A DNA stretch of 56,740 bases, from positions 14,366 through 71,105 of the forward strand of contig JALHRL010000023.1 in NCBI GenBank assembly GCA_022841465.1, read 5' to 3'. Shown piece by piece: positions 1-56,740 of the stretch (positions within the stretch are counted from its first letter, which is position 1; each line of letters starts with the position of its first letter). A program made the translations under genes and the position numbers. Under the pieces are notes generated by a model. That model was not told where the DNA came from. It made no database searches and saw only the letters and a program-made list of their open reading frames with translations. The stretch is from Bacteroidia bacterium. Lineage in GTDB: Bacteria > Bacteroidota > Bacteroidia > B-17B0 > Aurantibacillaceae.

Positions 1-84
1 CAATTGGGTTTGCACGAAGAAGTAAATAAAGAATTACCTGAAAACATGGAATTAGCTTTTGATGGACTACAATTAGTAATTTAA
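1..84 (+). CDS. C-terminal end of an unidentified protein (partial)
   Basis: An open frame runs from the first base of the window to a TAA at 82-84 and encodes the last 27 residues of a protein, ending in AFDGLQLVI. The start lies outside the window. The following gene begins 10 bases later on the same strand, so the two are probably cotranscribed. I do not recognise the family from this short tail, and there is no cysteine, histidine cluster or membrane segment to help. Confidence 0.55.
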   Translation, partial: QLGLHEEVNKELPENMELAFDGLQLVI

Positions 85-94
85 ACTTTAGAAA

Positions 95-637
95 ATGGAA
101 CAAAATGTAATTTTAAAAAAGGCAGTTTTTAATCCGAAATTAAAAACATACATTTTTATTGTTATACTTTTTTATTTAGTTGTAAGTGTTATTGGTTTGG
201 TAATTGTTCCATTTTGGTTATTGGGTTTGGGGCAATGGCTTTCCGGAAAGTTTTTCAACACCTTAAAATGTGAGTTGTCAGAGAAAAATCTTTATTTCTC
301 TAAAGGTTTAATTGTGCACATAGAAAAAACAATTCCATTAGAAAATATTCAAGACCTATCGTTTCTGGGCGGTCCCATTTTACGTTCGTTTGGTTTAACT
401 TTTATAAAGGTTGAAACTGCAGGCGGAGGAGGCGCAAGCCATAGCAATATGATGAGTATACCGGGTATACACGATGCCGAAGAGTTTAAAAATTTAATTT
501 TATCGCAACGCGAAATGGTAATGAAGAAGAAGTCGGGTGGGGCAGCAGTTAATTCTAATCAAGAAAATGTTTTATTGTCTGAAATTAGAAATGAATTGGT
601 TCAAATAAAAGAGATTTTAAGAGAAAATAAAAAGTAG
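95..637 (+). CDS. PH domain-containing membrane protein (bPH2/YdbS-like)
   Basis: This 180-residue protein has a hydrophobic hairpin at about residues 18-50 followed by a soluble domain with the features of bacterial PH domain 2 (DUF304/YdbS-like). Its core reads LSEKNLYFSKG, then a charged strand, then IPLENIQDLSF, a pattern seen in this family. The C-terminal 35 residues are polar and probably form a helix. Family members are membrane-bound and their function is largely unknown. The ATG at 95 follows the preceding stop by 10 bases. It converges on the STAS gene with only 5 bases between stop codons and no visible terminator. Family assignment is by pattern only. Confidence 0.75.
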   Translation: MEQNVILKKAVFNPKLKTYIFIVILFYLVVSVIGLVIVPFWLLGLGQWLSGKFFNTLKCELSEKNLYFSKGLIVHIEKTIPLENIQDLSFLGGPILRSFGLTFIKVETAGGGGASHSNMMSIPGIHDAEEFKNLILSQREMVMKKKSGGAAVNSNQENVLLSEIRNELVQIKEILRENKK

Positions 638-642
638 AATTT

Positions 643-990
643 TTACGCTTCCAAAATTTTTAAAGCTGCCTCTTTTGTATCAACAACTTTAAACAAGGTG
701 TTTAGTTTTGTAATTAAAATAAGTTCCTGAATTTTTTTGTTGAGGTTATATAAAACGGTTTCTCCGCCGGTTTTACGCGCTTTGGTAAGTAGTTGAATTA
801 ATGTATTTAAGCCATTACTGTTCATGTATTTTAATTCACTTAAATCTATATACCATTTATTGCAACCGCTTTCTGTTAATTTCTCTGCTTCCGTAATTAA
901 ATCGTTAGCCTGATTTTTTTCAATTAACTCACCTTTTAAGGTAATGTTTGCAATATCATTTTCTTTAACAACTATATATTCAAATACCAT
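643..990 (-). CDS. STAS domain protein (anti-sigma factor antagonist type)
   Basis: This 115-residue protein is a single STAS domain. It has the N-terminal beta strands ITLKGELIEKNQ, the helix with WYIDLSELKYMNSNGLNTLIQ, and a C-terminal helix. The serine in MNSNGL (about residue 58) sits where SpoIIAA-type proteins are phosphorylated, so a partner-switching role is possible, but no anti-sigma kinase or phosphatase lies nearby. It starts only 3 bases after the Fur-type gene, so the two are almost certainly cotranscribed and translationally coupled. The function of the pair is inferred from arrangement alone. Confidence 0.8.
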   Translation of the reverse strand: MVFEYIVVKENDIANITLKGELIEKNQANDLITEAEKLTESGCNKWYIDLSELKYMNSNGLNTLIQLLTKARKTGGETVLYNLNKKIQELILITKLNTLFKVVDTKEAALKILEA

Positions 991-993
991 GGT

Positions 994-1464
994 TTACTTT
1001 TTTTTATGTTCACAAAATCCTTTATCGCGTAAGTTATTGCATTTGGCAAAAAAATTAAGCGAGTGGTGAATAACGTTAAAGTTAAGCAAATCTTCCGTCA
1101 TTTTTTGTATTTGCATAATTCGCGGGTCGCAAAATTCAAAAACTTTTTCGCAATCGGTACAAATTAAATGATCGTGTTGCTTGTATTTATAGGCCTTTTC
1201 AAACTGAGCCATGTTTTTACCAAATTGATGTTTAATCACCAATCCGGCATCAATTAAAATTTCTATATTGTTGTATAAGGTTGCTCTGCTAACACGGTAT
1301 TTTTTATTTTTCATCAGCAAATAAAGTTGCTCTATATCAAAATGTCCGTCGTGCGAATATATTTCATTTAAAATTGCATAACGCTCCGATGTTTTACGGT
1401 GTTTGTGCTTTTCTAAATAATCCGTTAAAATTTTACTTACTGCTTCTTTGTTATCCTGACTCAT
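994..1464 (-). CDS. Fur family transcriptional regulator (Fur/PerR/Zur type)
   Basis: The protein has the Fur layout: an N-terminal winged helix ([13 protein letters not shown] then [21 protein letters not shown]) and a C-terminal metal-binding dimerisation domain with HDHLICTDC and a late cysteine pair in [14 protein letters not shown]. Fur proteins repress metal uptake or peroxide genes using Fe, Mn or Zn; which metal cannot be read here. The late cysteines are seven residues apart, not the usual CxxC. I chose the ATG at 1464 (156 residues) over a TTG nine bases upstream. It heads a two-gene unit with the STAS gene and is divergent from the lipoprotein at 1550. Confidence 0.88.
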
Positions 1465-1549
1465 AGTATCCAATACCCTAAATTACTAATTGTTTTAATA
1501 CTCCGGTTAATTTTAAAGGTTTTAAAATTGATATTTTTTACCTAATTTT

Positions 1550-2269
1550 ATGGGTATTAAAACGCTGGCAGCCATATTTTTAGCAACTATACTTTTTGCT
1601 TCGTGCAGCAAGAAAACCGCTACCCCTGAAACAGTAAACCTTGGTCAGGCCTATTACCCAACCATAATAGGAAAGTTTGTGGAATACAATGTAGATAGTA
1701 TTGTGTTTAATGATTTAACCTTAACGGTAGATACTTTTCGTTACCGAATTAAAGAAAAGCTAACTTCATTTTTTACCGATAACGAGGGCAGGCAAGCAAT
1801 ACGGATAGAAAGGTATGTAAAAAAATTTAATCCAAACAAATCATACGACAGCATTCCCTACACAATAAAAGAAGTTTGGATGGCCAATGTAGAAAGTAAA
1901 AATGTTCAGGTAGTAGAAGGAAATATACGCTACACCAAATTAATTTTTCCTGTTCAAGAAGGTATTAGTTGGAACGGCAATGCGCATAATACTTTGGGGG
2001 AGCAATCATACACTTACGAATACATTGATAAAGCCGAGACTTTTAACACAAAGAATTTTAACAATGTTTTAATGGTAAAACAAAAGGATGATGAAACCTT
2101 AATTTCTAAACAGTATTTTATAGAGAAGTATGCAAAAGGAGCAGGTTTGGTTTACCGAGAAATAAAGGATATTTATTCAAATGCTGTTATTCCGGGTGTG
2201 CCTGTTGAACAAAGAATTGAAAATGGTGTTATATACAAACAAGTCTTAATTAATTATGGTTATGAATAA
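1550..2269 (+). CDS. Hypothetical lipoprotein
   Basis: The 239-residue product begins with a lipoprotein signal peptide ending in the lipobox FASC, so Cys19 would be lipidated and the protein anchored in the envelope. The mature part is a mixed beta-rich polar domain with several tryptophans and tyrosines (for example KEVWMANVESKNV). I do not recognise a named family. Its stop codon overlaps the start region of the following T9SS subtilase, so the two are translated from one message. A shared role of the lipoprotein and the secreted protease is possible but unproven. Confidence 0.8.
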   Translation: MGIKTLAAIFLATILFASCSKKTATPETVNLGQAYYPTIIGKFVEYNVDSIVFNDLTLTVDTFRYRIKEKLTSFFTDNEGRQAIRIERYVKKFNPNKSYDSIPYTIKEVWMANVESKNVQVVEGNIRYTKLIFPVQEGISWNGNAHNTLGEQSYTYEYIDKAETFNTKNFNNVLMVKQKDDETLISKQYFIEKYAKGAGLVYREIKDIYSNAVIPGVPVEQRIENGVIYKQVLINYGYE

Positions 2270-3905
2270 ATCAATTTCTTTTTTAATTGCCTCAGTTATT
2301 TTAATTGCGTCAGTTAAAAGTCAAACTCCTACAAAGTATTGGGTTAAACTTTCAGATAAAAACGGAACCCCTTATTCTATAAGTACGCCTACTGCATTTT
2401 TAACTCAAAAAGCTGTTCAACGCAGAACTGCGCAAGGCATTGCCATTGATAATACCGATTTACCGGTAACGCCAAGTTATGTTTCGCAAATTGAAGCAAT
2501 AACCGATGTAAAAGTATTGTATGCATCAAAATGGTTAAATGCGGTGGTGGTGCAAATTGCTAATTCATCAACTGCTGCAATACCTGCAATTAATTCACTA
2601 TCCTTTGTTGTGAATTCACAACCCGCAAATAAATTTAAAGTTGTTATAGAGAAAGAAGTTAATTATTTAGAAAATACACAACTTGAAAAAACATCAAATG
2701 TTTCGGCCGGACCAGCATATTATGGCGGCGCTTATTGGCAAGCAAAACAATTAAATGTAGATTGTATGCATGGGTATGGTTATCGTGGACAAGGAATGAC
2801 AATTGCAGTGCTTGATGCAGGTTTCAGAAATGTAGATGTTATTCAAGCTTTTGATAGTTTAAAAAACAGAGGCGGAATTTTAGGTACACGCGATTTTGTT
2901 GCCGGTGGTAATAGTGTTTACGAAGATGATTCGCATGGAATGAGTGTTTTATCTTGCATGGCCGCATTAGTACCTAATGTTATGGTTGGAACCGCCCCTC
3001 GTGCAGATTATTGGTTGTTGCGTACCGAAGATGTTGCTTCTGAAACACCAAGTGAAGAATATAACTGGATAAGAGGAGCTGAATTTGCTGATAGCGTTGG
3101 GGTAGATATTTTAACTACATCTTTAGGTTATACTACTTTTGATAACTCATCTTTTAATCATGTTTATTCTTCGCTAAACGGAAAAACGTACCCAATGAGT
3201 ATTGCTGCAACCATGGCGGCACGTAAGGGTATATTTGTTTTAAATTCTGCCGGAAACGATGGCGGAAATTCATGGAATTTTATTGGTGTACCGGCAGATG
3301 CGGATAGTATTTGTACCGTTGGTGCGGTGGATAGTTTAGGCTTGGTAACCGGCTTTAGTTCTAAAGGCCCAACTGCCGATGGAAGAATTAAACCCGATTT
3401 AGTTGCACGCGGAGGAAAAGCGTATGTTACTAATTCTTTTGGCGGATACTCCTTTGGAAACGGAACTTCGTTTTCTTGTCCGGTTTTAGCAGGAGCAGTA
3501 GCTTGTTTTTGGCAACGACATAATACATATAGCAACATGAAAGTGTTAGATACATTAAAATTAACCGCATCAAATAAATTAAACCCTAACAATAGCATGG
3601 GTTGGGGGTTGCCTGATATGTGTGCCTTGCCTGTTGGTATTGCATCGTATAAAATAGAAGAGGTGCCTTTTTCAATTTATCCCAATCCGTTTAATGCAGA
3701 AGTTGCAATTGAAACAGAAAGCAATTTTTCTAAAGAAAGCACTATTGAAATTTACAATGTATTGGGCAAAAAACTTTTTAAAGTGAATGAAAAATTAAAA
3801 TCGGGTAAAACCAATCTTAATTTAAGTAGCTTAGAAAATGGTGTTTATTTTATTCGCTTAACAAACGGAAATTTAAGTACTACTAAAAAATTGGTAAAAG
3901 AATAA
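2262..3905 (+). CDS. Secreted S8 family subtilisin-like serine peptidase, T9SS cargo
   Basis: Numbered from the ATG at 2262 (547 residues), the protein has a signal peptide ending near VKSQ, a prodomain-like region, then a subtilase domain with catalytic Asp185 (AVLDAGF), His225 (DSHGMSV), oxyanion Asn332 (SAGND) and Ser403 (GTSFSCP). The last 75 residues form a type A T9SS sorting domain (IYPNPFNAEV to KKLVKE), which directs export across the outer membrane by the Por/Spr system. An in-frame ATG at 2256 is also possible; 2262 gives a more typical signal peptide. The start overlaps the end of the upstream lipoprotein gene by 8 bases. Confidence 0.92.
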   Translation: MNKSISFLIASVILIASVKSQTPTKYWVKLSDKNGTPYSISTPTAFLTQKAVQRRTAQGIAIDNTDLPVTPSYVSQIEAITDVKVLYASKWLNAVVVQIANSSTAAIPAINSLSFVVNSQPANKFKVVIEKEVNYLENTQLEKTSNVSAGPAYYGGAYWQAKQLNVDCMHGYGYRGQGMTIAVLDAGFRNVDVIQAFDSLKNRGGILGTRDFVAGGNSVYEDDSHGMSVLSCMAALVPNVMVGTAPRADYWLLRTEDVASETPSEEYNWIRGAEFADSVGVDILTTSLGYTTFDNSSFNHVYSSLNGKTYPMSIAATMAARKGIFVLNSAGNDGGNSWNFIGVPADADSICTVGAVDSLGLVTGFSSKGPTADGRIKPDLVARGGKAYVTNSFGGYSFGNGTSFSCPVLAGAVACFWQRHNTYSNMKVLDTLKLTASNKLNPNNSMGWGLPDMCALPVGIASYKIEEVPFSIYPNPFNAEVAIETESNFSKESTIEIYNVLGKKLFKVNEKLKSGKTNLNLSSLENGVYFIRLTNGNLSTTKKLVKE

Positions 3906-3910
3906 AAATC

Positions 3911-4123
3911 TTAAGGAACAGGATCGTACCCATGTTTTCCCCAAGGGTGGCAGCGTAGAATTCTTTTAAGTCCAAGCCAAGTACCTTTTATAAATCCGTA
4001 TTTATTTAATGCCTCAATGGTGTATTGGCTGCATGTGGGTTGATAGCGGCATGCACTAGGGAGTAATGGAGAAATTGAAGTTTGGTAGAACCTAACAAAT
4101 ATAATGGCTAACTTTTTAATGAT
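3911..4123 (-). CDS. yidD: Membrane protein insertion efficiency factor YidD, with a non-canonical start codon
   Basis: Reading the minus strand from 4123 gives a 69-70 residue frame with the YidD signature: [19 protein letters not shown], then [10 protein letters not shown], then [14 protein letters not shown], ending HGYDPVP. YidD is a small membrane-associated protein that aids YidC-dependent insertion. No ATG, GTG or TTG precedes the conserved region: the frame opens with ATC ATT AAA AAG directly after the TAA of purE, and purE and yidD share the same reading frame. By comparison with homologues that begin M(I)KK, translation would start at ATT (4120) or ATC (4123). Alternatives are a sequence error or readthrough of the purE stop. 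Confidence 0.85.
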
Positions 4124-4615
4124 TTATTTTTTTAAATCGTCTGAAGCTTTATTTACTTTTTGTTTTAGTGCTTCTTTAAATGCAATTAATTTTTCAAGCA
4201 TAGTTTTATTGTTGCACGAAATAATTTGAGCAGCTAAAATACCGGCATTTTGAGCAGCATTTACTGCAACAGTTGCAACCGGAACACCGTTTGGCATTTG
4301 TACAATACTTAATAAACTATCCCAACCATCAATACTGTTACTGCTTTTTACAGGTACACCAATAACTGGCAGCGGCGTTAATGAGGCTACCATACCCGGT
4401 AAGTGTGCGGCGCCTCCGGCGCCGGCAATAATTACTTGCAATCCTTTTATATGAGCGTTTTTTGCGTACTCAAACATTTTTTCGGGAGTACGATGTGCAG
4501 AAACAATGTCTAACTCAAAAGAAATTCCTAATTCATTTAATACATCGGCAGCCGCTTGCATAATTGGTAAATCGCTGCTGCTTCCCATTATAATTCCAAC
4601 TTTAATATCGCTCAT
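4124..4615 (-). CDS. purE: N5-carboxyaminoimidazole ribonucleotide mutase PurE
   Basis: PurE (163 residues) converts N5-CAIR to CAIR in de novo purine synthesis in the cytoplasm. The class I motifs are present: GSSSD at 11-15 for phosphate binding, SAHRTP at 39-44 with the active-site histidine, and [11 protein letters not shown] at 65-75. Length is normal for the bacterial mutase. It starts 9 bases after lpdA stops and is followed without any gap by the yidD frame, so lnt, lpdA, purE and yidD look like one transcription unit. PurK is not in the window. An A7 run precedes the stop codon. Confidence 0.96.
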
Positions 4616-4624
4616 TTTGTTTTA

Positions 4625-6031
4625 TTAAATATGTATTGCTCTTTTTGCAGTTGCATCTAAGCAAGCTTCTTTAAAGCTTTCTGTAAAAGTAGGGTGTGCA
4701 TGACTCATACGCGAAATATCTTCGGCACTTGCACGGTATTCCATTGCAACAACTGCTTCAGCAATCATATCTGCAGTGCGCGGACCAATCATATGAACGC
4801 CTAAAATTTCATCTGTTGCTTCATCGGCTAACACTTTTACAAATCCGTCGGTATCCATACTGGCGCGTGCTCTGCCGCTTGCTTTAAAAGGGAAATTTCC
4901 TACTTTATATTTTTTCCCTTGTTCTTTTAATTGCTCTTCTGTATAACCTACAGCAGCAACTTCCGGCCAAGTGTAAACAACACCCGGAATTAAGTTGTAA
5001 TTAATATGTGGTTTTTGTCCGGCTAATTGTTCAGCAACAAATGTACCTTCTTCTTCCGCTTTATGTGCTAACATGGCACCTTTTACCACATCGCCAATGG
5101 CATAAATATTATCTACATTGGTTTTTAAATGATTGTCGGTTTCAATTCTCCCTCTGTTGTCTACTTTAACTCCGGCGTTTTCTAAAGCTAATCCTTCGGT
5201 GTAGGGTTTTCTTCCAACCGACATTAAACAATAATCCCCTTTAATTTCTATTTTTTCATCTTTTGCATTTAAAGCAGTTAAAGTAACTTCTTTAGCGCCT
5301 GCTTTTACTCCGGTTACCTTGTGCTTAAATAAAAATTCAAAACTTAAGTTTTTCTTTAATATACGTTGCAATTCTTTGCTTAACGCGCCATCCATTCCGG
5401 CAATAATCCTGTCCATAAATTCTACCACAGTAACTTTACTTCCTAAGCGCGCATAAACGCTACCTAATTCCAAGCCAATTACTCCACCGCCTACAATTAT
5501 CATGTGTTTAGGAACCTCTTGTAATTCCAAAGCTTCCGTTGAGGTAATAACGCGTTTTTTATCTATTTCAATTCCGGGCAGGGTAGAAGGTTTAGAACCT
5601 GTTGCAATAATAATTTTTGCCGCTTCTATTTGTTCGGTTTTCCCATCAGTAGATTTAATTTGAACGGTGGTTTTATTTACAAAACTTCCGGTACCGGTAT
5701 AAACTTTAATATTGTTTTTCTTCATTAAAAAGTTAATGCCATCGCAGGTCATTTTTACAACACCGCGTTTTCTTTCCACCATTTGTTTAATGTTTACTTT
5801 TGGTGCTTTTACGTCAATACCATGTTCTTCAAAATGATGAACGGCATTGTAAAAATGCTCACTTGAATCAAGCATTGCTTTAGAAGGAATACAACCCACA
5901 TTTAAACAAGTTCCACCCAAGGTTGGGTATTTTTCTATTAAAGCAGTTTTCATACCTAATTGTGCGCAGCGAATAGCTGCAACGTATCCACCGGGACCGC
6001 CACCAATAATTGTAACATCAAATTTTTCCAT
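4625..6031 (-). CDS. lpdA: Dihydrolipoyl dehydrogenase (E3)
   Basis: This 468-residue flavoprotein reoxidises dihydrolipoamide in the pyruvate and 2-oxoglutarate dehydrogenase complexes, passing electrons to NAD. It has the FAD-binding GGGPGG at 10-15, the redox-active disulfide in GGTCLNVGCIPSKAM (Cys42, Cys47), a second Rossmann motif IIVGGGVIGLELG, the FAD motif YAIGDV and the C-terminal base in SHAHPTFTE. Length and motif order are typical. It lies 41 bases downstream of lnt and 9 bases upstream of purE. The E1 and E2 genes of the complexes are not in the window. Confidence 0.96.
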   Translation of the reverse strand: MEKFDVTIIGGGPGGYVAAIRCAQLGMKTALIEKYPTLGGTCLNVGCIPSKAMLDSSEHFYNAVHHFEEHGIDVKAPKVNIKQMVERKRGVVKMTCDGINFLMKKNNIKVYTGTGSFVNKTTVQIKSTDGKTEQIEAAKIIIATGSKPSTLPGIEIDKKRVITSTEALELQEVPKHMIIVGGGVIGLELGSVYARLGSKVTVVEFMDRIIAGMDGALSKELQRILKKNLSFEFLFKHKVTGVKAGAKEVTLTALNAKDEKIEIKGDYCLMSVGRKPYTEGLALENAGVKVDNRGRIETDNHLKTNVDNIYAIGDVVKGAMLAHKAEEEGTFVAEQLAGQKPHINYNLIPGVVYTWPEVAAVGYTEEQLKEQGKKYKVGNFPFKASGRARASMDTDGFVKVLADEATDEILGVHMIGPRTADMIAEAVVAMEYRASAEDISRMSHAHPTFTESFKEACLDATAKRAIHI

Positions 6032-6072
6032 AAATTTCTAAGAAAGAATTAGGGTATAAAAATACTTATTAT

Positions 6073-7653
6073 TTAGCGTTTAAAAAAGCGTAAAAACCAG
6101 TAATACAAAAGTGTCAGAATTGCAATAAGCACGCAGGTTTTAGAGATAATATCACCAAACATAGCATAAAAAGTAACTTTATTATTAGGTTTAATTTCTG
6201 CTTCAATTATTGCAGGCTCCCACCATTTTGTGGGTTGTAAAATTTCACCTTTCTCATTAATAATAGCCGATATGCCGGTGTTAGCGCTGCGTGCAATACA
6301 TCTTCTGTTTTCAATAGCTCTCAGGCGTGCATAACTAAGGTGTTGCTTGTGCCCCGGTGTGTTATCCCACCAACCATCGTTGGTTACAATAAAAATAAAA
6401 TGTGCACCGTTTCTGATATATTCAGTACAATAATCGCTGTAAACACTTTCGTAACAAATTACAGGCGCAACGCCAATGTTGTTATTACTTTTAAATACGG
6501 TTCTTTGTTTTTGAATTCCTAAACTGCCAATGGTTCCACCTAAATTAATGGCTAAAGATTCAAGCGGTTTTAAGAGTGCCGGAAAAGGCATTAATTCAAC
6601 ACCCGGTACCAGTTTTGATTTGTGGTAAACATTTATACCTTTAGAATTTATGATAGCAGCAGCATTGTAATAATCGTAATACATGCCCGATGAACGATCT
6701 AGTCTTGAAGTGGCACTGGGTTTTTCTCCTTCTTTATAAAACATGTATGAATTAATGCCCGTAACAATATTTAATTGAGGAAATTTGGAAAGAATACTGT
6801 CTTTAAACAACTGCAAACTTAAATCGTTTTGTAAATTTTCTTCATTAACATCATCGGTAACAAAGGTTTCCGGTAAAATTAAAAAATTGGTTTCATTGGT
6901 AATTTTGCCTTTAATTAAATGTAGCATTTTATTAAACTGCGTATCAAAATCGTAGGCAAATTTTTCGTTATAAGGATCAATATTGGGTTGTACAATTACC
7001 ACTTTTTGTGTTGCTAAATCAGAATTATTAGAATAAGAGAAATAAATGAAATAAGAAATTAAAATAGGTGTAAGGATTACCGCAATTGGTTTTAAAAAAT
7101 GCTTCACATTAAAGTTGCTCGTGTTTAGAGCATTAAACACCAAAATATTTACAACTAATATCCAAAGTGTTCCACCTGAAGTTCCGGTAAACTCAAACCA
7201 CTGAATCCAGTTGGGGCGGTAAGAAAGCACATTTCCCAGGTTTAACCAGGTCCATGTTAAATCCCATAACGAATGCAAATGTTCCCAGGCTAACCAAACC
7301 GGAATTAATAACCAAACAGACCAAGCAGAATTAATTTTTGCTTTAATATTAGAAAAGGTAACAAACACCATCGTCATTAATACGGCATTAGCAATTATAG
7401 CCAATGCTGCACCACCGGCCGATGCAAAGTAAACCCACCAGGTAACGCCCAGATTCCACAAAAAGAAAGTGAGATAAGTAAGGCCGTAAAATTTTAATTT
7501 TCTTTTGGGTGTTTCTCTGTTTTCGTGAAAATATTTTTCGAGTTGTAAAAGCGGTACAAAAGCGGCAAAAATTAACGGCGTAAAATTAAAATACCACGAG
7601 AGCGTTAAAAGTAAGGCGCCCGTCAAAGATGTGGTTATATTTTTGTAAGCCAT
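6073..7653 (-). CDS. lnt: Apolipoprotein N-acyltransferase Lnt
   Basis: Lnt adds the third acyl chain to the N-terminal cysteine of lipoproteins in the inner membrane. The protein has about eight hydrophobic segments, six or so at the N-terminus and one at the C-terminal end, enclosing a nitrilase-like domain. The catalytic Glu (LPETFV), Lys (HKSKLVPGVE) and Cys (VICYESVYSDY) are all present. I chose the ATG at 7653 (MAYKNITTS, 526 residues). A longer frame reaches 7755 but would overlap the divergent tatD gene and adds a poorly fitting N-terminus. It heads the lnt-lpdA-purE-yidD unit, and several lipoprotein substrates are encoded in this window. Confidence 0.92.
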   Translation of the reverse strand: MAYKNITTSLTGALLLTLSWYFNFTPLIFAAFVPLLQLEKYFHENRETPKRKLKFYGLTYLTFFLWNLGVTWWVYFASAGGAALAIIANAVLMTMVFVTFSNIKAKINSAWSVWLLIPVWLAWEHLHSLWDLTWTWLNLGNVLSYRPNWIQWFEFTGTSGGTLWILVVNILVFNALNTSNFNVKHFLKPIAVILTPILISYFIYFSYSNNSDLATQKVVIVQPNIDPYNEKFAYDFDTQFNKMLHLIKGKITNETNFLILPETFVTDDVNEENLQNDLSLQLFKDSILSKFPQLNIVTGINSYMFYKEGEKPSATSRLDRSSGMYYDYYNAAAIINSKGINVYHKSKLVPGVELMPFPALLKPLESLAINLGGTIGSLGIQKQRTVFKSNNNIGVAPVICYESVYSDYCTEYIRNGAHFIFIVTNDGWWDNTPGHKQHLSYARLRAIENRRCIARSANTGISAIINEKGEILQPTKWWEPAIIEAEIKPNNKVTFYAMFGDIISKTCVLIAILTLLYYWFLRFFKR

Positions 7654-7657
7654 TAAG

Positions 7658-7690
7658 ATTGCTAATTTACAATATTTGTTCCTAATTTTG
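7658..7690 (+). promoter_or_regulatory. Candidate promoter of tatD
   Basis: A Bacteroidota-type -7 element TAATTTTG lies at 7683-7690 and an ATTG that could serve as the -33 element lies at 7658-7661, with 21 bases between them. The -7 element ends only 5 bases before the tatD ATG at 7696, so a transcript from here would be almost leaderless. The -33 match is incomplete. Confidence 0.4.
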
Positions 7691-7695
7691 TTGAA

Positions 7696-8460
7696 ATGAT
7701 AATAGATACCCACATACATCTTTACGCCGAAGAATTTAACGCAGATAGAGAGCACCTTATTACTAAAGCGATAAAAAACAACGTTAAAAAATTTTATTTA
7801 CCCAATATTGATTCGGAGAGTATAGAGGCAATGCACGAATTGGAAAAAGCATATCCTGAAAATTGTTTTGCAATGATGGGTTTGCACCCTTGCAGTGTAA
7901 AAGCAAATGTAGAAGAAGAATTAAATATAGTAGAAAGCTGGTTAAATAAAAGAAAGTACGCAGGAGTTGGTGAAATTGGAATTGATTTGTATTGGGATAA
8001 AACTTTTGTTGAAGAACAGAAATACGCATTTAAAAAACAAATAGAATGGGCAGCAAAACTTAATTACCCGTTTGTAATTCATTGCCGCGATTCTTTTAAT
8101 GAAGTGTACGAAGTATTGAAATCGTTTTCTGTATTGCCCAAAGGAATTTTTCATTGTTTTAGCGGAAATTTAGAGGAAGCCCGTAAAATTATTGAATTCG
8201 GAAATTTTAAATTGGGAATAGGTGGGGTACTAACTTTTAAAAACAGTGGCTTAGACAAAGTAGTTAGTGAAATTGGTTTAAATTATTTGGTGTTAGAAAC
8301 CGATGCGCCTTATTTAGCACCCGTGCCCTTTAGAGGCAAACGAAACGAGCCGGTTTATATTTTAGAAGTAGCGCGCAAATTGGCAGAAATAAAAAACTGC
8401 AGCTTACAAGAAGTAGAAGAAATTACAAGTGAAAATGCGGAGTTTGTTTTTGGAAATTAG
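7696..8460 (+). CDS. tatD: TatD family metal-dependent hydrolase (DNase)
   Basis: This 254-residue TIM-barrel protein has the TatD metal ligands in order: DTHIHL (residues 4-9), GEIGID, HCRDS, HCFSG and ETDAPYLAP. Family members are metal-dependent 3'-5' exonucleases or D-aminoacyl-tRNA/DNA repair-related hydrolases; the exact substrate cannot be read. Length is typical. It is divergent from lnt with 42 bases between starts, and a strong stem-loop terminator follows at 8522-8555. Confidence 0.93.
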   Translation: MIIDTHIHLYAEEFNADREHLITKAIKNNVKKFYLPNIDSESIEAMHELEKAYPENCFAMMGLHPCSVKANVEEELNIVESWLNKRKYAGVGEIGIDLYWDKTFVEEQKYAFKKQIEWAAKLNYPFVIHCRDSFNEVYEVLKSFSVLPKGIFHCFSGNLEEARKIIEFGNFKLGIGGVLTFKNSGLDKVVSEIGLNYLVLETDAPYLAPVPFRGKRNEPVYILEVARKLAEIKNCSLQEVEEITSENAEFVFGN

Positions 8461-8521
8461 TTATTTAAAACTTAAGTAAAAATTTATGCGCCAAAAATAA
8501 CTTATTGATTTTAAGCTAAAC

Positions 8522-8555
8522 AAAAAAGCCTCATCGATTTTGATGAGGCTTTTTT
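8522..8555. terminator. Bidirectional intrinsic terminator
   Basis: A perfect 14-base inverted repeat (arms 8522-8535 and 8542-8555, loop of six bases) has a GCCTCATC core with an A6 run on one side and a T6 run on the other. It therefore works on both strands and serves tatD (plus) and the convergent M43-like gene (minus). Confidence 0.9.
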
Positions 8556-8572
8556 GTTCATTCCTTTTTAAT

Positions 8573-10903
8573 TTACTTATTTATAATCACCTTCTTCACG
8601 GTTTTTTCAAAGCCGTTAGAAACTTCAATAAAGTACACACCACTGGAGTGATTGCTTAAATTAAATTCGTAATACTTATTGGTTACATTGTTTTCTTTGT
8701 TTTCACCAATTTGTTGTCCCATGTAATTAAATATTTTAAAGGTTAAATCTTGTTCCTTGGTAAAACTGGTTATAATGTTAAATACACCATTGTTAGGGTT
8801 AGGAACCAGGTTAACGTTATTAGATAAACTGTTAGGGTATTCTGCTACACCAACAGGCGGCTTACAGGTAATAATTGGATAAATGGCCAACTGAACATTT
8901 TGTTTATGGTAATCTTTTAATTTAAGCCAGTTGTTTGCAGAGTTTCTTACAAAAACAATACTGTCTTTTAAAGGAGCATTAAAAATGGAGTTAGAGTAAA
9001 TTTGTGTATAATCGCCCGGGCTGGTCCAAGGTACTTCTATACCCATATGAAAACCTGTTGTTTGTGTTGTAATAGCGTAAGGAGGATCGAACGAAAATTT
9101 GTAAGCGTAAACATCTAATCCTGCAAAGGTATAGGTAGATGAACCTGCCCAATTTACAATATTAGTTGGTGAACCAATGGTAGACCAAGTAGCAACAGTT
9201 GTGGCTGTAACATTGGCTAATTGTGCCGGAACCTGTTTAAGTAAAGACGCAGGGCCGGATATTACATTTCCGCTCCATACATTTAAGTAAATATTAGTTC
9301 CGGGGTTGTTTGCTATGGTACCTGCTCGGTTAAACAACACAATAGCGCTGCTTAATTGTGGGTTAGATGTGTTACTGTAAGTTGCGGCAGAATAAAACTG
9401 TGCAAACTCTTTATCATTGTAACAATTGGTACCGGTTAAAAAGCCCGGGTTAGCAACATTACATCCTAACACAACCGTACTAGGAGGCGCGCTGTATACC
9501 GTTAAAGTATCGTTTGGTCCTGTTTTTTCTAAAGTATCTAAGCAATTTGGCTCTTTAGGACATAAAGTAGTTGTAAATACAATTGAATGCGTAGTAAATG
9601 CTGTTGGCGAGTTAGATGCAATTAATTCTAAAGTATAAGTACCTTGATTCGTTAAGTTAAAAGAAGGCATTGCCGAATTGTAACCAAAGTTTACGGTTGC
9701 TGTATTTGGCGTTAATACCCAAGTATAAGATGGAGCAGGGTTTCCGGTAGAATAATTAATTGGGGTAAAAGGTTGACCGAAACATGGCGCCGGTGCAGCA
9801 AATGAAAATTGTGCTAAAGCCATTGCACCTGCAGGAATAACAGTAGTTGTACACAATGCATGTGTTCCTAAGCTATAGCGGTATGCACACTGACTCATTG
9901 CTGTTTGCATTCTTATTGCTTGATCGTTTGTGAACATATAACGGCAAGCATCGTAAGTATAATCCATAATATTCATGGTCATTTCTCCACCGGGGCTAGA
10001 GCCTGCGTGACAAGAATTTACTTTATACGGATATGCACCCGGGCAAGCAAAATTTGGTCCGGTTGCAGGAGGAGTATCTGCACAATAATCTGTTCCGCAA
10101 TTGGCATCGCCCCAAATATTTTTTACACCTAACCAATGGGCAATTTCGCGGCATAAGGTTTTACCTTCATTATAATTTGGTTCAGTTCCTAAATCCGCAG
10201 GGCTTCCAATAGTATTGGTAACACACCATACACCATCATTAGAAAAAGTTCCTACAGCACCCATGCCTTGTAAAGCCGCGCCTGCAGGGTAGGTTGCACT
10301 TCCTAAAATAGAAACGCTAGAACTTCTGGTGCTAATCCAAATATTTAAATATTTTGTAGGATCCCAAATAGTAGCAGGTTTAACGGTGTTTTCAATAAAC
10401 GCCATTAAAGCAGCATCGCTAGTCATTGTATTGGTGTTTGCAGTAAATAAGGCCCCGGCATCCACTCTATTAATTCCGGCTTCTCCTATTGGAAGATTAG
10501 TTGGGTCGTTTAAAGCTAAACAAAAAGTTATTCCTGTATTAGCAACGTAATTTGCGTATTGGCCAATAGTTGGAGTAGGTGCTGAAGTTCCGCCATAAAC
10601 CTGATTTAGCAAATTAACCTGCGAAGCAATTTTTGTAGCTGCAATATTAGGAGCTGTTCCTATAGCTTCACCGTTGTGTATGATGTGAAAAATTACCGGA
10701 ATTGTAACCTGAGCGTAATTTGTTTTACCTAACAAACGAGTTTCCTTGTATTTTTCTACTTCTTTGTTAAACCATTCGTCCCATTTTTGAGGAGCCGCCG
10801 GTGTGCCTGAAAGCGATTTATATTTACCGCCATTAGACTGAGAAAATAAACCATTTGAAGAAATCAAAAAAGCTGCAATTAGCACATAGATATGTTTTGT
10901 CAT
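8573..10903 (-). CDS. Secreted M43 (cytophagalysin-like) metalloprotease homologue with degenerate zinc site, T9SS cargo
   Basis: The 776-residue protein has a signal peptide ending near LFSQ, an N-terminal domain with VTIPVIFHIIHNG, an M43 domain, a PKD-like region (about 360-450), a long beta-rich region and a type A T9SS sorting domain (LVPNPNNGVF to KKVIINK). The surroundings of the M43 active site are preserved, including the Met-turn (MNIMDYTYDAC) and paired cysteines. However, the zinc motif HExxHxxGxxH reads R252-E-I-A-H256-W-L-G-V-K-N262, so two of three histidine ligands are replaced. The fold is M43, but ordinary proteolysis looks unlikely. It could be an adhesin or binding protein. 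A terminator lies just downstream. Confidence 0.88.
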   Translation of the reverse strand: MTKHIYVLIAAFLISSNGLFSQSNGGKYKSLSGTPAAPQKWDEWFNKEVEKYKETRLLGKTNYAQVTIPVIFHIIHNGEAIGTAPNIAATKIASQVNLLNQVYGGTSAPTPTIGQYANYVANTGITFCLALNDPTNLPIGEAGINRVDAGALFTANTNTMTSDAALMAFIENTVKPATIWDPTKYLNIWISTRSSSVSILGSATYPAGAALQGMGAVGTFSNDGVWCVTNTIGSPADLGTEPNYNEGKTLCREIAHWLGVKNIWGDANCGTDYCADTPPATGPNFACPGAYPYKVNSCHAGSSPGGEMTMNIMDYTYDACRYMFTNDQAIRMQTAMSQCAYRYSLGTHALCTTTVIPAGAMALAQFSFAAPAPCFGQPFTPINYSTGNPAPSYTWVLTPNTATVNFGYNSAMPSFNLTNQGTYTLELIASNSPTAFTTHSIVFTTTLCPKEPNCLDTLEKTGPNDTLTVYSAPPSTVVLGCNVANPGFLTGTNCYNDKEFAQFYSAATYSNTSNPQLSSAIVLFNRAGTIANNPGTNIYLNVWSGNVISGPASLLKQVPAQLANVTATTVATWSTIGSPTNIVNWAGSSTYTFAGLDVYAYKFSFDPPYAITTQTTGFHMGIEVPWTSPGDYTQIYSNSIFNAPLKDSIVFVRNSANNWLKLKDYHKQNVQLAIYPIITCKPPVGVAEYPNSLSNNVNLVPNPNNGVFNIITSFTKEQDLTFKIFNYMGQQIGENKENNVTNKYYEFNLSNHSSGVYFIEVSNGFEKTVKKVIINK

Positions 10904-11012
10904 AACTGAAATTTAATCCTTAAATGTAGTTAAAAAAAAGCAAAACCTATGTTTGACCGATTAAAATAATGAACAGAGTTTTTAAAAGCGTAATGCTATT
11001 GAGGGAAAGGTC

Positions 11013-11726
11013 TTAAAGACTAAGCATATCCTTTAATTTAACAGCCTGTCTCCTTGAAATTTCAACCTCTTTACCATCTTTTAGTTTCACCATTAAACCA
11101 CCATTAAACCAGGTTTCAACACCGGCAATCCAGTTTAAATTAATAATATGTTTACGGCTCGCTCTAAAAAATTGTCTTTCGTTTAGTCTAGCTTCCAGGT
11201 TATTTAAACTTCTTAAAATAAGTGGTTTAAACGTTTCAAAATAAATGCGCACATAATTTCCCTCAGATTCAAATAAACGCACATCGGCTAATTTTACAAA
11301 CCAACATTTTTCTCCGTCTTTTACAAAAATTAATTCATTTTCATCTAGTGGGCCTGTGTTTTCCGATTTAGAGGAAATATCTTTTATGGTTAGTTTTTTT
11401 ATGGTTTCGGCAAGGCGCTGGGGTTGTACGGGTTTAAGCAAATAATCAAAAGCATTTAATTCAAAAGCTTTAATGGCATGCTCGTCGTATGCAGTTACAA
11501 ATACAACATCGGGTATTGCCGAAATTTCTTCTACCAATTCTAAACCACTTTTTCCGGGCATGTTAATGTCTAAAAAAATTACATCCGGTTTTAAACTGTC
11601 AATTTTTTCTTTTGCCTCCATGGCATTTGCGCATTCTGCAATTACCTCAATTTCTTTATGCGCTTCTAAAAGTTTTTTTAGCTCTGTTCTGGCTAATCTT
11701 TCGTCGTCTATAATTATTGCTTTCAT
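11013..11726 (-). CDS. LytTR family DNA-binding response regulator
   Basis: This 237-residue protein has a receiver domain at 1-120 with acidic pocket residues Asp7 and Asp8, phosphoacceptor Asp53 (FLDINMPG) and the conserved Lys in DYLLKPV. A LytTR DNA-binding domain follows at about 135-235 (FESEGNYVRIYF, FFRASRKHIINLNWI). It starts 16 bases after the LytS-type kinase gene stops, so the two form a two-component system. Targets are unknown. The M43-like gene lies immediately downstream on the same strand, but there is no evidence that it is regulated by this pair. Confidence 0.93.
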   Translation of the reverse strand: MKAIIIDDERLARTELKKLLEAHKEIEVIAECANAMEAKEKIDSLKPDVIFLDINMPGKSGLELVEEISAIPDVVFVTAYDEHAIKAFELNAFDYLLKPVQPQRLAETIKKLTIKDISSKSENTGPLDENELIFVKDGEKCWFVKLADVRLFESEGNYVRIYFETFKPLILRSLNNLEARLNERQFFRASRKHIINLNWIAGVETWFNGGLMVKLKDGKEVEISRRQAVKLKDMLSL

Positions 11727-11742
11727 ATGTATCTGTATAATT

Positions 11743-12777
11743 TTATTTATTTAAGGGGATGTTTATTTCGGTAACTACCATGTTGTTTTCTTTGTCTTCG
11801 TAAATATTAATTTTAGCTTGTTTACCGTACATTAACTGCAAACGCTGAAGTGAATTTTGAAAACCCAATCCGGTAGCTGATTTTTCTGTATTTAGTTTTC
11901 CGCTATTTTTAACTGTAATTTTTAGAAAATTATCTATTATAAAAGTGTTCACGTTTATTTGCCCACCTTTAGTTAATTTTGAAATACCGTGTTTAATGGC
12001 ATTTTCAACTTGGCCTTGAATAATTAATGGCGGTAAAAATAAATTTTTGGTATTCTCTTCAATTTTTAAATTAAAGTTTAACCTTTCTTCGTATCTTATT
12101 TTTTCAAGATCTAAATAATCAAGCACTAAACTAACTTCCTCGGCAAGGGTAATTTCTTTACTCTTGTTCATTAATAAACTATTTCGTAAAATGTTGGATA
12201 ATTGTGTTACTGCCAATTTTGCTTTGTTCGGATCTTCATCAATTAAAGCTCTTATGCTGTTCATGCTGTTAAACATAAAGTGAGGATTTAATTGCGCTTT
12301 TAAACTATTTAATTCACTTTCTTTACCCGCAGCTTCTAATCGTAAATTATTTATTTCTGCTTTTTTATAATTAGTGAAATAATGGTAACCGAAGTAAATA
12401 ATATTCCAAACAAAAAACACCACTGAAAAGTTTATAATACTAGAAATGGCAGATAGGAAATTAAATTCTTGCTCATTAAAATGAAAGAGAGATGAAAAAA
12501 CAGCAAGTAAAATGTAAAGTAGGGTTCCTAAAACAGAACTACTTATTATAATAAAAATTATTTGCGTTACCAGTTTAAAATGTTCGGCTTTAATTTTCTT
12601 TATGAGAAAACGGAATGAATGTGTTAGTCCAATTCCAAAAGGAATGATAATAAAGTACAGAAGATAATCGTTAAAGGATGCTTTTGATGAAAGTTCAAAA
12701 AATATCAAATTAATCAGTACGTAAAAAAGCCATCCTGTTAATTGCGCAATCCAATATGTTTTATGCTTGGCTGTCAA
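11743..12777 (-). CDS. LytS-type sensor histidine kinase
   Basis: The 344-residue protein has four hydrophobic segments (about 10-30, 36-55, 70-95, 110-130), a short coiled linker and a His_kinase domain with phosphoacceptor His166 in LNPHFMFNSMNS, followed by a HATPase_c domain with the N-box ENAIKHGI and G-box TGLGFQNS. This is the usual Bacteroidota partner of LytTR regulators, and the regulator gene follows after 16 bases. No periplasmic sensor domain is visible. The only suitable start is a TTG at 12777, since there is no ATG before the first membrane segment. Confidence 0.9.
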   Translation of the reverse strand: MTAKHKTYWIAQLTGWLFYVLINLIFFELSSKASFNDYLLYFIIIPFGIGLTHSFRFLIKKIKAEHFKLVTQIIFIIISSSVLGTLLYILLAVFSSLFHFNEQEFNFLSAISSIINFSVVFFVWNIIYFGYHYFTNYKKAEINNLRLEAAGKESELNSLKAQLNPHFMFNSMNSIRALIDEDPNKAKLAVTQLSNILRNSLLMNKSKEITLAEEVSLVLDYLDLEKIRYEERLNFNLKIEENTKNLFLPPLIIQGQVENAIKHGISKLTKGGQINVNTFIIDNFLKITVKNSGKLNTEKSATGLGFQNSLQRLQLMYGKQAKINIYEDKENNMVVTEINIPLNK

Positions 12778-12863
12778 AACTCTTTCGAATATAACAACTA
12801 AAAATCATGAAATTTAATTAATTGTACGAAAGGCGAATTATAAGTACAAAGCCCCTAATACGT

Positions 12864-13517
12864 TTAAGGAATGTTCATGTACTTGTGCGTTTGAAGGGAA
12901 ATACGCCATTTGGTATTGTTTTTTACATAATCAATAATTACAGGAAGTAATTCATCTATTTTGCTCCACTCGGGCTGTAAAAACAAATGCTTGTTATTTT
13001 GCAATTTATTAGCCTGTTCTTCGGCCCAAATAAAATCGTGTTTGTTGTATATAATCACTTTTAATTCGTCTGCAATTTTATAACTTTCCGGTAAAGGCGG
13101 CATTGTTTTTTTTGGGGATAAACATACCCAGTCCCATTTTCCTGAAAAAGGATATGCGCCGGATGTTTCAATAAATGTTTTAATGTGGTGGTGTTTTAAC
13201 TGATTTGTTAAGTATTCCAAATTATATATTAAAGGCTCTCCACCGGTAATAACAACGGCATTTGTTTTGCTGTTTAATGTATTATTTACAACGGCATCTG
13301 TTAATGTTAAGGGATGTAGATTGGCGTTCCAACTTTCTTTAACATCGCACCAATGGCAACCAACATCGCAACCGCCAATTCTTATAAAGTACGAAGCCAT
13401 GCCGGTATTATATCCTTCTCCTTGAATAGTGTAAAATTCTTCCATTACAGGAAGTATTTTACCTTCTTTTACAAGTTTTTCATCGGCTTCGGTTAAACTA
13501 TGTAGTTTGTATTCCAA
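12864..13517 (-). CDS. queE: 7-carboxy-7-deazaguanine synthase QueE
   Basis: QueE is a radical SAM enzyme that forms the deazaguanine core in queuosine synthesis. This 217-residue protein has the substrate-binding stretch EEFYTIQGEGYNTGMASYFIR, the cluster motif CxxxCxxC (Cys50, Cys54, Cys57) and the GGEPL SAM motif. Length matches the short radical SAM family. Translation appears to start at a TTG (13517); the next ATG is at residue 25, too close to the conserved region. Other queuosine genes are not in the window. Confidence 0.93.
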   Translation of the reverse strand: MEYKLHSLTEADEKLVKEGKILPVMEEFYTIQGEGYNTGMASYFIRIGGCDVGCHWCDVKESWNANLHPLTLTDAVVNNTLNSKTNAVVITGGEPLIYNLEYLTNQLKHHHIKTFIETSGAYPFSGKWDWVCLSPKKTMPPLPESYKIADELKVIIYNKHDFIWAEEQANKLQNNKHLFLQPEWSKIDELLPVIIDYVKNNTKWRISLQTHKYMNIP

Positions 13518-13581
13518 TAGAACACAAAGGTAAGCTTTTAAAATATCTTAGCGATATTATTCGTAAATTTACGCCTCACTT

Positions 13582-14724
13582 ATGATGAATATTGGTATAG
13601 TTTGTTACCCAACTTATGGTGGTAGCGGTGTTGTTGCAACCGAGTTAGGAATTGCCTTGGCTAAAAAAGGACACAAGGTGCATTTTATTAGTTATTCGCA
13701 ACCATTTCGGTTAAATCAATTTAATGAAAATTTGTTTTACCACGAGGTTAATGTAAACGATTATCCTTTATTCGAATATCAACCATATGAAAGTGTGTTG
13801 GCTAGTAAAATTGTTGATGTTGCCATTTATGAAAGGCTAGATATTTTGCATGTGCATTACGCTATTCCGCATGCATCGGTCGCATACATGGCTCAGCAAA
13901 TTTTAAAATCAAAAAAAATTTATTTACCTTATATAACCACCTTGCATGGTACGGATATTACTTTGGTTGGGCGTGACCCCTCTTTTGAACCTGTAATTCG
14001 TTTTTCATTAAATGAAAGCAATGCCATAACTTCTGTTTCTGAAAGTTTAATGAAGGAAACATTACAAACTTTTAAAATTGACAATAAAATTGAGGTAATA
14101 CCTAATTTTATTAATATAGAAGATTACATGAAGCCTCATTCGCCTTGTTCTAAAAAACATTATGCGCCTAATGGAGAGAAAATTTTAATTCATGTTAGTA
14201 ATTTTAGAAAAGTAAAAAGAGTAGAGGATGTTGTTGCTGTTTTTAACGCAACACGTGAAAAAGTAAATTGTAAACTCTTATTAATTGGAGATGGACCTGA
14301 AAGACCTCATATAGAAAAGTTGTGCAGGGAAAGTCAATATCATGCTGATGTAATTAGCATGGGAAGAATTCCGAACCCTATGGATATTTTGTGTTTAGGT
14401 GATTTGTTTTTACTTCCGAGTGAAACAGAGAGCTTTGGTTTGGCAGCACTAGAAGCAATGGCCATGAAAATGCCTGTTATTAGTACTAATGCCGGAGGTT
14501 TACCAGAGGTAAATATTAACGGCGTTACCGGTTTTACAAGTAATGTTGGTGATGTTAATGAAATGTCGGAAAATGCCATTAAGCTTTTAAGTGATGAGTT
14601 ATTATTAAGTAAGTTTAAAACAAATGCTTTTGAACAAGCTAAAAAGTTTGATGTAAATATTGTGTTGCCGGCTTATGAAAAACTGTATAAAAAGGTGATA
14701 GAAAAACAGAAAATTGTTTTTTAA
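13582..14724 (+). CDS. bshA: N-acetyl-alpha-D-glucosaminyl L-malate synthase BshA
   Basis: BshA is a GT4 glycosyltransferase that joins GlcNAc to L-malate in the first step of bacillithiol synthesis. The 380-residue sequence begins IGIVCYPTYGGSGVVATELG, has the family stretches HVHYAIPHA and TLHGTDITLVG, and the C-terminal nucleotide-sugar site ETESFGLAALEAMA. BshA is common in Bacteroidota. Two adjacent ATG codons could start it (13582, 13585). It converges on the PBP4-like gene with 6 bases between stop codons and no terminator. bshB and bshC are not in the window. Confidence 0.95.
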   Translation: MMNIGIVCYPTYGGSGVVATELGIALAKKGHKVHFISYSQPFRLNQFNENLFYHEVNVNDYPLFEYQPYESVLASKIVDVAIYERLDILHVHYAIPHASVAYMAQQILKSKKIYLPYITTLHGTDITLVGRDPSFEPVIRFSLNESNAITSVSESLMKETLQTFKIDNKIEVIPNFINIEDYMKPHSPCSKKHYAPNGEKILIHVSNFRKVKRVEDVVAVFNATREKVNCKLLLIGDGPERPHIEKLCRESQYHADVISMGRIPNPMDILCLGDLFLLPSETESFGLAALEAMAMKMPVISTNAGGLPEVNINGVTGFTSNVGDVNEMSENAIKLLSDELLLSKFKTNAFEQAKKFDVNIVLPAYEKLYKKVIEKQKIVF

Positions 14725-14730
14725 ATAAAT

Positions 14731-16149
14731 TTATAAATCACCTAAGGATATCAGCAACTTTTCTATTTTTGTTTTTGCCTGATTTGCACTGCAATTGTAA
14801 TTATTAAATAACACAGAAAATGCAATTTCTTTTCCGGCGCTTGTGGTAAGATAGCCACAGTAGCCTCGGGCTCTGTTGATGTATCCGGTTTTGGCTCTCA
14901 TTTTATCTTCAATATAAGTTCCTTTACCTAAACTTCTCATGCTTCCATTTTTTCCAGCAATGGGTAATGATGCGTAAAAAGTTTTATAGATAGCTTCTTC
15001 TTTATAAATTTTTGCCAATAATTGTGCCTGTAAATTTGTAGTTACATTATTGGCTCTTGATAAACCGCTTCCATCAGTAATGTATAATTCTGTTGTGGCT
15101 ATTCCTTTTGAGCCAATGTATTTTTTAATGGCTTCACAGCCGTTGTAAGAACTGCCATTTCCAAGCGTTCTTAAAATGGTTTCTGCAAATAAATTATTAC
15201 TTAAAATATTTGTAGCAGTAACTATTTTATCCATACCGGGTGAGTAGTGGGTGTAAATAACAATAGGTTTAGAAGTAGAATCGTTTTTGTTATAATTACT
15301 AGTGTAAGCATTTTTGTTGCAAGTAATATTATTTTTAATTAACGCCTGGTAGAGTTCTTCGGCGCATAGTTCTGCGGGGTCGGGATAAACAGATTCCACC
15401 TCAAACTCATCTTTTTTTGGAGGAATTTTACCGGAAATTGTTTTATCGTAACCAAAAGGATCTCCATAAACATAAGCTTCATCTTCTGAGCCATTTGCAA
15501 TTACCTTGTTGTTGAATTTAAATTTTGAAAATACATTTTCCGGAATGGTTTTTAAAATGGTTGTTTTTTCGCCACTTAAAGTACTTTTAAAAACTATTTT
15601 AAATTTATTGTCTTTATAACTTAAGCCGCAGGGTGCAGCACCAAAGTAGTTGCTGATATCAGACCAAATCCAATTATTTGGAATTACTCTTTCCCATTTA
15701 GAGGCATCACCAATTATTTTTCCTTTTATTTCTTTTATTCCAAAATCTTTTACATGCTTTGCCCATTTGTTTACGAGTGTATCTTTTTTATAAAACACTT
15801 CAGATTGAAGGGTAGGGTCGCCGCTACCAATAATAATTAAATCGCCGTTTAGTACACCTGTTTCTTTATTAAAGGTGCCTGTGTATGCAATTTTTGTTGC
15901 GTATTTGTAATTATTACCTAAAACCGATAATCCTGTAGCGGTAGTTAAAACTTTAAGTGTACTTGCAGGTACAACAAATGTTTGCGAATTATGTTCGGCA
16001 ATTACACTTTGTGTAACAACATCATAAACACAAAAAGAAGTAATAGCCCCTTTTAAATCTTTATCATTTTTCCAGATTTCGGCAAACTGATTCATTTGAG
16101 CAATGAAACAATTGCTTATAAAAAAAAAGAAGAAAAATATTTTATTCAT
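14731..16149 (-). CDS. dacB: D-alanyl-D-alanine carboxypeptidase/endopeptidase (PBP4/DacB, peptidase S13)
   Basis: The protein (472 residues from the ATG at 16149) has a signal peptide of six consecutive phenylalanines ending near FIAQ and the S13 penicillin-binding motifs: SxxK at 63-66 (PASTLK), SxN (LSNNLFAE) and KTG (RAKTGYINRA). PBP4-type enzymes trim or cleave peptidoglycan cross-links in the periplasm. The ATG overlaps the stop of the M13 gene as TAATG, implying coupled translation; a TTG six bases upstream is less likely. An A9 run at 16120-16128 lies within the signal peptide codons. Confidence 0.93.
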   Translation of the reverse strand: MNKIFFFFFFISNCFIAQMNQFAEIWKNDKDLKGAITSFCVYDVVTQSVIAEHNSQTFVVPASTLKVLTTATGLSVLGNNYKYATKIAYTGTFNKETGVLNGDLIIIGSGDPTLQSEVFYKKDTLVNKWAKHVKDFGIKEIKGKIIGDASKWERVIPNNWIWSDISNYFGAAPCGLSYKDNKFKIVFKSTLSGEKTTILKTIPENVFSKFKFNNKVIANGSEDEAYVYGDPFGYDKTISGKIPPKKDEFEVESVYPDPAELCAEELYQALIKNNITCNKNAYTSNYNKNDSTSKPIVIYTHYSPGMDKIVTATNILSNNLFAETILRTLGNGSSYNGCEAIKKYIGSKGIATTELYITDGSGLSRANNVTTNLQAQLLAKIYKEEAIYKTFYASLPIAGKNGSMRSLGKGTYIEDKMRAKTGYINRARGYCGYLTTSAGKEIAFSVLFNNYNCSANQAKTKIEKLLISLGDL

Positions 16150-18155
16150 TACCAAATTTCAACTCTTTTTTCAGGAGCAATGTAATGTTTGTTTCCTTCT
16201 TTCACATCAAAGGCTTCGTAAAATTCTTTCATATTGGTAAGTGGTGCCCATGCTCTAAAGTAACCGGGGCTATGAAAATCAACCGTTAATAATCTTTTTA
16301 ATTCTTCATCTCTGGTCATGCTTTTCCAACCTTGGCACCAAGCAATAAAAAAACGTTGTTCGCCGGTGTAACCATCAATTACTTTTGATTTTTCTCCATT
16401 TAAAGATTTTTTGTAAGCATAATAAGCCATGGTTAAACCACCTAAGTCTGCAATGTTTTCTCCTTGTGTCATTTCACCATTTACGCGCATTGAATCAATT
16501 GCAATGTAAGAATTAAATTGATCTACTATGCCTTGTTTTTTATTTACGAAGTTTTTCATATCCTGTTCGCTCCACCAATTTTTCATATTGCCATCTGCAT
16601 CAAATTGCGCGCCTTGGTCATCAAAGCCATGAGTAAGTTCATGCCCTATAATTGAACCCATTGTTCCATAGTTTGCAGCGTCTTCTGCTTCCGGGTCGTA
16701 AAAAGGAGGTTGCAAAATGGCCGCCGGAAAAGTTATTTCGTTTGTGGTTGGGTTGTAATAAGCATTAACGGTAACTGAAGTCATTTGCCATTTTCCACGA
16801 TCAACAGGTTTATTTAAATCATTTAAATTTTCTCTGATATTAAAGGTGTTTGCATTGCAAACGTTAAGCCAATAGGTACCCGGAGTAATTTTTAAAGAAG
16901 CGTAATTTTTCCATTTATCAGGATATCCAATTTTTCTGATTAATAAATCTAATTTTCTGTGTGCTTGTTTTTTTGTATTGGCATCCATCCAATTTCTACT
17001 ATCAATCCTTTCGCGATAAGAAGCAATTAAGTTATCTATTAATACATTTAGCTTGTCTTTTGATGATTGAGGGAAATATTTATTTACATATGCTTCTGAA
17101 ATTATATCACCAATAGATGCATTAACAACTCCGTGTACTTTTTGCCATCTTGCTTTTTGTGCTTTTGCTCCACTTAGTGTTTTTCCATAAAAGTTAAATT
17201 TTTCATTTACCATTTCGGAATGCAAATAGGGAGCAGCGTCGTTTAAAATTACCCACTTTGCATAGTGTTTTAAAGTCTGTAAATCAGTTTTTGTTATTAA
17301 ATCATTTAACGATTTAAAATATTGTGCGCTTACAATGATACTGGTATCGGGTTGTTTTAATTTAATTGCGTTAAAGTAATTTTCAAATTTAAGGTTAGGC
17401 GCAAGTTTTGATAGATCGTGCTTAGAAATAGGATTATATAATTTTTCTATATCCCGCATTTCAGGTGTAGTTTTTCCATTTTCTACTAACTTTTTTTCAA
17501 AATCATAAATTCCTTTTGCAACCGTTTCAGCCTTATCTTTCGGCATTCCGGTTAAAACAAAAACGTTGGTTATATATTCAAGGTATTTAGCAGCTATTTT
17601 TTCAAACTTTTGATTGAAGTAATAATCTTTATCAGGTAAGCCATATCCTGCCTGGTTTAAATATAACCTGTGAATTTTACTGTTTTTTAAATCAACTTCT
17701 ACACCCGCAGAATAAAACAAACGAACACCAATTAAATCGTATTTTGCTTTTAAACTTAGCATTTCATCAATTGTTTTTACTTTATCAATTTCTAACAATT
17801 GTGGCATAACCGGAATAAATTTTAATTTATCAGCCTTAATAGAATCCATTGCTACATTATAAAAATCGCGTAATTTTTGTGCGTTACTTCCTGCTTGAGC
17901 TGTTTTGTTAGCTGATGCAAGCATGTAAATGTTTTTTATGTTTTTTAAATTATTGTCGTTAATCTCATTAAAACTTCCGTAACGCGAATCGCTTTCAGGT
18001 AACTTAAAAGTTTTCATCCAATTACCATTACAATAATTGTAAAAATCATCTTGCGGTTTTACACTTTTGTCAATAGAGGAAGTTTGAATTCCAGATTTTT
18101 GCGCACAAATGTTTAATGTAAGTGAAAGTAAAAAAAATGTGAAGGTTGATTTCAT
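16149..18155 (-). CDS. M13 family (neprilysin/PepO-like) metallopeptidase
   Basis: This 668-residue zinc endopeptidase has a signal peptide ending near NICAQ, the long N-terminal Peptidase_M13_N domain beginning DDFYNYCNGNWM, and the catalytic domain with HELTH (GHELTHGFDDQG), the downstream Glu ligand in GENIADLGG, the substrate-binding VNAYYNPTTNEITFPA and the C-terminal SPGYFRAW. Family members degrade short peptides outside the cytoplasm. No lipobox or T9SS domain is present, so it is probably periplasmic. It is the first gene of a two-gene unit with dacB, with a one-base overlap. Confidence 0.94.
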   Translation of the reverse strand: MKSTFTFFLLSLTLNICAQKSGIQTSSIDKSVKPQDDFYNYCNGNWMKTFKLPESDSRYGSFNEINDNNLKNIKNIYMLASANKTAQAGSNAQKLRDFYNVAMDSIKADKLKFIPVMPQLLEIDKVKTIDEMLSLKAKYDLIGVRLFYSAGVEVDLKNSKIHRLYLNQAGYGLPDKDYYFNQKFEKIAAKYLEYITNVFVLTGMPKDKAETVAKGIYDFEKKLVENGKTTPEMRDIEKLYNPISKHDLSKLAPNLKFENYFNAIKLKQPDTSIIVSAQYFKSLNDLITKTDLQTLKHYAKWVILNDAAPYLHSEMVNEKFNFYGKTLSGAKAQKARWQKVHGVVNASIGDIISEAYVNKYFPQSSKDKLNVLIDNLIASYRERIDSRNWMDANTKKQAHRKLDLLIRKIGYPDKWKNYASLKITPGTYWLNVCNANTFNIRENLNDLNKPVDRGKWQMTSVTVNAYYNPTTNEITFPAAILQPPFYDPEAEDAANYGTMGSIIGHELTHGFDDQGAQFDADGNMKNWWSEQDMKNFVNKKQGIVDQFNSYIAIDSMRVNGEMTQGENIADLGGLTMAYYAYKKSLNGEKSKVIDGYTGEQRFFIAWCQGWKSMTRDEELKRLLTVDFHSPGYFRAWAPLTNMKEFYEAFDVKEGNKHYIAPEKRVEIW

Positions 18156-18188
18156 TATAATTGTTTTTTGATTTAATAATTTGAAATA

Positions 18189-21100
18189 CTAAGATAACTC
18201 AATTACCTTTAATTCTTCGGTATAGAGGAGTATTTTTTTTATATTTTTATAATTTAAGTCGGTTAATGCATTTTCGTAAGCCAACATTTGCTGTTTATAC
18301 TTTTGGTTGTTTTCAGACCCCGTTTTAAAATCAATGATACAGGTTTCGTTTTCAGAAATACATATTCTGTCGGGTCTGAGTATTTCGCCGTTTATTGACA
18401 TGATTTCACATTCTGTTTTTATTTGATACTGTTTACTGAAATATTTTTCTACTTCTTTATTAGAAATTAGATTTAATAATAATTGTTGGTATTCTGGAAT
18501 TTCCTTCACGTTTAATTCTCCTTTAACCGCTGCTGTTTTAAGAGATATTTCTATATCCTCTCTATACTTAATTTTAGAGAGTAAATAATGAATTAAAATA
18601 CCTTTTTCGCGCGCGTTTAAAGTTGACTCTGAGTTTTTAAAGTAAGCGCTTTTAATTTTTATTGCTTTAGAATGATTGTTGATTGGTAATTTATTAATTT
18701 CTGTAATGTTTTGATTGCGTTCTTTATGTGTGCTGCTTTTTTTGCATGGAACACCAAATTCCAGTAAATGGCCGTTTGATTTAAATAAATTTGAATTTGT
18801 AACGAAGTTTTCAATCCATTTTTGTACACCGGCTTTTCTATTATTTTCTGAAACGCTGGCAATAATATGTAAATGTTCAATAGCCCTTGTAAAGGCAACA
18901 TACATTTTGTTTAAATTGTCAAGCAACACTTCTTGCCTTTCTGTTTCAACCTCCGTTTCAAAACCTGCATTTTCAGCGTATTTATCCATTTTAATGTACG
19001 CAGATTTTAAAGGGATTTCTTCATTTTTTAAATTAACCCAACCTGTTGAATCTTTAAAACTCCAATTACAAAAGGGCAATATTACCACAGGAAATTCTAA
19101 ACCTTTACTTTTGTGAATGGTCATAATTTTTACGGCGTCTAAATTTTCTGAAATAATTAAAGAAGCATTTAGCGATCGTTTTTCCCACCAGGTATTAAAT
19201 TCGGTGATATCTGAATTGTTTTTAGAGATAAATTTACTTATTTCATCAAGAAAGAAACGTAAGTATATTACCGCAGATTTGTTTAGATTAAGACTGAATG
19301 ATTCTATTAAATAGGTGGAAATATCTAATAGATTCAATACTTGCAGCTCTTCTTGATTTATTTCTAATCCAAGATTTTTTAAGGCAACAAGCAAACCTTC
19401 TTTATTTAATTGGATGAGCGATTGATGAAACAGATTGGAATTAATTTTATTGGATGTAAATAAATAATTTAGAATAGAAGCACCTTCTATTAAATCATTA
19501 TTGTTTTGTAAATATTTTAAAAATGAAACAGTTAAGTTTACTTCGGCGTTATTCGTTAAAAGTAAAGAATCGTTGGAAACTACCGGAATGCCATTTTTAT
19601 TTAAGAAATTGGCAACTAAACTTCCTTCAAAATTTTTGCCGGTAATAATGCAAATGTCCTTATAATTAAATCCTAATTTTAACGAAGAGTGTATGTGATT
19701 TAAAGTTTGATTAAAAATAAATTCGCTTAATTCACCTGTAGCTTTCTTTTCTTTTATAATAGTTACGTATCCTTTACTTTGATTAATAATGTTTTGCTCG
19801 TGATTTTTATAAATACTTTGGTACAAATTTGTTAGCTGTTCTTTCGATTGAAATTCAAAGAAATGGTTATTAAACGTTATTATATTCGTTAAGCTTCTAT
19901 AGTTTTCATTTAAAAATTTTTCTTCATAGTTTCTAATAAGCGCACTTTCGCGTTCCGCTAACAAGGCATCATTCTCTTCATTTTCAATTTTGGGTAATTT
20001 TACAAACTGATTTACGTTTGCATTGCGCCAACGGTAAATGCTTTGCTTTCCATCTCCAACCAATAAATTTAAATTACCTGAAGCTAAACTGTTTTCAACT
20101 AGTGGTAAAATATTTTGCCATTGTAATGTACTTGTATCTTGAAATTCATCAATTAAAAAGTGTTTGTATTTTTCTCCAAGTCGCTCGTATATAAATGAAA
20201 TGGGTTCGTTTTTTATAAATTCAAATATTTTAGAATTAAATTCTTCAATAAAAACTAATTGTTCTTCTTGTTTTAAAGCGGTTACAATTTCCTGAATTTT
20301 ACCTAAAAGCAGTATTGGGTATATTTTACTGCCAATTAGCTTATACAAATTGTACTTTTTTATATTACTATCGTAATACGTTATTATTTCTTTAGCTATT
20401 TCATTAAATATTGGATTTAGTTTTTCAAATATCTTTTTGGTTTCACTGTTAATTTTGGTTCCGCTCCAATCACCTTTTTCTAAAACATTTAATAAAGTTT
20501 TATTTGCTGGATTTTCTTTAAAATCAGAATCAACACACTTTTTTAAAAAATTTTGTGGACCAATACTTTTTCCAATAAAATCTTCATCCGTTAGGAAGTT
20601 ATCTTTTATTAATTTTATGGCCTTTTCTGCAGGGGTGGCAATATTGCGGTGAAATTCACTTAAAAAGGTGTTTATTTCCTTTTTAAAGCCACTTATATCA
20701 TTAGGGTTAACTTGGGTTAGTTTAATCAAATGGGGCAGGGCATTCTCCTTTTGCAGCGTTTTGGCAAATTCCTCTATTTTTTGTTGAGGATCCCAATTGG
20801 TATTATCGTCTAAATTGGTTAAAACAAATTCTCTTAAAAGGTTTGTTACCTCTTCATTTTTCCCAATTTCGTTTAAAAGTTTACCTATTACTCTGTCGTA
20901 AAAATCATCGGAATCTGTTTCTAAATTAAAGTTTACCGGTAATTCTAAATCATGCGCAAATGTTTTTATTATTCTATGCGAAAAACTATCAATTGTGCTA
21001 ACGCCAAAGTCGGAGTAATGATGTAAAATATTTTGCAGCAGAATTTGAGCTCTTTCCTTTAAAGTTTCTTTATCAATTTTTAATTCGTTTTGTAGTTTTT

Positions 21101-21332
21101 GTTGAAGTATTGTATCTTCTTCATTACTTACTATACTTTTAAGTGCTGCCAAAATTCTGGTTCGCATTTCTGTTGCAGCTTTGTTGGTAAAAGTAAGGGC
21201 TAAAACGGCCTTAAAGTTATATTCAATTCGTTTCGAATCGCCTAAAGCAATTTTAAGGTATTCTTTAACAAGCGTAAACGTTTTTCCGCTTCCTGCACTA
21301 CTTTTATATACTAAGAATTTGGCTTCTGACAT
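18189..21332 (-). CDS. UvrD/Rep-family helicase with C-terminal PD-(D/E)XK nuclease (AddA-like)
   Basis: This 1047-residue protein has a superfamily 1A helicase core: Walker A SSAGSGKT at 11-18, motif Ia ALTFTNKAATEM at 44-55, Walker B DEFQDT at 395-400, GDGKQSIYRWRNA, and motif V/VI residues MTIHKSKGLEF and YVAFTRA. The C-terminus has a RecB-like nuclease signature with RPDRI, IIDFKTG and QQMLAY. The layout matches AddA-like recombination helicase-nucleases that process double-strand breaks. The AddB partner is not adjacent. A terminator at 21348-21378 separates it from the upstream OmpA gene. Confidence 0.9.
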   Translation of the reverse strand: MSEAKFLVYKSSAGSGKTFTLVKEYLKIALGDSKRIEYNFKAVLALTFTNKAATEMRTRILAALKSIVSNEEDTILQQKLQNELKIDKETLKERAQILLQNILHHYSDFGVSTIDSFSHRIIKTFAHDLELPVNFNLETDSDDFYDRVIGKLLNEIGKNEEVTNLLREFVLTNLDDNTNWDPQQKIEEFAKTLQKENALPHLIKLTQVNPNDISGFKKEINTFLSEFHRNIATPAEKAIKLIKDNFLTDEDFIGKSIGPQNFLKKCVDSDFKENPANKTLLNVLEKGDWSGTKINSETKKIFEKLNPIFNEIAKEIITYYDSNIKKYNLYKLIGSKIYPILLLGKIQEIVTALKQEEQLVFIEEFNSKIFEFIKNEPISFIYERLGEKYKHFLIDEFQDTSTLQWQNILPLVENSLASGNLNLLVGDGKQSIYRWRNANVNQFVKLPKIENEENDALLAERESALIRNYEEKFLNENYRSLTNIITFNNHFFEFQSKEQLTNLYQSIYKNHEQNIINQSKGYVTIIKEKKATGELSEFIFNQTLNHIHSSLKLGFNYKDICIITGKNFEGSLVANFLNKNGIPVVSNDSLLLTNNAEVNLTVSFLKYLQNNNDLIEGASILNYLFTSNKINSNLFHQSLIQLNKEGLLVALKNLGLEINQEELQVLNLLDISTYLIESFSLNLNKSAVIYLRFFLDEISKFISKNNSDITEFNTWWEKRSLNASLIISENLDAVKIMTIHKSKGLEFPVVILPFCNWSFKDSTGWVNLKNEEIPLKSAYIKMDKYAENAGFETEVETERQEVLLDNLNKMYVAFTRAIEHLHIIASVSENNRKAGVQKWIENFVTNSNLFKSNGHLLEFGVPCKKSSTHKERNQNITEINKLPINNHSKAIKIKSAYFKNSESTLNAREKGILIHYLLSKIKYREDIEISLKTAAVKGELNVKEIPEYQQLLLNLISNKEVEKYFSKQYQIKTECEIMSINGEILRPDRICISENETCIIDFKTGSENNQKYKQQMLAYENALTDLNYKNIKKILLYTEELKVIELS

Positions 21333-21347
21333 TGAAATAGTAAAAAT

Positions 21348-21378
21348 AAAAAAGGCTGTAGTATTTACAGCCTTTTTT
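21348..21378 (-). terminator. Intrinsic terminator after the OmpA-family gene
   Basis: Perfect 13-base arms (21348-21360 and 21366-21378) with a five-base loop and GGCTGTA core, flanked by A6 and T6 runs. It lies 21 bases after the stop of the OmpA-family gene and before the helicase start on the same strand. Confidence 0.88.
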
Positions 21379-21399
21379 ATTTTAATTTATAAATAGTTT

Positions 21400-23463
21400 T
21401 TATTCTTCCTCTTCTTCTTCGTCTTCAGTTTTGTTTGGTTTAACACCGCCATCTTTGGTAGCATTAGGGTCAATGTAATCAAAGCTTAATACTTTAAAAG
21501 TAGTTCTTCTGTTTTTTTGGTGTAATGCTTCTTTTTCTTCTTTTGTTTTTGCCTTATTAATTTCAGCATCTGTAATTAATAATTGAGTAGGACCAAAACC
21601 TTTTGCAGTTAAACGAGCTTCTGCAATCCCTTTTTCTTTCACTAAGAAGTCAACGCAAGATTGAGCACGCGCTTGAGAAAGTTTCATGTTTGCATCTAAT
21701 TTACCGCGGCTATCAGTATGTGAATTTAATTCAACAATAATAGTTGGGTTTTCTTTTAAGATGTTATATAAGAACGTTAATGAGTCTTTAGAGTTTGGAA
21801 GTAATTCAAAACTACCTAAAGCGTATTGAATTTCCGGCATACGTAAGTTAGGGATAACTGGTTTTACTTCAAAGTCTGCAATAAAATCTTTTGATTTTTC
21901 TAAACCTGCAGTAGAAATAATGCGTTGGTCGCTGTTAGCTAAGTAACCATCTTTATTAAATGTAGCAGATTTAGATTGCTTACCTGTTTCTGTAGAAATC
22001 GTGTAAGTAGTGTTGTCTTTTAATTTTGCTAAGTTATATGAACCATCTTTAGTAGTAGTAAATTCTTTAATACTTCCATCGCTACCAACAATTTTAACTT
22101 TAACGTTTTCTACAGGCTCACCTTTGCCTTTATTTCCTTTCATGATATCACCTTCAGAGATAATCATACCTTTTACTTGGAAATTTAACGGAGGTAAATT
22201 AAAGCTCCAGATATCATCTCCACCTTTTCCGCCTTCGCGATTACTGGTGAAATAACCTTTCTCTTTTTTACCTTCATAAATGATTCTAAAATCATCAGCA
22301 GTTGAATTTATAGGAGCTTTTAAATTTTCTACAGGTTTTGTGTATTTGTAATTATCTCCAACTGCAACAAAAATATCTAAGCCACCCATTCCAGGATGAT
22401 AATCAGATGCGAAATATAATTTTTTTCCGTCAGCAGAGAAAGTAGGGTAAAGTTCATCACCTTCTGTATTAATTGCAGGGCCGGCATTTACAGGTTTACC
22501 CCATACATTAGCCTTTGCATCAAATGTGCTTAACCAAATATCAGCACCGCCATAACCACCATCCATACGTGAAGCGAAAACCAGCATTTTACCATCAGTA
22601 CTTAAATAAGGATGTCCAAAAGCAACGGTATCAATACAAAATGGAAGAACTTGTGCTACACCCCATGTACTACCTTGTTTTTTAGCCATAAAAATTTGCG
22701 GCTTCAATTGTCTGTTTGGTTCTTCAGGGCTGCGTGTAAAAAATATCATATCACCTTTTTTGCTAACACAACCAACACCTTCGTTAAATTTACTGTTAAC
22801 AGTGGGAGCTAATAAAACTGGAGTTGACCACTTACCATTTTTATCAACTTTAGTTTCGTAAATATCAGATTTGTTACCACCGGTATTTGCATCAATCTCA
22901 CCACCTGCATTACCTGGTCTTCTTGAAGTGAAAATTAAAGTTGCATTCTTTTTATCAGAGAAGCAAGGAGCATAATCACTTTCTTTAGAATTGATTAATC
23001 CCATATTTTCTATTTTATAACGCAATGGTTTATCTTTCCATTGTTGCGCTAATTCACAAGATTTTACGCCTAAATCAGCCTTTTTTGCATTACCGCCTTT
23101 GGCTTTGTAATTGTTGTATTCTACAATTGCTTCAGGGTATTTATTTTGGTTTTTTAGAACTTCCGCTAAACGGAAATAAACCATTGGATCATCGTAATTT
23201 GTAGCGATTGATTTTTGATAATAGGTTTCAGCCCCTTTATAATCATTAATTTCTTGACAAGCATAACCTGTTTTATATAAAATTACTCCTCTCTTATCCT
23301 TTGGAGCTTGAGCGTAAGCTTGTTTGTAGTAGTTAATTGCAGCGTGATACTGGCCTACTTCGAAGCTTGCATCTGCTTTTTTTAATACTTTTTGGGAGAA
23401 AGCAACTGTTGATGTTAACATAAAAACACCGGCCGCGATTGATAAAGTGGTAATTTTTCTCAT
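21400..23463 (-). CDS. TPR/PD40/OmpA-family outer membrane-associated protein (PorE-like)
   Basis: The 687-residue protein has a signal peptide ending near AFSQ, TPR-like helices at about 25-140 (YYKQAYAQAPKDKR, YYQKSI), a PD40 beta-propeller at about 160-420 with repeats such as PYLSTDGKMLVFASRMDGG, a carboxypeptidase-regulatory-like beta domain at about 430-530, and a C-terminal OmpA peptidoglycan-binding domain (ELNSHTDSRG, LSQARAQSCVDFL). This domain order is that of PorE, a T9SS component tethered to peptidoglycan; related proteins also occur in gliding loci. It ends in an unusual EDEEEEEE tail. Whether it is the true PorE orthologue cannot be decided here. Confidence 0.85.
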   Translation of the reverse strand: MRKITTLSIAAGVFMLTSTVAFSQKVLKKADASFEVGQYHAAINYYKQAYAQAPKDKRGVILYKTGYACQEINDYKGAETYYQKSIATNYDDPMVYFRLAEVLKNQNKYPEAIVEYNNYKAKGGNAKKADLGVKSCELAQQWKDKPLRYKIENMGLINSKESDYAPCFSDKKNATLIFTSRRPGNAGGEIDANTGGNKSDIYETKVDKNGKWSTPVLLAPTVNSKFNEGVGCVSKKGDMIFFTRSPEEPNRQLKPQIFMAKKQGSTWGVAQVLPFCIDTVAFGHPYLSTDGKMLVFASRMDGGYGGADIWLSTFDAKANVWGKPVNAGPAINTEGDELYPTFSADGKKLYFASDYHPGMGGLDIFVAVGDNYKYTKPVENLKAPINSTADDFRIIYEGKKEKGYFTSNREGGKGGDDIWSFNLPPLNFQVKGMIISEGDIMKGNKGKGEPVENVKVKIVGSDGSIKEFTTTKDGSYNLAKLKDNTTYTISTETGKQSKSATFNKDGYLANSDQRIISTAGLEKSKDFIADFEVKPVIPNLRMPEIQYALGSFELLPNSKDSLTFLYNILKENPTIIVELNSHTDSRGKLDANMKLSQARAQSCVDFLVKEKGIAEARLTAKGFGPTQLLITDAEINKAKTKEEKEALHQKNRRTTFKVLSFDYIDPNATKDGGVKPNKTEDEEEEEE

Positions 23464-23594
23464 ACAATATTATAAGGGTTTCAAGGGGCTAATATAAAAA
23501 TTAATTTTTTTATTAAAAAATTTTAACAGAAGAATTTTGTGCCTATATGATTGTTTAAAACAGCTATATTTTTAGTTTACAAGTCTTTATAAAC

Positions 23595-23620
23595 AAAAAA
23601 CCCGCCTTTTGAGCGGGTTT
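23595..23620 (-). terminator. Intrinsic terminator of the cytochrome oxidase cluster
   Basis: Arms AAACCCGC and GCGGGTTT (23598-23605 and 23613-23620) enclose a seven-base loop and are followed on the minus strand by a T run. It lies just past the stop of the subunit IV gene. Confidence 0.85.
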
Positions 23621-23630
23621 AAATAGGTTT

Positions 23631-24113
23631 TTAATGTCCTGAGTGCTCTTTTTCGGCACCGTGAGCTTCTTCTGTGGCATGACCACCACCACCGTGATGT
23701 TTTTTTGCCAATTCCTTTTGTTGGTTAATAAAAATAGGGTCAGTTGGTGCAAAACGGCCACTTCCGCCTGAGTATGTACCTTCTGTAAGGATAATAAAAA
23801 TGGTGTAAAGCATAAATATTGCGTAAGGAAGTAAAATAACATATTTAAAGAACTTTACTTCGTGACCTAAGTGCATAAACCACCAAACAATGGCTGCTGC
23901 CTTAACAATGGTTAAGCCAATAAATAACACCTTTAAACCTAAAGTTCCGCTCCATCCTTTGCTTGGAGCCATAAAACCAATAATAAGTTCAAAAACAGTT
24001 ATAGCTAACATAATCCAAAACACATTCCATAAAGTACGACGAGCTTTTTTTCCATAAGCTTCATCATGGTTGTACATTGTTTCGTATGAAGGGTAATCAT
24101 CGTGAAATTCCAT
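23631..24113 (-). CDS. Cytochrome c oxidase subunit IV family protein
   Basis: This 160-residue protein has three predicted membrane helices (about 28-48, 60-82, 88-112) of the prokaryotic COX4 family, with the typical KAAAIVWWFMHLGHE. The C-terminal 30 residues are rich in histidine and glycine (KKHHGGGGHATEE), which could bind metal but may simply be a soluble tail. It is the last gene of the ctaB-coxIII-coxIII-coxIV set and is followed by a terminator. Subunits I and II are outside the window. Confidence 0.9.
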   Translation of the reverse strand: MEFHDDYPSYETMYNHDEAYGKKARRTLWNVFWIMLAITVFELIIGFMAPSKGWSGTLGLKVLFIGLTIVKAAAIVWWFMHLGHEVKFFKYVILLPYAIFMLYTIFIILTEGTYSGGSGRFAPTDPIFINQQKELAKKHHGGGGHATEEAHGAEKEHSGH

Positions 24114-24145
24114 AACAGATAATTTTAAAAATTAATAATATTTTT

Positions 24146-24871
24146 TTACAGTAAATAGAAGAAGGTAAATACAAATACCCAAACTAAATCTACAAAGTGC
24201 CAGTATAAACCAACCTTTTCAACCATTTCGTAATGGCCTCGTTTATGGTATATGCCTTTTATTACATTCAAGAAAATGATAAAATTAATAACTACACCAG
24301 AAAACACGTGAGTTCCGTGGAAACCGGTGATAAAGAAAAAATAATTTGCAAACTGCGGTACACCATATTCATTCACTACCATGTTAGCGCCATGCCAAGT
24401 TTGTTGCACATATTTTCCTTGTGCCATATCCCAAACGTTTCTTAAAGCACCTTCTTCTGTTCCAACAATAAAATGAAACCACTCCCAAGCCTGTGAGCCT
24501 ACGAATGCAGCACCGCCCACAATGGTCCAAAACATCCAAACAATTACACCTCTTTTATCCATTCGTTTTCCTGCCTCTACAGCAAGGACCATGGTAACAG
24601 AAGACATAATTAATATGAAAGTCATTAAACCTACATAAGCTAAGGGAAGATGTTGTTCAACAAACGGAAAATGTGTAAAAACGTTTTCTGCTTTTGGCCA
24701 TACTTCTGCGTATTTGTGACGAATGAAACCGTATGAAATTAATAAACCGCCAAAAGTTAAAGCATCTGAAACAAGGAAAAACCACATAAACATTTTTCCG
24801 TAACTTACTCTAAATGGCGACTGTCCGCCACTCCAAGCTTCTTTTGTGTCAATTTCTGCTGTATGAGCCAT
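24146..24871 (-). CDS. ctaE: Heme-copper oxidase subunit III (first copy)
   Basis: The 241-residue protein has six to seven hydrophobic segments and subunit III features: MFLVSDALTFGGLL-like first helix, the glutamate-containing QAWEWFHFIVG, TGFHGTHVFSGV and a final HFVDLVWVFVF helix. It belongs to the terminal oxidase complex in the inner membrane. A second, shorter subunit III gene lies upstream in the same operon, 39 bases away, which is the usual arrangement in Bacteroidota. Confidence 0.93.
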   Translation of the reverse strand: MAHTAEIDTKEAWSGGQSPFRVSYGKMFMWFFLVSDALTFGGLLISYGFIRHKYAEVWPKAENVFTHFPFVEQHLPLAYVGLMTFILIMSSVTMVLAVEAGKRMDKRGVIVWMFWTIVGGAAFVGSQAWEWFHFIVGTEEGALRNVWDMAQGKYVQQTWHGANMVVNEYGVPQFANYFFFITGFHGTHVFSGVVINFIIFLNVIKGIYHKRGHYEMVEKVGLYWHFVDLVWVFVFTFFYLL

Positions 24872-24910
24872 AAAAATTTGTTAAGAAAGATTAAAATATC
24901 GGGTACAAGT

Positions 24911-25513
24911 TTAGCGAAAAAAATATAAAAACAAAAACAAATATATCCATAATACGTCTAAAAAATGCCAGTAGATGGAACAAAGCTCTATGCCTAGGTA
25001 ATCGCTTGAATTATAACGTTTTCTGAGCGACTTTATTAAAGTTATTAACAGAGCCCAAAGTCCTCCGGCTAAATGCAGAATATGTAACACGGTTATTACG
25101 TATAAAAATGAACCTGATGCATTGCTGTATTTTCCTAAAAAGTAGATGCCTTGAATGGTTAATTCTTTCCAACCAAGGTATTGGCTGTAGGTAAAAGCAA
25201 TACCCAAAATAAAAGTTATAAACAAGAATAAACTGGTGGCTTTGAAATTATCTCTTTTAATATAAAACTGAGCAAGCAACATAGTAAGGCTACTGGTAAT
25301 TATAATGGCTGTGCTAATAATTGCAACAGAAGGAAGTTGAAAAACCAGCCAGTTACCATTATCAGCTCTAACTATGTATGCACTGGTAAGGCCCGAAAAA
25401 AGCATAATAATGCTTACGATACCAATCCATAAAAGAGGCTTGGCTGTTTTTCGTCTCATTGCTTCAAACTCTGCTTTATGCGGACGTTCTTTTTTTATTT
25501 TAACTGATTCCAT
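24911..25513 (-). CDS. Heme-copper oxidase subunit III (second, shorter copy)
   Basis: This 200-residue protein has five hydrophobic helices and the conserved late motifs of subunit III, TVLHILHLAGGL and IYWHFLDVLWIYLF. It lacks the first two helices of long subunit III proteins. It starts 5 bases after ctaB stops and precedes the longer subunit III gene. The pair are not recent duplicates, since they align only in the second half. Confidence 0.9.
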   Translation of the reverse strand: MESVKIKKERPHKAEFEAMRRKTAKPLLWIGIVSIIMLFSGLTSAYIVRADNGNWLVFQLPSVAIISTAIIITSSLTMLLAQFYIKRDNFKATSLFLFITFILGIAFTYSQYLGWKELTIQGIYFLGKYSNASGSFLYVITVLHILHLAGGLWALLITLIKSLRKRYNSSDYLGIELCSIYWHFLDVLWIYLFLFLYFFR

Positions 25514-25518
25514 GATGT

Positions 25519-26427
25519 TTAAATTTTAGTCATTAATGCCAGTTGAACAACAGGTAAATAAACTAAGGTTATTAAAAATAATTTTTTTGCGTTTTGGTCG
25601 GTATCAATTCTGTAAAAATTATAAGCTTGAAGCAAAAGTGCTAAACCACAAAGAACAACAACGGATATGCTTAAAAGCCCCACAAAACCGAACAAAAACG
25701 GCAAGGTACTTACAATTAATAGGAATACTGAGTAAATTAAAATTTGAAATTTAGATGCATCATCTTTACCGCCTTTTGAAGGAAGCATATAAAAGGAAGC
25801 ACGTTTATAATCTTCATCGTTAAACCAAGCCAGGGCCCAAAAATGCGGGAATTGCCAAAAAAATTGTATGGTAAAAAGTAAAATACCAAAAAAAGTAATG
25901 GAGCCAAAGCCATTGGTTGCGGCAACAGCGCCAATTAATGTAGGGAGTGCGCCCGGAAATGCGCCCACAAAAACAGAAAAAGGTGTAATACGTTTTAAAG
26001 GGGTGTAAACAAATGCATATAAAACAATTGAAATAAAACCTAATATTCCGCTTAATGGATTGGTGTAAATCCATAATAAAATGGTTCCTAAAACACCAAA
26101 TAAGGCGCAAAAAATTAATGCTTCAGTATGACTTAAAGAATTGGTGGGCATCGGACGGTTTTTGGTCCTTTCCATTAATTTATCTAAATCTTTTTCTATG
26201 ATTTGATTAAAGCCATTGGCTGCGCTGGTAACCAGAAAACCTCCTAAACACAATGCAACTAATTGTTTCCAATCAATCTTTTCAACAACAGTTAAATAGG
26301 TTATTACTGCAGAGAAAACAACCAAACTACCAAGCCTGAATTTAGTTAATTGTAAATACGCAGAAAACTTGGATAAATTGGCGGCCGGTGTTTGAATATC
26401 TGAGGTAGTGTTGTTCAAAGGCGGCAC
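25519..26427 (-). CDS. ctaB: Protoheme IX farnesyltransferase (heme O synthase)
   Basis: CtaB/CyoE farnesylates heme B to heme O for the terminal oxidase. The 302-residue protein has about eight membrane helices and the UbiA-type aspartate motifs NGFNQIIEKDLDKLMERTKNRP and WFNDEDYKRA. The first possible start is a GTG at 26427, but a perfect promoter -7 element ends on that G, so the TTG at 26418 (codon 4) may be the true start; no ATG precedes the first helix. It is the first gene of the oxidase assembly cluster. Confidence 0.92.
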   Translation of the reverse strand: MPPLNNTTSDIQTPAANLSKFSAYLQLTKFRLGSLVVFSAVITYLTVVEKIDWKQLVALCLGGFLVTSAANGFNQIIEKDLDKLMERTKNRPMPTNSLSHTEALIFCALFGVLGTILLWIYTNPLSGILGFISIVLYAFVYTPLKRITPFSVFVGAFPGALPTLIGAVAATNGFGSITFFGILLFTIQFFWQFPHFWALAWFNDEDYKRASFYMLPSKGGKDDASKFQILIYSVFLLIVSTLPFLFGFVGLLSISVVVLCGLALLLQAYNFYRIDTDQNAKKLFLITLVYLPVVQLALMTKI

Positions 26428-26457
26428 AAATTTACGGGTTTATTTACTAATGTCAAA
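26427..26457 (-). promoter_or_regulatory. Promoter of the ctaB-cox cluster
   Basis: On the minus strand TTTG (26457-26454) and TAAATTTG (26434-26427) are separated by 19 bases, an exact match to the Bacteroidota -33/-7 consensus. It is in the right position and orientation for ctaB, although the -7 element touches the first possible start codon. Confidence 0.55.
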
Positions 26458-26502
26458 CCTCATAAAAAGGCTGCCTTAAAACTTTAACACTAAAGTTTGA
26501 AA

Positions 26503-28935
26503 TTATTTTTTTGCTTTTTCTTTTAAAAGGGCGAAATCTAATACTTCGCTCATACTATTTACATAATGGAAGCTTAGGCCTTTTAAATAGTGTGGCTTTA
26601 TGTAATCAATATCTTTTTTGTTATCTGCACAAAGCACAATTTCTTTAATTCCGGCACGTTTTGCTGCCAATATTTTTTCTTTAATTCCACCAACGGGCAA
26701 TACTTTCCCTCTTAAGGTTATTTCACCAGTCATAGCCATTGCTTTTTTAACCTTGCGTTGTGTTAAAGCACTGGCAAGCGAAGTTAACATGGCAATTCCT
26801 GCGCTTGGCCCGTCTTTTGGCGTAGCGCCTTCCGGTACGTGTATATGAATAGAGGTGGTTTCAAACATTTCAGCGTCTAATCCCAATATTTCCGGATGAG
26901 ACTTTATGTATTCTAAAGCTAACGTTGCACTTTCTTTCATTACATCTCCTAAGTTTCCGGTTAAGGTTAGTCTTGGCGATTTACTTTTACTTAAACTGGT
27001 TTCAATAAATAAAATATCACCGCCTACTTGGGTCCATGCTAAGCCTGTTACCACACCTGCAATATCATTACCTTGGTATTTGTCTTTAATATGAGCCGGG
27101 CCTAATATTTTTGTTAAGCTTGTTTCGTCAATTTTTGGTGCATCTTGGTTTTTAGCAATGTGAACAGCAACGTGGCGGGCAATTTTTGATATCATTTTTT
27201 CCAATCCACGCACACCACTTTCGGCTGTGTAATTTTCAATTACAAATTCAATTAATTTGTCATTTAATTTTAATTGATTTTTCTTAAGTCCGGTTTCTTC
27301 AACTTGTTTTGGAATTAAATGTTGTTTGGCAATTTCAATTTTTTCTTCAACGGTATAACCGCTTACTTCTATAACTTCCATTCTGTCGCGCAGTGCCGGC
27401 TGAATAGTATTTAAGTTATTACAAGTTGCAATAAACATAACTTTACTTAAATCGTAATCTAATTCTAAAAAGTTGTCGTAAAAAGTTTTGTTTTGCTCGG
27501 GGTCTAACACCTCTAATAAAGCAGATGAAGGGTCGCCATGAAAATCGTTACCTACTTTATCTATTTCATCTAAAATAAAAACAGGATTAGAAGATTGAAC
27601 TTTTTTAAGGTTTTGTAAAATTCTACCGGGCATTGCGCCAATGTATGTTTTTCTATGACCTCTAATTTCACTCTCGTCTTTTAATCCTCCTAAACTCATG
27701 CGCACGTATTTTCTCCCTAAAGCTTTGGCAACACTTTTTCCTAATGAGGTTTTTCCAACACCCGGAGGGCCGTATAAACAAAGGATTGGACTTTTTAAAT
27801 TGTTTTTTAATTTAAGTACAGCCAAATGTTCTATAATTCTTTCCTTTACTTTATCTAAACCAAAATGATCTTCATCTAAAACTTCTTGAGCGTGTTTTAA
27901 ATCAAAATTATCTTGCGATGATTCTTCCCAAGGCAAATCAAGCAATAGCTCTAAATAATTTGTTTGTATTGCGTATTCAGCCGCATTTGGATTCATGCGC
28001 TGAAGTTTAGATATGTTTTTTTCAAAAGCCTCTTGAACTGTCTTAGGCCATTTTTTTGTTTTCGCTTTTTCTTTTAAATCTGTTATTTCTTGTTCAAAAT
28101 TATTTCCGCCCAATTCTTCTTGAATGGCTTTCATTTGCTGATTCAAGAAGTATTCGCGTTGTTGTTTATCAATATCTTGTTTGGTTTTATCTTGAATTTG
28201 ATTTTTTAATTCAAGCATTTGCAAATCTTTGTTTAGCGCTTCTAATAGTTTTAACGCGCGTTCTTTTACATTCGCAATTTCTAACATACTTTGTTTTTCA
28301 GCGGTGCTGCTGTTCATGTTCGATGAAACAAAGTTGATTAGGAAATTATGCCCCTCAATATTATTAATGGCAAAAGCGGCATCACTTGGTATATTTGGTG
28401 ATTTTTTTATAATCTGATGTGAAACTTCTTTTATGTTGCTGATGATTGCTTGAAATTCTTTATCCGTTAAATTTGGTTTTATCTCCTCAAATGTTTCAAC
28501 TTTTGCTTTGTGGTAAGGTTCACTTTCAATAAACTCAGTAATTTTAAAACGCTTTTTTCCTTGAATAATAACGGTGGTGTTACCATCGGGCATTTTTAAT
28601 ACCTTAATAATGTTGGCAACGGTTCCAATTGTATGCAAATCTTCAGGTTTCGGGTCTTCTATTTGATCATTTTTTTGAGCAACAACTCCCACAATTTTAT
28701 CACCTGAATTGGCTTCTTTTATTAATTGAATTGATTTGTCTCTTCCAACGGTAATTGGAATCACAACACCCGGAAAAAGCACCATGTTTCGGAGAGGCAA
28801 AATTGGCAGAATTTCGGGCATTTTTTCTGCTTCAAAATTTTCTTCATCATTTGGTGTAAGCAGGGGTATAAAATCCGTATCATCGTCAATCAAAGAATTA
28901 AAGCGGTGCGGAGCATTATCGTTGTAATTTGTCAT
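26503..28935 (-). CDS. lon: ATP-dependent protease Lon (LonA)
   Basis: Lon degrades damaged and regulatory proteins in the cytoplasm. The 810-residue protein has the N-terminal LON substrate domain (ILPLRNMVLFPGVVIPITVGR), a coiled region, the AAA+ domain with Walker A GPPGVGKTSLG, Walker B VFILDEIDKVG, and a C-terminal protease domain with the Ser-Lys dyad in PKDGPSAGIAM and VGGIKEKILAAKRAG. Length is typical. It lies 59 bases downstream of the GT39 gene. No CIRCE or HrcA-type operator is visible upstream. Confidence 0.97.
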   Translation of the reverse strand: MTNYNDNAPHRFNSLIDDDTDFIPLLTPNDEENFEAEKMPEILPILPLRNMVLFPGVVIPITVGRDKSIQLIKEANSGDKIVGVVAQKNDQIEDPKPEDLHTIGTVANIIKVLKMPDGNTTVIIQGKKRFKITEFIESEPYHKAKVETFEEIKPNLTDKEFQAIISNIKEVSHQIIKKSPNIPSDAAFAINNIEGHNFLINFVSSNMNSSTAEKQSMLEIANVKERALKLLEALNKDLQMLELKNQIQDKTKQDIDKQQREYFLNQQMKAIQEELGGNNFEQEITDLKEKAKTKKWPKTVQEAFEKNISKLQRMNPNAAEYAIQTNYLELLLDLPWEESSQDNFDLKHAQEVLDEDHFGLDKVKERIIEHLAVLKLKNNLKSPILCLYGPPGVGKTSLGKSVAKALGRKYVRMSLGGLKDESEIRGHRKTYIGAMPGRILQNLKKVQSSNPVFILDEIDKVGNDFHGDPSSALLEVLDPEQNKTFYDNFLELDYDLSKVMFIATCNNLNTIQPALRDRMEVIEVSGYTVEEKIEIAKQHLIPKQVEETGLKKNQLKLNDKLIEFVIENYTAESGVRGLEKMISKIARHVAVHIAKNQDAPKIDETSLTKILGPAHIKDKYQGNDIAGVVTGLAWTQVGGDILFIETSLSKSKSPRLTLTGNLGDVMKESATLALEYIKSHPEILGLDAEMFETTSIHIHVPEGATPKDGPSAGIAMLTSLASALTQRKVKKAMAMTGEITLRGKVLPVGGIKEKILAAKRAGIKEIVLCADNKKDIDYIKPHYLKGLSFHYVNSMSEVLDFALLKEKAKK

Positions 28936-28994
28936 TTTAAATTTTAACTAGTTGTTAAATGATGAGCATTAATTATGCCATTAGTTGTACGCGA

Positions 28995-30689
28995 CTATTT
29001 GTCATGCTTAGGCATTCGCACAAAAAAGGAAAATCCGTTTTTATCGTATAATTTTTTTATCTCAGGATATTGTAAAAAATCTTTTTCAGCAGGGGTTTTA
29101 CAAACAATGTAAGCGGGTTTATTAATAATGCCGGTTTTCATCCACATAACATTAGCTGTTGCAAAAAAATTAAGTTTAAAAAAGTTTTTATTTTGGTATT
29201 TATAAAAGTCTTCTATAAATTTTACTTGTTCCGGATTATTATAGTGTTCCGGTTTTCTGTTTGCATAAAAAATGTAGGCATAACTTTTAAAATCATGAGT
29301 TTCTACATGCGCATCTTGCTTTGCAATATGTTTGTAAAAAGAAATGGCAGATTGTTGTGAAATTAATTCTGCTTTAGGTACAAAAACATTTATTGCAGAT
29401 ACAATAAAAAGTATTTGAAACGTATATCCAAACAAAATGTTTTTTGTTTTGCCTAAAAAGTAAGAACGATAAATAAATATTGATGCTACAAGAAATAAGA
29501 ATGGTATGAGCCACTCATAGCCAAGCCAAATTAATTCTGCGTTTAAATTTAATTTCGCAAATTCATCGCCAATTAAATTATATTTAAACAGGTAAGGCTT
29601 TAATTTATTTATTTGCGTAAAGGCTAAAAACGCAATAAAAAATAATAGCGTAATAAGTATAAATAAAAATTTACTTAAAAGTGATTTCTTTATCTCATTT
29701 CTTTTGTTGTAAATACCCAAGGTTGCAATAAAAGAAATGGGCACATAACAAAGTGATGAATAATGAACAATTTTTGTTTTTACTATTGAAAATAAAACAA
29801 GAACAACCCAAAATAATATTAAAACTATCAGTCTTGTTTCTTTCTGTATAGGATTTAAACGATAATTGTTTCGATAAGAATTTATGAAAAGAATGGAAGT
29901 AGGAAAGCAACCCAATAGAAGAACTACTACATGATAAAAAATGGGTCCGCTATGCCCGCTATCTTCCGTATTAAATAACCGTATTTGGTAATCGATAAAT
30001 GATTTTATAATTTGTTTATTTCCTGTAATATATTCAAAAGCAAACCATGAAATACTGGTAATAATGATAATAAGAAGAAAGTAGTAAAACTTAGTGTTAG
30101 CCAATAAATGAAGTTTTTTAGAAAAAATTAAATAAATGAAAATGCTTAATCCTTCAACAAGTAAAGCTGCCGGACCCTTCGTTAAAACAGCTACACCTAA
30201 AAGAATTCCTGAAAAAGTGAAGTATATTAGTTGCTTAGTGGTTTCAAGGTTAACTGCAAAAACAAAAAGTAAAACAGAAAGCAATATGAAAAAATTAAAC
30301 CAAGGATCAATTAAGCCTGATTTAAAATACAAGTGCGGCAATAAAGTGCCTGTGTGAATAATTGCCCAGGTTAAACCAAATTTAGCGTTGAATAATTTTT
30401 TTCCAACCAGATACAAAGTAATGATGGTGAAGATTCCGCAAATAGCGTTAGGTAAACGGGCAGCAAACTCATTTACACCAAAAACATTCATGCTTAATGC
30501 TTGTAACCAGATAAAAAAAGGAGGTTTTTCCCAAAACGGATTAAAATTAATTTGAACAGTAGTGTAATTTCCCGTTACAATCATTTCGCGGGCACATTCT
30601 GCAAAATTTATTTCATCCCAATCAAATAAAGGGCAATTACCAATTAGGGGAATAAAAACCAAAGCAGCAATAATACCTAATAAAGGCAC
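28995..30689 (-). CDS. GT39/ArnT-like membrane glycosyltransferase
   Basis: This 564-residue polytopic protein has about 11 membrane helices and a periplasmic C-terminal domain. The first loop has the acidic catalytic motif of family GT39/GT83 enzymes (LFDWDEINFAECAREM), followed by PPFFIWLQAL. Such enzymes move a sugar from a polyprenyl phosphate to lipid A, protein or another acceptor on the outer face of the inner membrane. The best start is a GTG at 30689, as no ATG precedes the first helix. It lies 29 bases after the PAP2 gene in a mazG-PAP2-GT39 unit. The acceptor is unknown. Confidence 0.85.
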   Translation of the reverse strand: MPLLGIIAALVFIPLIGNCPLFDWDEINFAECAREMIVTGNYTTVQINFNPFWEKPPFFIWLQALSMNVFGVNEFAARLPNAICGIFTIITLYLVGKKLFNAKFGLTWAIIHTGTLLPHLYFKSGLIDPWFNFFILLSVLLFVFAVNLETTKQLIYFTFSGILLGVAVLTKGPAALLVEGLSIFIYLIFSKKLHLLANTKFYYFLLIIIITSISWFAFEYITGNKQIIKSFIDYQIRLFNTEDSGHSGPIFYHVVVLLLGCFPTSILFINSYRNNYRLNPIQKETRLIVLILFWVVLVLFSIVKTKIVHYSSLCYVPISFIATLGIYNKRNEIKKSLLSKFLFILITLLFFIAFLAFTQINKLKPYLFKYNLIGDEFAKLNLNAELIWLGYEWLIPFLFLVASIFIYRSYFLGKTKNILFGYTFQILFIVSAINVFVPKAELISQQSAISFYKHIAKQDAHVETHDFKSYAYIFYANRKPEHYNNPEQVKFIEDFYKYQNKNFFKLNFFATANVMWMKTGIINKPAYIVCKTPAEKDFLQYPEIKKLYDKNGFSFFVRMPKHDK

Positions 30690-30718
30690 TATAAAAGTGT
30701 TATTATGAATTAATCTGT

Positions 30719-31381
30719 TCAGCTTTTCTTAAATTTTACCAATGGTTTGTTTAAGCGAATAAGTGTGTTTCTTTCGAAAAATAAAAAGTAGAATAAAATT
30801 GCAAAAAACACTCCAATAACGCTTCCAGCAGTAATATCTTGCAACCAGTGTTGTGATAAATATACTCTGCTAAATGCTGCAAGAACAGCAATAGAAGCAA
30901 ATAATACTTTATACGAGGATTTAGCAACTGCTAATGCCAATGCAAAGAAAATGGCAAAAGATTGTGTGGCATGGCCACTTGGGAAACTTTTTAAAATCAT
31001 TAATTCAACACCTTCTACTTTTTTTATTTCAAAAGGTTCTACCCATTGAAAAACAAAATGGGGGCGAGGGGCTTCGTTAAAAAACTGATATTTCAGCAAA
31101 TTAGTAATTAAGGCGGCAAATAAAAAAGAGAGGGTTAGATAAATACCTAATCGTATATTGATAAAAAACGCAATAATTATTATTAAAACTCCCAGTACCC
31201 CATCACCAAGTAAAGTTAAGTAAAGAAAAAACTTATCAATAAATGCATTCCCTACATAATCGTTAATGCTTAAATGCAATTTAGTTTTATTCATGCTTAA
31301 AATAAACGTAAGCACTATGGCTAGAAACAGAATGTAAATACCTAATGGAATTTTGTTATTTTTAAAAAATGATTTAAGCAT
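30719..31381 (-). CDS. PAP2 family membrane phosphatase
   Basis: The 220-residue protein has about six membrane helices and the three acid phosphatase motifs of the PAP2 family: KYQFFNEAPRP, PSGHATQS and SRVYLSQHWLQDITAG. Members dephosphorylate lipids such as undecaprenyl pyrophosphate, phosphatidic acid or lipid A on the periplasmic side. It starts one base after mazG stops and is followed by a GT39 glycosyltransferase that uses polyprenyl-phosphate sugars, so recycling of the lipid carrier or lipid A modification are both plausible roles. Confidence 0.92.
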   Translation of the reverse strand: MLKSFFKNNKIPLGIYILFLAIVLTFILSMNKTKLHLSINDYVGNAFIDKFFLYLTLLGDGVLGVLIIIIAFFINIRLGIYLTLSFLFAALITNLLKYQFFNEAPRPHFVFQWVEPFEIKKVEGVELMILKSFPSGHATQSFAIFFALALAVAKSSYKVLFASIAVLAAFSRVYLSQHWLQDITAGSVIGVFFAILFYFLFFERNTLIRLNKPLVKFKKS

Positions 31382-31382
31382 C

Positions 31383-32159
31383 TTAAAGTTTTTTTGCTTC
31401 CTCCCAATACACGTTCATTTCATTTAAGTTGCAATCTTTTAAAGTTTTACCTTTATCTTTAATTTTTTGTTCGAGGTAATTGAAACGCTTTGTGAATTTT
31501 TTATTAGTTTGTTCTAAAGCATCCTCAGGGTTAATATTTAAAAATCGGGCATAATTAATTAAAGAAAACAAAACATCGCCAAATTCCCTAGTGGCTTTTT
31601 CATTATTTCCAGAATTAACTTCTTGTTCAAATTCACTTAATTCTTCCTTAACTTTATCATAAACTTGTTCAGGTTTTTCCCAATCAAAACCAATGGCACT
31701 AACTTTTTCTTGAATACGGTATGCTTTTAATAATGCAGGCATACTATTAGGAACACCTGATAACGCAGTTTTATTTCCGTCTTTTTCGCTTTGTTTTATT
31801 TGTTCCCAATTTTTTTTCACCTCGTCTTCCGTATCTGCCTTCACATCTCCGTAAACATGGGGGTGCCTGAAAATTAATTTTTCACACAAATCATCTATGG
31901 CTTTTTTTAAGGTAAATGCTTTTAATTCATCTGCAATTTTTGCATAAAAAACAATATGTAATAAAATATCACCCAGTTCTTTTTTAATTTCGTTATAATC
32001 GTTTTTTAAAATTGCATCGCTTAATTCATAGGTTTCTTCTATGGTTAAATGACGTAACGATTCTATAGTTTGTTTTTTATCCCATGGACATTTCTCTCGC
32101 AAATCATCCATTATATCTAATAGCCTGCTAAAAGACTGAAGTGTTTCTTCTCTTGTCAT
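31383..32159 (-). CDS. mazG: Nucleoside triphosphate pyrophosphohydrolase MazG
   Basis: MazG hydrolyses (d)NTPs to monophosphates and pyrophosphate, cleaning the nucleotide pool. The 258-residue protein contains two MazG domains. The first carries REKCPWDKKQTIESL, EETYELSDAI and KKELGDILLHIVF; the second has KVKEELSEFEQEV and REFGDVLFSLINYARF, with metal-binding Glu and Asp residues in both. Length is typical of the two-domain form. It is the first gene of the unit with PAP2 and GT39. Confidence 0.95.
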   Translation of the reverse strand: MTREETLQSFSRLLDIMDDLREKCPWDKKQTIESLRHLTIEETYELSDAILKNDYNEIKKELGDILLHIVFYAKIADELKAFTLKKAIDDLCEKLIFRHPHVYGDVKADTEDEVKKNWEQIKQSEKDGNKTALSGVPNSMPALLKAYRIQEKVSAIGFDWEKPEQVYDKVKEELSEFEQEVNSGNNEKATREFGDVLFSLINYARFLNINPEDALEQTNKKFTKRFNYLEQKIKDKGKTLKDCNLNEMNVYWEEAKKL

Positions 32160-32217
32160 ATTTGGGCAAATTTAATAAATATTAAGGGTACATGCTTTTT
32201 TTTGGATTTTTTACCAA

Positions 32218-34536
32218 TTAAGGCCTGATAAGGAGCATGGAAAGCGATTTAATTTCGGTTTCTGCAAAGGATTCTGAATAAATTTCGTAGCCATCAAGAC
32301 TTGAAATTAAAAGCTGAAAATCGTTTAATGAAACGGTGTTTTTGTTGTTTTTATCAATCAAATTTACATTACCGGCACCAATTTCATTTAAGGCTTTAAC
32401 TTCTTCTTTTAAATCAAAATTGGCTTCAATAATTCCGTTATTATCTAATATGGTAATACTAACTACACTGTTTCTAACTATTTTTTTTGCATAGAAAAAC
32501 AAAAACACATCACTAACTGAAGTAATTATAATAATTATATTTTCAATATTATCTAGTTTATTATCAATAAAAATACCAACTGGAATTTTACTTTCTGTAA
32601 TAAATTGAGAATTTTTTGCATCTAAAAAACTTTTTCCTTTAAACAATGAGCCTTTTCCAATTATACTGCTAATTAATTTCTCCGGCTGTAATGCTGTTGA
32701 GGTTAAACCAATCATTTTTCCGAGTAAGGTTCCTTCAAATAACGACTGTCCGGCACCAATTAACAGTAAATCATACTCTCCGGAATTAGCATCTTCTAGT
32801 ATTACATCATTTACGTTGGTATTAACTTTGTAAACTGTTTTAATTGGAAGATTTAATTTATTTGATTCTGCTTTAATGGGTTTAAAGCTTTCTTTTTCGT
32901 ACTCATCTAATTGATACTGGTTTATATCGGTATTGGGTGTAATATGTAGTGCAGTTACCAAAGTTGAATTTTTACTGTAGCCGGTTAAAAGATTTACAAG
33001 TCGTAATAATTTTTTACCTCCGATAGGGCTTGCAAACGAGAGTAAAATTCTAAAATTTTGTTTGTTATTTACTACTACTTCATCCGATTCTTTTTTGAAA
33101 AATAAATTAATTAAATCAAGTAATGGCCCTGTCATTAATGTAGTAACAAGTGCCATTAATACCATAATAGCAAAAATTTCAGGAGATAAAATACCCAAAT
33201 CGTATCCAATATTTAACACAACCAACTCCATTAAACCTCTTGTATTCATTAAGGCTCCAATAGATAAACTATTGCGCCACGATTGTCCAACAAATTTTGC
33301 GGCAAGAGAAGCGCCAATAAATTTTCCGGCAACTGCAAGAGAAATAATTAATAAAGCTGTTTTCCATAAATGACCTTCAGATAGCAAAGTAATTTGAGTT
33401 CTTAAACCTGTAAATACAAAAAATAGTGGAAGCAACATTCCTAACGAAACAGATTCTGTTTTTTCTATTAAAATTTTTCTAAAATTAACTGATGGAGGCA
33501 TAATAACTCCAGCTAAAAAAGCTCCAAATAATGCATGAATACCAATTATTTCTGCTAGAAACGCAGATATAAGTAATATACCGAAAATAGCTGCAACCAC
33601 ATTTAAACTCAAAACTTCTTTATGAGAGTATACTTCGCCCATTTTTTTTAAGAATGGATGAACAATTTTTATCATTGTAAAAACAAATAAAATAGCCAAA
33701 GTAATGGTAAACATAGCTCCTGCAATTGAGCCAGCATTTACAATGGCAATTACTGTTGCTAAAATACACCATGCAGTTAAATCATCAATAGCTGCCGATG
33801 TTATTGTTAAAGACCCAAGTTTTGTTTTAGTTAAATTTCGTTCATGAATAATTCTTGCTAATACAGGAAACGCAGTAATACTCATTGCTGTTCCCATAAA
33901 TAATGCAAACGAAATAAAACCAACATTATCTGGCGCAAAATCTGTGTAAATGGAATAGGATAAACAAATGCCTAAAATAAAGGATAAAAAAATACCACTA
34001 TGACTAATTACTAAGGCATCGTTTGCTTTGTTTTTTAAAACTTTCATGTCAAGTTCCATACCTATAACAAACATAAAAAGCACCAAGCCAACCTGACTTA
34101 AAAATTGTAAATTACCTAGTGAATGGGCAGGAAATAAATAAAGATTAAATTCCGGAAACCAATTACCCATAAAGGATGGGCCTAAAAAAATCCCGGCAAA
34201 AATTTCTCCAATTACAGAAGGCAATCCTATTTTTGAAAAGATAAATCCAAACGTTCTGGCGCAAAAAATTATGGTAATAATTTGCAAAAGTAAAATAGCT
34301 AAAGGATGTGTTATATTATGTTTAACCAATTCATTAATTTGATCGTAAATTGATAAATGGTTAGTTGCAACTTCTTGAATGTTTTTGTTTACTTCCAAAA
34401 CTTTACCTGTTCCAATCAATAAATAAAGTGCTACAGCAAATAATGCAATAGCTACCAAATAATATAATATATGCTTATGATTTCGCAATTTATAAGAGTC
34501 GTTATTCACCTTAAATTTAAGAGAAAACTTTAACAA
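32218..34536 (-). CDS. CPA2-family cation/proton antiporter with C-terminal USP-like domain
   Basis: This 772-residue protein has one N-terminal helix, then an Na/H exchanger domain of 12 or so helices (about 70-470) with features such as GEIFAGIFLGPSFMG, SAAIDDLTAWCILA (paired aspartates of the ion site) and GALMNTRGLMELV. The remaining 290 cytoplasmic residues resemble a universal stress protein domain (LLLIGAG) rather than a TrkA-N domain. It probably exchanges K+ or Na+ for H+ in the inner membrane. Start is a TTG at 34536, or a GTG at 34509; there is no ATG. It stands alone, divergent from the PagL-like gene. Confidence 0.88.
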   Translation of the reverse strand: MLKFSLKFKVNNDSYKLRNHKHILYYLVAIALFAVALYLLIGTGKVLEVNKNIQEVATNHLSIYDQINELVKHNITHPLAILLLQIITIIFCARTFGFIFSKIGLPSVIGEIFAGIFLGPSFMGNWFPEFNLYLFPAHSLGNLQFLSQVGLVLFMFVIGMELDMKVLKNKANDALVISHSGIFLSFILGICLSYSIYTDFAPDNVGFISFALFMGTAMSITAFPVLARIIHERNLTKTKLGSLTITSAAIDDLTAWCILATVIAIVNAGSIAGAMFTITLAILFVFTMIKIVHPFLKKMGEVYSHKEVLSLNVVAAIFGILLISAFLAEIIGIHALFGAFLAGVIMPPSVNFRKILIEKTESVSLGMLLPLFFVFTGLRTQITLLSEGHLWKTALLIISLAVAGKFIGASLAAKFVGQSWRNSLSIGALMNTRGLMELVVLNIGYDLGILSPEIFAIMVLMALVTTLMTGPLLDLINLFFKKESDEVVVNNKQNFRILLSFASPIGGKKLLRLVNLLTGYSKNSTLVTALHITPNTDINQYQLDEYEKESFKPIKAESNKLNLPIKTVYKVNTNVNDVILEDANSGEYDLLLIGAGQSLFEGTLLGKMIGLTSTALQPEKLISSIIGKGSLFKGKSFLDAKNSQFITESKIPVGIFIDNKLDNIENIIIIITSVSDVFLFFYAKKIVRNSVVSITILDNNGIIEANFDLKEEVKALNEIGAGNVNLIDKNNKNTVSLNDFQLLISSLDGYEIYSESFAETEIKSLSMLLIRP

Positions 34537-34588
34537 TGCCCTTAAACTTCTCTACTAAATTTTAAGTATTTTTGAATTCTTAGTAAAA

Positions 34589-35698
34589 ATGAAAAAAGCA
34601 GCATTATTTATTCTCTATTTCGTTTGCACTTTTTTTGCCCTTGGCCAAAATGGTATTACAGCCGATCCTAACTGGTACATAAAGCCCTATTTTAATTTTG
34701 GTGTAATTATGCAGCATCGCGAAGTGCTAGGTAATTTGGTAAAGGGATACCCCAAAACCTATGAAATAAACATTGTAAAACCAACGTTGGGAAGCTTTTT
34801 ATGGCAGTGCGAAAATAATAAGCCAGACGTAGGAATAAATCTTTCTTTGATAGATTACGCTAATCCTCAACAACTTGGTTATGCAATTATTACAGCCCCT
34901 TTTATTGAAGTTCCATTAAATGAAAAAGAAAAATTATCGCGCCTTTATCTTCGTTTGTGTTGGGGGCCTGCATTTGTTACCAAACCGTTTGATTTAGAAA
35001 CCAACCAAAAAAACAGTGCCATTGGAAGTGTAGTTAATGCCTATGTTCAATTTAAATGGTTTTGGCAAATTCCAATTAATAAAAGTGTGCGCTTAGAACC
35101 CGGTATTATGTTTTCACACATTAGTAATGGAAGGGCCCAATCGCCTAATTTAGGATTAAACACAATGGGAGCCGGAATTGCCGTTAATTTTAATTTAACC
35201 AATAAAGTAATTAACCCAACTAATAAATTAGATAGTAATACGTGTAATAAAAGCCGAAATGAGATTTTTATAATGAATTCTTACGGTTTTAATGATGGCG
35301 AAATAAAAGGAAAGAAGCAATTAGTAACAACGCTTTCTATTCAATATCAATACAACAAACGTAATACGCATAAATTTGGTGTAGGATGGGAAATTAATTA
35401 CGAAGAAAATTATGTGAAGGATTTAAGAGTAGAAGGTGTAAAAACGAATGGAATTATTGATGAAATACGATACGGACCAAAACTTTGTTATTCTTATAAC
35501 GTTGGCAGAATTAGTTTTCCTTTAGAAATGGGGGTTTACGTTAGGCAACTAATTGAACCGGATGGTTGGTTTTTTCATAGAATGGGTGTAAGATATTACG
35601 GAAAAAAAGGGTTAATGTTTTCATTTGGTATGCGCTCGCACTGGGCGGTTGCTTACAATTTTGATTATGGTATTGGCTACCGTTGGTATTTAAAGTAA
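34589..35698 (+). CDS. Acyloxyacyl hydrolase / PagL-like lipid A 3-O-deacylase
   Basis: The 369-residue protein has a signal peptide ending near FALGQ and many alternating beta strands, consistent with an outer membrane barrel. The motif FSHISNGRAQSPNLGLNTMG has the PagL catalytic His (177) and Ser (179). PagL removes the 3-O acyl chain of lipid A. The protein is about twice as long as PagL itself, with roughly 170 extra C-terminal residues that also look like beta strands, as in other Bacteroidota members. Its stop overlaps the start of the next gene as TAATG. Confidence 0.82.
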   Translation: MKKAALFILYFVCTFFALGQNGITADPNWYIKPYFNFGVIMQHREVLGNLVKGYPKTYEINIVKPTLGSFLWQCENNKPDVGINLSLIDYANPQQLGYAIITAPFIEVPLNEKEKLSRLYLRLCWGPAFVTKPFDLETNQKNSAIGSVVNAYVQFKWFWQIPINKSVRLEPGIMFSHISNGRAQSPNLGLNTMGAGIAVNFNLTNKVINPTNKLDSNTCNKSRNEIFIMNSYGFNDGEIKGKKQLVTTLSIQYQYNKRNTHKFGVGWEINYEENYVKDLRVEGVKTNGIIDEIRYGPKLCYSYNVGRISFPLEMGVYVRQLIEPDGWFFHRMGVRYYGKKGLMFSFGMRSHWAVAYNFDYGIGYRWYLK

Positions 35699-36438
35699 TG
35701 AAGTTTGTAATTAAAATAATTTGCCTAATTGGTTTTTTGGTGTTGGTTTCGTGTAATAAGCCGGGTGCACCTGATTGTTTTAAAACCACCGGTAAACAAA
35801 CTTCAAAAACAATATCAGTTACACCATTTTATGCAGTAGACTTAGAAACGAATTTAGAACTTACCTTAAAAAAGGGGAATGAATTTTTAGTAGAAATTAG
35901 TGGCGGTGAAAATATGGTAGATAAAATTACTGCTAGTGTTACAAGTGGAACTTTAATAATTGATAACAAAAACAAATGCAATTTTGTACGAGGGTATAAA
36001 AAGAAAATTTCAGTTACTGTTACTTGCCCCGATTACAAATACATTGTTACGAATACCATTGGAAATGTATTTATAGGAAACGATTTTGTTGAAGATACAT
36101 TGGTTTTACGTTCAGAAGCAGGGGATTTTTTTGTTGGAGGAACTTTTAATCAATTACGCACCAGTTCGCATGGAAGCGGAAATATGCATTTAAAATGCAC
36201 CACCAATGATTTACAATGTTATATGAATGGAACCAATTACGTTTACGCTTATGATGCAAACATTTTGGGTTACATTTTTATTGAAACATATTCGTTGGGT
36301 AATGCTTATGTAACTATACCCTCTGGTGGGCTTTTAGAATATAATATTCAAAAGTCAGGAAATATTTATTACAAAGGAAACCCGGCCGAAATTAAAGGGA
36401 CCAATGGTGGCAAAGGAGGTTTTGTATTAAAAGAATAA
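35698..36438 (+). CDS. GIN domain (DUF2807) lipoprotein
   Basis: The 246-residue product has a lipoprotein signal with lipobox LVSC (Cys19) followed by a repetitive beta-helix-like domain of the GIN/DUF2807 type. It contains the opening strand FYAVDLETNLELTLKKG and many GN/GS turns (GSGNMHLKC, SLGNAYVTI). Such proteins are common envelope lipoproteins of unknown role in Bacteroidota. I use the ATG at 35698, whose first base is the last base of the PagL-like stop; an upstream in-frame ATG at 35683 would leave a poorer signal peptide. A terminator follows. Confidence 0.85.
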   Translation: MKFVIKIICLIGFLVLVSCNKPGAPDCFKTTGKQTSKTISVTPFYAVDLETNLELTLKKGNEFLVEISGGENMVDKITASVTSGTLIIDNKNKCNFVRGYKKKISVTVTCPDYKYIVTNTIGNVFIGNDFVEDTLVLRSEAGDFFVGGTFNQLRTSSHGSGNMHLKCTTNDLQCYMNGTNYVYAYDANILGYIFIETYSLGNAYVTIPSGGLLEYNIQKSGNIYYKGNPAEIKGTNGGKGGFVLKE

Positions 36439-36467
36439 AAAAAGCCTTCAGTGCATGAAGGCTTTTT
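36439..36467. terminator. Bidirectional intrinsic terminator
   Basis: Perfect 12-base arms (36439-36450 and 36456-36467), five-base loop, GCCTTCA core, A run on the left and T run on the right. It serves the GIN lipoprotein gene (plus) and the convergent fumC (minus). Confidence 0.9.
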
Positions 36468-36486
36468 AATACAATAATTTTTATCT

Positions 36487-37884
36487 TTATTTTAAACTTC
36501 CAATCATATCTTCCGGTTTAACCCATGCATCAAATTGTTCGTTAGTTAATAAACCTAAACCAATTGCAGCTTCGCGTAATGTTTTTCCTTCTTTGTGAGC
36601 TGTTTTGGCAATTTTAGCTGCATTCTCATAACCAATATGCGGGTTTAAAGCAGTAACCAACATTAAACTGTTTTCTAAATGTTGTTTTAACATTGGTAAA
36701 TTGGGTTCAATTCCTTCTGCACATTTATCATTAAAACTTATACAAGCATCACCAATTAATCGTGCGCTTTGTAAAACGTTTGCTGCAATTAATGGTTTAA
36801 AAACATTTAATTCAAAATGCCCTGTTGCACCACCAATAGAAACTGCTACATCGTTACCCATAACCTGAGCACAAACCATTGTTAATGCTTCAGGTTGGGT
36901 AGGGTTTACTTTACCCGGCATAATAGATGAACCGGGTTCGTTATCAGGAATAATAATTTCGCCAATTCCACAACGCGGCCCGCTTGATAACATTCTAATA
37001 TCGTTGGCAATTTTCATTAAAGCAACAGATGTACGTTTTAATGCTCCGCTTAATTCTACCATTGCATCATGTGCTGCCAATGCTTCAAATTTATTAGGAG
37101 CAGTAACAAAAGGTAACTTGGTAAGTTCGGCAATTTTTTTAGCAACCAATACATCGTATCCTTTAGGCGTGTTTAATCCGGTGCCAACTGCGGTTCCACC
37201 CAATGCTAATTCTTTAACAGCATCTAAAGCATTTTTTAATGCACGAATACTCATATTTATTTGTTGAACGTATCCGCTAAACTCTTGTCCTAATGAAAGG
37301 GGAGTTGCATCCATAAAGTGAGTACGTCCTGTTTTTATAATTGAATTAAATTTTTCCACCTTTTTTTGTAAGGTATCGCGTAACTTTTCTAAACCGGGAA
37401 TGGTAATATCTACCACTTGTTTATACGCCGCAATGTGCATAGCAGTAGGGTAGGTATCGTTACTGGATTGCGATTTATTTACATCATCGTTGGGGTGTAA
37501 TACTTTTTTATCATCCGAAAGTTTTCCTCCGCTCATAACATGTGCGCGGTAGGCAATAACTTCATTGGCATTCATATTACTTTGGGTACCCGAGCCTGTT
37601 TGCCAAATAACCAAAGGAAATTGATCATCTAATTTACCGGCAATAATTTCATCACATGCTTTCCCAATTAAATCGCATTTTTCTTTTGTAAGCACTCCTA
37701 ATTCCATATTGGCTAAGGCGGCAGCTTTTTTTAAATATCCAAAAGCGTAAATAATTTCTTTTGGCATGCTGGCTTCAGGACCAATTTTAAAATTATTTCT
37801 TGAGCGCTCTGTTTGAGCTCCCCAATATACATGAGCCGGTACTTTTACCTCGCCCATGGTATCTTTTTCTATACGAAAATCCAT
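36487..37884 (-). CDS. fumC: Class II fumarate hydratase FumC
   Basis: FumC interconverts fumarate and malate in the TCA cycle without an iron-sulfur cluster. The 465-residue protein has the superfamily signature [15 protein letters not shown] with the mobile catalytic loop, plus [33 protein letters not shown] and [12 protein letters not shown]. Length is normal. It is monocistronic, with a TAAATTTG -7 element 22 bases before the ATG and a shared terminator at its end. Confidence 0.97.
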
Positions 37885-37906
37885 AACGTTATTGTTTTAA
37901 TAAGTG

Positions 37907-37914
37907 CAAATTTA
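37907..37914 (-). promoter_or_regulatory. -7 element upstream of fumC
   Basis: TAAATTTG on the minus strand, 22 bases before the fumC ATG, matches TAnnTTTG. No TTTG is found 19-21 bases further upstream, so this is only half a promoter. Confidence 0.3.
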
Positions 37915-38005
37915 AAGCTTGAGGTGGAAATACCCAGTTTTTATATGAACAAAATAGGGATTTTGTGAACCGCATATTTGATGAATAAATTGAATGTTTT
38001 TTAAG

Positions 38006-38013
38006 TATATTTG
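38006..38013 (+). promoter_or_regulatory. -7 element abutting the start of the T9SS cargo gene
   Basis: TATATTTG matches TAnnTTTG and ends three bases before the ATG at 38017. The nearest upstream TTTG (37977-37980) is 25 bases away, longer than consensus, so confidence is low. Confidence 0.3.
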
Positions 38014-38016
38014 ATT

Positions 38017-38952
38017 ATGAGGAATTTATTAGTATTGTTATTAATATTTTTATTTTATTTCAATTCTAAAAGCCAAACATGGTGCCCGCCCGGTGCAATG
38101 TGGTATTATAGGGTTTATTTTACAAACCCACCCTATCATGATGGGGTAATTGAATTAAGTTATACAAATACTGTAAGTGTAAATAGTGTAATTTGTAAAG
38201 AGCTTGTTGGGGATTTTTATGGTAAAATGAATGCTGCATCCTCTCCATCAACTATTATAAATAATTGGGTGAATATAAAAACGGTTGAAAGCAACAGTGT
38301 TTATATGGTTTACGATTCTTATCATAATAAATTTGATACAATCGCTAATTTTAATGCTGTTCCTGGTGATAAATGGTTGTTAGCCATGTTGCCGGCTATT
38401 TCTTCGAGCACTTGTTCTTATCCACGTCCAACAGTAAATGTTTTAAGTACAAGTACAGTAATTATTAATAGTCAAGTTTTAAAACGAATAATTGTAAATT
38501 ACGCACCTTATCCAAGTGGTAATATTACCGATACCATCGTTGAAAAAATTGGGGGAGTGCGCGGGTTTTTGTTTCCTCTTTATCATTGTATTGTTGATGG
38601 GCCTATGTACGGCACTTTAAGTTGTTATTCTGACCCTAATTTCGGACTTTATAAAAAAAGCGGAATTATAAATTGTAATTATGACCCTACGGCAGTTAAG
38701 CCAATAGATGCTCCCGGTTTAATTTCAATGCATCCAAATCCAGCACAAAATTTACTAAAAATTGAATTTGAAAACAGTGCTTTTTCTGAGCTAAGAATAA
38801 AGGACATTGCAGGTAAGCAATTAAAGAGTGTAGACTTAAGAAGTAAAAGTTTTTGCGAAGTAGAAATTAGCGAACTAACCAGTGCAGTTTATTTTATTGA
38901 ATTTTTAAATAATGATAAAGTTATTACAACTAAAAAATTAATTAGGGAATAA
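38017..38952 (+). CDS. Hypothetical secreted protein with T9SS type A sorting domain
   Basis: The 311-residue protein (from the ATG at 38017) has a signal peptide ending near SKSQ, a central domain of about 200 residues rich in tyrosine and cysteine that opens WCPPGAMWYYRVYF, and a C-terminal sorting domain (MHPNPAQNLLKIEF to KKLIRE). The central domain is of a kind seen in many Bacteroidota secreted proteins, but I cannot assign a function. An in-frame TTG six bases upstream is less likely as the start. Its stop directly abuts the stop of the convergent TsaC-type gene. Confidence 0.82.
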   Translation: MRNLLVLLLIFLFYFNSKSQTWCPPGAMWYYRVYFTNPPYHDGVIELSYTNTVSVNSVICKELVGDFYGKMNAASSPSTIINNWVNIKTVESNSVYMVYDSYHNKFDTIANFNAVPGDKWLLAMLPAISSSTCSYPRPTVNVLSTSTVIINSQVLKRIIVNYAPYPSGNITDTIVEKIGGVRGFLFPLYHCIVDGPMYGTLSCYSDPNFGLYKKSGIINCNYDPTAVKPIDAPGLISMHPNPAQNLLKIEFENSAFSELRIKDIAGKQLKSVDLRSKSFCEVEISELTSAVYFIEFLNNDKVITTKKLIRE

Positions 38953-39576
38953 TTAATTCAAAACATCCAAACTTCCCAATCCTTCTCGAATAACAACAGG
39001 TTCGTGATTACTGCAATCAATTACGGTAGATGGGTTAATGCTTCCAAAACCTCCATCAATTACAATATCAACCACATTTTGGTATTGTTGATGTATTACT
39101 TCGGGGTCACAAAAGTATTCTAAAATATCGTCGCTGTTATCGTGTAAACTGGTTGAAATGAGCGGATTTCCAAGCACACGAACAATTTCGGAACAAATGG
39201 CATTGTTCGGAACTCTTATTCCAACCGTTTTTCTGTTTTGTTTTAGAAGTTTAGGGACATTGCTATTGGCTTCTAAAATAAAGGTATAGGGGCCGGGCAA
39301 TGCTTTTTTCATTATTCTGAAAATATGATTGGGTATGGGGCTGGTGAATTCAGAAAGGTGACTTAAATTATTGCAAACAAAAGAAAAGTTAGATTTTTGA
39401 GGAGTAATGCCTTTTAGTTTACAAATTCTTTCTATTGCCTTTGCATTTGTAATATCGCAACCCAAAGCGTAAACGGTGTCAGTTGGATAAATAATTATAC
39501 CGCCATCTTTTAAACATTTTACAATTTGATGAATGGTGTTGGTGTTAATATTGGTATCGTTTAAACGAAGAAGCAT
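38953..39576 (-). CDS. tsaC: L-threonylcarbamoyladenylate synthase (TsaC/YwlC type)
   Basis: This enzyme makes threonylcarbamoyl-AMP for the t6A37 modification of ANN-decoding tRNAs. The 207-residue protein is a single YrdC domain with GGIIIYPTDTVYALGCD, KLKGITPQKSNFSFVC, PGPYTFILEA, VGIRVPNN and PLISTSLHDNS, and it lacks the extra Sua5 domain. It starts 33 bases after the HMG-CoA lyase gene stops, so it is likely in one unit with pyrD and that gene. Confidence 0.92.
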   Translation of the reverse strand: MLLRLNDTNINTNTIHQIVKCLKDGGIIIYPTDTVYALGCDITNAKAIERICKLKGITPQKSNFSFVCNNLSHLSEFTSPIPNHIFRIMKKALPGPYTFILEANSNVPKLLKQNRKTVGIRVPNNAICSEIVRVLGNPLISTSLHDNSDDILEYFCDPEVIHQQYQNVVDIVIDGGFGSINPSTVIDCSNHEPVVIREGLGSLDVLN

Positions 39577-39609
39577 TTATTTATGTTAGCAGATAAAATA
39601 GTAAGCAAG

Positions 39610-40467
39610 CTAATGATACTGATTAAAAATTTCCCAGCTTTGTGTATAGCTTTTTTCTAATTCAGTAAAATTTAATCCTAAATTAATGTTTTTATGCTTG
39701 GCGTATAATTCAATATCTTGAGTAGCAATATTACCCGTTAACGAATCTGCCGCCATAGGGCAACCGCCAAACCCGTGTATTGCTGAATCAAATCTTCTGC
39801 AACCACTTTCGTAAGCTGCTTTAATTTTTTCCTGTGCGTTTTGTTTGGTAGAATGTAAATGTGCGCCAAGTTCTACGCCTTTTAATTCAGGAATTAAAGA
39901 AGTAAAAAGGTGGGTTATGTTTTCAGGAGTAGAGCAACCAATTGTATCGGCAAGAGCTACTATTTGTATTCCGCGTTTACTTAATTCTTTACTCCATTTA
40001 ATTACAATTTCGGGGTTCCAATCATCTCCATAAGGATTACCAAAAGCCATAGAGATATATACCACTAATTTTTTATTGTGTTTTATACAAAGGTTTTGAA
40101 TTTCATCTACTCTTATTAAAGATTCGGCAATACTTGAATTGGTGTTGCGTTGCTGAAAAGTTTCTGAGATTGAAAAAGGAAAACCCAAATATGTTATTTC
40201 CTCAAAATTACAGGCATCTTCTGCTCCACGGGTATTGGCAATTATGGCTAATAATTTAGATGAGGTGGAAGATAAATTTAATTGTTTTAAAACTGTTGCA
40301 GTATCTTGAAGTTGTGGAATGGCTTTAGCAGAAACAAAACTTCCAAAATCTATGGTATCAAAACCAACTTTTAATAATTGGTTAATGTAATTTATTTTTA
40401 TTTCTGTAGGTATAAATTCTTTTATGCCTTGCATGGCATCACGCGGACATTCAATTAATTTAAGCAT
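39610..40467 (-). CDS. Hydroxymethylglutaryl-CoA lyase
   Basis: The 285-residue TIM-barrel protein belongs to the HMGL-like family: ECPRDAMQGIKEFIPT at the N-terminus holds the catalytic Arg-Asp pair, VGFDTIDFGSFVS follows, GAHLHSTKQNA gives the metal-binding HxH and GFGGCPMAADS the mobile Cys loop. HMG-CoA lyase splits HMG-CoA to acetyl-CoA and acetoacetate in leucine degradation. The homologous pyruvate-carboxyltransferase families look similar, but the GGCPMA loop favours HMG-CoA lyase. It begins one base after pyrD ends. Confidence 0.9.
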   Translation of the reverse strand: MLKLIECPRDAMQGIKEFIPTEIKINYINQLLKVGFDTIDFGSFVSAKAIPQLQDTATVLKQLNLSSTSSKLLAIIANTRGAEDACNFEEITYLGFPFSISETFQQRNTNSSIAESLIRVDEIQNLCIKHNKKLVVYISMAFGNPYGDDWNPEIVIKWSKELSKRGIQIVALADTIGCSTPENITHLFTSLIPELKGVELGAHLHSTKQNAQEKIKAAYESGCRRFDSAIHGFGGCPMAADSLTGNIATQDIELYAKHKNINLGLNFTELEKSYTQSWEIFNQYH

Positions 40468-40468
40468 G

Positions 40469-41500
40469 TTATTGTTTTATCAGTTCTTTATTAATTTTCT
40501 TTATCAATGCTGGCCCTTCATATATAAAACCGGTGTACAATTGTATTAAATCTGCTCCTGCTTTTATTTTATCCAAGGCATCTTGTGCCGAGTGAATTCC
40601 TCCAACACCAATTACCGGAAAGGCGTTGTTTGATTTTGTTTTTAAATATTTAATTACTTCTGTACTTCTTTGTGTTAAAGGCTTACCGCTTAGACCACCT
40701 GCACCAATTTTTTCAATTTCTTCTTTAGTGTAATGTAAGCCCTCTCTGCTAATGGTAGTGTTGGTGGCAATTACTCCTGCAATTTTTGTTTCTTTTACAA
40801 TATCAATTATTTCATCTAATTGCTCGTTACTTAAATCGGGTGCAATTTTTAAAAGAATTGGTTTTGGTTTTTCTTTGGTGTAATTTAATTTTTGTAAATG
40901 GTTTAATAGTTTTGTTAGTGGTTCTTTATCTTGCAAAGCCCTTAAATTAGGGGTGTTTGGCGATGAAACATTAACAACAAAATAATCTACCACATCAAAT
41001 AAGGAATGAAAACAAGCTTCGTAATCTGAAACAGCATTTTCGTTTTCGGTAATTTTATTTTTACCAATATTGCCACCTATAATTAAACTTTTATCTTTTC
41101 TAATTTTTAATTTTTGCGCCGCAGCTTCAGCACCAGCATTATTAAAACCCATTCTGTTTATTAAGGCACGATCTTTTTTTAAGCGAAACAACCTTGGTTT
41201 ATCGTTGCCGGGCTGAGGTTTTGGAGTAACGGTACCAATTTCAATAAAACCAAAACCAAAATTGCCCAGTTCATTAAACACTACTGCATCTTTATCAAGC
41301 CCAGCAGCAAGACCAACAGGATTTTTAAAATCTAATCCAAATAATTTTCTTTTTAATTTTGGATGTTCGAAATTGTAAACCCCTTTAAAAATTGAAGAAA
41401 AACCAGGAATTTGATTTGCAATTTTAATTAACGAAAAGGTTAAATAATGAGCTTTTTCCGGATTAAAAAGGAACAATATGCTTTTAAAAAAACGGTACAT
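40469..41500 (-). CDS. pyrD: Quinone-dependent dihydroorotate dehydrogenase (class 2)
   Basis: PyrD oxidises dihydroorotate to orotate in pyrimidine synthesis, passing electrons through FMN to quinone at the inner membrane. The 343-residue protein has the N-terminal helical quinone tunnel ([15 protein letters not shown]), then [35 protein letters not shown] with the class 2 catalytic serine, and [15 protein letters not shown]. Length is typical for class 2. It heads a pyrD-HMGCL-tsaC series with 1 and 33 base gaps. Confidence 0.96.
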
Positions 41501-41515
41501 AAGATTTAATGGTCA

Positions 41516-41523
41516 CAAAGTTA
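41516..41523 (-). promoter_or_regulatory. -7 element upstream of pyrD
   Basis: TAACTTTG on the minus strand matches TAnnTTTG and lies 15 bases before the pyrD ATG. No good TTTG is found 19-21 bases upstream. Confidence 0.3.
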
Positions 41524-41576
41524 CAAATATTTATTGTAAACTGTTGTATTCCAGTAAAATATAAATTTTAACGATT

Positions 41577-41609
41577 TTTGTATTTGTTAACAAAAAACAT
41601 ATATATTTG
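41577..41609 (+). promoter_or_regulatory. Promoter of the small helical lipoprotein gene
   Basis: TTTG at 41577-41580 and TATATTTG at 41602-41609 are 21 bases apart, a full match to the Bacteroidota consensus. The ATG is 25 bases further on. A second TTTG at 41583-41586 is too close to be the -33 element. Confidence 0.65.
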
Positions 41610-41634
41610 CTCCACATTAAACTAAAAAATCAAA

Positions 41635-41901
41635 ATGAAAAAAGTGTTATCTATCGTTGCTGTTGCTGCAATTTCTGCAACATTTGTAGCTTGTGGTCCT
41701 TCAAAAGAAGAAATCGAAGCTGCTGAAAAGAGAAAAGCTGATTCTATTGCTGCTGTTGACAAACAAAAGCAAGATTCTATTTTAGCTGCTGAAGCTGAAT
41801 TAGAAAGACAAGCTGCTGAAGCTGCTGAAAAAATGAAGCAAGACTCTATTCGTGTTGCTGATTCATTAGCTGCTGCAACTAAAGGTGGTAAGAAGAAATA
41901 A
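41635..41901 (+). CDS. Small helical lipoprotein (Lpp-like in architecture)
   Basis: The 88-residue product has a lipoprotein signal with lipobox FVAC (Cys20) and a mature part of 69 residues that is almost entirely charged and alanine-rich helix. DSI triplets recur at 36, 47 and 70, with hydrophobic positions at 27, 38 and 49, an 11-residue spacing expected for a coiled coil. It ends GGKKK. It has its own consensus promoter and terminator, so it is probably an abundant single-gene product. The layout recalls Braun lipoprotein, but sequence similarity is not evident and no function is known. Confidence 0.8.
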   Translation: MKKVLSIVAVAAISATFVACGPSKEEIEAAEKRKADSIAAVDKQKQDSILAAEAELERQAAEAAEKMKQDSIRVADSLAAATKGGKKK

Positions 41902-41927
41902 TCCTTCTTAACCATTTAAGAAAATTA

Positions 41928-41954
41928 AAACCCCGATATAGTCGGGGTTTTTTT
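41928..41954 (+). terminator. Intrinsic terminator of the small lipoprotein gene
   Basis: Arms AAACCCCGA (41928-41936) and TCGGGGTTT (41942-41950) with a five-base loop and a following T run. It lies 26 bases past the stop codon. Confidence 0.88.
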
Positions 41955-42038
41955 ATGGCTTACTTTTCCAACACCTTACTGTGCATAATATAGCCGTTAC
42001 AAGCCTAAAAAGCTTAATGCCAATTTTAATATTTGTAT

Positions 42039-43664
42039 ATGCGCAAAATCCTGTTTTTTTCCATTACTGTATTTCTTTTTTCATGTTCAAATGATAACAA
42101 AGAAAAAGATAAACATAAAGTGTTTTCATATAATGAAACCGCTGGTATAACTTCACTAGATCCGGCAGCCGCTTCTAACTTCGAAAATATTTGGGGAGTT
42201 AATCAGTTATTTAATGGTTTAGTGGAGATGGATGATGAGCTTACTGTAAAACCAGCAATTGCAAAAAGATTTAGCGTAAGTAATGATGGTTTAGTGTACA
42301 CTTTTAATTTACGAACAGATGTGTACTTTCACGATGATAAAGTTTTTGAAAATGGAAAAGGAAGAAGAGTGAATGCAAATGATTTTGTTTTTAGTTTTAA
42401 TAGATTATTTGATAGTAAAGTTAGTAGCGCACTTTCTTTATTGGATAATATTAATACTTCCGAAAACAATGGTTTTTTTGCAAGTAACGATTCAACTTTT
42501 ATAATTTATTTAAAAGAACCTTTTGGTGCATTTTTAAGTATGCTAACCATGAAATATTTTAGTGTGGTTCCTAAAGAAGCCATTGAATTTTACAAACAAG
42601 ATTTTAGAAAAAACCCAATTGGTACAGGGCCTTTTATGTTTAAATTGTGGGAAGAAGGAACTAAATTAATTTTGCATAAAAACCCCAATTATTTTGAAGT
42701 AGATGCAGAGGGAACACACCTGCCTTATGTTGATGCTGTTTCTGTTTCATTTATTAAAGAAAAGCAAACAGCGTTTATGGAATTACTGAATGGGAAGATT
42801 GATATGGTTAGCGGTGCCGATGCATTTAATATTAATGAAGTATTAACCAAAAATGGCGAGTTAAATGAAACCTATCAAAGCAAATTTTACCTGCAAAAAG
42901 AACGGTTTTTAAAAACTGACTATATTGGAATTTTAATAGATCCTTCAATTGAAATAGTGCAAAATTCTCCCCTAAAACTTAAATCAATTCGACAGGCTAT
43001 TAACTATGGCTTTGATAGAGATAAATTAATTAAGTATTTACGTAATAATATAGGTAGGCCTGCACACGCCGGATTTATTCCGCATGGCTTAAAAAGTTTT
43101 GATGAAGATAAAGTGAAAGGGTATCAATATAATCCTGATAAAGTAAGAGAATTATTGGCTGAAGCAGGTTATCCGAATGGAAAAAATTTACCGGAAATGA
43201 CCTTGTATACAACTGAAAATTTTAAAGAAATTGTGGAATACATTCAATCACAGTTAGCAGAAAATAATATTAAAGTTCAAATAAGTGTAGAAAAGGCTTC
43301 AGTATTAAAGCAAGCTGTAAATAATTGCCAATATGGTATGTTTAAAAAATCGTGGGTGGGTGATTATGCCGATGAAGAAAACTTTTTAAGTATGTTTTAT
43401 TCTAAAAACTTTTCACCAAAAGGGTTTAATTATTTCCATTACAGTAACCCTGAGTTTGATAAAGCTTTTTTACAATCACTAAAAGAAAGAAACGATTCTG
43501 TTAGAAAAAATTTACATCAAAGAATGGATCAAATGATAATTGATGATGCTCCGGTTATACCTTTATTTTACGACGAGGTTATAAGAATAGTTAGCAAAAA
43601 AGTAAGCGGTTTAGGTAATAACCCCATGAATCTGTTAAATGTAAAAACAGTGAAGAAAAATTAA
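42039..43664 (+). CDS. Peptide/nickel-type ABC transporter substrate-binding lipoprotein (SBP family 5)
   Basis: The 541-residue protein (ATG at 42039) has a lipobox LFSC (Cys16) and the SBP_bac_5 fold signatures: SLDPAAASNFENIWGVNQLF at the N-terminus, VYTFNLRTDVYFHD, NANDFVFSFNRLFD, NPIGTGPFMFKLW and RQAINYGFDRDKLI. Such proteins deliver oligopeptides to Dpp/Opp-type permeases. No permease or ATPase gene is in the window, so it is an orphan here. A TTG six bases upstream is an unlikely start. The stop overlaps that of the convergent EI24 gene by four bases. Confidence 0.9.
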   Translation: MRKILFFSITVFLFSCSNDNKEKDKHKVFSYNETAGITSLDPAAASNFENIWGVNQLFNGLVEMDDELTVKPAIAKRFSVSNDGLVYTFNLRTDVYFHDDKVFENGKGRRVNANDFVFSFNRLFDSKVSSALSLLDNINTSENNGFFASNDSTFIIYLKEPFGAFLSMLTMKYFSVVPKEAIEFYKQDFRKNPIGTGPFMFKLWEEGTKLILHKNPNYFEVDAEGTHLPYVDAVSVSFIKEKQTAFMELLNGKIDMVSGADAFNINEVLTKNGELNETYQSKFYLQKERFLKTDYIGILIDPSIEIVQNSPLKLKSIRQAINYGFDRDKLIKYLRNNIGRPAHAGFIPHGLKSFDEDKVKGYQYNPDKVRELLAEAGYPNGKNLPEMTLYTTENFKEIVEYIQSQLAENNIKVQISVEKASVLKQAVNNCQYGMFKKSWVGDYADEENFLSMFYSKNFSPKGFNYFHYSNPEFDKAFLQSLKERNDSVRKNLHQRMDQMIIDDAPVIPLFYDEVIRIVSKKVSGLGNNPMNLLNVKTVKKN

Positions 43665-44473
43665 ACTACAGCAGATTTATTTTTAATTTCTAAAAAACTG
43701 ATGGTGGCGCCAACAACCGCAATGGCCGGACCAAACATCATTCCAACTATATCTCCCATAATAGTAGGTAATCCCATAAATAAAGAGTAAACGCAACCTA
43801 TACCAATTGCGTAGCCTTTGTTTTCTTTTATAAATTTTACACCCTTTGAAACGCTTAACTTATGTCTTTCGCAACTGTAATCTAACATAGAGAATCCAAC
43901 AAAATACCATCCAATAATTAAACCTAAGGGAAATGTTACAAAAAAGAGGGGAGGAAAAAATATAGCCATTAACCACAAAGCAAAACTTATAAGCAATTCA
44001 AGTGATAAATTTCTTAAACTAATTAAAGTTCCTCTTACAATATCTTTTATTATTTGTGTTATACTAAAGGGGAAATTACTACCATTTATTTTTTCTTCTG
44101 ATTTTTCTGACAACAAAGAGAAAACCGGCGAAAGGATTATTAATATGAAATATTTTGAAAACACACTGCCAACAAACCAAAAAACCAGTTTAAGAATCCA
44201 GGAAAAAATAAAACCAAAGGTGCCGGTTACTTTTGGGGTTAAAAAAGATAACCATGAATTACCGGAGGTAATAGATTCTATGCTTAAACTTGATTTTAAC
44301 CAATCTAATAAATAATCAGATAAGGCCATTAAACCATAAATGGAGGCTATCCAAGTTAGTACCCATATAATTAATGGATAAAACAAATACATCCATAAAC
44401 CTTTTTCAAATATTACCGAAAAAGCCTTAAAGCAATTACCAAAACCTTTACCAAAATCTGCGAATAGTTTCAT
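43661..44473 (-). CDS. EI24 domain-containing membrane protein (CysZ-like)
   Basis: This 270-residue polytopic protein has about five long hydrophobic segments and the EI24/CysZ pattern: FGNCFKAFSVIF at the N-terminus, a paired amphipathic region, and FVGFSMLDYSCERHKLSV near the end. CysZ moves sulfate in proteobacteria, but the wider family is poorly characterised, and no sulfur genes are nearby. It starts 8 bases after argS stops and is probably cotranscribed with it. Confidence 0.82.
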   Translation of the reverse strand: MKLFADFGKGFGNCFKAFSVIFEKGLWMYLFYPLIIWVLTWIASIYGLMALSDYLLDWLKSSLSIESITSGNSWLSFLTPKVTGTFGFIFSWILKLVFWFVGSVFSKYFILIILSPVFSLLSEKSEEKINGSNFPFSITQIIKDIVRGTLISLRNLSLELLISFALWLMAIFFPPLFFVTFPLGLIIGWYFVGFSMLDYSCERHKLSVSKGVKFIKENKGYAIGIGCVYSLFMGLPTIMGDIVGMMFGPAIAVVGATISFLEIKNKSAVV

Positions 44474-44481
44474 TTTACGTG

Positions 44482-46272
44482 TTACATTTTTTCAGGAACA
44501 TTAATGCCCATAAGTTTCATGCCGTTTGCAATAACTTGAGCGCATTTATTAATTAATAACAACCTAAATTGCAACACCTCTTTGTTATCTTCTTTTAATA
44601 TAGAGTGCTCATGATAAAAACGATTAAATGTTTTGGTTAATTCATAAATAAAGTTGGCAACAATTGCAGGATTGTATACCTGCGCACTTTCTTCAATTGT
44701 TAATTCAAACTCATAAATAAATTTAATTAAATCTCTTTCCAAAGTATTTATAGTTTTTGGGTCTACCGCTTTATCAATATTTATTTTTTGTTCTTCGGCT
44801 TTTCGTAAAATAGATTTTATTCGTGCGTGAGTGTATTGTATAAAAGGACCTGTGTTGCCGTTAAAATCTATACTTTCCTTTGGGTCAAAAAGCATTTTCT
44901 TTTTAGGATCCACTTTTAATATAAAGTATTTTAATGCACCTAATCCTATTGTTTTATGTAGCTCAACTAAATTGCTTTCAGAAAAGCCCTCAACCTTTCC
45001 TAATTCTTGCGTTGTTTTTTTAGCAGTATCAAACATTTCTTCCAGCAATTCATCTGCATCTACAACTGTTCCTTCGCGGCTTTTCATTTTACCTTCAGGT
45101 AATTCTACCATGCCATAACTTAAATGGTAGCACTCCTTTGCCCAACTATAACCTAACTTTTCTAATATTTTAAACAATACTTTAAAATGGTAATCTTGCT
45201 CGTTGCCTACAGTATAAATTGCTTGCGTTAAATCAGGAAAGTCTTTAAATCGTAAAATAGCAGTTCCAATATCTTGGGTTATATAAACACTGGTTCCGTC
45301 GCTTCTTAAAACCACTTTTTCGTCTAAGCCATCTGCTGTTAAATCTATTCTTATGCTCCCATCTTCTTTCTTATAGAAAACATTTTTTTGTAATCCTTCA
45401 TTTATCGTTTCTTTTCCAAGAATATACGTATCGCTTTCGTAATATATTTTATCAAAATCTACACCTAATGATTTGTAAGTTTCATCAAATCCTTTGTAAA
45501 CCCAACCGTTCATGGTCTTCCAAAGGTGTATGGTTTCTTTATCGCCTTTTTCCCATTTAAGAAGTAATTGCTGAGCCTCTAAAATGAGTGGTGCATTTTT
45601 TTCTGCTTCTTCCTTACTTATTCCCTTTGCAATTAAATCATTAATTTCTTTTTTATATGCTTTGTCAAACTCCACATAATATTTACCCACTAAATGGTCT
45701 CCCTTCATGTTAGATGATTCGGGGGTTTCTCCATTTCCAAATTTTTGCCAAGCTAACATGCTTTTGCAAATATGTATACCTCTATCGTTTACAATATTTG
45801 TTTTGATTACTTTGTGTCCGCATGCTTTTAAAATTTCTGCTACAGAAAAGCCTAATAAATTATTCCTAATATGTCCAAGATGTAAAGGCTTGTTGGTATT
45901 TGGGCTGCTGTACTCCAATAAAATAGTTTTACCACTGCTGTTTTGTTTTTTGTAGCCTGAGTAATTTTCACTTACGGCATTTAACAAAAATTCTATCCAA
46001 AACGAATCTTTAAAGCGGATATTTAAAAAACCTTTTACAACATTAAACGAATCTAGATTATTGTATTTAGATAAAATAAATTCACCAAGTTCTTGTGCTA
46101 ATTCATCCGGTTTTTTGCCTGCTTGTTTTGAATAAGCAAAAGTAGTTAAGGTATAATCACCCGGAAATTCTTTACGAGTTTTTTGAAAAGGAATTTTATC
46201 TGCATTAATTTTGTATAGTGTACTTAATGCATCTTTTATTTGTTCATCTAATAATTTAAGTGCGTAATTCAT
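44482..46272 (-). CDS. argS: Arginyl-tRNA synthetase
   Basis: ArgRS charges tRNA-Arg. The 596-residue class I enzyme has the N-terminal additional domain, the HIGH-type signature SSPNTNKPLHLGHIRNNL, the family segment YITQDIGTA, a MKSREGT sequence in the KMSKS position and the C-terminal all-helical DALR anticodon domain (FNRFYHEHSIL). All expected blocks are present and length is normal. The small EI24 gene follows after 8 bases. Confidence 0.97.
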   Translation of the reverse strand: MNYALKLLDEQIKDALSTLYKINADKIPFQKTRKEFPGDYTLTTFAYSKQAGKKPDELAQELGEFILSKYNNLDSFNVVKGFLNIRFKDSFWIEFLLNAVSENYSGYKKQNSSGKTILLEYSSPNTNKPLHLGHIRNNLLGFSVAEILKACGHKVIKTNIVNDRGIHICKSMLAWQKFGNGETPESSNMKGDHLVGKYYVEFDKAYKKEINDLIAKGISKEEAEKNAPLILEAQQLLLKWEKGDKETIHLWKTMNGWVYKGFDETYKSLGVDFDKIYYESDTYILGKETINEGLQKNVFYKKEDGSIRIDLTADGLDEKVVLRSDGTSVYITQDIGTAILRFKDFPDLTQAIYTVGNEQDYHFKVLFKILEKLGYSWAKECYHLSYGMVELPEGKMKSREGTVVDADELLEEMFDTAKKTTQELGKVEGFSESNLVELHKTIGLGALKYFILKVDPKKKMLFDPKESIDFNGNTGPFIQYTHARIKSILRKAEEQKINIDKAVDPKTINTLERDLIKFIYEFELTIEESAQVYNPAIVANFIYELTKTFNRFYHEHSILKEDNKEVLQFRLLLINKCAQVIANGMKLMGINVPEKM

Positions 46273-46326
46273 GGTATAAAATTAGCAATTATAATTAAGT
46301 CAAACATTGGATTTTGTATAAATAAA

Positions 46327-46351
46327 AAAGGCTCGCTTTTGGCGAGCCTTT
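46327..46351 (-). terminator. Intrinsic terminator of the large subtilase gene
   Basis: Arms AAAGGCTCGC and GCGAGCCTTT (46327-46336 and 46342-46351), five-base loop, followed on the minus strand by a T run. It lies 19 bases past the stop of the 1316-residue protein gene. Confidence 0.88.
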
Positions 46352-46369
46352 CATTAAAAATTAAAAAAA

Positions 46370-49300
46370 TTAATTTGCTATTAATTTGGTTCTGGTTTTA
46401 TTGTTGTTTGCAGAATTTGTTACTTCTATATAGTAAATTCCTTTTGCAAATTCCGTTAAATCAACATTACACTCATCGGTTAAATTGCTCTTAGAAATTA
46501 TTAATCTGCCAATATTGTCGTATATCGCATAGCTAAAGTTATTTCCTAAGTAAGAAATAGTGAAATTATCTTTAAACGGATTTGGATAGATTAGTAATTT
46601 ACTATTTGCTATAGCGTTGTTGTTTAAACCTACACCACCACAAGCAACAACCGATTGCGTAAATATGGTTGTATGAGAACAACCATTAGTGGTTCCGGTT
46701 AATGTGTAATTGGTAGTTACCGTAGGAGAAATAAATATTTGATTAAAGGTAGAACCTGTGCTCCAACTATAGGTGTTTGCACCACTGCCGGTAAGATTTA
46801 TTCCATCACCAACACAAATAGGGTTAGATGGTGTACTTACTGATACCGTTGGTGTTGGATTTACACTAATTGTTTTAACGGCATTACCGGTACATGTACT
46901 ATTGTAACCAATTACAGAATAAGTGGTGGTAGTAACCGGACTAACTGAAATGCTATTTGTAGTTGCACTTGTGTTCCAGCTGTACGTTCCTGCACCACTT
47001 GCTGTTATAACCACTGAATTACCTGCGCAAATAACAGAGCTTCCTGCAATACTAACTGTAGGATTTGCAACAACGCTTATGGTATGCGTTTTATTTCCTG
47101 TGCAGTTTCCTAAGGTTCCTACTACTGTGTATACTTGTGATGAAGCCGGTGTAACGTTAATAGAAGTGCCATTTAAGTTTCCTGGATTCCAAGTGTAGGT
47201 AGAATAACCTGTTGCATTCATAGTTGTTGTTCCACCTGCACAAATAGAGTTAGATGTTGCAGTAACATTTAAAACAGGCGCTGTAATTACAGATACACCA
47301 ATAGTTGCTAATCCATTACAGCCACCGTTAGTTCCGGTAACTGTGTAAACGGTTGTACTTGCTGGTGTAACATTTAAACTGCTACCAACAATATTTCCGG
47401 GATTCCAGGTATATGTTGTAGCTCCTGTAGCACTTAATGTTGATGTACCACCAGTACACATGGTTTGGGTAGATGCTACCGGAACAATGGTAATACTTGA
47501 ACCAATTGCAACACTTACCGTTTTGGTATTTGCACAAACTCCGTTGTTACCAATTACTGTATACGTTGTGTTAACTACAGGAGAAACTTGCAATGGATTA
47601 CCTGTAAATCCCGTACTCCACGAATAAGTAGATGCACCACTTGCAGTAATGGTTGCTTGACCACCGGCACAAATTGTTTGATTGGTAACTCCAACATTTG
47701 GTGTTAATGTTACGTTAACTGTAGATACTTTCATATCCGTACACGAACCATTTGTACCCGTTACGGAATAGGTTGTAGTTACTGTTGGCGTTACATTTAT
47801 TCCTGAAGATGTAGCCCCTGTACTCCAACTGTAACTGCTAGCACCTGATGCAGTAAGGTTAACATTGGTTCCTGAACAAATATTAGTGGTTGAGGTGGTT
47901 AAGGCAACTGTTGGTTGTGTTGCAACAGAAACGGTTTTTGTTAATGTTGAAATTACTGTTCCGTTATTTGCGGTTAGGGTAATTGAATAGGTACCCGGAC
48001 TATTAAACGTTATATTGGTATTCGTTCCGTTTGGTGAAGCAATGGTTGCTGCAGGGTTAGCAGTCCAAGTATAACCTGCAGCGCCTGTTGTACCATTTGT
48101 AAATAAAGTAGGAACTCCCGTACATCCTGTTGAGGAATTTGTAACAGCCATTGATGGAGGCGGTAAATAAATATTAATATTATCTAAATACATTGCTTGC
48201 CCGTAATGACCTCGGTTTACAAAACTCATCATTACGTTTGCTTGAAATGCAGCAGCAGGTGTAATGATGATGCTATCTCTACGCCATTCTGTTGCTGTAG
48301 GTACAAATCGACTGGCTTGCAGCGTTCCGGGAGAGGTAGAAAGTGTTTGTCCTCCTTTTGTATAAATATTACTCCATGAAACACCACAGTTTGTACTTAA
48401 TCTAACTTGTAATGTGTCTGAATATGGATTAGCAGGTGTAATGTTTGCTGTATTATCATATTGTTTATACGCAACATCAAATCTTAGTCTTGCATTTGCA
48501 ACGTTGCTAAAAATGTATCTAGGCGTTCGCATTTCATCTTGCGCACCCGTAGCATCTTCTTCATAATCGTTAAACATTGCACAAGCAGCAGTTGGTGTTA
48601 CGGTAAAACCACCTCTTCCTGTTACTCGTTTCCAAAAAATACTATCGTTATCTATATTATAGGGTGTCCAATTGGTAGGTAAAAACTGGGTGTTTTGAAA
48701 TCCTTCAACCAATGGCAGTGCAATTGGTCCTGCAATGGTAATATAACTGTTTCTTACTTTAACGCTATTACCGTTGGTGTTAGAAACAGTCATGGTAACA
48801 TTATATGTTCCGGGGTTTGCATAACTAATGGTTGGATTAGAAGAAGTAGATGTTGCAGGTGTTCCTCCCGGAAAACTCCAGTTCCAAGTTTGAGGATTGT
48901 ACATTGAACTATCTTTAAATGTAATAGGTGTATTAGGGCAAGTATTACGTGTTAAAGTGTAAAAATTACCTATCGGTAGAGCTCCAGTAAAACTTGCAGC
49001 GCATTGCATGGCAGCAAATGCGTTTATTCTTCCTGCTCCAAGTTGAGGTGGAGTAACAAATGCTGAGTTGCCCGAAAGTGTATATATATTTACGGCTGTT
49101 GTAGAAATACAATTTAATACATCTGTTTGTGTCATCCACGGATATTTAGATAACATTAAACCCGCTAATCCGGCAACTAAAGGACAAGACATTGAAGTTC
49201 CAGATTGAGAGCCGTAAGTATTTCCCGGTAAAGTGCTATTAATGCTGTTTCCGGGAGCTGTAATGTCAACCCATGTTCCAAAACAAGAAAAACTTGATTT

Positions 49301-50320
49301 TACATCTGAACCTGAACAGGCTGCAACAGCATAAACATTATTATATGCCGCTGGATAATGTAGAACACTGTTGTTATCGTTACCTGCTGATGCCATAATA
49401 ATTGAACCTTTACTCCAAGCAAAATCTATAATAGCTTGCGCTGCTGACGAAGCTGCACCTGTTCCACCAAATGAGCATGAAATAACGCGTGCTTTTGCTT
49501 TTGCAGCATAAATAATTCCTTGGTATCCAAACGGAATGGAGGTTGTGTTTCCGGTATTGTTTTGACATTTAACACCAATTATTTTAATATTCCAACCTAT
49601 AGAGGCAATACCAATTCCATTATCGGTTCTCGCACCCGCAATTCCTGCACAATGTGTTCCATGATTCATTGAATTGTTGGATGGTATTGGATTGTTATCG
49701 CCATCAGCTACATCCCAGCCGTTAATATCATCTACGTAACCATTTTGGTCGTCGTCAATTCCATTGCTTGCAATTTCACCGGGGTTAACCCAAACGTTTC
49801 CAGTTAAATCAACGTGGTTAATTGCAACAGCATTGTCTACAATTGCGACTGTAATGTTTGAGTTACCATTAGCGGTACCATTCCATATATTCCAGGCATT
49901 TTGTGCCCCAATTTGTGTTAGGTGTGATGGAAAAGTTGGGTCGTTAGGCGTAGCATGTGTAGTAAGTAACATTACTTTCTCTGCGTACTCTACAATTCCG
50001 TTTTGTTTTAAATCGGTAATTAAATCTTCTACTTTTGAAATATTAGAAAAATCAAGCTGTAAAACATGGGTTAAGTGTTCGCTATCGTCTGCCTGATAAA
50101 AAGGCTTACTTGCCTTGGTAATTCCATACTTTCCAATTAAATCTTTAATAATGGAAATTTTATTTAGCGGTAAATTATTTGGATTATCTCTGGATAAATT
50201 TTTAATTGTTCCGGTTTTAAATTTTAAGTAAACCTGACCATCAACATATTCGCGGTCTACAGTTTGCGCATTTATATAAAAGCATATGCTAATAAATGCT
50301 AACGTAAATATTTTTCTCAT
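46370..50320 (-). CDS. Large secreted S8 subtilisin-like peptidase with PKD and Ig-like repeats, T9SS cargo
   Basis: The 1316-residue protein has a signal peptide ending near YINAQ, an inhibitor-like prodomain (about 25-120), a subtilase domain (about 155-440) with Asp162 (AIVDNA), His220 (HGTHCAG), Asn314 (ASAGND) and Ser376 (GTSMSCP), a PKD domain (about 447-530), a beta-sandwich with calcium-type features (about 535-720), a second PKD-like domain (about 722-800), six Ig-like repeats (802-1224) and a type A sorting domain (LLIYPNPFKDN to TKLIAN). It is a likely secreted or cell-surface protease. It has its own terminator and is divergent from the Ppx gene. Confidence 0.93.
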   Translation of the reverse strand: MRKIFTLAFISICFYINAQTVDREYVDGQVYLKFKTGTIKNLSRDNPNNLPLNKISIIKDLIGKYGITKASKPFYQADDSEHLTHVLQLDFSNISKVEDLITDLKQNGIVEYAEKVMLLTTHATPNDPTFPSHLTQIGAQNAWNIWNGTANGNSNITVAIVDNAVAINHVDLTGNVWVNPGEIASNGIDDDQNGYVDDINGWDVADGDNNPIPSNNSMNHGTHCAGIAGARTDNGIGIASIGWNIKIIGVKCQNNTGNTTSIPFGYQGIIYAAKAKARVISCSFGGTGAASSAAQAIIDFAWSKGSIIMASAGNDNNSVLHYPAAYNNVYAVAACSGSDVKSSFSCFGTWVDITAPGNSINSTLPGNTYGSQSGTSMSCPLVAGLAGLMLSKYPWMTQTDVLNCISTTAVNIYTLSGNSAFVTPPQLGAGRINAFAAMQCAASFTGALPIGNFYTLTRNTCPNTPITFKDSSMYNPQTWNWSFPGGTPATSTSSNPTISYANPGTYNVTMTVSNTNGNSVKVRNSYITIAGPIALPLVEGFQNTQFLPTNWTPYNIDNDSIFWKRVTGRGGFTVTPTAACAMFNDYEEDATGAQDEMRTPRYIFSNVANARLRFDVAYKQYDNTANITPANPYSDTLQVRLSTNCGVSWSNIYTKGGQTLSTSPGTLQASRFVPTATEWRRDSIIITPAAAFQANVMMSFVNRGHYGQAMYLDNINIYLPPPSMAVTNSSTGCTGVPTLFTNGTTGAAGYTWTANPAATIASPNGTNTNITFNSPGTYSITLTANNGTVISTLTKTVSVATQPTVALTTSTTNICSGTNVNLTASGASSYSWSTGATSSGINVTPTVTTTYSVTGTNGSCTDMKVSTVNVTLTPNVGVTNQTICAGGQATITASGASTYSWSTGFTGNPLQVSPVVNTTYTVIGNNGVCANTKTVSVAIGSSITIVPVASTQTMCTGGTSTLSATGATTYTWNPGNIVGSSLNVTPASTTVYTVTGTNGGCNGLATIGVSVITAPVLNVTATSNSICAGGTTTMNATGYSTYTWNPGNLNGTSINVTPASSQVYTVVGTLGNCTGNKTHTISVVANPTVSIAGSSVICAGNSVVITASGAGTYSWNTSATTNSISVSPVTTTTYSVIGYNSTCTGNAVKTISVNPTPTVSVSTPSNPICVGDGINLTGSGANTYSWSTGSTFNQIFISPTVTTNYTLTGTTNGCSHTTIFTQSVVACGGVGLNNNAIANSKLLIYPNPFKDNFTISYLGNNFSYAIYDNIGRLIISKSNLTDECNVDLTEFAKGIYYIEVTNSANNNKTRTKLIAN
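46649..47917 (-). repeat. Six tandem Ig-like repeats inside the large subtilase
   Basis: Six units of about 70 residues follow one another. Each has a variant of ICAGG, a strand such as TASGASTYSWSTG, then VTPxxTTTYxVxGTNGxC. The units differ enough at DNA level that this is an old protein repeat, not a recent DNA amplification. Confidence 0.85.
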
Positions 50321-50409
50321 TTTTTGGTATAATGTTAGTTGTAATAAAACTACAAAAAAATAAACCCAAAGTCAAGGTTATTGTGGAAAAAAGTTAATAA
50401 ATTTAACAA

Positions 50410-51342
50410 ATGCGAGCGGCTGTTATAGATTGTGGAACCAACACCTTTAATTTACTAATTGTAGATATTAACGGCACGCAATTTAATCAGGTTTTTTCGT
50501 TGAAAATTCCGGTAAAATTGGGTGAAAATGGAATAAATAGCGGGATTATTGCTGAAAAACCATTTATCAGAGGGATAGAGGCGATGAAAGTTTTTAGTGA
50601 AAAATTAAGGGATAATAACGTTCAAAAAGTATTTGCCTTTGCCACTTCTGCTGTTAGAGATGCCAAAAACGGGATTTTATTTAAAGATGAAATTTTTAAA
50701 GAAACAGGAATAGAAATTAAAATTATTGATGGTAACAAAGAAGCAGATTTAATTTATAATGGAAATAAATTAGCTGTTTCTTTAAAACAAACGCCCTCGT
50801 TAATTATGGATATTGGTGGAGGAAGTACAGAGTTTATTATTGGAAATAAAAACGGCATTTTGTGGAAACACAGCTATCGCTTAGGTGCCGCTCGTTTGTT
50901 AGAAAAATTTAATCCTTCCAATCCAATTACTATTAATGAAATAAATACCATTAACGATTATCTTACTAAAGAATTACACGATTTAATTTTTGCGGTAAAC
51001 GAATATAAACCCGATGAATTAATTGGCTCTTCGGGTGCTTTTGATTCTGTTGTAGAAATGATTCAGGTAAATATTAAACACCTACCATTTTTAAACAATA
51101 CAACTGAATTTCCGGTGTTATTACCGGATTATTTACATATTTCAGAAATAATAAATAAATCAACCATAGAAGAGAGAAGGGCAATGAAAGGTTTAGTTGA
51201 AATGCGAGTAGACATGATGGTAATTTCTTGTTTACTTATTGATTTTATTTTTAAAAATTTTAATTTAAAAAATTTCCGTGTATCAACTTATTCTTTAAAA
51301 GAAGGTGCATTATTCGAAATTATTCATAACAATTCTATTTAA
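50410..51342 (+). CDS. Ppx/GppA family phosphatase (exopolyphosphatase or pppGpp phosphatase type)
   Basis: This 310-residue protein is the catalytic ASKHA-fold domain alone: DCGTNTFNLLIVD at residues 8-20, FATSAVRDAKNG, the nucleotide/phosphate loop DIGGGSTEFII and RLGAARLLEKF. Family members split polyphosphate or pppGpp; the short form without the C-terminal HD domain is usual in this phylum, and the substrate cannot be read. The next gene, an NtrC-like regulator, starts 12 bases later, so they are cotranscribed. Confidence 0.9.
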   Translation: MRAAVIDCGTNTFNLLIVDINGTQFNQVFSLKIPVKLGENGINSGIIAEKPFIRGIEAMKVFSEKLRDNNVQKVFAFATSAVRDAKNGILFKDEIFKETGIEIKIIDGNKEADLIYNGNKLAVSLKQTPSLIMDIGGGSTEFIIGNKNGILWKHSYRLGAARLLEKFNPSNPITINEINTINDYLTKELHDLIFAVNEYKPDELIGSSGAFDSVVEMIQVNIKHLPFLNNTTEFPVLLPDYLHISEIINKSTIEERRAMKGLVEMRVDMMVISCLLIDFIFKNFNLKNFRVSTYSLKEGALFEIIHNNSI

Positions 51343-51354
51343 AAAGAAAACAGT

Positions 51355-52506
51355 ATGTCAAAAATATTAATTATAGATGATGAAAAAGCAATTAGAAGAT
51401 CTATAAGAGAAATTCTAGAGTTTGAAAAGTATTTGGTAGAAGAAGCAGAAGATGGAGAACAAGGATTAGAGATGGCTTTAAAAAATAATTACGATGTTGT
51501 TTTAAGCGATATAAAAATGCCAAAATTAGATGGCATTGAATTATTGCAAAAATTAATAGATGCAAAAGTAGAAAGCTCATTAATTATAATGAGCGGACAT
51601 GGTAATATAGAAACTGCTGTGGATGCCGTAAAAAAGGGAGCCTATGATTATTTGGCAAAACCAATTGATTTAAATAGATTGTTGGTAAGCATTAGAAACG
51701 CACTTCAAAAAACAGAATTGGTTTACGAAACAAAAACGTTAAAAAAGAAAATTGCAAAATCTATTGATATGATTGGCGATTCTGACGCTATTAAAAAAGT
51801 GAAAGAAATAATAGAAAAAGTTGCACCAACCGATGCACGTGTATTAGTTACAGGAAGCAATGGAAGTGGAAAAGAATTAGTAGCAAAATGGATTCATGAA
51901 AAAAGTAACCGCGCTGCAGGTCCATTAATTGAAGTAAACTGCGCCGCTATTCCCGCAGATTTAATTGAAAGTGAATTGTTCGGGCACGAAAAAGGTTCGT
52001 TTACTAGTGCAGTAGCTCAGCGTAAAGGAAAGTTTGAGTTAGCAGAAGGAGGTACCATTTTTTTAGATGAAATTGGTGATATGAGTTTAAGCGCACAGGC
52101 TAAAGTTTTACGAGCCTTACAAGAAAATAAAATTACCAGAGTAGGCGGCGATAAAGAAATTAAAGTGAATGTAAGAGTAATTGCGGCAACCAATAAGGAT
52201 TTAAAAAAAGAAATTGAAAAAGAAAATTTTAGAGAGGATTTGTTTCATCGCCTTAGTGTAATACCCATTCATGTGCCGGCTTTAGATGAACGAAAAGAAG
52301 ATATTCCATTATTAGTAGAACATTTTTTAAGTATTTTAAATAACGAAATGGGTTCTAACAAAACCATTAGTAAAGCTGCAGTTGCTGCATTACAAAAAAG
52401 AAATTGGCCCGGCAATATTCGTGAGTTTAGAAATGTTATTGAACGCTTAATTATTTTAGGAGATAAAGAAATTACAGAAACCGATGTGCAAAAGCACGGT
52501 GTGTAA
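51355..52506 (+). CDS. NtrC-type response regulator (receiver plus AAA+), no HTH domain
   Basis: The 383-residue protein has a receiver domain (1-120) with Asp8, Asp9 and phosphoacceptor Asp52, then a sigma-54 interaction-type AAA+ domain: Walker A GSNGSGKE at 167-174, the loop GSFTSA at 214-219 in place of GAFTGA, Walker B FLDEI at 236-240 and NWPGNIREFRNVIERL. It ends right after this domain, with no Fis-type helix-turn-helix, about 70 residues shorter than NtrC. Similar short forms exist in Bacteroidota. It may act from solution, without binding enhancers. No kinase gene is adjacent. Confidence 0.9.
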   Translation: MSKILIIDDEKAIRRSIREILEFEKYLVEEAEDGEQGLEMALKNNYDVVLSDIKMPKLDGIELLQKLIDAKVESSLIIMSGHGNIETAVDAVKKGAYDYLAKPIDLNRLLVSIRNALQKTELVYETKTLKKKIAKSIDMIGDSDAIKKVKEIIEKVAPTDARVLVTGSNGSGKELVAKWIHEKSNRAAGPLIEVNCAAIPADLIESELFGHEKGSFTSAVAQRKGKFELAEGGTIFLDEIGDMSLSAQAKVLRALQENKITRVGGDKEIKVNVRVIAATNKDLKKEIEKENFREDLFHRLSVIPIHVPALDERKEDIPLLVEHFLSILNNEMGSNKTISKAAVAALQKRNWPGNIREFRNVIERLIILGDKEITETDVQKHGV

Positions 52507-54216
52507 TTAACTTACTTTTAAATCTTCTATAAGTAACTGAATGCTTGTTTTACCGTTAAATTCATTTTCTTGAATTTTAAAAACAATATCCATTGGCGTT
52601 TTTTTCTGAAAGAAATTTACATAATCGCCTTTATCATAGCCAATTGCGCTGAATCGTAAATTTGGATTTGATTTTTGAAATAGTTCTAGTTTTAAATGGT
52701 TGTTTCCAACAATTTTTGCCCAACCGGTATCGAATACATTTTTTGCACAGAATAGTGGCGTCATGTTTTCCGGGCCGTGCGGTGCAAATTGTTTTAATAT
52801 TCTAACCATTTTTGGAGTAATTTCATGAAACTCAATTTCAGTATCTATTATTAGTTGGGGAATAAGTTGCTCCTCTAATATGGTGCTACTTACTATGCTT
52901 TCAAATTTATCTATAAACTCCGAAACATTTTCTTTTTTCATAGTTAAGCCTGCTGCAAATTTGTGTCCGCCAAACTGCTCTAATAAACTACCGCATTGTT
53001 CAATGGCACTATAAATATCATATTCTCTTACACTTCTTGCACTGCCGGTTACTTTACCATCGCTTTGCGTTAAAATAATAGTTGGTTTATAATATCGTTC
53101 AATTAATCGTGATGCAACAATACCAACAACACCTTTGTGCCAATTTTCATTAAATAAAACAGTTGTTTTTTTAAATTCTGTTAGAGGATTGCTGGATAAC
53201 ATCAGCAGTGCTTCTGTTGTTGTACCCAAGTCTAAGTCTTTACGTTGTGTATTGGTGTCGTTAATCCCTACAGCTAATTCGGTGGCAGTTTTTTCATCTT
53301 CACAAACTAATAATTCTACTGCCGCACTTCCTTGTTTAATTCTTCCTGCTGCGTTAATGCGTGGACCAAGTACAAAAACCAAATTGGTAATATTTATTTG
53401 TTTTGCTAATTGATTTAAGTTTAAAAGCGCTTTAATTCCTGGACATGGATTGCTGTTTATTTTTTCTACACCGTAATATGCAAGCACTCTATTTTCTCCA
53501 GTTATAGGTACAATATCAGCGGCAATACTCGTAGCTACCAAGTCTAAAAAATGGTAACATTTATTTAAATCCAATTTATGAGCAATGCTATACGCTTCAA
53601 TTAATTTAAAACCAATTCCTGCACCACTTAATTCTTTATACGGATAAGGGCAATCAATTTGTTTCGGGTCTAGTACCGCAAACGCTGTTGGTATGGTTTC
53701 TCCCGGTAAGTGGTGATCACAAATTATAAAATCAATATTTTTTAAATGTGCGTAATCAATTTTATCTATTGCTTTAATACCGCAATCTAATGCAATAATT
53801 AAACTAAAATTGTTTTCAGCGGCAAAGTCAATACTTTTGATAGAAATACCATAACCTTCTGCATATCTATCGGGAATATAATATTGAATTTTTTTTGTAT
53901 GTTCTTTAAAGAAACTGTATACTAAACTTACAGCTGTTGTTCCATCTACATCATAATCTCCAAAAATTAAAATCTTTTCGTTGTTTTTTATTGCCTTTGT
54001 AATTCTTTCTATAGCAACACTCATCCCTTTCATTAAAAACGGATCGTGTAATTGTGTGTAATCTGGTCTAAAAAAAGCTTTTATTTGATCATACTCGGTA
54101 AGCCCACGTTGGCACAATAAGGTGGCAATAACTTTATCAACCTTCAGAATTTCCTGAATGTTTAATATATCTTTTTTGTTGGTTTTTTCGCCAACAATGG
54201 TCCAACGTTTTTCCAA
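52507..54216 (-). CDS. recJ: Single-stranded-DNA-specific exonuclease RecJ
   Basis: RecJ is a 5'-3' exonuclease for recombination and repair. The 569-residue protein has the DHH-family motifs: FGDYDVDGTTA, LDCGI, CDHHLPG, then GPRINAAGRI, and the DHHA1/OB regions with GHKFAAGLTM. Length is typical. Translation appears to start at a TTG (54216), which gives the usual MEKRW-type N-terminus; no ATG is available. Its stop abuts the stop of the NtrC-like gene, and it begins 19 bases after the yebC stop. Confidence 0.95.
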   Translation of the reverse strand: MEKRWTIVGEKTNKKDILNIQEILKVDKVIATLLCQRGLTEYDQIKAFFRPDYTQLHDPFLMKGMSVAIERITKAIKNNEKILIFGDYDVDGTTAVSLVYSFFKEHTKKIQYYIPDRYAEGYGISIKSIDFAAENNFSLIIALDCGIKAIDKIDYAHLKNIDFIICDHHLPGETIPTAFAVLDPKQIDCPYPYKELSGAGIGFKLIEAYSIAHKLDLNKCYHFLDLVATSIAADIVPITGENRVLAYYGVEKINSNPCPGIKALLNLNQLAKQINITNLVFVLGPRINAAGRIKQGSAAVELLVCEDEKTATELAVGINDTNTQRKDLDLGTTTEALLMLSSNPLTEFKKTTVLFNENWHKGVVGIVASRLIERYYKPTIILTQSDGKVTGSARSVREYDIYSAIEQCGSLLEQFGGHKFAAGLTMKKENVSEFIDKFESIVSSTILEEQLIPQLIIDTEIEFHEITPKMVRILKQFAPHGPENMTPLFCAKNVFDTGWAKIVGNNHLKLELFQKSNPNLRFSAIGYDKGDYVNFFQKKTPMDIVFKIQENEFNGKTSIQLLIEDLKVS

Positions 54217-54235
54217 TTTAAAATATAATTTTTAA

Positions 54236-54949
54236 TTAAGCAATATTGTGGTAAACAGCTTCAATATCATCGTCCTCCTCCATTTTTTCAATCATTGCCA
54301 TTACTTCTGCTTCTTGTTCAGGCGTTAGTTCTTTGGTGGTAGTAGGTAAATATACTTTACTCGTTTCAAGTACTTCTATTTTTCTGGCTTCTAATGCGCT
54401 TTGCATATTTCCAAAGTCATTAAACGCAGTTTGAATAATAAATTGATTATGTTCCTCATCAAAATTTATTTCTTCTAATCCAAAATCAATTAATTCCAAT
54501 TCTAAATCATCTTTATTTAATCCCGATGCAGATATTTTAAACATTACTTTTCGTTCAAACATAAAACTAACCGAACCGTTTGTTCCCATTGCTCCTTCTG
54601 CCCTTGAAAAGTACATACGCACACTGGCAACAGTTCTGTTAGGGTTATTGGTAGTACATTCAACCAATACCGGCACACCGTGTGGCGCGTATCCTTCATA
54701 AATTACTTCCTCGTAGTTGCTCGAATCTTTTTCGCTTGCTCTTTTAATTGCTCCATCTACATTTGCTTTCGGCATATTAACAGCCTTGGCATTTGCTATT
54801 ATCATTCTTAATCTTGCATTGGTATCGGGGTTAGGGCCGCCTGCTTTAACGGCAATGGCAATTTCTCTTCCAATTTTTGTAAACGCTTTTGCCATTTTTG
54901 CATAGCGTTTAAACATGGTGGCTTTTCGTTTCTCAAATATTCTTCCCAT
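54236..54949 (-). CDS. yebC: YebC/PmpR family protein
   Basis: The 237-residue protein has the YebC layout: the N-terminal basic stretch FAKIGRE-like (AFTKIGREIAIAVKAGG), ANAKAVNMPKANVDGAIKRA, then YEGYAPHGVPVLVE and a C-terminal EMEEDDDIEAVYHN-like acidic end. Family members act as transcription regulators or as translation factors that ease ribosome stalling at proline runs. It is transcribed with recJ downstream. Confidence 0.95.
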   Translation of the reverse strand: MGRIFEKRKATMFKRYAKMAKAFTKIGREIAIAVKAGGPNPDTNARLRMIIANAKAVNMPKANVDGAIKRASEKDSSNYEEVIYEGYAPHGVPVLVECTTNNPNRTVASVRMYFSRAEGAMGTNGSVSFMFERKVMFKISASGLNKDDLELELIDFGLEEINFDEEHNQFIIQTAFNDFGNMQSALEARKIEVLETSKVYLPTTTKELTPEQEAEVMAMIEKMEEDDDIEAVYHNIA

Positions 54950-54992
54950 TTTGTTTTAATTAAAAATAAGTTTACAAATTTAAAATTTTGAA

Positions 54993-56297
54993 TCAATTTT
55001 TGGTTAACTCGTTTAAAATTGAGGCAAGTTTTTCCGTTAATTTTTTTCGTGAGTAGTTTTTTATTGCGTCTTCGTTACGTTGTATCTGCGAATTATTAAA
55101 TAAATTCAGAAGATTTATTTTTAAACTTTTGGCATCGTTAAAATCGCTTATAAATCCTGACTTTGTTTCATTTAATATTTCAGCTAAGTCTCCGTCTGTT
55201 GGCCCTATTGCTAATATTGGCGACCCGGCAGATAGGTATTCAAAAAACTTTCCGGTTAAAATTCCTTTAGCATTAGGAGTGTTGTTAACCAAAAGTAAAT
55301 TTACTTTCGATTTTTGTTGTTCTTCAATTACGAGGTTGTGTGGTAAATAATCAATTTTATTTACATATGCATTAAGGTTGTGCTTTTTAATATTGTCCAT
55401 CACAAAAACATCTATTTTTCCAACCAATTTAATTTCTAGTTGCTCTTTAAATGAATCGTTTTCGGTAACCAATTCTTGTAATACATTCCACAAAACTTTC
55501 GGATTACGTGTTTTTACCAGTGTACCTATATGAGCTATGGTAAATTTTAAATCTTTTTCTACTTCTTTTTTTGATAAATCACCTTCATCGTATCCGTTTG
55601 GTATTATTTTAAATTTTTCTTTTTGTATTTTATCGTTTATTTCAAAAAGTTCTGTGCTCATTGATTTACCAATGCTAATAACAGCATCGCTTTCTCGCAG
55701 CACTTGCTTTTCCAAACGTTTGTGTTTTTTGTTGGCAAAGGAAGTGAGCATTAAATCTTTATAAAAATCAATATTGGTCCACGGGTCTCTAAAATCTGCT
55801 ATCCACTTAATGTTTTTATTTTTACTTTTAATACCTAATGCAATAAGATGCATGCTATGCGGTGGGCCACTGCTAATAATTGCATCCACTTTGTTTTGTT
55901 GAATGTAATTGTTGAGGTATTTTATTGATGGTTTAATCCAGAATTTTCGAGCATCCGGAATAAAAAAATTTCCTCTAATCCAAACGGCAAACTTACTTAG
56001 TTTGCTTGTTTTTCCACTTTCATTAAGAAAGGCAGCGTTTATTTTTTCGTTCCCTTTTCCAAGTAGTTTTTTATAAAAGTTATAAGGCTCCCAAATTTTC
56101 GTTTTAAGTATAGTAGTATTTGCCGGAATATCTTTTTGCAAGCTTTCGTCAATTACCGGCATTTCACCATTCTCAGCAGTATAAACAATAGGTTCCCAGC
56201 CAAAATCCTTAAGATACTTTACAAATTTTAACCAACGTTGAACCCCTGCACCACCGCTTGGAGGCCAATAGTATGTGATAATAATAACCTTTTTCAA
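54993..56297 (-). CDS. GT4-type glycosyltransferase
   Basis: The 434-residue protein is a GT-B glycosyltransferase beginning YYWPPSGGAGVQRWLKF, with ISSGPPHSMHLIA, WIADFRDPW and a C-terminal nucleotide-sugar-binding half (FKIIPNGYDEGD, GTLVKTRNPK, GKFFEYLSAGSPILAIG). The family is usual in surface polysaccharide synthesis in Bacteroidota, but donor and acceptor are unknown and no polysaccharide cluster is visible in this window. The start is a TTG at 56297, which aligns with the normal MKKV N-terminus. The yebC start is 43 bases downstream. Confidence 0.88.
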   Translation of the reverse strand: MKKVIIITYYWPPSGGAGVQRWLKFVKYLKDFGWEPIVYTAENGEMPVIDESLQKDIPANTTILKTKIWEPYNFYKKLLGKGNEKINAAFLNESGKTSKLSKFAVWIRGNFFIPDARKFWIKPSIKYLNNYIQQNKVDAIISSGPPHSMHLIALGIKSKNKNIKWIADFRDPWTNIDFYKDLMLTSFANKKHKRLEKQVLRESDAVISIGKSMSTELFEINDKIQKEKFKIIPNGYDEGDLSKKEVEKDLKFTIAHIGTLVKTRNPKVLWNVLQELVTENDSFKEQLEIKLVGKIDVFVMDNIKKHNLNAYVNKIDYLPHNLVIEEQQKSKVNLLLVNNTPNAKGILTGKFFEYLSAGSPILAIGPTDGDLAEILNETKSGFISDFNDAKSLKINLLNLFNNSQIQRNEDAIKNYSRKKLTEKLASILNELTKN

Positions 56298-56531
56298 ATA
56301 CAGTATTTTAGTTAGTAGAAATTTTTCTCGGCTTCATTTACCAATGTGCAGACAGTAAAACTAAATAAAAATTGTTAGTTGTTTGTTTAGTTACATTATT
56401 TGAATACTGTAAATTTTGTCGATTTTGTTCATTTTCAGTAGCTAAGCATATGCTATTTAAATTTTGGTTTTCCCCGAACGTTTTTTATTTGCTTTAAAAT
56501 CAATATTTAACACAGTTTTGTGAATAAAAAT

Positions 56532-56562
56532 TTTGCGGTTACTAATTCTGTTATTACCTTTG
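56532..56562 (+). promoter_or_regulatory. Upstream tandem promoter
   Basis: TTTG at 56532-56535 and TACCTTTG at 56555-56562 are separated by 19 bases, matching the Bacteroidota -33/-7 consensus exactly. Confidence 0.6.
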
Positions 56563-56649
56563 CAGTCCCAAAATTTACTCGTTCATTAAATTTTCTAAGT
56601 AAAAAGACTAATATGCACTCTTAAAAAACCAAAATAAATGAAAATTTAT

Positions 56650-56680
56650 TTTGCAAATAAGAAAAAAGGGTGTATTTTTG
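56650..56680 (+). promoter_or_regulatory. Downstream tandem promoter
   Basis: TTTG at 56650-56653 and TATTTTTG at 56673-56680 are separated by 19 bases. It repeats the arrangement of the promoter 118 bases upstream, including a GCAG(C/T)CCC start region right after each -7 element. Confidence 0.65.
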
Positions 56681-56740
56681 CAGCCCCCAAACGGAGTAGT
56701 GCGATTAGGAGAAGTGAGGAAAGTGAGTGATGATAAGGGC

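Follow-up and report, generated by a model that had tools for sequence, protein, structure and literature searches.

The general O-glycosylation system of Bacteroidota targets a short motif composed of aspartate, serine or threonine, and a third residue from the set A/I/L/V/M/T; replacement of the aspartate by glutamate is described as not tolerated in B. fragilis, and later work widens the third position by S, G, C and F (cited sections of PMC8729774 and PMC12871550). In the cited sections of PMC12871550, the motif is reported to be almost fully occupied in the species studied, and the role of O-glycosylation in the phylum is still described as largely unknown. With regard to lipoproteins attached to the wall, DpaA frees Lpp in E. 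coli and is also found in species that lack Lpp, and the attachment of LimB runs through an internal lysine, according to the portion of PMC8263019 cited here. For lipoproteins displayed on the surface of Capnocytophaga canimorsus, the portion of PMC5080379 cited here gives K-(D/E)2 near the cysteine as the minimal export signal, with C-X-K-(D/E)2 as the optimum and weaker export when KDD is placed at other distances from the cysteine.

Here we describe an 88-residue lipoprotein encoded in a 56,740-nucleotide stretch of a Bacteroidia genome (the window; the genome it comes from is referred to as the source genome). With the general O-glycoproteins of Bacteroidota this protein shares the phylum, predicted export, the sequon and the enrichment of sequons in the exported proteins of its genome, but it has no folded domain and is far denser in sequons, with 4 in 69 mature residues or 5.8 per 100, compared to a maximum of 2.53 in a sample of source-genome genes. 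A group of SPOR-domain lipoproteins from other Bacteroidota resembles the window protein in the signal peptide, the CGPS-x-EE motif and the first of the DS units, but has the SPOR domain at the C-terminus, where the window protein has its basic tip. The likeness to Braun lipoprotein, on which the initial annotation was built, is an analogy only. The small size, the single long predicted helix, the lysine-rich end and the presence of an own promoter and terminator all stand, and the argument from the terminal lysine is weakened (see below). The differences from Lpp are the sequons, a terminal residue that is K or H across the family, the lack of a recognizable LdtA/B/C-type enzyme in the source genome and, as the initial annotation also noted, the lack of a sequence match: the Pfam search returned no family, LPP included, at E<=1. 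A weak match to the PG1828 family lipoproteins of NCBIfam (NF050142) across residues 1-46 was rejected as unspecific (a score of 21.9 bits where 50 are required, with 21 weak source-genome matches at E<=1), the curated cut-off being exceeded in 0 of 21 genomes; searches of PHROGs and PDB gave marginal matches only. Among the open-access articles searched, judged by title and start of abstract, we found no paper on the family.

The gene, its expression signals and its distribution

The features of the locus, in window positions, are as follows.

41577-41580, plus strand: promoter -33 element TTTG, Bacteroidetes type, 21 nt ahead of TATATTTG
41602-41609, plus strand: promoter -7 element TATATTTG, corresponding to TAnnTTTG at -29 to -44 in the relatives
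41635-41901, plus strand: coding sequence of the 88-residue lipoprotein, stop codon included
41635-41691, plus strand: signal peptide, residues 1-19 (MKK, hydrophobic core, FVA before the cysteine)
41692-41694, plus strand: predicted lipidation site Cys20, which opens the module CGPSKEE (C20-E26 constant in 48/48 aligned members)
41740-41748, plus strand: candidate O-glycosylation sequon 1, DSI, residues 36-38 (D and S constant in 48/48; third residue I/L/V/A/T)
41773-41781, plus strand: candidate sequon 2, DSI, residues 47-49 (D and S constant in 48/48; third residue I/L/M/V/T)
41842-41850, plus strand: candidate sequon 3, DSI, residues 70-72 (D and S constant in 48/48; third residue T/A/I/L)
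41860-41868, plus strand: candidate sequon 4, DSL, residues 76-78 (D and S constant in 48/48; third residue L/V/I/T/M)
41884-41898, plus strand: polybasic C-terminal tip GGKKK, residues 84-88 (the family's proteins end in K or H)
41927-41951, plus strand: intrinsic terminator hairpin, with T's to about 41955

The gene is real: it has a promoter, its codons are well adapted and a hairpin terminator of its own follows it. The initial description of an 88-residue lipoprotein with a signal peptide and a lipobox ending at Cys20, and with GGKKK at its C-terminus, holds for the plus-strand ORF 41635-41901. An antisense ORF (97 aa, 41622-41915, minus strand) covers the entire gene and is probably a by-product of the alanine-rich codons of the lipoprotein.

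The consensus of Bacteroidetes promoters is TTTG / TAnnTTTG. The promoter, initially called perfect, fits this type (TTTG, 21 nt, TATATTTG) but not sigma-70, a reading that was rejected given that the sigma-70 scan gave no plus-strand match here and a single overlapping 9/12 match on the minus strand. Of 56 upstream regions from relatives, a set that also takes in the doubtful L100 and L104, which lies outside the family, 51 carry TAnnTTTG at a distance of 29-44 nt from the start codon, compared to 6% of single-base shuffles with this element anywhere in 110 nt. The own terminator proposed initially is borne out by sequence and fold (a hairpin followed by T's), although a simple terminator scan gave this hairpin in the minus-strand direction only; judged by eye, similar hairpins lie 3' of most relatives' genes. 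The CAI of the gene is 0.79 (reference set, 27 ribosomal-operon genes), which exceeds that of 353 of the 354 background genes (mean 0.63); the codon match is imperfect, with GCT accounting for 18 of the 21 alanine codons and GCA being used somewhat more in ribosomal genes. Given the promoter and the CAI, the lipoprotein is likely to be highly expressed, so that this part of the initial annotation gains indirect support.

A relative of the lipoprotein was matched in 85 of the 87 genomes of the window's taxonomic family, the only family of its order covered by the genome set. The matches reach E<=1e-15 in 77 of these genomes, and the eight others match solely at levels at which a shorter paralogue type scores as well; G007 and G044 gave no match. 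In an even draw across the phylum, 27 of 395 genomes, the source genome among them, matched at E<=1e-4. An upstream pyrD in divergent orientation is present at 67 of the 79 loci, corresponding to 47 of 58 distinct proteins, the 79 loci including several cases of one genome taken twice, some incomplete loci and the non-member L104. An operon with the downstream SBP5 gene was rejected, with an SBP5 match in 5 of the 79 loci and the hairpin in between.

Altogether 103 proteins were extracted from the loci, two of which were incomplete and dropped; removal of L104 and of identical copies left 74 distinct proteins, namely 55 of the window type (including the window's own and the doubtful L100 and L105), 18 of the paralogue type and L080, which belongs to neither. 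The paralogue type, present in the source genome and in others, starts with CGPSAEEK and mostly ends in EAAH, with a C-terminal His in 14 of the 18 distinct proteins; the source-genome example (L002, G000:C1:7806-8009, minus strand) is rich in DS/DT sequons. One genome carries the lipoprotein gene twice inside 1.1 kb (G084:C7:94616-95692), and second copies may also exist at L073 and L085.

The DS units and the predicted helix

The initial annotation read the DSI units only as elements of a helical repeat and missed their match to the Bacteroidota O-glycosylation sequon. Among the 55 distinct window-type proteins, which are related so that the count is inflated by kinship, DS is followed by A/I/L/M/V/T in 221 of 221 cases, compared to 44% of mature residues in the background; for DS/DT in the 18 paralogue-type proteins, the corresponding figures are 70 of 70 and 48%. 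Exactly four sequons are present in 52 of the 55 window-type proteins, with 4.0 sequons per protein on average as opposed to 0.20 in shuffles, and glutamate precedes S/T in four cases among the 55. For the 48 members whose sites can be aligned by column (those of the other 7 among the 55 cannot), a tree shows 0 changes in the eight D and S columns, compared to a mean of 7.1 in the other helix columns, whereas the third-position columns of sites 1-4 changed 6, 5, 16 and 16 times (43), always within A/I/L/M/V/T.

The source genome shows the enrichment of sequons in exported proteins that is typical of the phylum. For a sample of 418 genes from the window and 20 further stretches, called heuristically and sorted by simple rules, the observed to expected ratio of sequons is 1.94 for signal-peptide proteins (n=99), 2.11 for lipoproteins (n=19), 1.44 for membrane proteins (n=75) and 1.12 for cytoplasmic proteins (n=225). 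The lipoprotein itself is missing from this sample, in which the longer antisense ORF was called instead. The second-densest gene is of the cytoplasmic type (window positions 39610-40467, 5 sequons in 285 aa), so that single sequon-dense proteins can be due to chance. Conservation of the sites is a stronger argument than density. Given four conserved sites in a protein whose export is indicated by its signal peptide, D-[ST]-[AILMVT] sequons of the general O-glycosylation system of Bacteroidota are the best explanation of the DSI units, and the lipoprotein is very probably O-glycosylated.

The monomer model (mean pLDDT 69.6, pTM 0.33) predicts one helix, residues 24-83, in agreement, at moderate confidence, with the single helix of about 60 residues proposed initially. 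The 11-residue period ascribed to the DSI units applies to the first interval (D36-D47, 11) but not to the subsequent ones (D47-D70, 23; D70-D76, 6). The units could, in principle, be purely structural and unglycosylated, serving hendecad coiled-coil packing: in its first half, the helix carries a hydrophobic stripe with an 11-residue step (columns 27, 38 and 49), the best period for residues 24-53 being 3.64, and packing could partly explain the third-position preference at sites 1 and 2 because these lie on the stripe. Packing, however, leaves invariant D and S combined with turnover of the third residue unexplained; site 3 has T or A in third position in 39 of 48 members; and the spacing between sites 2 and 3, which ranges from 21 to 26 among the 48 and changed about 11 times along the tree, breaks any fixed register. 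This purely structural explanation thus appears highly improbable. With regard to an Lpp-like trimeric coiled coil, the same variation in spacing argues against a fixed register, so that a rigid register of the Lpp kind along the full length of the rod is doubtful.

Taken as glycosylation sites, the four near-invariant sequons on a helix leave little else in the 69 mature residues, which would make the lipoprotein an unusually clean test object for O-glycosylation, the more so in view of its family-wide conservation and probable high expression.

The basic C-terminus and possible contact with the wall

The initial annotation likened the terminal lysines to those of Lpp, which is tied to peptidoglycan through its last lysine. 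Of the 55 distinct window-type proteins, 38 terminate in K and 17 in H, with about 9 changes on the tree of 48, which weakens the argument, whereas K87 is invariant (48/48) and K86 nearly so (47/48). Under a Braun-type scheme, an L,D-transpeptidase would join a terminal or near-terminal lysine to meso-diaminopimelate. The size, the helix and the near-invariant K86 and K87 are compatible with such a tether, as are the occurrence of DpaA in species without Lpp and the linkage of LimB via an internal lysine (cited portion of PMC8263019). Only two YkuD proteins were found in the source genome, one resembling the L,D-transpeptidase YcbB and the other a DpaA/YafK-like amidase. They also speak for this scheme, although both score below the NCBIfam curated cut-offs (for the latter, L107, G000:C12:10220-10804, minus strand, 149 bits against 365) and neither matches an LdtA/B/C-type model.

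Among the 87 family genomes, 75 have a YkuD match (PF03734, E<=0.001) and 67 a DpaA match (NF040599, E<=1e-15), thresholds below which weaker candidates would fall. At these thresholds, eight genomes have neither (G006, G007, G017, G029, G035, G040, G063 and G066), and all of these except G007 keep the lipoprotein; the genomes that do so include four at least 92% complete (G040, 100%; G017 and G063, 99%; G066, 92%). The reverse case is G044 (85% complete), with a DpaA match and no match for the lipoprotein. Given that 7 of the 8 genomes without a match to either enzyme retain the lipoprotein, covalent attachment by way of YkuD/DpaA proteins is unlikely as its general function, although it may take place in some species, and the lipoprotein might be a substrate of the DpaA homologues where these are present. 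Together with the 17 proteins that end in His and the lack of an LdtA/B/C-type enzyme, this makes the Braun-type tether improbable as an explanation of the family.

A sugar-decorated spacer rod appears more likely than a copy of the classical Lpp tether. After export and lipidation at Cys20, as suggested by the lipobox, glycans would be transferred in the periplasm to Ser37, Ser48, Ser71 and Ser77, as suggested by the sequons; the protein would be anchored in the outer membrane, with the rod probably on the periplasmic side; and the helix of about 60 residues, some 90 angstrom long in the model if straight, would form a glycan-coated spacer. The lysine-rich tip could then rest on the anionic peptidoglycan, no covalent bond being needed. 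The best reading, the chances of which we consider evenly balanced, is that of a probably abundant helical spacer, anchored in the outer membrane, O-glycosylated at four conserved sites and equipped with a polybasic tip; contact of such a spacer with peptidoglycan is conceivable but somewhat less probable.

Orientation at the outer membrane

The SPOR domain binds peptidoglycan. With an hhalign probability of 98.5, residues 1-43 of the lipoprotein match the N-terminal part of 12 SPOR-domain lipoproteins, the 12 rows having been picked for carrying SPOR and the 43 columns including the signal peptide. These proteins come from a set of 26 distant loci (L108-L133), taken from the matching genomes of the phylum draw other than the source genome, 21 of which were scanned for domains (all except L114, L121, L122, L123 and L131), yielding 12 proteins with SPOR, 2 with Fasciclin, 1 with DUF1573 (L126) and 6 small proteins. 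The six small members (L108-L111, L116 and L120) have 4-5 sequons in a different arrangement and a basic end. In the SPOR proteins, lipoproteins of another Bacteroidota family (L113, L115, L117-L119, L124, L125, L127-L130 and L132), CGPSEEE and a stalk of DS units are joined to the SPOR domain; in L112 and L133, a similar stalk is joined to a Fasciclin domain, and these two could face either side of the membrane.

The N-terminal module shared with SPOR lipoproteins favors the periplasmic side, and we consider it moderately probable that the lipoprotein faces the periplasm. Alternatively, the glycosylated rod could be flipped outward by the K-E-E signal and form a thin sugar coat on the cell surface. 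The constancy of C20GPSKEE in 48 of 48 members fits such a stalk, as does K-(D/E)2 near the cysteine as the minimal export signal in C. canimorsus (cited portion of PMC5080379). The lysine of CGPSKEE, however, is at +5 rather than +3, so that the LES pattern C-X-K-(D/E)2-X is absent, and KDD at distances other than the optimum C-X-K-(D/E)2 is exported less according to the same source; moreover, the SPOR-domain lipoproteins begin with the similar CGPSEEE. A displaced or lineage-specific export signal may nevertheless be present in CGPSKEE; for a calibration of such a signal on SusD, the source genome gave no SusD match. On balance, a surface-displayed glycan stalk appears rather unlikely.

A broader and more speculative proposal, to which we assign a low probability, is that the lipoprotein is the Bacteroidota analogue of Lpp: an abundant helical lipoprotein, O-glycosylated four-fold, the coat and tip of which would set the spacing between outer membrane and peptidoglycan without a fixed covalent link, the N-terminal module being reused for SPOR domains. 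For bacteria that lack Lpp, the protein is also a candidate spacer or connector between the outer membrane and the wall.

A further sequence closely resembling the start of the lipoprotein was noticed in the source genome, in L003, a YidC-like protein as judged by eye, where SGPSKEQIARNKFVRDSIATVEK directly follows the first hydrophobic segment.
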